A stretch of 26,967 bases of DNA, taken from the IMG/VR virus record IMGVR_UViG_3300031772_000234, positions 1 to 26,967 of that record, one strand, 5' to 3'. How positions within the stretch are numbered: position 1 is the stretch's first letter; every line of letters begins with the position of its first letter. Of the stretch, positions 1-26,967 are shown piece by piece. The notes beneath the pieces were generated by a model that was not told where the DNA came from, made no database searches, and saw only the letters and a program-made list of their open reading frames with translations. Made by a program: the position numbers and the translations under genes. This DNA comes from a virus.

Positions 1-1
1 G

Positions 2-481
2 GTTGCCCCAGGAGCCCCGTGCGTAGACCAGGGCTATGCCGACCCCCTGAAGGAGCCGAACTACGACTGCAGGGGACCGGGGGAGGACATGCTGGTGCCA
101 GACACCCCTTCCCAGCCCTCCATCGGGGTGCCGGCGGAAACCCAGGCTCCTGCCCAGAAGTGGGATGGGGTGCTGCTGGACCGAATCAAGGTCATGGAGC
201 TCGGGCTGCGTATCAAAGCTATCCGCCGGCTGCGTTGGTTGGACCTGCACAAGAGCTCTGATCTCCTGGCTATCGAGCAAAAGTACCTGCGGGACACCAG
301 CACGGAGAAGGACAAGCTCGCCCAGAGTCAGGTGGCTTCCTACCGTGAGCAGCTCGTGCAGACACAGGCGGAGCTCTCTAAGTCCAAGGCCTGGTACCGC
401 AGCTGGACCTTCGGGCTGGTAGTGGGGGTCGTCCTGACCTCCGCTGCGGTTGCGGGTGTTGCGATCGCTATTCGCAAGTGA
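2..481 (+). CDS. C-terminally membrane-anchored protein, 5' end outside the window
   Basis: The reading frame is open to the left edge of the window, so this is probably the 3' part of a longer gene; at least 159 residues are visible. An internal ATG at 89 has a purine-rich GGGGGAGG only 2 bases upstream, which is too close for a normal ribosome site, so I prefer the open 5' end. The visible part has a Cys- and Pro-containing stretch, then a charged helical region likely to form a coiled coil (about 50-115 residues from the ATG at 89), then one hydrophobic segment (FGLVVGVVLTSAAVAGVAIA) and a basic end. That architecture, a soluble coiled coil plus a single membrane segment, suits a lysis or spanin-like protein, but no motif proves it. 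It is the only rightward gene in the left part and converges on the SUMF1-like gene. Function unknown. Confidence 0.6.
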   Translation, partial: VAPGAPCVDQGYADPLKEPNYDCRGPGEDMLVPDTPSQPSIGVPAETQAPAQKWDGVLLDRIKVMELGLRIKAIRRLRWLDLHKSSDLLAIEQKYLRDTSTEKDKLAQSQVASYREQLVQTQAELSKSKAWYRSWTFGLVVGVVLTSAAVAGVAIAIRK

Positions 482-487
482 AGCTAA

Positions 488-507
488 AGAAGGGCCGAGG
501 CCCTTCT
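488..507. terminator. Hairpin between convergent genes, possible bidirectional terminator
   Basis: A near-perfect inverted repeat (AGAAGGGCC, 2-base centre, GGCCCTTCT) lies 6 bases after the stop of the first gene and about 30 bases before the end of the leftward lipoprotein gene. There is no strong T-tract on either side: the leftward transcript would have only a TTTAGCTT stretch after the stem. It may therefore be a weak terminator or an mRNA-stabilising hairpin. The position between convergent genes supports a terminator role. Confidence 0.5.
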
Positions 508-539
508 CTGCCGTACCTCCTTTCGTTCAGATCGTTCAA

Positions 540-1736
540 TTACTTTGTGCGCACGACACGGAAACCGACTCCAGAAGTTGGTCCTGATCCTCCTCTCGCG
601 GCTCCTCTCAGTGCTCTTGAGTAAGACGTAGATGAACCTCCTCTGCGAACTCCTCCTCCAAGGGCACCATCCTGTACAGGATCGGTGACGGTCACGGTCC
701 CCAAGTCCGCGACGTACTTGTCGTGCGTCATCTCTAAGACGTTACCAGCCATATCGTACAGGCCCTTGGCATTGGGCTTCTTCTGCCCCACCGGGTGGAT
801 ACCCTTCCAATTGGGGCTTACCCCCGTGTTCCCACAATACCAAGCGATCGGGTCAAGGTAGACATCCAGCTGGGTAGCACTACAGCTATTGTATTGGCAA
901 ATGACAGGATCAATAGGCCCGCCGTAGAAGGCGTCAGGATCAATGGGCGTAGACGTCCCACCGCGATAGGCGTACTCCCACTCGGCTTCTGTTGGGAGCC
1001 GATAGCCTGTGCACGTGTAGATGTTGGTGAGGAGGTTGACACTCTTCTTACACAGTGCCGGTCGCCCACCGACCCAGTTGCAGGTGTAGCATGGGAACAG
1101 ACCAGCCTGTTGGCTGAGGGCATTGGTGTAGGCCACGGCATCGTTCCAGGTGGCGTTATCTACCGGACAGTCAACACCACATCCTGGGTAGACCGAGGGG
1201 TTGTACCCCATCACAGCCTGGAACTGTCCCTGGGTCACTTCGGTTGTCATGATTTCAAACGCATGGGAGAGCTTCACTAGGTGTAGGCTCTCGTCCGTAC
1301 CTCTGCAGGGCTCGGTTGAGGGCGAGCCCATTTGGAAGCCGCCCAAAGTCATCTTCGAGGTGTTGGCGAGCGTAACCCAGGTGCCGGGCACTGTTGAACC
1401 AGCATCCGGTTGGATGGAGTCAAGTTTCGTGGAGTCCGGTCGCATGGAGTCCGGATGCCAGCTATCGGGCTTGATGGAGTCTGGTCGGCTATCAGGTTTC
1501 AGTACCAAACTGTCCTTTCGGATTTGATCTTGTACCATTTTCCTGTCGGTAGACAACGAGTAATCCAGTACCTTGCCATCAGGCTTGGCCGGGTCCGGCT
1601 TGTGGGCATCGATCTTGACAACCTGGGTATCGGCCCCCGGTACGCTCAGGTCTTGCTCCACACCACTGTCAGGATCCAGAACCTCAACATTGCTACACCC
1701 GAGGACGAACACTATACTCAATAACAGAGCACGCAT
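540..1736 (-). CDS. Secreted lipoprotein with PDS-repeat linker and SUMF1/FGE-like (C-type lectin fold) domain
   Basis: 398 residues. An AAGGAGG site stands 5 bases upstream of the ATG. The N-terminus is a lipoprotein signal peptide (RALLLSIVFVLGC; lipobox VLGC, lipidated Cys14). An Asp/Pro/Ser-rich linker (residues about 20-112) contains repeated PDS units. From about residue 117 the sequence follows the formylglycine-generating-enzyme family: MTTEVTQGQFQAVMGYNPS, YRLPTEAEWEYAYRGG, GLYDMAGNVLEM, and a C-terminal RRGGSSTS...GFRVVR. The C-terminal region, where true FGEs keep two catalytic Cys, has Ser/Thr/Tyr instead, so sulfatase activation is unlikely; a binding or structural role fits better. 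Many other Cys residues suggest disulfides outside the cytoplasm. Such proteins are common in Myxococcota-type bacteria (family knowledge). Here the gene sits between a terminator and a hairpin with its own likely promoter, like a moron. A role in surface exclusion or host modification is only a guess. Confidence 0.85.
   Translation of the reverse strand: MRALLLSIVFVLGCSNVEVLDPDSGVEQDLSVPGADTQVVKIDAHKPDPAKPDGKVLDYSLSTDRKMVQDQIRKDSLVLKPDSRPDSIKPDSWHPDSMRPDSTKLDSIQPDAGSTVPGTWVTLANTSKMTLGGFQMGSPSTEPCRGTDESLHLVKLSHAFEIMTTEVTQGQFQAVMGYNPSVYPGCGVDCPVDNATWNDAVAYTNALSQQAGLFPCYTCNWVGGRPALCKKSVNLLTNIYTCTGYRLPTEAEWEYAYRGGTSTPIDPDAFYGGPIDPVICQYNSCSATQLDVYLDPIAWYCGNTGVSPNWKGIHPVGQKKPNAKGLYDMAGNVLEMTHDKYVADLGTVTVTDPVQDGALGGGVRRGGSSTSYSRALRGAARGGSGPTSGVGFRVVRTK
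1401..1499 (-). repeat. Degenerate tandem repeat encoding PDS units
   Basis: Within the lipoprotein linker (residues about 80-112), imperfect 12-15 base units built around GGAGTCCGG on the plus strand encode PDS or LDS spaced by one to three residues. The codons vary between units, so this is a protein-level repeat of moderate age and not a fresh DNA expansion. Such Asp/Pro linkers typically hold a domain away from the outer membrane. Confidence 0.6.
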
Positions 1737-1751
1737 GATTGCCTCCTTGAG

Positions 1752-1886
1752 TTAGCTCTTGTTGCTTTGCGCGTGGATACGTGCCAGCACCAGCTTCTTG
1801 CCGGCCTCCGAGAGTTGACGGAACTCCCTTTTTCCGTCCAGGTACTCCAGAACTTCGTAGATTGCCTTCTCCAATTGTGAAGCCAT
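1752..1886 (-). CDS. Small 44-residue protein of unknown function
   Basis: The ATG at 1886 is preceded by AAAGGAG with a 6-base spacer, a strong ribosome site. The 44-residue product begins MASQLEKAIYEVLEYLDGK and ends HAQSNKS; it is charged and predicted mostly helical. It ends 15 bases upstream of the lipoprotein ATG, so the two are probably co-transcribed from a promoter near 1913. No family is recognised. The ribosome site, the clean stop before the next gene's own site and the codon choice make it a likely real gene despite its size. Confidence 0.65.
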   Translation of the reverse strand: MASQLEKAIYEVLEYLDGKREFRQLSEAGKKLVLARIHAQSNKS

Positions 1887-1906
1887 GTAGAACTCCTTTC
1901 TTGGTT

Positions 1907-1945
1907 ATGATCCTTATACCAAGACAGGATCAACATATTCTAGCT
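1907..1945 (-). promoter_or_regulatory. Possible extended -10 promoter for the 44-residue gene and lipoprotein
   Basis: On the minus strand the sequence TGGTATAAG (TG-n-TATAAG, -10 at 1913-1918) fits an extended -10 element. No convincing -35 hexamer lies at the right distance. Transcription would start near 1906 and leave a short leader with the AAAGGAG ribosome site. Its place between a terminator and the first gene of the unit is the best argument. Confidence 0.35.
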
Positions 1946-1952
1946 GGTAGCT

Positions 1953-1978
1953 AAAAAGAAGCCCCGGAGATCGGGGCT
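1953..1978 (-). terminator. Rho-independent terminator ending the long leftward replication block
   Basis: On the minus strand a 7-bp GC-rich stem (AGCCCCG, loop ATCTC, CGGGGCT) is followed directly by TCTTTTT. It lies 6 bases past the stop of the 60-residue gene, exactly where the long leftward block ends. This is the clearest terminator in the window. Confidence 0.85.
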
Positions 1979-1983
1979 GGAGA

Positions 1984-2166
1984 TCAGATCATCTTAGCAT
2001 CGTTTAGGAGGCGGGTACGGGCTTGCTCGATGTTCTGGACACCTTGAAGGCTGATACCTAGGTTGTCAGCCATGCCCGCAAGTTCGGTGAGGTCAAGCTG
2101 GAGGAACTCTTCCTGTGAGATCGTAGCCCATTTCTCGTTCTCAGGGCCCACTGTGCCGGGTCTCAC
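1984..2166 (-). CDS. Small 60-residue helical protein, possible SAP/HeH-like fold
   Basis: The start is a GTG at 2166, 11 bases after the stop of the upstream gene, with only a weak CGGGA upstream; translation is probably coupled. The product has a short polar N-terminus and then a helix-LG[IL]-helix pattern (LTELAGMADNLGISLQGVQN followed by EQARTRLL). This resembles small HeH/SAP/Rho-N type nucleic-acid-binding folds and is loosely like the N-terminus of the neighbouring 193-residue protein. It is the last gene of the leftward block, followed by a terminator. Function not known; the fold suggestion is inference. Confidence 0.6.
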   Translation of the reverse strand: MRPGTVGPENEKWATISQEEFLQLDLTELAGMADNLGISLQGVQNIEQARTRLLNDAKMI

Positions 2167-2177
2167 TCCCGGCGAGG

Positions 2178-2759
2178 TCAGGAACCCCGGGTGTCGTCCT
2201 CGAGCTTCTGGAAGTACTCCTCCATCGTGAGGTCGTCAGTCACCGTGCGGCTGCCCTCACTGATGGCACCCTCCTCCTCCAAGCGGGAGGACAGGCCCTT
2301 AAGGCCACCCTTGATGACGAAGAGTTCGGCGTTCAGCTCGTTGTAGTTGTCGGTGCTGGCCTTCACGAGGTCGTCCACAACCGTGCCAATGGTGTCGAGC
2401 TTGTCGCTGAGCTCCTTGAGGTACTTGAGGACCGACTTGTTTACGTCACCATCGTCGTTCTCGGGGCGCGCGGCGGGCCGGCCGCGAGGACGCTCTTCCT
2501 TCTTCCCCTCCGGCTCGTCCTTCCCCTCCGGCTCCGGCTCCGGCTCGGACTTGCGGCCGGGAACACCACGCCCCTTCTTCGTGTCCTTCTTCCCTTTGTC
2601 TCCCTGGTCTCCGCCCTTCTGGTTCTCCAACACCCACTCGGCCAGCTCGTCGCGGGAGAACTTCGACACCTCCTCTGCATCCAGTCCCAGGGTCTTCGCC
2701 AGCTTCCGCAGAAGGAACTTGTTCATGTTCTTGATCTCGCTCGCAGTCGGTACACCCAT
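2178..2759 (-). CDS. Helical protein with charged low-complexity linker, possible nucleic-acid-binding N-terminus
   Basis: 193 residues; the ATG at 2759 has AAAGGAG 7 bases upstream. The N-terminal part (about 10-48) reads KFLLRKLAKTLGL...FSRDELAEWVLEN, a helix-loop-helix pattern like SAP/HeH domains. Residues about 48-105 are a K/E/G/P-rich linker with repeated EPE and EGK(K/D)E units, certainly disordered. The C-terminal third (about 108-190) is amphipathic helix with heptad-like spacing (VLKYLKELSDKLDTIGTVVDDL), probably a coiled coil. A DNA-tethering or scaffold-like role would suit the architecture, but no family is recognised. The upstream Cys-rich reading frame overlaps this gene by about 300 bases. 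Confidence 0.75.
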   Translation of the reverse strand: MGVPTASEIKNMNKFLLRKLAKTLGLDAEEVSKFSRDELAEWVLENQKGGDQGDKGKKDTKKGRGVPGRKSEPEPEPEGKDEPEGKKEERPRGRPAARPENDDGDVNKSVLKYLKELSDKLDTIGTVVDDLVKASTDNYNELNAELFVIKGGLKGLSSRLEEEGAISEGSRTVTDDLTMEEYFQKLEDDTRGS

Positions 2760-2976
2760 TGATGATCTCCTTTTGAGGTCGTTTGCGGACTCCCACTTGT
2801 TTGAGCATCACTCTGAGCGCCGCGGTGTCCGCGATATCGCGCGCCCTGGTCCTTGCACTGACTACCTCTTGGTGAGCCGGCTCCCAATCCAGGCAATAGC
2901 CGCCCTCCTTTAGCATTCGCAAGCTCGTGTACGTGCACCGGCCCAGTTGGGCGCAGGTGAAGCAAACGTGCTTCAT
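2446..2976 (-). CDS. Cys-rich small protein whose frame runs far into the next gene
   Basis: The ATG at 2976 lies 2 bases after the upstream stop. The first ~75 residues look like a real protein: CFTCAQLGRC and a further Cys in GYCLDW form a possible four-Cys metal site, followed by a helical stretch. After about residue 73 the frame enters the 193-residue gene, and the translation turns into an Arg/Gly/Glu-rich sequence typical of a shadow frame. No stop appears until 2446, giving 176 residues and a 314-base overlap. Either the overlap is real and the tail is dispensable, or a sequence error or frameshift hides a stop near 2760. I trust only the N-terminal part. Confidence 0.5.
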   Translation of the reverse strand: MKHVCFTCAQLGRCTYTSLRMLKEGGYCLDWEPAHQEVVSARTRARDIADTAALRVMLKQVGVRKRPQKEIINGCTDCERDQEHEQVPSAEAGEDPGTGCRGGVEVLPRRAGRVGVGEPEGRRPGRQREEGHEEGAWCSRPQVRAGAGAGGEGRAGGEEGRASSRPARRAPRERRW

Positions 2977-2978
2977 GG

Positions 2979-3452
2979 CTACCGTTCCTGGAACTGGTGC
3001 TCGTTCTCCACATAACAGGCCGTTACACAGATGTCGCTACATCCGGCGCAGTCAAGGTTGCAGCGGATTTGAGAGTAGATGTACACCCAGTTTTGGTGTT
3101 GCCAAGTGACGATGGCGTCTCGTGCTCTATGCACGGGGGAGGTGGAGAGTTCAGTGACATCCTGTTCGCCCTTGATGATTGAGATCAAGACCTCGCGCGC
3201 TAGCGTTCTGCATAGTACCCGGCAGATTGCTAGCTCATCACCAATGTCAGTGGCTCGATTGTAGTAGCACAGCCGCATCAGCTCCGTCTGATTAAGATCC
3301 TCCCATAGCACACGAGTGATCTTGAATTCTCGGGGGTCGTTCTTCTTGCGCCTCCCTTTGACTTTCACCTCTTCTACATGGTGGTAGAAGGTATCATCAT
3401 GTTCTGGTACTGGCGGTTCCAAGCCCCTGTACACCTCTACGTCGTATGTCAT
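2979..3452 (-). CDS. 157-residue protein with C-terminal Cys cluster, unknown function
   Basis: The ATG at 3452 overlaps the TGA of the upstream RusA gene (ATGA), pointing to coupled translation. Residues 1-45 are acidic then basic (KVKGRRKKND). The middle is helical, and the C-terminus carries RCNLDCAGCSDICVTAC, five Cys within 17 residues, likely a zinc or iron-sulfur site. The next gene downstream is also Cys-rich. No family recognised. Its place next to RusA suggests a DNA-metabolism accessory, as inference only. Confidence 0.7.
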   Translation of the reverse strand: MTYDVEVYRGLEPPVPEHDDTFYHHVEEVKVKGRRKKNDPREFKITRVLWEDLNQTELMRLCYYNRATDIGDELAICRVLCRTLAREVLISIIKGEQDVTELSTSPVHRARDAIVTWQHQNWVYIYSQIRCNLDCAGCSDICVTACYVENEHQFQER

Positions 3453-3895
3453 AGGCCCACCGCCCGACAGAAGGTGACTTCCACTCTTGGGTTCTCATGG
3501 TCGTGGTCCTTGATGAGTGTATGGATGAAGGTGCAGCTGTCGTCTACGTTGAGCGCGTCCTTCAGCGCATCTTCTACTAGCTTGACACGGTTGGAGAGGT
3601 CCATCCGCTTCCACCTGGTTTCGGCCTTTCGTTGCCCGGCCTTTGCCCCACGCTCGAATCGTTCACTCCAGCCTCGGTTCTCGATCTCCTCGAAGAAGAA
3701 GTGGAGAACGAGTTCGTATTTCAACTCCTGTGATAGGGCCTTGGCAAACTGTAATCGGTTCTGATTGATAATCGCTGTGGTGGCTGCCTTCTTCCAGCTG
3801 CGCGCTTCACCCGTCAGTGCCCGCCCACCACCACGGATGTTGAAGTAGATGTGGTTGGAGGATGGGGGCATGGGCAATGTTGCTTCGACGCTCAC
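3449..3895 (-). CDS. rusA: RusA-like Holliday junction resolvase
   Basis: RusA enzymes cut four-way DNA junctions as dimers. I place the start at a GTG (3895-3893) that overlaps the upstream TGA as GTGA, giving 148 residues, the usual RusA size. A longer in-frame version from an ATG at 4093 has no ribosome site, and its extra 66 residues (Arg/Pro/Ser-rich) lie over the upstream gene. The N-terminus has the family pattern LPMPPSSNHIYF. The catalytic region reads MDLSNRVKLVEDALKDALNVDDS, with Asp99, Lys105 and Asp118/119 matching the acidic and lysine residues known in E. coli RusA. It lies downstream of two other recombination nucleases. The ribosome site is weak, consistent with translational coupling. 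Confidence 0.85.
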   Translation of the reverse strand: MSVEATLPMPPSSNHIYFNIRGGGRALTGEARSWKKAATTAIINQNRLQFAKALSQELKYELVLHFFFEEIENRGWSERFERGAKAGQRKAETRWKRMDLSNRVKLVEDALKDALNVDDSCTFIHTLIKDHDHENPRVEVTFCRAVGL

Positions 3896-4602
3896 TGCTT
3901 TGTCCGCCGAGGTAGCGGTTTTCGACTTGGCCGGGATGGAGGCAGGGCCAACCTTCGCGGGCGCTCGTCGCGGTCCCGTATTTGATGGGCCATGACACGG
4001 ACGCTGTCGATGTGAGCTTGTCGCACGCCCTTCTTGATCTCTTGTTCTCGCACTGTAATCAAGCGGGAAATCAATTTCCAGTTGGCGTCCCATGCGTCTA
4101 CCACCGCGCTGAGGAGGTTATGGAGGCACTCGAGCTCAAACGCGCGAGCACGAGACAAGACATACCGCCTATCAGTGGTCTTCCTGGACTCTTTGTCCGC
4201 AGTCGTCCCATCCTTTGTGAGCCGTACTTTGCTGGCCACGAACTCATGCCTCTCCTTTGCTTCTTTGTATTTGTTCTTAACGTCTGCAAGCTGCCCTACC
4301 ACGTAGGAGTAGTAGACCTGCACGAGGGTCGATAGCTCACCCAGGCGATGCTCGCTGAGCGACATGATGTCAATCGGGATGATAGGAACACCATCTTCAT
4401 CCAGGAGGTCACTAGAACCAGTAGGTCTGGACGGCAGTTTGATGCCGCGTCGAACCATCTCCTCGTATGCGCCGTCGGACACCTGATAGGCATCCTCACC
4501 CTCGTCGATCTCCATGGACATCCCACTACCTGACCGTGCAAGTGGCTTCTTGGTTTTATCTAGGACCTCTACAATGTCTCCGTTGTCCTGCTTCACTTTC
4601 AT
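3892..4602 (-). CDS. 236-residue helical protein of unknown function
   Basis: The ATG at 4602 has GAGGTG 5-6 bases upstream and follows the nuclease stop by 8 bases. The N-terminus (1-75) is polar and acidic. Residues about 80-200 are strongly helical with long charged heptads (DVKNKYKEAKERHEFVASKV, then AFELECLHNLLSAVVDAWDA), likely a coiled coil. The last 30 residues are basic and Pro/Arg-rich (PPSRPSRKPLPRR), overlapping the region that would encode an N-terminal extension of RusA. No family recognised. Its position between two recombination nucleases suggests an accessory role in DNA processing. Confidence 0.75.
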   Translation of the reverse strand: MKVKQDNGDIVEVLDKTKKPLARSGSGMSMEIDEGEDAYQVSDGAYEEMVRRGIKLPSRPTGSSDLLDEDGVPIIPIDIMSLSEHRLGELSTLVQVYYSYVVGQLADVKNKYKEAKERHEFVASKVRLTKDGTTADKESRKTTDRRYVLSRARAFELECLHNLLSAVVDAWDANWKLISRLITVREQEIKKGVRQAHIDSVRVMAHQIRDRDERPRRLALPPSRPSRKPLPRRTKQ

Positions 4603-4610
4603 GCGTCACC

Positions 4611-5447
4611 TCACAACCGGTACCGCGGGCTTCTGCCCGTCTGCGTGCGGGTATCTTTCAGCTTTGGAGGCTTGCAGACGTAGGAGTAGCGACAAGTCCG
4701 GCAATGGAACCCTGGTTCTTGTGGGGGCTCCTCATCTTTCAGGGCGCACGCACGCACGAATTCGACCTTCTTGACGATCGCACCCCAGAGCCGGGGGTTG
4801 AAGCGCTCGACGTACTCGGCCATAGAGCTGGTGTTCTTGTCGTAGTAGAGGATCACAAAGACTGGCAAGTCCATGCAGCCCATGTAGACATTGGACTGAA
4901 CCACATGCTCTTCCTTGGGCTTGGACATGGACTTGAACTCGTCAGTATTGATCGACTTGATCTCGATCCCGAACCTGATGTTGTCCCCTTCGATGATCTC
5001 GTACTCTCCATCTGTGGTGGATGCGATATCCAGCTTGTCAGCGGTACGGGAGGTCTTTTCGTTCACGTGCTTTTCGTCCGTGAACGTTTCTGCCCCCTCT
5101 GACCGCTTGCAAATCTCTTTCAGATAGTCCTGGAGCTGGATGTGGATCATGGTCCCAGTATTGAAGATCCTACGAAGTCGTGGGTCGATGTGCTCGTGGG
5201 CTTCGGCTCCGGTGTAGCGGTAGAACATCTTCCGGCCGCAACCCATAGGGTATTGACCGCAGAGAGAGCGGCCACCATTGGAGCCGATGTCAGAGGCGCT
5301 GAAGACTCCCAATACCATCTTGTGTGGTTCGAGATTCAAGTCCTCGAGATAGGACTCAATCCTTGGGATCAATTGCACTTGACGGAGGGCTTGCCGGAGT
5401 TCGTCAGCGCTGTTGGCTTCCAGGTCAGCGATTGTTGTCAGGCGCAT
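4611..5447 (-). CDS. Cas4/RecB-like PD-(D/E)XK exonuclease with iron-sulfur cysteines
   Basis: 278 residues from the ATG at 5447, which has AAGGAG 7 bases upstream; a 40-residue longer in-frame version has no support and lies over the previous gene. The RecB/Cas4 motifs are in order: Cys63 and Cys70 in LCGQYPMGCGRKMFYRYTG, His102, Asp140, Glu162-x-Lys164 (GIEIKS), the Gln184...Tyr188 pair (QSNVYM), and a C-terminal CRTCRYSYVC (C249, C252, C258; Cx2Cx5C). The split Cys set is typical of 4Fe-4S Cas4/AddB-like nucleases. No cas1 or CRISPR repeats are nearby; phage Cas4-like nucleases usually process DNA ends for recombination. With RecA, RusA and a second PD-(D/E)XK protein alongside, that role fits here. 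It overlaps the upstream gene by 23 bases. Confidence 0.85.
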   Translation of the reverse strand: MRLTTIADLEANSADELRQALRQVQLIPRIESYLEDLNLEPHKMVLGVFSASDIGSNGGRSLCGQYPMGCGRKMFYRYTGAEAHEHIDPRLRRIFNTGTMIHIQLQDYLKEICKRSEGAETFTDEKHVNEKTSRTADKLDIASTTDGEYEIIEGDNIRFGIEIKSINTDEFKSMSKPKEEHVVQSNVYMGCMDLPVFVILYYDKNTSSMAEYVERFNPRLWGAIVKKVEFVRACALKDEEPPQEPGFHCRTCRYSYVCKPPKLKDTRTQTGRSPRYRL

Positions 5448-5982
5448 TTGCCAACTCCTTGAACAGCGCGTAGGGGAGGACTGCGAATGCCTCCCGTGCT
5501 TTGGCGAACTCCACAATGAGAGCTGGCTTCTCGTCCGCCTCCATGGCCAGTCCTGTGATCTTCGCAAGGTCGAGGAGTTGGATTCGATAGTAGTGGAGGC
5601 TGTCGGTGTACTTATGCTCCAGCCTCCACTCTCCCATCACACGCACGTCACCCTTGTAGCCTCGTAGTCGTGTCCCACCAGACCCTGGCTGTGGACGTCC
5701 ACCAAGGTCGTCGGCCAACACCTTCTCCAGCCTACGAGAGGTCTTGATCCGCTCCTTGGACAATCGGCTCTTTTCAGGGTCTGGCGCTAGCTCAAGGTTC
5801 AGGTCGATTTCTACGCCGTCTTCAATACATGCGGCGCAGAGATGCGACTGCCGCAGGATGCGTCCGCCCTCACCTTCGCGTCGCATGAAGTTGATGCACG
5901 TGGTACTCGTGACCTGTTTGCACCGGTCGCAGTGGGTACCGTACCCCTCTTCGCTCAACTGGAGATAGAACGGGGCTTTCAA
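5425..5982 (-). CDS. Zinc-ribbon PD-(D/E)XK nuclease, possibly Holliday junction resolvase-like
   Basis: 185 residues starting at a TTG (5982-5980) that overlaps the RecA-like gene stop as TTGA, with GAGG 7 bases upstream. The next Met (33) would remove the first two Cys. The N-terminal domain has HCDRC and LCAAC (C18, C21, C49, C52), a zinc ribbon. The C-terminal domain has Glu86, GDVRV (Asp112) and LEHKYT (Glu122-x-Lys124) after a Gly/Pro-rich loop (GGRPQPGSGGTRLRG), the order found in archaeal Hjc-type and phage resolvase-like endonucleases. Substrate is not certain: junction resolvase or general endonuclease are both possible. It is placed between RecA and the Cas4-like nuclease, so a recombination role is likely. 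Confidence 0.75.
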   Translation of the reverse strand: MKAPFYLQLSEEGYGTHCDRCKQVTSTTCINFMRREGEGGRILRQSHLCAACIEDGVEIDLNLELAPDPEKSRLSKERIKTSRRLEKVLADDLGGRPQPGSGGTRLRGYKGDVRVMGEWRLEHKYTDSLHYYRIQLLDLAKITGLAMEADEKPALIVEFAKAREAFAVLPYALFKELANAPDNNR

Positions 5983-7370
5983 ACTAGCCTCACGTGCGCA
6001 AGGCCGGCATGGACATACAGCAACTCTTTCAGCGTCCGTACCAGCTCGGGTTCGGTCTCCAGCAATCCCAACATCTTCTCCTCACCATGCACGGGGTCCA
6101 TCTCGATTTCTGGGATCACATACCGGGCTCCGTCTTTCTTCTCGATGACCTTGTGCTTCAGGCACTGGGTCAGGAGGTCACCATCGGTGTCGACTTCCAG
6201 TGGGTCGAAGTAGAGACTGAAGGTACCGGAGGCACCTTCATGCGTGCCAGACTTGCCCTTAGTGACCTCCCAATTGACCTCCTTGCCGATCTTCACGTCC
6301 TTCAGCCTGATGGGTGCCCCAGGGTAGAGGGAGAGGCGGATGAGGTTCACGTGTTGGAGCGCATAGGCTCCTTTGCTGTCGTAGGCTCGTCCGTAGGTCT
6401 TGCCACCGCCAAGGTTGAGCTTCGCGCGAGATTGCCGGATGGCAACGATCGTAGTCTCGTTGACCTCTACATGGGGATCGAGTCCTTTCCAGCCGCAGTC
6501 GGGACACAGGTACTTGAAGTTGATGGTCTTGGTGTCGGTGACGTGTTTGTCCAATGGGGCGCGAGCACAACCAGGACATCGGAAGATGGGGTTTAGCGCG
6601 TCTAAGATCTTCTTCGACCACTTGGTTTGAAGCATGGCCGGACTTGCTACCTGCGGGGTCTCATCCAGCGCGGCCGTGTCTTCAGGTGCTGTTAGCATCA
6701 TGTCCCAGCTGTCTATACCAATAGCTTGGTAGATGTTGTGCTCTACGGCGTAGACAATGCCATCTAGCACGTTCTCAGCTGGTCCTTCGAAGATGTGGAA
6801 CTCGCCAACTCCAGGGCACTCAATGGCTTCTTTGATTTCTTGTTTTGTCAGCGGCTCTTCCCCCCGCAGCTTGCGAGCACGTTGGGTGACGTCGATGTCG
6901 TACTTGCTCATCTGGACACGCACTCCACACATTTGCGCGAAATGCTTGTCTACGAAGTTCTCAAAGCACGCCATCGCCACGCACGCGCGCTCTCCGTAGT
7001 TCCGTTGGACTTCAGCGAAGTAACGGTAGAGCAGGTAGTTCTTCCCCGTGCTCTCCGGGCCATCCACCTGACAGACACCGCCGGCTGGCAGACCACCACC
7101 GGTTGAGAGATCGATGGAGGTGATGCCGTTGGGCCGGCGGAGGTCGAAAGCATTCCAGGCTTCACTTGCAGGACGGATGATCGGTCCGTTGTTACCGAAC
7201 CGCATGTTGATGGCGAGTGCCACCTGCCTGGGATCGGGTTTGGGGAACCGCTCCCATTCGCCCTTGGCCTTCTCCTGGCTCTCGGCCTTGGCCTTCCTGC
7301 CCTTGGCCGCGGGTTTGTCCTCACCACCTACGGACTTTGCCGTGACCCTACTTGGGGCTTTTCTTGACAT
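5979..7370 (-). CDS. recA: RecA/UvsX-like recombinase with inserted zinc ribbon
   Basis: 463 residues from the second ATG of an ATGATG pair (7373/7370); AAGGAG lies 7 bases before it. The first 45 residues are a basic Lys/Ala/Gly tail. The RecA core follows: Walker A GPESTGKN (about 104-111), catalytic Glu in CFENFVDKH, Walker B AIGIDS (Asp220), AIRQSR with the nucleotide-sensing Gln313, and ALQHVNLIRLSL like the segment after loop L2. Between Walker B and L2 there is an insert with CPGC...CPDC (265, 268, 289, 292), a zinc ribbon not found in E. coli RecA. The Walker A Ser/Thr is replaced by Asn (AAC codon), which could alter Mg-ATP binding. The protein should form filaments on ssDNA for strand exchange. 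It overlaps the portal-like fragment gene upstream and the nuclease downstream. Confidence 0.88.
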   Translation of the reverse strand: MSRKAPSRVTAKSVGGEDKPAAKGRKAKAESQEKAKGEWERFPKPDPRQVALAINMRFGNNGPIIRPASEAWNAFDLRRPNGITSIDLSTGGGLPAGGVCQVDGPESTGKNYLLYRYFAEVQRNYGERACVAMACFENFVDKHFAQMCGVRVQMSKYDIDVTQRARKLRGEEPLTKQEIKEAIECPGVGEFHIFEGPAENVLDGIVYAVEHNIYQAIGIDSWDMMLTAPEDTAALDETPQVASPAMLQTKWSKKILDALNPIFRCPGCARAPLDKHVTDTKTINFKYLCPDCGWKGLDPHVEVNETTIVAIRQSRAKLNLGGGKTYGRAYDSKGAYALQHVNLIRLSLYPGAPIRLKDVKIGKEVNWEVTKGKSGTHEGASGTFSLYFDPLEVDTDGDLLTQCLKHKVIEKKDGARYVIPEIEMDPVHGEEKMLGLLETEPELVRTLKELLYVHAGLAHVRLV

Positions 7371-7674
7371 CATCAGGCTCCTTCTCGTAGGGCTCACTCC
7401 CGAGGTCTGGATCCAAGGGAATGTTGACATTGGGATTGGGTTTAGGCGGCACGCCTTTGTGGGCGAGCTTTTCCTTCTCGACCTTCGCGGGGTCGATCTC
7501 GACCGCGTACTTGTCCATGAACATCATCCTTTCTGGCTCTCTCACGTCGATGTATTCGTGAAAGATCTGCTCGTTTGCCTTCCGCAGGACCGCCAAGTAT
7601 AGGAGGTCCTGTAGCAGTCGTTGGATCAGGGGTATGCCCCAACCCTCAGTGTGCTTCGGTCCAACTTTCTCCAT
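7348..7674 (-). CDS. 108-residue protein resembling an internal segment of the portal protein
   Basis: The ATG at 7674 overlaps the end of polA by 29 bases; a GGAG lies about 12 bases upstream, so translation may be coupled. Residues 11-42 align without gaps to the portal of this same window once the portal intein is removed (portal residues 260-284 joined to 711-717): both start GWGIPL and share Leu, Asp, Tyr-Leu, Val, Lys-Ala, Glu, Ile, Glu, Ile at matching positions, 17 identities in 32. A following REPERMMF...DPAKV also recalls the RxPERxxF...P.K segment of T4-type portals. The C-terminal 40 residues are Pro/Lys/Asp-rich and probably disordered. It is far too short to be a portal. It may be a remnant, a portal-derived regulator or a chance likeness; I favour true homology. 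Confidence 0.7.
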   Translation of the reverse strand: MEKVGPKHTEGWGIPLIQRLLQDLLYLAVLRKANEQIFHEYIDVREPERMMFMDKYAVEIDPAKVEKEKLAHKGVPPKPNPNVNIPLDPDLGSEPYEKEPDDVKKSPK

Positions 7675-10600
7675 GTCCGATGTCCACTCCTAACGGGATA
7701 CTGAGACCACGAAAGGGGAAGCCCTTCAGGATATCGGGTACGGGCTCAAATGGATTCTCCATGAGCGTGGTGATGAGTGGGATGGCTTCCTCCAGGTTTT
7801 CTGGTGGGACTTCCATCATGATTTCGTCGTGGATCTGCAAGATTTGACGAACGCCTAGATCACGCAGACGCTCACTCTCTCTGCTCTCCCAATCGCCTCC
7901 GCCCTCTAATCGGAGCTGAGCCAGACGTGCGACGTCAGCAGCCCCACCTTGGATCCTGCTGTTGACGTCCTGCCGTAGGGCGCGGGCAGCCAACCTACCA
8001 GGACGTTCAGGGACCCACTTCTTATCTCTAGGATTGAAGTATCCTTCGCGCCAGTCGGCATCGGCATCCGTTAGCCGCCGAATACGTCCGAGGTAGGTGT
8101 AGGCCTCGAGATTGTGTCGGGTGAACTTGTGGATCTCTTCTATGAATGCTTGCACGCGCGGATAAGGTTCGAAGTACTTCTTGATCTTCTCTTCCGCTTC
8201 TTCGTAACTGATTCCTAGATCCGCTGCTAAGGCTCGGGTACCTTTGGAATAATTGAGCCCAAAGCCGATTGTCTTAGAAGTACGGCGATATCCAAGAAGC
8301 TCATGGATCCATTCTGGCCACTCACCTTTGGGTACCTCTTCCTTTTCTAGACGTCCGCCCTCTTTCTTGGCACGAACGATCTCTTCGTAAGGGACGTTGT
8401 ACATCAAGGAGGCCGTCCCCATGTGGATGTCCCAGCCGCGGCGGATGACGTCCCGCATGTTCTCATCACCCGACAGGTCGGCCATGATCCGCATTTCGAG
8501 CTGTCGGTAATCAGCACAAACTAGATCATAACCTTGCCCCGGCATGAAGGCCCCACGAATGTTGTAGGGGTCATCCTCGGGGTTCCGAATATTTTGAAGG
8601 TTGGGGTTGCGGCTGGAGTTATGCACACAGATTTCATTTGCTACGAATGCATGAGTGTCTTCGACCTCCAAATCGTAGACCGGTAACACAGGACCTGGTT
8701 CTACCGAGAGGATTTCGTGGTTGTTGACTAGCCCATAGCACTCAAGCAGTTTCTTATAAGTATAGAATCCCACCGATAGTGATTCGTAGCAATATGGCTG
8801 TGGCAGAAGTGACGCGTCTAGGAGGCGTCGACGGCTGATGAACTTGCCATCAGCTCCATACCTCTTCCGTATCGCTTTTAAGTCTAAGCCCGTTCTTTTG
8901 TACTCGCGTTGTAGGACATTGAAGTCTACGCCACTCAGTTGGATGATCTTTTTGATTTGTCCTTTGCAAACAGCCGCCCATTTCAGGAGTGTGCTACGAG
9001 GTATCTCTTTCCAACTAGAGTTCAATGGTCCTACCCGCATACTCGCGCTAACTACGGCCTTAGCTCGAACATCTGGTCGGAGTAGAACAGATGTCCTGAA
9101 CTGCTTGAGTTCCTCGCTGCAATGTGTGCCGTGATACCGAGAGTGGTAGACTTTTGTCTGCCCTTCTAGGTTAGAAGGGCAGTTATTCAACTTGTCCTCG
9201 TCTTTGTGGTGGATCACCTCTCCTGACATGCCCAACGCCCGCCCCACAAATACGTTTTCTCGTATCTCCTTACCTAGTCTAGGGTACAAATGACAGTAAC
9301 CATATGATTGTTTCACGCCAGCGTGCAGGGATAGAACACGGTCTTTAGGTTTTAGATCCTTTGCCCTTACCCAATCTCCCGAAATCAGGCGAACCTCATG
9401 GTCTGGGGTCAAGAGTAACTCGCCCGTGTGCTTGCGACCGCTACCCTGCCATTTGATCCTGACTGTCTTCTTCGTGCCAGTTTGGCCCGCCCACAGTACC
9501 TTCTTCAAGTGCAACCCACCGCGACGATCGTAAGAGTATACTAGGTCCCCCTTCTGTACTGCTTCGATGGGTTTGCCGTTTGGGAACTTATTACGATCAC
9601 AGGGCATCTGTATTTTAGTACCGGCGGCGACACAGAGGCGGCCAGTTACCGTCACGTGCTGATTGAGCGTTGGATGGATCCGGCAATGGCTGTCCGCGCG
9701 CTCGACCATACCCTTGATGTAGGTACCCTCGGTCTTCTGTAGGTCTCGCCATTCTAAGATCATCTTGCTGAATTCACAACCATCCTGAGCCCAGGCTGCT
9801 AGCACGTTTTCGTTCAGCTGTGGCTTGACGTTCCTACTCTCACCGCCCTTGGTCATGGTGAGGGGTGCCCTCTCCATGTCTTCGAAGAATAACCGCCGCA
9901 ATTGGGTGGGAGAGCCGATATTGACTTCTATGCCCGCCAGCTGATTGAACCGCTTAGAGATCCTCTCCATGTCTCGTTGGATGGGCCCCTCCAACTCGCG
10001 CAGATATCCGATATCGATCATGACCCCGCGGCGTTCACAGTGGTAGAGGACCTTTGAGTACGGTACCTCGACCTTATTGAAGAGATCCCACATGCTGTAG
10101 CCGTAGAGCGTAGGGATGTGCTCGAGTTTGTCCTTGAGATAACGATGGACAGCTAGACTAGCCCAGGCGTCTAGAGAAGCGTAGTCGATGGCGACCTGCG
10201 GCTTCTCCTGCATGATACGCAGTAAGGTGTCTTGATAGGTTTCGTTTCGGGACTTCCTGAAGGTGGACTTGAACTCCTCCATGTTGAGGTGGAGGTAGCG
10301 CTTGGCTGCTTCCTTCAGACCATGGCGCTTGTTCTCGTCGTATAGCCAATCCATCACCAACGTGCAGTGGATGGGCCCCGCTAATAGTGGGACCCCGCTG
10401 TTAGCGAGGATGTTGTTGTCGTAGTTGGCATTGGTCATTACCCATGTGATGGAGGGATTGTTGCCCAGCTCCTTGCTGAAGATCTCCAACATCTCGGGGT
10501 CAAGACAGAATCGTTCCCCCAGGTCAGAACAAAGGGACCAGAACAAGACATGGTCCCTGGAGATGTCCAGGCCCGTGGTTTCGGTATCAACTGCGCAGAT

Positions 10601-10684
10601 ACGTCTGTCTCGGATCATCCGGCAGATTTGCAGCATCCTTCGGGGGTCGTCTACCCACTCAGGGATTGGTAGCTTGCGCCACAT
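7646..10684 (-). CDS. polA: Family A DNA polymerase with 3'-5' exonuclease, interrupted by an intein
   Basis: 1012 residues before splicing, about 673 after. I choose the ATG at 10684 (AAGGA 4-5 bases upstream); a TTG at 10744 overlapping the ssDNA-binding gene stop would add 20 residues encoded by a hairpin and is less likely. Counting from that TTG, the exonuclease motifs are AVDTETTGLD, TNANYDNN and YASLDAWASL. Polymerase motifs: TVTGRL-intein-SSRNPNLQN, motif A CADYRQLEMR, motif B RRTSKTIGFGLNYS and motif C QIHDEI. All key acidic residues are present, so the spliced enzyme should be active. There is no 5'-3' exonuclease domain, as usual in phage replicative PolA. It replicates the phage genome with the neighbouring primase, DnaB-like helicase and ssDNA-binding protein. 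The intein must be removed for activity because it splits the conserved TGRLSS motif. Confidence 0.95.
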   Translation of the reverse strand: MWRKLPIPEWVDDPRRMLQICRMIRDRRICAVDTETTGLDISRDHVLFWSLCSDLGERFCLDPEMLEIFSKELGNNPSITWVMTNANYDNNILANSGVPLLAGPIHCTLVMDWLYDENKRHGLKEAAKRYLHLNMEEFKSTFRKSRNETYQDTLLRIMQEKPQVAIDYASLDAWASLAVHRYLKDKLEHIPTLYGYSMWDLFNKVEVPYSKVLYHCERRGVMIDIGYLRELEGPIQRDMERISKRFNQLAGIEVNIGSPTQLRRLFFEDMERAPLTMTKGGESRNVKPQLNENVLAAWAQDGCEFSKMILEWRDLQKTEGTYIKGMVERADSHCRIHPTLNQHVTVTGRLCVAAGTKIQMPCDRNKFPNGKPIEAVQKGDLVYSYDRRGGLHLKKVLWAGQTGTKKTVRIKWQGSGRKHTGELLLTPDHEVRLISGDWVRAKDLKPKDRVLSLHAGVKQSYGYCHLYPRLGKEIRENVFVGRALGMSGEVIHHKDEDKLNNCPSNLEGQTKVYHSRYHGTHCSEELKQFRTSVLLRPDVRAKAVVSASMRVGPLNSSWKEIPRSTLLKWAAVCKGQIKKIIQLSGVDFNVLQREYKRTGLDLKAIRKRYGADGKFISRRRLLDASLLPQPYCYESLSVGFYTYKKLLECYGLVNNHEILSVEPGPVLPVYDLEVEDTHAFVANEICVHNSSRNPNLQNIRNPEDDPYNIRGAFMPGQGYDLVCADYRQLEMRIMADLSGDENMRDVIRRGWDIHMGTASLMYNVPYEEIVRAKKEGGRLEKEEVPKGEWPEWIHELLGYRRTSKTIGFGLNYSKGTRALAADLGISYEEAEEKIKKYFEPYPRVQAFIEEIHKFTRHNLEAYTYLGRIRRLTDADADWREGYFNPRDKKWVPERPGRLAARALRQDVNSRIQGGAADVARLAQLRLEGGGDWESRESERLRDLGVRQILQIHDEIMMEVPPENLEEAIPLITTLMENPFEPVPDILKGFPFRGLSIPLGVDIGHGESWTEAH
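8618..9634 (-). other. Intein with HNH homing endonuclease in PolA
   Basis: 339 residues inserted between TGRL and SSRNPNLQN of the polymerase. It begins with Cys (CVAAGTKI, block A), has a block B TPDHEV, and ends VYDLEVEDTHAFVANEICVHN, a textbook block F/G with penultimate His and terminal Asn; the +1 residue is Ser. In the middle, VIHHKDEDKLNNCPSNLE is an HNH endonuclease motif with the conserved His-His and Asn residues. All splicing residues are present, so self-removal is expected. The insertion point is a highly conserved active-site motif, as favoured by inteins. The exact ends follow from the clean join of the extein motif. Confidence 0.95.
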
Positions 10685-10704
10685 GGTGTCCTTGATTATG
10701 GGGA

Positions 10705-10728
10705 GGGAGGGGTCCAATGACCCCTCCC
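10705..10728 (-). promoter_or_regulatory. Perfect 10-bp hairpin just upstream of the polA ribosome site
   Basis: On the minus strand GGGAGGGGTC, loop ATTG, GACCCCTCCC form a perfect GC-rich stem-loop between the ssDNA-binding gene stop and the polA ATG. It ends about 20 bases before the ATG. There is no T-tract, so a terminator is unlikely; an mRNA processing or stabilising element, a translational control site or a pausing site are options. It is one of few non-coding gaps in this tightly packed block. Confidence 0.6.
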
Positions 10729-10740
10729 CCGCCCGGTTGA

Positions 10741-11871
10741 TCAATAGGGAAGTTCGTCGTCTACCGCGGGCTCCTCCCGTTGTTCGCGGTCGTATTCCTG
10801 CACGTGACGACGGGTCTCTTCCTCCGCGAACGGGTTCTTCACCCGCAGGTTTTTGGACTGGTACTGGTGGCTGTCACCCACAAACACGCGATGAAGGATA
10901 TCGCGAGTCGGAATCAAGTCCTTCACGCGCTCATCGATTTTCTGGGCATGGTGCCGCCCGATGATCAGCATCGACTTCGTCCCCTCGCCCTCTCGGCGTA
11001 CCTCAAGGTCAACATCCCACAGCCGCAAGGGGTCGGGATCGTTGCAGTCGCTGCAGTCGTAGTTGGGATTGAGGAAGTCGTTGGTGTCACACTTCTTGCA
11101 CTCGTGTGGCCCGCCCGTCACCTCCCGCACTTTCTTCGGGGTCCAGAGCTCGGGGTCACTTTGGACATCGATGACGTCATGGTCACATCCTGCGCACGTC
11201 CAGAGCGGGATGTCGATCTTCCCACCACACGTACACTCCTTCTCCAGATCTGCGGTCTTGGCGGTCAAGGCTACCATGTGTTGGCTGCCCATGCTCCAAT
11301 GCTCGAGCTTGCCGAACACCTTCTCATAGCCTGCTCGCCGAACCTTGGGATCATCCTCTTCCGCGTCCGAGCACAGGACACGGTTCATGATCGGGTCACC
11401 CGTCTTGTGCCACTTGCTGTCTTGCTGGTAGATGAGGGCTTTGCCGTCCTTGTCCGCAGCCGGGATCAGGTAGAAGAAGTCAAGGTGGATCAACAGCAGG
11501 CCGTAGAGCGGGCGGAAGCTGACATCCTTCGCGCCGTTGTCACGCTCATAACAGGAAACGCAGTTGCCCACGCCCTTGAGTTTGTCATCTACCAGCTTGT
11601 AGTGGCGATTGCAGATGAAGGTCCTTTTACAGCGATCAGAGTAGTGCTCGACGTACTCAAAGTACGGAGCCCGTCCACCCTCGAACGTAGGGTAATTGCC
11701 GGGAATCAGCCGGATGAGAGCGGACTCGCCCGTGGGCGGCTTGAAGCGGGCATTGAAACGAAAGCCGATCATCGGCTTGCCGCCGCTCCGGCGTTTGTTG
11801 TCCGCCAGCTTCTTGTTCATACGTCGACCGAAATTTCGGTCGAGATCAGCTCTTCCTGGATCTTCGGACAT
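10741..11871 (-). CDS. Putative gp32-like single-stranded DNA-binding protein, zinc-containing
   Basis: 376 residues; the ATG at 11871 has GAAGGA close upstream and overlaps the primase gene by 26 bases. Features matching phage ssDNA-binding proteins: a basic N-terminus, GESALIRLIPG followed by Cys81, Cys87, and GNCVSCYERD (C104, C107), reminiscent of the gp32-type core with its zinc site, and an acidic tail ending EEPAVDDELPY, as used by SSBs to recruit partners. A second Cys cluster (ECTCGG...CAGC...CKKC...CSDC, about 210-285) suggests one or two further zinc ribbons, more than in T4 gp32. It sits between primase and polymerase, which supports the role. A different zinc-rich replication protein is the alternative. 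Confidence 0.65.
   Translation of the reverse strand: MSEDPGRADLDRNFGRRMNKKLADNKRRSGGKPMIGFRFNARFKPPTGESALIRLIPGNYPTFEGGRAPYFEYVEHYSDRCKRTFICNRHYKLVDDKLKGVGNCVSCYERDNGAKDVSFRPLYGLLLIHLDFFYLIPAADKDGKALIYQQDSKWHKTGDPIMNRVLCSDAEEDDPKVRRAGYEKVFGKLEHWSMGSQHMVALTAKTADLEKECTCGGKIDIPLWTCAGCDHDVIDVQSDPELWTPKKVREVTGGPHECKKCDTNDFLNPNYDCSDCNDPDPLRLWDVDLEVRREGEGTKSMLIIGRHHAQKIDERVKDLIPTRDILHRVFVGDSHQYQSKNLRVKNPFAEEETRRHVQEYDREQREEPAVDDELPY
11824..11843. repeat. 20-bp perfect palindrome inside the ssDNA-binding protein gene
   Basis: TCGACCGAAATTTCGGTCGA is a perfect 20-bp palindrome covering codons 10-16 of the putative ssDNA-binding protein and lying just beside the overlap with the primase stop. A dyad of this length is long for coding DNA. 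It could be an operator for a dimeric regulator or, as RNA, a hairpin near the ribosome site for autogenous control. Coding constraint alone is possible because the codons are ordinary (LDRNFGR). Confidence 0.7.
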
Positions 11872-12850
11872 GTTTCCTTCTCCACGTTGTGAACGTCTCT
11901 GGATTGTTGATCACTTCGGTGATGGTCTCTGGTGGAAGATCGTCCGGTTGTGCCCCGTCATCTTGGTCTCGGGGATACCGGCAGACCGCCACGTGATTAG
12001 ACCGCCTCAATCGTTCTCCGGCTTCAAATACTCCTTTCTGTGCGTCGACCGTGTTGTCCAGGAACAGGACCAGCTCACACGCCGTGCGCTGAAGCAGCCG
12101 TTGCTGAACGGCTGACAAGTAGGTCCCCATCAAGGCCACCGTATTCCAGGCACCGTTCTGGATCATCCACAGTGCGGCCTTGAACCCCTCCACAATGTAT
12201 ATCCGATCTACATCTCCGTGGAAGGCTGGGGAGTACACCCGATGCATGTTCCAGAGGAACTGGGATTTCTGGAAGTCGTACCCACGATAGTGGGCACTGA
12301 GGCGCAGGAGATCGACCTCCTTGTAGAAGAGATACCGCGGATTGTCTCCCGTTACCGTCCTACCCGAGATCCCATACAGTACCCCCAGATGGTTTCTGAT
12401 GGGGAATGTGATCCGCTGATAGTCCTTGTCGAATCCAATATCATGCGCGGCCAGTACCTTCTTCTCAAACCCGGCGTCCAGTAACGATGTCGGGCAGAAG
12501 TCAAAGACACCCAAGATGCTCTCGTTGAGGGGCATGAGCCCCTTGAAGAAGTCTCGAGGCTCGGCCTTCTTTTTTGGCCGGTCTGCGAGTTGGTCCTTCA
12601 CGAGGTCGAGGATGGCTTCTCGCTTTCGGGAAGGAGCCCCAACCTCTTTCAAAAACGTGAAGAGATTGCCGCTGGTGCGACAGGAGTGGCAGATGAAGAG
12701 GCCGTTATCCAGGTTCATGTAGAACGCGCCTTCAGTCGACTCCTGATGGAACGGGCATGCCCCCTGGATGTTCTTATGGTCGGACGTCTCCTTCCACCAC
12801 TTCAAATAGGTGTTTGCAAGGTCTCGGACGACGTCGTTGACCTCACTCAT
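11846..12850 (-). CDS. DNA primase with CHC2 zinc finger and TOPRIM domain
   Basis: 334 residues; the ATG at 12850 overlaps the helicase stop as ATGA, with AAGGA 9 bases upstream. The N-terminal zinc finger is CPFH...CHSC (C32, H35, C54, C57), the CHC2 type that reads template sequence. The TOPRIM domain has RIYIVEGFKAAL (Glu221) and LVLFLDNTVDAQKG (Asp265, Asp269); the second motif has Asp-x-x-x-Asp in place of the usual DxD spacing. Only about half the length of DnaG: it has no C-terminal helicase-interaction domain. It makes primers for the PolA-type polymerase and is translationally coupled to the DnaB-like helicase just upstream, as expected for a phage primosome. Confidence 0.9.
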   Translation of the reverse strand: MSEVNDVVRDLANTYLKWWKETSDHKNIQGACPFHQESTEGAFYMNLDNGLFICHSCRTSGNLFTFLKEVGAPSRKREAILDLVKDQLADRPKKKAEPRDFFKGLMPLNESILGVFDFCPTSLLDAGFEKKVLAAHDIGFDKDYQRITFPIRNHLGVLYGISGRTVTGDNPRYLFYKEVDLLRLSAHYRGYDFQKSQFLWNMHRVYSPAFHGDVDRIYIVEGFKAALWMIQNGAWNTVALMGTYLSAVQQRLLQRTACELVLFLDNTVDAQKGVFEAGERLRRSNHVAVCRYPRDQDDGAQPDDLPPETITEVINNPETFTTWRRKHVRRSRKS

Positions 12851-14307
12851 TTCCGTCGGTCCTTGGAGAACTTCATCCCCTCCAGGTGACTGTGCCGTTC
12901 TAGCTTTGCTATCTCCCGTTGCTCTTCGATGGCTGCTTGCTCCTCTTCAGCCTTGAATAGTGCTTGGATCTGTCGGGCGCTGGTGAACATCTGCCGGAGA
13001 AGGATGCTTTGCGCGAGTTTCACGTCCAGAAGGAAGCCAGATAGCCTGATCTCCCTAGCCCCAGCGATGATACAGGCAAGCTGTACCTGCTCCTCTTCCT
13101 TCTCGATCTTGATGATTCGCATTGCCAGGTCACACTCTTGGCCGAAGGCATCACTGAATGCGAGCTCGGCCAGTGAACCACCACGGCTCTCCTCGCCCTT
13201 TCGGTTAGCCTGGGTAGTGATCACGACCGGGACACGATACTGCTGTGCAGCTTTCTTCAAGCCACGTACCACCGATACCATCTCCCGTACCCAGTCATGC
13301 TCGCCGGATTGCATGCGATAGGCGGCGTCCAGGAAGACGATATCAGGTTCGAACTCTTCGATCTTAGACCGGAATGCACTGATCTCTTGTTCGGTTTTAC
13401 CGCACCAACCAGACGTGATGAGGAGGGAGTTGGAGAAGCCCGACTGCTTCAGCCGTCGTTCTTCCTGCTCCAACTCCTCCGTCAGTGTGAAGAACTCACG
13501 CTCTTCCTCTTCAGAGAGTTGGCCGTTTCTGAATGACAGGTAGTCGACCCCCAGAATGCGGGCGACCGTGCGAGTACGGATCTGAGCGGGGGACATCTCC
13601 TTACTGAAACACAGGACCCGGCAATGTTGATGGAGGTAGCATTCCACCATCATGTCTACTAGCAGCCAGGTTTTGAGGCTCTTCGGACGTCCATAGATGA
13701 TAATCAGCTCGCCCGCCTGCATACCGCGGGTCTGCTCGTTGAGCGGGTGGTCTTGTCTGCCAGTTCTCTGCGATACCTCAGGGCGGCCGTCTTTATCGTG
13801 CCGCCCCCAGCCTGTAGGGTAGGGGATGCCGAGATAGCCTTCTTCGTTCTTGGCCATCTCGTACTCCCGTCGTACCTCTTCCATGGAGGAGGCCAATAGC
13901 AAATCGTCTGACACAGAGGCTGTGATCTGGAGGATCTTGATGTCCTTGTTCAGTCTGTCGATCGCGTCCTGTGGGTCTTTGTCGATGATGTCCGGCAGCT
14001 CTTCTTGAAGCAGTGTCAGCTTTCGTCGCAGGTAGTCGTCCCTGATTTCCACGCACAGGCTCTTGAGAGACATGCGCTTGGAGGGCTTGGGGAACTCCAT
14101 GGCCGGGAACCGACGATGCAATGTGTCCCAATCAGGAACGGTGTTGCGGGTGTCCCGTCCCTGGTACTTGCCCAGCAGGAACTTGAAAGCCGTTCGTGCT
14201 TCAGGGTTACCAAAGATGTCGGCTGTGATGTTCTCGGAGAGGGGCGTCTTCATGTCCCCCATCTCCACGATCATCGATATCAGCTGGAGTTCGGGGTGTC
14301 CGGCCAT
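12847..14307 (-). CDS. dnaB: DnaB-family replicative helicase
   Basis: 486 residues. The ATG at 14307 lies 2 bases after the upstream TAG, without a strong ribosome site, so it is probably coupled. The N-terminal half (1-150) is helical, as expected for the DnaB collar and linker. The RecA-fold motor has Walker A GRPKSLKT (about 206-213), CRVLCFSKEMSPAQ like the DnaB H1a region, Walker B DIVFLDAAYRM (Asp327) and VVITTQANRKG (Gln366). These match phage DnaB-type helicases, which form hexamers at the fork and unwind DNA 5' to 3'. The tail after about 450 is highly charged. Primase follows immediately. RadA-like or other RecA-fold ATPases are a less likely alternative. Confidence 0.85.
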   Translation of the reverse strand: MAGHPELQLISMIVEMGDMKTPLSENITADIFGNPEARTAFKFLLGKYQGRDTRNTVPDWDTLHRRFPAMEFPKPSKRMSLKSLCVEIRDDYLRRKLTLLQEELPDIIDKDPQDAIDRLNKDIKILQITASVSDDLLLASSMEEVRREYEMAKNEEGYLGIPYPTGWGRHDKDGRPEVSQRTGRQDHPLNEQTRGMQAGELIIIYGRPKSLKTWLLVDMMVECYLHQHCRVLCFSKEMSPAQIRTRTVARILGVDYLSFRNGQLSEEEEREFFTLTEELEQEERRLKQSGFSNSLLITSGWCGKTEQEISAFRSKIEEFEPDIVFLDAAYRMQSGEHDWVREMVSVVRGLKKAAQQYRVPVVITTQANRKGEESRGGSLAELAFSDAFGQECDLAMRIIKIEKEEEQVQLACIIAGAREIRLSGFLLDVKLAQSILLRQMFTSARQIQALFKAEEEQAAIEEQREIAKLERHSHLEGMKFSKDRRK

Positions 14308-14309
14308 AG

Positions 14310-14663
14310 CTAGGCTTCACGAATATGAATGATGTGGCCTTTGTTAATGAGATGCTCCCGTACGGTCCCCTTGCTATACAAATCATCGATGATTGCTACA
14401 CCGATATGATAACGGTCGGCCCACAGCAGCCTGCCTACGGTACCGGCCCCTTGAATACCTTCTGTTGGATCAATACCGAAGAACACATCCTTGCCGATCC
14501 ATTTGACGATCTTGCTGTGCCAGTTGTCTTGGGTGAAGAGCACGTCCTTGAGCTTGGCCACGACTTCCTTCAGGTCCCGCACTGTCTGCTGTAGGGCTTT
14601 GAACTCTGTCCACAACGCCCCCACGGAGGAGACAGTTGGGGGATTCGGCTTGTCTTTTGCCAT
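14310..14663 (-). CDS. 117-residue protein of unknown function
   Basis: The ATG at 14663 has TAGGAG 6 bases upstream; a TTG one codon earlier is unnecessary. The N-terminus is Pro/Ser-rich. Residues about 15-45 are a predicted coiled coil (EFKALQQTVRDLKEVVAKLKDVL). The C-terminal 65 residues are mixed and compact (GRLLWADRYHIGVAIIDDLY, ending INKGHIIHIREA). No family is recognised. It is placed directly before the DnaB-like helicase in the same unit, so a replication accessory such as a helicase loader is conceivable, though no ATPase or other motif supports that. Confidence 0.7.
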   Translation of the reverse strand: MAKDKPNPPTVSSVGALWTEFKALQQTVRDLKEVVAKLKDVLFTQDNWHSKIVKWIGKDVFFGIDPTEGIQGAGTVGRLLWADRYHIGVAIIDDLYSKGTVREHLINKGHIIHIREA

Positions 14664-14672
14664 CAACCACTC

Positions 14673-15785
14673 CTATGCAGCCGCTGCGATGTAGGACCCG
14701 GCGTACTCCTCAAGCACAGCTCGCTTCTCCATGTCCTTCGTACTCTGCGCAGCGCGCGTGATGGCCTGCAGCACGCCGTAGCGATTGAACATGGGCTCGG
14801 CCTTGAACGCTTCTTTCACTTCTTCCTGGAAGGTCTTGGTGGCCTCCATCTTCGTGAGGAAGCGCTCGATCTCCTTCTCGACGTCCTCTACGCAGTCCAG
14901 CTGCTGCTCTTGCAGGACAGTCAGGCGGCGGCGATTGTTCTCGTACTGCGAAGGGAGCGCGCGGAAGGTGTCATCCAGAAGTCCGTCGATCTGCATGTCA
15001 TCGATCGAACGATGGACGCGATAGAGCATCCGGCCGCCCTTGACCGTCATGATCGCGCCATTGAGACAGACCAGGCGAAACTGGAAGCCGTCAATGGTCA
15101 GGGCCGTGTAACCGACTTCGCTGTTGCGCATGTGGAAGCCCTGATATACCCAGTCGCCATCTGGCAGCTTGCCTTCACGCTCGGCCGTGTTGTAGATGGC
15201 CTTGGTCTCGGCCCGCGTGCGGTCGAACGGGCCCATGTTGACGGGCTCACCCACGACCGTGAAGTGGCTGGCACGATCGTTGTAGAAGTCGGTCCCAAGA
15301 TGGTCGCGCATGAAGCCGAGCCCCTCTACCTGCTGACGGAAGCGCTTGCTCAGACGGTCGAACACGCGAACGTTGTCGATCGGGGAGTAGGTGGGAGAGA
15401 GCAGCGCCCGAAGATAGCCGTCGGCTCCTTTTACACCGGGGTCACCGGGCTTGAACTTCCGGGCGCGGATGAGACGGGTCTCCTGCGTGCGGGAGAACCT
15501 GCGCTGCAGTTCTTCCTGCATTTCGTCGGGCTGGATGAAGCGTGGGTCGAACCACTTATCCCAACGGACACCCAACATCGAGCCCAGCTGGCTGCGGCTC
15601 CAGTCGGTCATGGAAAGCACGCCGATGTTCGGCACCTCGACATTCAGTCCCGGCATGATGCGGAGCTTGTCCAGCTGCACCACCTGGTCCTTGAAGTTGA
15701 GGTCTTGCAACTTATGGACCTCGTCACAGACGGAATCAAACTTGATCACCTTCCTCTGGTCCATCAGCAATCCCTGAGGGTTCAT
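14673..15785 (-). CDS. DUF932-like protein
   Basis: 370 residues. The ATG at 15785 has AAAGGAG 6 bases upstream; a TTG two codons earlier would fall too close to that site. The central FRLVCLNGAIMTVKGG, followed by helical charged sequence, resembles DUF932 proteins (R-x-V-C-x-N-G pattern), which are common in phages and plasmids near replication genes and whose biochemical role is unknown. Other visible elements: LSPTYSPIDNVRVFDRL, a typical region of this family, and a C-terminal helical domain (about 270-360). It overlaps the preceding gene by 50 bases. Family assignment is by pattern memory only. Confidence 0.7.
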   Translation of the reverse strand: MNPQGLLMDQRKVIKFDSVCDEVHKLQDLNFKDQVVQLDKLRIMPGLNVEVPNIGVLSMTDWSRSQLGSMLGVRWDKWFDPRFIQPDEMQEELQRRFSRTQETRLIRARKFKPGDPGVKGADGYLRALLSPTYSPIDNVRVFDRLSKRFRQQVEGLGFMRDHLGTDFYNDRASHFTVVGEPVNMGPFDRTRAETKAIYNTAEREGKLPDGDWVYQGFHMRNSEVGYTALTIDGFQFRLVCLNGAIMTVKGGRMLYRVHRSIDDMQIDGLLDDTFRALPSQYENNRRRLTVLQEQQLDCVEDVEKEIERFLTKMEATKTFQEEVKEAFKAEPMFNRYGVLQAITRAAQSTKDMEKRAVLEEYAGSYIAAAA

Positions 15786-16050
15786 TGGCAACTCCTTTCG
15801 ATTCGGCGGTTGGTGAGTCGGGAAACAGGATGCTGACCGCGTCGCTCTCCAGTGACGTAATCAGTTGATCCATGAGATCTCGGGTTCGCCGACTCTCGAA
15901 CCCTAGCTCTGGCGCAACGGCCCCGTAAGGACGCCCGGTTTTGCCATTGACGTAGCCAAACCGGACTGTGCGGACGCCCTTTACCTTGTCGATCACCAGC
16001 TCGATTAAGACGAGGCTGTCGAAGATCGGTCGGCCAATGGCAGTCTGCAT
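15736..16050 (-). CDS. 104-residue protein of unknown function
   Basis: The ATG at 16050 overlaps the upstream TGA (TGATG), a reinitiation-type arrangement; a GTG one codon earlier is possible. The first 45 residues are beta-like (DSLVLIELVIDKVKGVRTVR, FGYVNGKTGRPYG), the middle is helical and the last 30 are acidic and disordered (SGIADGPEEGDQV). The final 50 bases overlap the start of the DUF932-like gene and contain its ribosome site. No family recognised. Confidence 0.65.
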   Translation of the reverse strand: MQTAIGRPIFDSLVLIELVIDKVKGVRTVRFGYVNGKTGRPYGAVAPELGFESRRTRDLMDQLITSLESDAVSILFPDSPTAESKGVANEPSGIADGPEEGDQV

Positions 16051-16406
16051 CACTTCTTCTCCAGCCAGTCGACGAAGCTATCGAGGTCTTTCTGGATGGT
16101 CTTGTGGTCTTTCCAGGCGAACTCGTGCGCCATGGCCGCTGCGTAGTTGTTGGCTCGCTGCATGATAAGTTCGTCACGGGCGCAGGGGATCATGACCGTG
16201 CAAGTGGTCTCGATGGTCATGCCTGATTCCCTGCTGCTCTCCCATCGCTTGATGCCGTGGGTCACCTGTACCTGGGCTGGCCCGTCTTCAATGTCGGTGG
16301 TCAGGTCTCTGGTACGATCCTCTTCTCGTACCTTTTTGCTGTCTTTGCTGGCGACTGCGTGCGTGTGGGCAGTCGCTCCTTTGGTCCTTCTGGGTAGCTC
16401 CTTCAT
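16050..16406 (-). CDS. 118-residue protein of unknown function
   Basis: The ATG at 16406 overlaps the TAA of the upstream gene (TAATG), with AAAGGAG 11 bases upstream, inside that gene. The N-terminal half is charged and rich in Arg, Asp and Thr. The second half has a beta-like segment (IETTCTVMIPC) then two helices ending FVDWLEKK. No known motif. It belongs to a run of small coupled genes between the UDG and the DUF932-like gene. Confidence 0.6.
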   Translation of the reverse strand: MKELPRRTKGATAHTHAVASKDSKKVREEDRTRDLTTDIEDGPAQVQVTHGIKRWESSRESGMTIETTCTVMIPCARDELIMQRANNYAAAMAHEFAWKDHKTIQKDLDSFVDWLEKK

Positions 16407-16891
16407 TAGAAGTTCAGCTCCTTTGGCGAGCCCGGCATGAGGCTCAATGACGGCTCGTCCTCGTGGAAGGCCTGTCGCGCTACCTCTGCGTCAATCTCAC
16501 CTTGGCGCATGAGCTGCTCGAGCTTGGAGACATCCACTTCGTAGATGGTCTTCGCCGTCAGGAACAGCTCCTGCTTGTCCTCGGGTACGTTGACCGCCAG
16601 GACGTGGCCGTCCCACCACTCCCGGCGCTTCTTCATGACCCCAAATTCTCCGATCACGAGACGGGCTTGGTCGGAGTCCTTCAGCTGCGACTTCAGGGCA
16701 TGTACCGCCTCCCTGATACCGGCGTTGTAGTTCTCGATCAACCGGCGCAACTCTTGGATGAAGTCGTCGTTCTCGTCCATGAATTCACGCAGCTCGGTCT
16801 TGGCCCCACCAAACTTCTTTACCGCGTGTTCAGCCGGGGTCTCTTCAACTACATCTCTTCTTGCCCTTCTGGGGACTGCTCTCCCTGGCAT
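16406..16891 (-). CDS. 161-residue protein of unknown function
   Basis: The ATG at 16891 has GAGGAGG about 10 bases upstream and lies 43 bases inside the UDG gene end. The N-terminus is basic (MPGRAVPRRARRD). Residues 30-80 form a likely long helix (ELREFMDENDDFIQELRRLI), then a mixed domain with a Trp pair (RREWWDGHVLAVNVP) and a further helix. No family recognised. It could be a DNA-associated accessory, judged by location only. Confidence 0.65.
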   Translation of the reverse strand: MPGRAVPRRARRDVVEETPAEHAVKKFGGAKTELREFMDENDDFIQELRRLIENYNAGIREAVHALKSQLKDSDQARLVIGEFGVMKKRREWWDGHVLAVNVPEDKQELFLTAKTIYEVDVSKLEQLMRQGEIDAEVARQAFHEDEPSLSLMPGSPKELNF

Positions 16892-17616
16892 GTGAGAAAA
16901 ACCTCCTCGGGGTTGATGAACAAGTCGGTCTTGTTAAATCCACGGTCTGGGGGTGGTTCCCCGTAGTAGCGGTGGCGAAGTTGATCCACGTAGTAGATGG
17001 CTCGCTGCCAATCTACAAGCGCCTGATGCCAAACCCCACCGTAGGACTTATCCCCCGTCCCGGAAAGGAAGTCAGGGTGGTACATGGGCATGACGGGGTA
17101 CGGGATCGAAGTCATTAAGCCGGGAACGGTACAGTCCTGTATCGTTCCATGTACCCTTTCCATTCGTATCCCGCGCTTCTTTGATAGCTCTGCGATCGTG
17201 GGCTTGCCGTACGCGACGATCAGGATGGGGTCCACGATGTAGAGGGCAGAGAGCCATAGCTGTTGGCAGGCTTCCTTCTCCTCCCCAGTAGGGTCTCTGT
17301 TCTCCGTGCGCTTTCTGCGAGTGTTGGGGTCTATGATTTCAATCGTTGGACGACATGCAACGATGTTTAGCAGATAGAGATCTGTTCGTTTGTATTGGAT
17401 GGCTTTCAGGTAGTCATCCATGATCTCTCCGTTCGTCCCCCAGAACGGGTTGCCAGTCTTATCCTCCTCCTCACCTGGCCCGATCCCCAAGACCAGGATG
17501 TCGGCATCAGGGTTACCTTGTCCAAGTACAACGTGCTTGCGTTTCTCGTGCAGTGGACAGCGCTTGCAATCGGCCCAGAGCTTGTACAGCTCTTTGAGGC
17601 GCTCGGCCTTATTCAT
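16849..17616 (-). CDS. Family 4-type uracil-DNA glycosylase with iron-sulfur cysteines
   Basis: 255 residues; the ATG at 17616 overlaps the helicase TGA (ATGA). The family removes uracil from DNA. Four Cys of the 4Fe-4S cluster are visible: CKRC (17, 20), Cys88 in NIVACRP and Cys117 in EKEACQQL. Motif A reads GIGPGEEEDKTGNPFWG, where thermophilic UDGa has GEGPGEEED; the first Glu is replaced by Ile. Motif B is YHPDFLSGTG with His180. The spacing between the third and fourth Cys (28 residues) is about 12 longer than usual because of an insert with Arg/Lys/Asp. About 45 extra residues follow the usual end. This superfamily also has the old name SPO1 DNA polymerase-related protein. Activity is probable but the changed motif A deserves care. 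Confidence 0.8.
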   Translation of the reverse strand: MNKAERLKELYKLWADCKRCPLHEKRKHVVLGQGNPDADILVLGIGPGEEEDKTGNPFWGTNGEIMDDYLKAIQYKRTDLYLLNIVACRPTIEIIDPNTRRKRTENRDPTGEEKEACQQLWLSALYIVDPILIVAYGKPTIAELSKKRGIRMERVHGTIQDCTVPGLMTSIPYPVMPMYHPDFLSGTGDKSYGGVWHQALVDWQRAIYYVDQLRHRYYGEPPPDRGFNKTDLFINPEEVFLTCQGEQSPEGQEEM

Positions 17617-19070
17617 TCACCTGCTCCACTGGTAGTTCGTGATTTGAGGCTGAGGTATTCGTACGGACCCCCCTCGTCCGTTGGCCATCTCCGCATCTGC
17701 AGTCGGAGCTTGTTACACATCTTGTGGAACTGCCTGATGTAGACGTCGTCGAAGATCACAACCAGAGGATGCTTCATGCCTTCGCGGAATCGATAGCCTT
17801 GGATCCTGCCCATCCCCTGTTGGAGAGCGTTCTTCCCTCCGTCCGGGTGATTGCTCCCGAAAGGCGTCAGCCAGACGAGGGTGTCGAGCGAGTCCTCGTC
17901 AATGGCTTCCATCACCAGCTGGTGCGTGCCAAAGATCACCTGCCTCTCTCGCAAGGCCCTCCATCGCTCGGCTACCTTCTGGTCACCAGTGCAGATACCG
18001 CAATCGACTTTCAGGGCCTGAAACTTTTCGTACAAGAGCTTGAGTTGCTCTTTCGAATGGGAGAGCGCCAATACCTTCCTGCCGGCCGCCACCGCGTCCA
18101 GGAGATCCAGCGCGATGTACTCGTTGCGGTCAGGCATTTGACCGACATACACACGCAGCTTGCTAACGTTCGGGTTCCCACTCTTGTCTGTAATGATCTT
18201 GATGTAGTCGTCTTCAGGGATGAGAAACGGCGTCTGTCGGAAGCGGATGTTCGGCTTTACCGTCTGCATCAGATCTTTGTAGAAAGGATCTCCAACGTGG
18301 TAGTTGTAGATCACCTCGGTCCCGTCTTCGCGGCTGACGGTTGCACTGAGGCCATAACGCTGGCCCGGGAACATTGTGGCGGCAACACAAAAATGAGGCG
18401 CTGAAACGTGATGGACTTCATCGATCACAATTACACCGAAATACCTACGGATATCAGGTGAGACATAGTCGGGATAGCGAGCAAGCGTATGAAGCATGGC
18501 AACTGTTACCGGATGCCTCCAATCCCATTCATGTGGATCTCCTTGAATGGTCCCGACCCCACCTTCGAACTCCAAGAACTCTTCAATGCGGTCGCGCCAC
18601 TGACTCATGATCGTTGTTTGATTGACGATGATGAGGGCGTTGAGACTCTTGTGTGCGATCGCATGGAGCGCGATGCAAGTTTTTCCCAAACCGCAGGACA
18701 GGTTTAAGATCCCGTGATTGGTGGCCATCATCGCGGAGAACGCGCGCTTCTGACGATCGGAGCCAGGTTCCTTCTTGTCCAACACCAATAGACTGCGATA
18801 GGTTGTACGTGGGAAATCCTGCGGGGTGAGATCTATGATCGGAAACGACAGCGTGTGGTAATCTTCGGACTTGATGTATTCTCTCGGCACCGCCACATGC
18901 GCTCCAGCATCTTCCCAGAGCTGGAGGAACTCCTGTCCAGTCTCCCCAGCGACTGTGAACTCCAACGAGGCCTTGACCGCGTGAGAGTTGATATGCTTCT
19001 TAGGGAGCCAGAGCTGAGTGCCGAGATATGCCTTGTCCGGGTCCTTCACGACGAACGCCAGGTCTGGCAT
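17613..19070 (-). CDS. Superfamily 2 helicase, UvsW/XPB-like
   Basis: 485 residues; the ATG at 19070 has TAGGAG 6 bases upstream. The N-terminal ~100 residues are a small accessory domain. The motor follows with RQKRAF (Gln106), Walker A SCGLGKT (125-131), TIMSQWRDRIEEFL, DEVHH (217-221), the SAT motif GLSATVSREDG (242-244) and motif VI QGMGRIQGYR. This arrangement, with a short protein and DEVH box, matches phage UvsW-like and XPB/RecG-like helicases, which branch-migrate junctions and dismantle R-loops. In T4, UvsW switches replication from origin to recombination mode; a comparable role is inferred here from RecA and the resolvases in the same block. Confidence 0.88.
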   Translation of the reverse strand: MPDLAFVVKDPDKAYLGTQLWLPKKHINSHAVKASLEFTVAGETGQEFLQLWEDAGAHVAVPREYIKSEDYHTLSFPIIDLTPQDFPRTTYRSLLVLDKKEPGSDRQKRAFSAMMATNHGILNLSCGLGKTCIALHAIAHKSLNALIIVNQTTIMSQWRDRIEEFLEFEGGVGTIQGDPHEWDWRHPVTVAMLHTLARYPDYVSPDIRRYFGVIVIDEVHHVSAPHFCVAATMFPGQRYGLSATVSREDGTEVIYNYHVGDPFYKDLMQTVKPNIRFRQTPFLIPEDDYIKIITDKSGNPNVSKLRVYVGQMPDRNEYIALDLLDAVAAGRKVLALSHSKEQLKLLYEKFQALKVDCGICTGDQKVAERWRALRERQVIFGTHQLVMEAIDEDSLDTLVWLTPFGSNHPDGGKNALQQGMGRIQGYRFREGMKHPLVVIFDDVYIRQFHKMCNKLRLQMRRWPTDEGGPYEYLSLKSRTTSGAGE

Positions 19071-19100
19071 CGTGGGCTCCTACAGCGATCATATCGGCTG

Positions 19101-19148
19101 CTGGGGACAGGGGAACATACATACACTGAACGTATATTCCCTGTCCAG
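19101..19148. promoter_or_regulatory. Long imperfect hairpin upstream of the UvsW-like helicase gene
   Basis: In the 86-base gap between the Cys-rich gene and the helicase, GGACAGGG (19105-19112) pairs perfectly with CCCTGTCC (19139-19146). Flanking CTGG/CCAG can extend the stem around a GG bulge, and an AA/TT pair continues it inward. The loop is AT-rich. There is no T-tract on the leftward side, so a plain terminator is unlikely. A TATGAT (-10 like) occurs on the minus strand near 19090 with a poor -35. Possible operator, mRNA processing site or attenuator. Confidence 0.5.
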
Positions 19149-19156
19149 GGTTTTCG

Positions 19157-19498
19157 TTAGAACCTGAAACGACAGAAGAACTGGTAGCCTTCATAGAGGC
19201 CCCCACGGCAAGCACCAGTCACACAATCTTTGCAGAAGCGATTGAAGGGCGTCTCTCCCTCTTGCACTTCACCGGCTTTACCGGCCCTCAACACCTCAGC
19301 ATGCTCTTCCCGATCTCGGACAGGTATCCTAGATGAGACTCCGTGGCGTTTGTCCCGAATGACATCCGTGCATTCATCGTAATGCGGACAGCGCTGGCAC
19401 TCGGGGTCGGTTGACCTGTAGTAGGCCTCTCGCCCAAAGCAGTCGGGGTGGTCCTCCGTTGAACGACGGGGGAATCGATCAGAATATCTCATAGGCAT
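19157..19498 (-). CDS. 113-residue Cys-rich protein, probable metal-binding regulator or accessory
   Basis: I choose the ATG at 19498, with AGGAGG 4 bases upstream; a frame extension of 33 residues upstream has no ribosome site and would cover the divergent control region. Two four-Cys groups are present: Cys20, 34, 37, 43 (CFGREAYYRSTDPECQRC then C, pattern Cx13Cx2Cx5C) and Cys89, 92, 97, 109 (CKDCVTGAC...FFC). The first group resembles the CFGxxxY...CxxCxxxxxC site seen in many small phage proteins. It is the first gene of the leftward block, next to the divergent promoter region, as early regulators often are. Zinc or iron-sulfur binding is likely; function is not known. Confidence 0.7.
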   Translation of the reverse strand: MPMRYSDRFPRRSTEDHPDCFGREAYYRSTDPECQRCPHYDECTDVIRDKRHGVSSRIPVRDREEHAEVLRAGKAGEVQEGETPFNRFCKDCVTGACRGGLYEGYQFFCRFRF

Positions 19499-19572
19499 CT
19501 TTCCTCCTGGAAGCGAAGTTGTTGCCTTGTTAGAGGTCTTATAGCGGCAAATCTTCAATTTTTGCGCCCGCA

Positions 19573-19589
19573 CAAGTTCCGGGAACTTG
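19573..19589. promoter_or_regulatory. 17-bp palindrome in the divergent control region, operator candidate
   Basis: CAAGTTCC-G-GGAACTTG is a perfect 8+1+8 dyad. It ends one base before the -35 hexamer of the rightward promoter and lies upstream of the leftward block. This is a classic place for a repressor or activator dimer to control both directions. No T-tract follows on either strand, so it is not a terminator. Confidence 0.6.
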
Positions 19590-19590
19590 C

Positions 19591-19620
19591 TTGACACCAG
19601 CCGATCGACGTCGTTACTAT
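19591..19620 (+). promoter_or_regulatory. Sigma70-like promoter for the virion module
   Basis: TTGACA (19591-19596), an 18-base spacer and TACTAT (19615-19620) form a good sigma70-type promoter with a consensus -35. The start of transcription would be near 19627, leaving a leader with GGGGAG before the ATG at 19656. It directs transcription of the rightward head genes. A matching leftward promoter is not clear: TATAAG exists on the minus strand near 19540 but without a -35. Confidence 0.6.
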
Positions 19621-19655
19621 CGGTCTTGCAAGCACTTTTTCGGGGAGAAATCTAA

Positions 19656-21110
19656 ATGATCAATCAGCCGCTCGACTTCTACGACGATCCCGAGGGAAGC
19701 GTGCTCAAGAAGAGGGTGAGCGACTACAGCCGGCTGCCAGACTTCGTCAAGACTGCTGAGCAGCTCTCTGCCGATATCCGTAACCAGCTTCCAGATGACG
19801 TTTACGCCCTGGTCATGCTGGACAGCGGGCAGAAGATGCGCAAGTACGCCTGTACGGACAAGGGCAACACTACGCTGTCCGTCATCTACTTCCTGGAGAA
19901 CAAAGACAGGCTGCCGATCGAAGCGCAGAAGACAGCGGCCGCCAATCTCGTGACCGCCTGCGGGTGGTACGACATGGAGCCGCCCGAGCGGTTGGTGAAG
20001 CTCTCCTATGAGTGGGGAGAGGAACTGACGGAAGATCTGAAGCTCCCTGGTGGGACGGTCCCGAAGGGAAGTCGCGCCATGCACCACGGGGGCAAGATTG
20101 TCGGTTACGCTGGGCGCACTGGTGGCAGGATCGATCCCAATGATCCTCGATCCAAGATGGAGCTGCAGGCGCTCGAACACATGAAGAAAGCCTCCGTGGA
20201 GAAGATCGCCCTCATTGGTGCGGCCATGAATGTCTTGGGGGCCGTTGATGCCGCGAAGCAAGGCAAAGAGAATCTGGCCAAGATGAAGGCCCGCCTGGGT
20301 GAGAGTGGTGCTCCACAGTCCCAAGAGCCCATGAAGGTCAGTGAGCTCACAGGGTCCGATGTCATGCCCTACAGCCCAGAGCCTACAAAGAAGGCCTCCC
20401 TTCACCCCCATGTGGACGTCACTGGTCTGCGGGCTCCGCAGAAGGTGGAGCACAAGCAGGCCAGCCAGCACTTCTGTCTGATCAAAGAAGGTAGCGCGAA
20501 GTATCCAATCGACACCGCGACCGAGGTAGAGAAGGCAGCCGAGTATTTCGTCAACTATGGAGATCGCTTCACGCCGTTTGAGCGCCATCGTTACTGCACG
20601 AACCTCACTAAGCGGGCAGAGGCCCTGGGCATGAAGATGCCTGATGTCGTCCGCAAGTACGGCTCAGCGGGTTATGATCCAAACGTGAAGCTAGCGGTCG
20701 CTCAGCGCCGCCGATTCTTCCATGAAGGCACCAGCGAGTATGGCCTGGTCAACGAGCTGATGGACAAGTGCGCAGCGATCATCCCAGAGACGTTTGCCGT
20801 CATGCTCGAGCAGTTCGACCGCCAGACGGGCCTGGCCGACCGCTGGGGCAATGGTGTGGACGACCCCTACTTTTCGGTCTTTGGCTTCACGAAGCAGGCC
20901 AACTGGAGCTTCACGTACGCCAACGACCACGTCAACGAAGATCAGCTTCGCAAGCTCTCGACCGAGCCCATTCGGCGGGAGCAGCTCAAGCGCCGTTTTG
21001 GCTGCGACATGGTGGAAGAGTTCGAGAAGGACCCCATCAAGATTTTCGATTCCCTTCCCCTGGAGCACAAGCGCATCCTCATGCACATGGCTTCTGGAGT
21101 TGAGGAGTAA
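19656..21110 (+). CDS. 484-residue protein, first gene of the virion module, function unknown
   Basis: The ATG at 19656 has GGGGAG 8 bases upstream and lies about 30 bases after the expected transcription start. The protein is soluble with no signal or membrane segments. Visible regions: N-terminal FYDDPEGSVLKKRV; a mixed region to about 145; a Gly/basic stretch HHGGKIVGYAGRTGGR; a helical KMELQALEHMKK; then after a linker, YPIDTATEVEKAAEYFVNYG and RFTPFERHRYCTNLTKRAE, a pattern I have seen in unannotated phage proteins near head genes; and a C-terminal domain (about 350-484). A large antisense frame over the same DNA is rejected. A role in capsid assembly or as a virion component is inferred from its place before the portal. 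Confidence 0.85.
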   Translation: MINQPLDFYDDPEGSVLKKRVSDYSRLPDFVKTAEQLSADIRNQLPDDVYALVMLDSGQKMRKYACTDKGNTTLSVIYFLENKDRLPIEAQKTAAANLVTACGWYDMEPPERLVKLSYEWGEELTEDLKLPGGTVPKGSRAMHHGGKIVGYAGRTGGRIDPNDPRSKMELQALEHMKKASVEKIALIGAAMNVLGAVDAAKQGKENLAKMKARLGESGAPQSQEPMKVSELTGSDVMPYSPEPTKKASLHPHVDVTGLRAPQKVEHKQASQHFCLIKEGSAKYPIDTATEVEKAAEYFVNYGDRFTPFERHRYCTNLTKRAEALGMKMPDVVRKYGSAGYDPNVKLAVAQRRRFFHEGTSEYGLVNELMDKCAAIIPETFAVMLEQFDRQTGLADRWGNGVDDPYFSVFGFTKQANWSFTYANDHVNEDQLRKLSTEPIRREQLKRRFGCDMVEEFEKDPIKIFDSLPLEHKRILMHMASGVEE

Positions 21111-21121
21111 GGAGAACGATC

Positions 21122-21850
21122 ATGAGAACGAGTAAGTCCTTTAGCACTTTCGGGCCGCGGGTTTCTCACCTCATCGCAGGGCAGGGTGGTCTTGCTGGTG
21201 AGGTCGCAGACGTTCGCAAGGACATTGATGGTGCCTTCCAGGCTGCCGAAGGTCGTGTCGACTTTCCCGAGCTCGACTGGCTTGACGTCACGGCTGGCGT
21301 GCTGTTGGCCGCTGGTGGAGACATCCAGCTGCGGGGCCGGAATCTGCTCCAGGGGCAGACTTTCGACGCCCTCACCCTCGGGCTCACGACTGCGGCTCTC
21401 GACCTCGTTTGTCTGAAGCCGGGCGACAGCGAGATCGAAGTCAAGGTCGTCCAGGGTACTGTCGAGTCCGCTGTACTGTCTGCCGGTGTGCTCATTCTTA
21501 CGCTGGCGACTGGAGGCACTACTTCCAACGCGATGGCCGCACTGGTCAACGCCGCTGCCTCCTGCCTCGGGGTGGTCTTCGGTACTGGCCATGGCGGCGG
21601 CAACATGCTGGTGGCTGCCCAGATCCCGATGGTTGGAGGCGTGGGCTACCACGCCGGCAACCAGGTCTTGGTCTCTGGCGTCGAGGCCAAGCCCAAGCAC
21701 CAGATCGTCTCTTGGGCCGCTGGGGACATCACCGTGACGGTCCCGGCACTGACCGGGGCGTCCCCTGCACGGGCGGCCGGAGACATCGTCACGATCAGCG
21801 TGATGGTGAACGGCATCAAGACCTTGCAGCTGTCGGGTGTCCTGGCGTAA
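21122..21850 (+). CDS. Putative virion structural protein, 242 residues
   Basis: The ATG at 21122 has AAGGAG 7 bases upstream and follows the previous stop by 11 bases. The sequence is rich in Gly, Ala, Val and Thr with short beta-like segments (DVTAGVLLAAGGDIQLRG, VVQGTVESAVLSAGVLILTL, DITVTVPAL, ISVMVNGIKTLQLSGVLA). This suggests a beta-sandwich structural protein, for example a decoration or head-associated protein. Codon use is strongly biased to G/C endings, as in highly expressed capsid genes. No family recognised; it lacks the length and helical backbone expected for an HK97 major capsid protein. Confidence 0.75.
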   Translation: MRTSKSFSTFGPRVSHLIAGQGGLAGEVADVRKDIDGAFQAAEGRVDFPELDWLDVTAGVLLAAGGDIQLRGRNLLQGQTFDALTLGLTTAALDLVCLKPGDSEIEVKVVQGTVESAVLSAGVLILTLATGGTTSNAMAALVNAAASCLGVVFGTGHGGGNMLVAAQIPMVGGVGYHAGNQVLVSGVEAKPKHQIVSWAAGDITVTVPALTGASPARAAGDIVTISVMVNGIKTLQLSGVLA

Positions 21851-21859
21851 GATCTGGGC

Positions 21860-22654
21860 GTGGCCAGAGACTATGAAGGGGAGCTCCGGCAAGTCCTAGA
21901 GAGCACGGGCAAGCCCGTAGCTCCAGATCCACAAGTAGCCGCAGCCCGACCTTCCATTACGGAGGAGGCCCCTCCTCAGGTCGAACGCGGACCAGAAGCT
22001 CCGTTCTCGACCAAGAACCTTTTTGTCCATCATGACTCCCATCCATTGGTGCTGGACATCAAGCTGACGGACAAGTACGGGACCGATTGGTTTGAATGGT
22101 TGCCGGAAACCTTGTGGCGAGAGATCATGGATGATTTTCGTACGCCATCAATTTCAGACCACGTGAAGTCCAAAATCCAAGCAGTCAAGACCGTCCACAT
22201 CAGCGACTGGACGTTCGGCAAGTGGGAGGTTTTCAGCATCATCACGCAGGCGCTGAACAACAACATACCCGACTTCGAGGTCATGAGAAAACCCACCATC
22301 CCGCAGCTGTTCGCGGCTGTCGATATCATGACCATGATCAGGAACGATGTCGAATTCAGTCCTGAGATTCAAGACTGGTGCGCTGCAAGCATGATTGATA
22401 ACAGTGTCATCTTCGCACCACAGCCTCTGGCTTTCTGCCAAGATGAGATCTTGGCCATCCAAAAAACCATTGGAGCCCCGGTAGATCCCACGCCGGTGCA
22501 GGAGAAGTGGCGATCAGTCTCCTCCATCCCCCTCGACCAAGTGGTTTTGGAGGAGACCTCTGTGGACATCCAATTGGCCAAGTTACTTGCTGCTCGGAGC
22601 TACATGCAAATGCGTAGAGACCAGATGACAGCGCAATTGAAGGTGTTGGCATGA
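21860..22654 (+). CDS. 264-residue protein of unknown function in the head module
   Basis: The start is a GTG at 21860, 9 bases after the preceding stop, with weak purine support; the stop overlaps the next ATG (ATGA). An N-terminal 50 residues are polar and Pro-rich, likely disordered. The core (about 55-200) is mixed with many aromatic residues (YGTDWFEWLPETLWREIMDD, ISDWTFGKWEVFSIITQAL), and the C-terminus is helical (QLAKLLAARSYMQMRRDQ). In other phages a small gene before the portal may encode a head-assembly or packaging partner, but nothing here is diagnostic. Confidence 0.75.
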   Translation: MARDYEGELRQVLESTGKPVAPDPQVAAARPSITEEAPPQVERGPEAPFSTKNLFVHHDSHPLVLDIKLTDKYGTDWFEWLPETLWREIMDDFRTPSISDHVKSKIQAVKTVHISDWTFGKWEVFSIITQALNNNIPDFEVMRKPTIPQLFAAVDIMTMIRNDVEFSPEIQDWCAASMIDNSVIFAPQPLAFCQDEILAIQKTIGAPVDPTPVQEKWRSVSSIPLDQVVLEETSVDIQLAKLLAARSYMQMRRDQMTAQLKVLA

Positions 22655-23421
22655 ATCCGATCATGGCCCTGAGCATGGCCCAAGAGCTAACGAAGTCGGC
22701 GACTCTGCCGGCCACAGTACGACGACTGCTTGCAAGAGGGGCAGGGCGTGCGCTTGCACAAGGTGGCTTGGTGCGCACGGTTGGTGGTGGTGCAGTCGGT
22801 GGTCTACTTGGAGCTATCCCACGAGGAGAAGAAGGTACTCCCGAAGAGATGTCTGCTCGACGGAGGTCCAGGATTGCTAAGGGTGTTCTTTTGGGGGCGG
22901 CTGGTGGTTACGCCTCGCCACTCCTTACATCTGGTGGACGCCAACGAGCGGTTGAAGGCGCAAAGAGGTTCTACTCCAGAGAGAAGCATGGCCTCCTAGG
23001 TGGAGCGGCCCCCGCAAGTATGGAACATGGTCTTAGTCCTGCGAGTTTGCTAGAGCACCAGCAGGCTGTACAACAGGGAGCGACCTCCATTCCTGGAGTC
23101 TTGAAGGGCATGGTTACCAAGCCCGGTGAGCTCATCCGAGGTGGGTGGAATCAAGGTGGCACGTTTGGCAAGGTAATGACATTGACGAGCGCGGGGATGG
23201 GAATCAAGGACGTCATGGATCCTGAAGCTCCTGGTGGGAGGGCGGAAAAGGCCGGTCGCATGCTCGGTGAGACTGGTGGTTATCTTGTGGGCAGCAGGTT
23301 GCCGTTCATGAGCAACATGCTCTTCAGTACCGCTACCGGCGCGGCGGGTAAATACCTCGGCCGAGCGGTGGACAAAGTTACGGGCAGCGGACAGCAGCCC
23401 CTACCGCAGGCGGCCCCATGA
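22651..23421 (+). CDS. Gly-rich 256-residue protein, possible internal or membrane-active virion protein
   Basis: The ATG at 22651 overlaps the previous stop, and its own TGA overlaps the portal ATG (both ATGA), so three genes are translationally chained. Residues 1-60 contain Arg-rich helix and a Gly zipper-like segment (TVGGGAVGGLLGAIP); another hydrophobic Gly/Ala segment (KGVLLGAAGGYASPLL) follows. Basic and Gly-rich segments alternate to the end, with FGKVMTLTSAGMGIKDV and GGYLVGSRLPFMSNMLF. Such composition occurs in phage internal or DNA-ejection proteins that interact with membranes. Codon use is less biased than in its neighbours. Function is inferred weakly. Confidence 0.75.
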   Translation: MNPIMALSMAQELTKSATLPATVRRLLARGAGRALAQGGLVRTVGGGAVGGLLGAIPRGEEGTPEEMSARRRSRIAKGVLLGAAGGYASPLLTSGGRQRAVEGAKRFYSREKHGLLGGAAPASMEHGLSPASLLEHQQAVQQGATSIPGVLKGMVTKPGELIRGGWNQGGTFGKVMTLTSAGMGIKDVMDPEAPGGRAEKAGRMLGETGGYLVGSRLPFMSNMLFSTATGAAGKYLGRAVDKVTGSGQQPLPQAAP

Positions 23422-26400
23422 ACGACTTTGGTGGAAGCTTTGGAGCCGGCCGCTTTAGCCGTGCTCGAGGTCGAATTCAAGGCGGACAAGGGCAAGGGAT
23501 CAACTACCCAAGCCCGTTCTTTGATGTCGCCCACACCTATCTCCCTACCACCGTCAAGCAGATGTTCCGGTGGTGCCGGTATTACTTCTTCGTCCATCCT
23601 CTGATCAACGCCGCCATCTTCAAGATGTCCCAGTATCCGATCACAGATCTGGTGTACTTCAGCAAGGACCCGCAGCTCAAGGACATGTGGAAGAACTTCC
23701 TGGAGACGCAGCTGATGTACCGCGGTTTCCAGGAAGAAGTTGGACTGGATCACTTTTGTTACGGTAACGCCCTCATCAGTATCTTCTTCCCTTTCATCAA
23801 GATGCTGGAGTGCAGGGAGTGTCATTACAGTGCGCCGGCCAAAACCACCAACTACTACTTCCGCAACTTCCAGTTCTACTGGCAGTGTCCACGTTGTCAG
23901 CAGCATGGTGAGGCCAAGGTTCACGACAACTACGTGAAGTCCTCCCGCGGGATCCGACTTCTGCGCTGGAATCCGGAAGACATCGACATCCGCTACAACG
24001 ATCTGAATGGCGAATATACCTTCTTCTACGAGATGCCCGTGCAGTTGAAGAACGACATCATCATGGGCAAGAAGAACGTCGTGGAAGAAGTCCCGCAGGT
24101 CTTCATCGAGGCTCTTCAAAAGCGCAAGGCCGTCGTCCTCTCGCGCGATAACGTCTATCACTTCAAGCGTCCGACGCTGGCAGGCAAAGACCGGGGATGG
24201 GGCATCCCGCTCTTGCTGCCGGTACTGAAAGACGCCTTCTATCTGCAGGTGATGAAGAAGGCCCAAGAGTGTGTGTCCCTCAGTTCTTTGCTTGAGACCA
24301 AGAACGGTCTCCTTAGGGCTGATGATGTTGACGTAGGGGGACAAGTCAGGACTCATACTGGCCAATGGCAAAGGGTGGAAGAGAAGTGGTATCGAGACGC
24401 GCGTGAGGGGGAAATTGGTCGAAAGATCATTCTGACTGGGTTACGCTCTTTTAGTGCAACTTACTCTCCTCAACATCCGATCTTCACGATTCGACGAAAT
24501 GAGGAGAATCGTAGGATCGACACGAAGGACGCACAACGGTCGTCTGTAATCTTGCGGAACCCCCATCTCTATGAAGAAGTCCTTTGCCCGGCTGAACAGC
24601 TGGAAATTGGTCAGTATGTCCTTTACCCCCGGGCACTGCCATCCTATCCCACTGACGTAGATGTTGCTGCCTACACAGGCCTGACAACCACTGATGGATA
24701 CGTCTACAGCGGTTGTGGGGAAGAGACGGCTGTCGCATTCGAGGCTCTCGAACGTGGTGAGCATGTGTTTCATGATAACGCTGGCCGTGTGGCAAAAAGA
24801 ACCATGAAAGAGGGGCGCACGCCAAAACGTATGGCTAGTGTCCGCGCAATGACTACGGACTTTGCCTATATCTTGGGTTGGTATGCTAGAGACGGTAGCT
24901 GTGGGTCTCGACATGTGGGCTTCTCTTTGGGTAAGGATAATGACGCCAAACCTTTGATGGACGCCATTCGACAAGAGTTTGGTGTCGAACCTACAATTGA
25001 GGAGGGAGTGTCCATCAATACGGTGGTTTTGTCTGATACGATCGTCAGACATCTAATCAAGGGAATGATCCCAGGAACTGCCCGGCACAAACGAGCGCCA
25101 ATAGAGATCCTAGATGGGGTGAATGAAGTGAAGTTGGCCTATCTGAGGGGTCTTTGGGATGCGGATAGGTGTAGAGGGGTTCGCAAAGGATCTGTTTCTA
25201 CCAGTAGTAGAGAACAGGCGTATGATGTGTACCGGCTATTGCTTCACTTTGGATGTATTGCAACGGTAGACAAACTGGGGCCCAAGTCTAGCATTATAAA
25301 TGGCAAGGAAGTGCGCGGATCCGGTTCTTATAACGTGAATACGTGCGGTGCATCCTTTGCCCGATTACGATCTCTGTGGGAGTGTGGAACCGGCCCGGAA
25401 GTAGCATCGGGCAAGAGTGGCTTCTTTTGGAAGGAATACTTTGCTACTCGTATCTGTGCGGTGGAGGAGGTAGAAGAAGATCAGTATATTGACTTCAAGA
25501 TCGCAAATGATACCACCTTTTGTACTCCCGGCACAGCTACCAAAAATTCTATCCTACTTGAGCACATCGTGCCACTACGTGTGCTCTTCCCACAGGCCGG
25601 CAGCGCTACCAGCGATCCATTTACGTCGATCAATCTTGGTGATTGGAAGGATCATATCGCTGATGAAATAAATCATTGGAGAGTCGATCAAAACTACATT
25701 CCGATCCTCCCATTGCCTATCGGGCAACAGACTATTGGTGGTGACGGCCGAGCCCTACTTCTTGGGCAAGAGATCCGAGTATGGAGTGAGCAGATCATTA
25801 CGGGTATGGGATTTCCTCAAGAATTGATCTTCGGTGGTGTGTCTTTTAGTGGCAGCAATGTCAGCCTGCGGATGTTGGAGAACTTCTTTCTCGGTTACAT
25901 GATCAATCATCGTCGACTCCTGCACTGGGTAATGAACAGGATCTCCAGCTACATGAACTGGAGCATGATTGATGTCCGCTTCAAGCCGTTCAAGATGGCG
26001 GACGACCTCCAGCGCAAGGCCTACAACTTCCAGCTCAACCAGGCGGGAAAGATCTCCGACGGTACGTTGTTGGCTGATGCTGACTTCGATGCCGAGAAGG
26101 AGGACGAGGCCATCAACCTCGAGACTGCCAGACGGGCCGAGAGCATGAAGAAGAGCAGGTTGTCACAGGCGGAGATCGAGGGCGAAGCGCAGATGGTTAT
26201 GACGCGCTACCAGCTTAAGAGCCAGAAGGAACAGGCACAGATGCAGGCGTCCATGACGCCAGCCCCGGGTGAGCCAGGAGCTGAGGCTGAAGGCGTGGCA
26301 GAGGGTGGGATGCCACAGCCAGTAGGCGAGCAACAGGCTCAGCCTGGCCAGCCTCAAGGGCAGCCACAAGAGCAGCCCGCTATGCCTGGAGCAATGTCAG

Positions 26401-26699
26401 CCTTCCAGTCGCCTCTGACTTTAGGCGCTCAGCAACCGGCACCCACAAGTCCTGAACAAGCGGGGGCATTGAACATCGACTTGCTGGCAGCCGCCAGTCA
26501 GCTCGCTCATTATCTGGCTAAGCTCGACGATCGCAGTCGGCAGATGGCGTTGCAGAACCTGCAGACGAGCTCACCCGAGCTGTACGAGACCGTGGTCGGC
26601 ATGCTAAATAGTTTGGGGGTTGGCCAACAGGCACCCGCGGGGCAGCCCCTGCCTGAGCAGAGGCTACCCACGCGGTCACCCGGTGCTGCACTTATCTAG
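23418..26699 (+). CDS. Phage portal protein, interrupted by an intein
   Basis: 1093 residues before splicing; 667 after removal of the 426-residue intein. The portal is the dodecameric ring at one capsid vertex through which DNA enters and leaves. Portal-like features: an N-terminal region with VKQMFRWCRYYFFVHPLINA, a four-Cys zinc ribbon (CREC...CPRC, 132-160), HFKRPTLAGKDRGWGIPLL, the intein, then SILLEHIVPLRVLFPQAG, a DWKDHIADEINHWR helix, GGDGRALLLGQEIRVWSEQI and GMGFPQELIFGG, followed by helical regions. The last ~130 residues are Gln/Pro/Ala/Gly-rich, then a helix (NIDLLAAASQLAHYLAKL), and a Pro-rich end. The start overlaps the preceding stop (ATGA). Terminase and capsid genes probably lie further right or elsewhere. 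Confidence 0.88.
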   Translation: MNDFGGSFGAGRFSRARGRIQGGQGQGINYPSPFFDVAHTYLPTTVKQMFRWCRYYFFVHPLINAAIFKMSQYPITDLVYFSKDPQLKDMWKNFLETQLMYRGFQEEVGLDHFCYGNALISIFFPFIKMLECRECHYSAPAKTTNYYFRNFQFYWQCPRCQQHGEAKVHDNYVKSSRGIRLLRWNPEDIDIRYNDLNGEYTFFYEMPVQLKNDIIMGKKNVVEEVPQVFIEALQKRKAVVLSRDNVYHFKRPTLAGKDRGWGIPLLLPVLKDAFYLQVMKKAQECVSLSSLLETKNGLLRADDVDVGGQVRTHTGQWQRVEEKWYRDAREGEIGRKIILTGLRSFSATYSPQHPIFTIRRNEENRRIDTKDAQRSSVILRNPHLYEEVLCPAEQLEIGQYVLYPRALPSYPTDVDVAAYTGLTTTDGYVYSGCGEETAVAFEALERGEHVFHDNAGRVAKRTMKEGRTPKRMASVRAMTTDFAYILGWYARDGSCGSRHVGFSLGKDNDAKPLMDAIRQEFGVEPTIEEGVSINTVVLSDTIVRHLIKGMIPGTARHKRAPIEILDGVNEVKLAYLRGLWDADRCRGVRKGSVSTSSREQAYDVYRLLLHFGCIATVDKLGPKSSIINGKEVRGSGSYNVNTCGASFARLRSLWECGTGPEVASGKSGFFWKEYFATRICAVEEVEEDQYIDFKIANDTTFCTPGTATKNSILLEHIVPLRVLFPQAGSATSDPFTSINLGDWKDHIADEINHWRVDQNYIPILPLPIGQQTIGGDGRALLLGQEIRVWSEQIITGMGFPQELIFGGVSFSGSNVSLRMLENFFLGYMINHRRLLHWVMNRISSYMNWSMIDVRFKPFKMADDLQRKAYNFQLNQAGKISDGTLLADADFDAEKEDEAINLETARRAESMKKSRLSQAEIEGEAQMVMTRYQLKSQKEQAQMQASMTPAPGEPGAEAEGVAEGGMPQPVGEQQAQPGQPQGQPQEQPAMPGAMSAFQSPLTLGAQQPAPTSPEQAGALNIDLLAAASQLAHYLAKLDDRSRQMALQNLQTSSPELYETVVGMLNSLGVGQQAPAGQPLPEQRLPTRSPGAALI
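24270..25547 (+). other. Intein with LAGLIDADG homing endonuclease in the portal protein
   Basis: 426 residues between extein KKAQE and SILLEHIVP. It starts with Cys (CVSLSSLLETKNG, block A) and has a block B-like YSPQHPIF. Two LAGLIDADG motifs are visible, FAYILGWYARDGS and LAYLRGLWDAD, the form of a monomeric homing endonuclease. The end is DTTFCTPGTATKN with +1 Ser. The last residue is the required Asn, but the usual penultimate His is Lys, a noncanonical variant seen in some functional inteins. Removing it restores a continuous portal segment. Codon bias is lower than in the upstream extein. Confidence 0.92.
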
Positions 26700-26932
26700 C
26701 TGCGGCTTTTCTTGTAGACTCCGTCTACCGTGTCCGTCAGGATGGGAACCACCTTCCCATCCACGATTTCCGGTCTGCCCCCTACGAGCTTCAGTGTCGT
26801 CCCCCTGCGAAGGGTCTCGTTGAGATCGCTAACGGCATCCGCAAGAAAAGCTATTGCGTACGCCGTCTCCCTGCCCTCAATAACGTTTCCGGGATTTCTG
26901 AGAATCCTGTCTAGCCTGTGGATATAGCTCAT
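26696..26932 (-). CDS. 78-residue protein of unknown function, convergent with the portal gene
   Basis: The ATG at 26932 has AGGAG 6 bases upstream. The product begins MSYIHRLDRILRNPGN, has a helical middle (YAIAFLADAVSDLNETLRRG) and a short beta-like end (GKVVPILTDTVDGVYKKSRS). Its stop (minus-strand TAG) overlaps the portal stop in a shared CTAG, so the genes converge with no space for a terminator. It is the only leftward gene in the right arm. No family recognised. Confidence 0.7.
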   Translation of the reverse strand: MSYIHRLDRILRNPGNVIEGRETAYAIAFLADAVSDLNETLRRGTTLKLVGGRPEIVDGKVVPILTDTVDGVYKKSRS

Positions 26933-26949
26933 CCATTGCTCCTGTTCTC

Positions 26950-26963
26950 GGGGGGGGGGGGGG
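26950..26963. repeat. 14-base G homopolymer near the window edge
   Basis: A run of 14 G lies just upstream of the 78-residue gene (as C on its coding strand), 4 bases from the window end. Such a run is rare in a phage genome. It may be real, a contig-edge artefact or a length-variable tract; its position behind the AGGAG site means it would affect a promoter region and not the protein. Confidence 0.6.
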
Positions 26964-26967
26964 TTCA

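Follow-up and report, generated by a model that had tools for sequence, protein, structure and literature searches.

A small open reading frame between polA and recA is a composite of two unrelated parts, a leader that sequence comparison strongly supports as derived from a phage portal protein and, joined to it in frame, a mini-gene with its own start. It lies in the window analysed here, the whole stretch of 26,967 nucleotides at positions 1 to 26,967 of the IMG/VR record IMGVR_UViG_3300031772_000234. We consider it probable (roughly 0.6) that a portal fragment was captured at this place long ago and has been kept as a helical leader, with the mini-protein existing in a long and a short form. 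The locus is a clear case of a piece of a packaging gene moved into a phage replication module and selected there within a composite gene. The setting is a large group of uncultivated phages, with 377 portal relatives found in one scan of IMG/VR. All relatives compared below are metagenomic contigs, referred to by L numbers, and the features of the window are listed in Table 1.

Table 1. Features of the window that bear on the composite open reading frame
Feature	Position	Strand	Remarks
Composite ORF (108 aa and stop)	7348..7674	minus	Portal-derived leader joined in frame to mini-gene
Residues 1-9 (MEKVGPKHT)	7648..7674	minus	Overprint the polA 3' end in another frame
Portal-derived segment, residues 10-42 (EGWGIPLIQRLLQDLLYLAVLRKANEQIFHEYI)	7549..7647	minus	Matches portal 259-284 and 711-717
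Junction, residues 43-52 (DVREPERMMF)	7519..7548	minus	Varies among relatives
Shine-Dalgarno-like AGAAAGGA	7527..7534	minus	8 nt 5' of the mini-gene ATG at 7518
Mini-gene (MDKYAVEIDPAKV...GSEPYEKEPDDVKKSPK, 56 aa, residues 53-108)	7348..7518	minus	Has a start codon and a ribosome-binding site of its own
polA (DNA polymerase family A)	7646..10684	minus	HNH-containing intein; start set at MWRKLPIPEW
recA/UvsX-like recombinase	5979..7370	minus	Start set at MSRKAPSR; overlaps mini-gene end
Portal protein with LAGLIDADG intein	23418..26699	plus	Intein is residues 285-710 (24270-25547)
Parental portal segment	24195-24269 and 25548-25568	plus	

Similarity between the small protein and the portal

The first-pass annotation had noticed that the small protein resembles the portal segment carrying the intein, with 17 identities in 32 positions over portal residues 260-284 joined to 711-717. 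Our recount gave the same number, and both pairwise and profile searches confirm that the similarity is real. BLASTP of the small ORF against the portal extein gives 42 bits (E 9e-10), and the Smith-Waterman score is 99, compared with a maximum of 55 among 2,000 shuffles (Gumbel P 1.5e-8). A hidden Markov model built from 36 related IMG/VR portals, from which the window's own portal was left out, picks out the portal (6e-70) and the small ORF (5e-9) among the 359 stop-to-stop frames of the window, the next best frame being at 3.2. Profile comparison matches in the other direction as well: a profile made from four relatives of the small gene matched the portal ORF in every one of 49 other phage records, with the leader columns falling on the portal ORF and the remaining columns on the mini-gene where it was present. 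The longer leader of L034, used alone and containing no portal information, retrieved portals in 4 of 15 genomes (best E 1.7e-5, 39% identity over 51 residues); its match to portals reaches the sequence DNIYHFKRPTL, upstream of GWGIPL. The leader of L031, used alone, scored 5.6 bits against the portal profile, below the best of 10,000 shuffles (8.8), and judged from these comparisons its link to the portal runs through L034 and is not direct.

It is very improbable that two amphipathic helices have come to resemble each other by chance or convergence. The shortness of the match and the lack of any Pfam or PHROGs match for the small proteins would fit such an origin; against it stand the pairwise E value, the rank of the small ORF among all frames of the window and the consistent recovery of portals in the reverse search. 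The shared GWGIPL, moreover, falls in a loop, outside the helix. We regard chance similarity as refuted on statistical grounds. Searches of PDB sequences with the small protein and with the portal gave no match, and in the phages collection tblastn gave none, or chance matches only, when queried with the small protein or with the leader of L031 or L034. Among open-licence papers, we found nothing relevant on portal fragments or partial portal duplications.

The predicted fold of the parental protein shows it to be a portal. All 50 PDB matches listed for it by Foldseek are portals or connector, neck or portal-vertex complexes, those of T4 gp20, lambda and HK97 included, and a BFVD search agrees, with several matches named portal. 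The AlphaFold2 (AF2) model of the portal has a helix at residues 267-288, to which the single helix predicted for L034 (residues 61-90) corresponds; the model of the small protein itself was poor (pLDDT 48) and was left out of the fold search. The stretch of the small ORF that descends from the portal is a loop and a helix (residues ~10-45), and what leader residues 10-42 share with the portal family is the loop and helix at portal residues 259-291. Compared with a portal of ~650 residues, the small ORF lacks the rest of the wing, the stem, clip, crown and C-terminal region, as well as the four invariant portal cysteines (132, 135, 157 and 160). It is a portal-derived fragment and not a portal. 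In the portal family these four cysteines are arranged as CxxC pairs, which points to an insertion in the portal protein that binds zinc.

The mini-gene between polA and recA

By comparison with its relatives, the second part of the ORF (residues 53-108) is a separate, independently started mini-gene that is unrelated to the portal. The idea of a portal-derived mini-protein in a replication block can therefore be kept for the leader and has to be given up for these residues, which occur elsewhere without the portal segment. A search of related phages at the polA-recA junction, as had been proposed, found the mini-gene in about 20 related contigs, most of which lack the portal segment, and the leader in few. 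The mini-gene follows polA directly in L062, L068, L078, L081-L083 and L089, an HU-like gene in L026, L037, L038, L039, L084 and L087, and another ORF in L033 and L066. Whether the mini-gene stands alone or follows an HU-like or other ORF, its internal start is preceded at a distance of a few bases by a purine-rich Shine-Dalgarno sequence in the loci that were read. One contig of a metagenome-assembled genome, found in a search of genome contigs, carries the mini-gene and lacks the leader, and annotated phage recA relatives gave remote partial matches only.

The members of this unnamed family share their position, their own Shine-Dalgarno sequence and two motifs, M[ED]KY[GA]V.IDP..K at the start and DPN.N[IV]P.DP..G[ST]EP[FY]EK at the end, to which the window protein conforms; as defined here, the mini-protein is a marker of the junction between polA and recA in these phages. 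The mini-proteins of L026, L036, L039, L065, L085 and L089 have four cysteines, or a quartet of cysteines and histidines, with the spacing of a zinc ribbon. In the other relatives these have been lost, and residues 53-108 of the window protein contain no cysteine. The mini-protein thus appears to be a degenerate or eroding C4 zinc ribbon, whose cysteines were kept in the deep members of the family but lost in the clade of the window. In the window, the portal-derived leader stands in frame with it.

The surroundings of the mini-gene vary. An HU/IHF-like DNA-binding gene placed directly after polA precedes it, or is fused to it, in many relatives; the ORF upstream of it in L026 matches Pfam Bac_DNA_binding at 2e-15, a family for which the window's small protein gave no match. 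In L033 and L066 the leader is replaced by another ORF of about 60 aa ('GYKWTITTPSGVTWEMTAP'), which is likewise in frame with the mini-gene. In L027, the closest relative, and in L003 and L004, the mini-gene is separated from recA by a free-standing gene for recombination endonuclease VII (L027:7534-8000; Pfam 1.3e-24), which is absent from the window.

Where leader and mini-gene meet, the first-pass annotation had seen in REPERMMF...DPAKV a reminder of a motif of T4-type portals. This does not hold up. Relatives read RRSEEEP, TETERSNF and MDEREAF at this place, DPAKV belongs to the mini-protein and not to the leader, and a T4 gp20-type motif (RAPER...) was rejected, REPERMMF not being conserved in L027, L031 and L034. 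AGAAAGGA encodes part of the PER within REPERMMF, the Glu-Arg codons being the Shine-Dalgarno sequence of the mini-gene. Since REPERMMF is explained by the junction and the start of the mini-gene (Shine-Dalgarno sequence and ATG), it is not to be ascribed to portal ancestry.

Age, selection and possible role of the leader

The leader occurs in the window phage, in L027 (also L003/L004), in L031 and in L034, and none was found in 49 further portal-bearing records. L031 and L034 have leaders of about 100-120 residues that are 45% identical to each other; in the window and L027 the leader is shortened and starts right at the polA stop (7646). There, GWGIPL is included only if translation begins at the ATG at 7674, which is also kept in L027, as is the overlap of 29 nt between the composite ORF and polA. 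A tree of polA and recA unites window/L027, L031 and L034 with L033/L066, L035 and L062 in a single clade, which has a support of 0.998. The leader is missing or replaced in these last four members of the clade, and it is therefore dispensable. A single capture with later losses would explain this most simply, although the portal fragment may have been captured repeatedly. The portal of the same phage ranks only 10 of about 48 for the window segment, and 27 for L031. With the leader no closer to its own portal than to others, the copy must be old, and a recent duplication of the phage's own portal was rejected by this ranking.

Between the window and L027, dN/dS is 0.24 for the leader (residues 10-36), 0.22 for the mini-gene and 0.09 for polA and recA, an estimate of selection that comes mainly from this one pair of sequences. 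Neutral simulation of the leader value gave P of 0.0005-0.03, depending on the segment and the transition bias. Judged by these values the leader is under purifying selection. Four lineages, with identities of 45-66%, have kept its frame open and have conserved the helix core L..YL..L..A. The earlier suggestion of a decayed second portal is thus right as to an origin from a portal fragment, but what has come down is an ancient, selected remnant and not a decaying one.

These data also bear on the possibility that the leader is a passive relic, a scrap of portal DNA left at the polA-recA junction by break repair, which would have no function as a protein and would be kept open only by its position between translated genes, letting ribosomes run into the mini-gene. 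The turnover of the junction, at which relatives lack a leader or carry HU-like genes, other ORFs or a gene for endonuclease VII, the loss of the leader in several clade members and the free divergence of residues 43-52 all speak for it. We nevertheless think it unlikely, though deserving of some weight: the leader is as constrained as the mini-gene, its helix core has been conserved in all four lineages, and in leaderless relatives the mini-gene follows polA directly, so no bridge is needed.

In the reading that we favour, a portal fragment consisting of a loop and a long helix (portal residues ~240-290) would have been captured between polA and recA in the ancestor of the clade, just 5' of an older mini-gene that encoded a degenerate zinc ribbon of about 55 aa and had its own ribosome-binding site. 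The fragment has remained open and in frame with the mini-gene. From the arrangement of the starts, the locus probably yields two proteins: initiation at 7518 would give the short mini-protein, and initiation at the ATG at 7674 a long form of 108 aa that carries the portal-derived amphipathic helix. This helix would make a protein-protein contact (with itself, with the portal or with another replication or packaging protein) and so modify the mini-protein. Nested genes in which an internal start gives a long and a short product are known, lambda C/Nu3 being an example. The present locus resembles these in having a single frame with an outer and an inner start codon, of which the inner has a ribosome-binding site of its own, but differs in that its extension derives from a structural gene that is unrelated, and most relatives lack it.

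At positions conserved in at least 90% of portals, the leader retains 13 of 20 residues, compared with 3 of 12 at the remaining positions, and portal-hydrophobic positions 267, 285 and 288 are now polar, as would be expected for a helix with fewer partners. One may speculate that the portal piece was recruited as a binding helix on a replication or recombination accessory protein, where it couples replication to packaging or acts as a decoy for the host's immune sensors of portals, but we hold this extension of the favoured reading to be doubtful. In its coupling version, the helix would dock on the normal partner of the portal's helix, and if it does bind portal partners, replication and packaging would be linked directly at the molecular level.

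A leader whose role is itself that of a portal-binding or decoy peptide we rate as improbable. Such a peptide would regulate or interfere with assembly of the portal ring early in infection, or occupy host sensors of the Avs4 type that recognise portals; packaging proteins, portals among them, are known to trigger Avs systems (PMC12931631). The retention of residues invariant in portals and the neighbouring early replication genes would suit this role. The leader is, however, only about 35 residues long, it is rare in the portal-bearing group (0 of 49 further records), and the change to polar residues at 267, 285 and 288 suggests a different partner.

Inteins and other features of the window

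The match crosses the intein site of the portal, and the small gene itself is intein-free, as had been noted at the outset. The first-pass annotation had proposed an intein-free copy affecting homing, which would make the small gene a decoy or donor for the portal intein. We find this hardly credible, since DNA identity between the small gene and the portal is no higher within 15 bases of the intein site (57%) than over the upstream 75 bases (60%), compared with 73% for the empty-site portal of L096, and most portals of the family have no intein anyway. The match spans the intein site because this site lies mid-way in a conserved portal helix.

An intein at the portal site used in the window is also present in L006, L007, L008, L009, L010 and L045, and most of the collected portals are empty there. 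Inteins or similar insertions are found at several different sites in the portals and polymerases of the group. Examples are the portals of L009 (a portal frame of 1978 aa) and L044 (1634 aa) and polA of L029/L035/L036/L038/L068, and some portals have insertions at more than one site. Near the contig end, at 540-1736 on the minus strand of the window, an ORF that resembles a lipoprotein contains an FGE-sulfatase domain (7e-33), and its signal is followed by proline/aspartate-rich repeats (HKPDPAKPDG..., SRPDSIKPDS).
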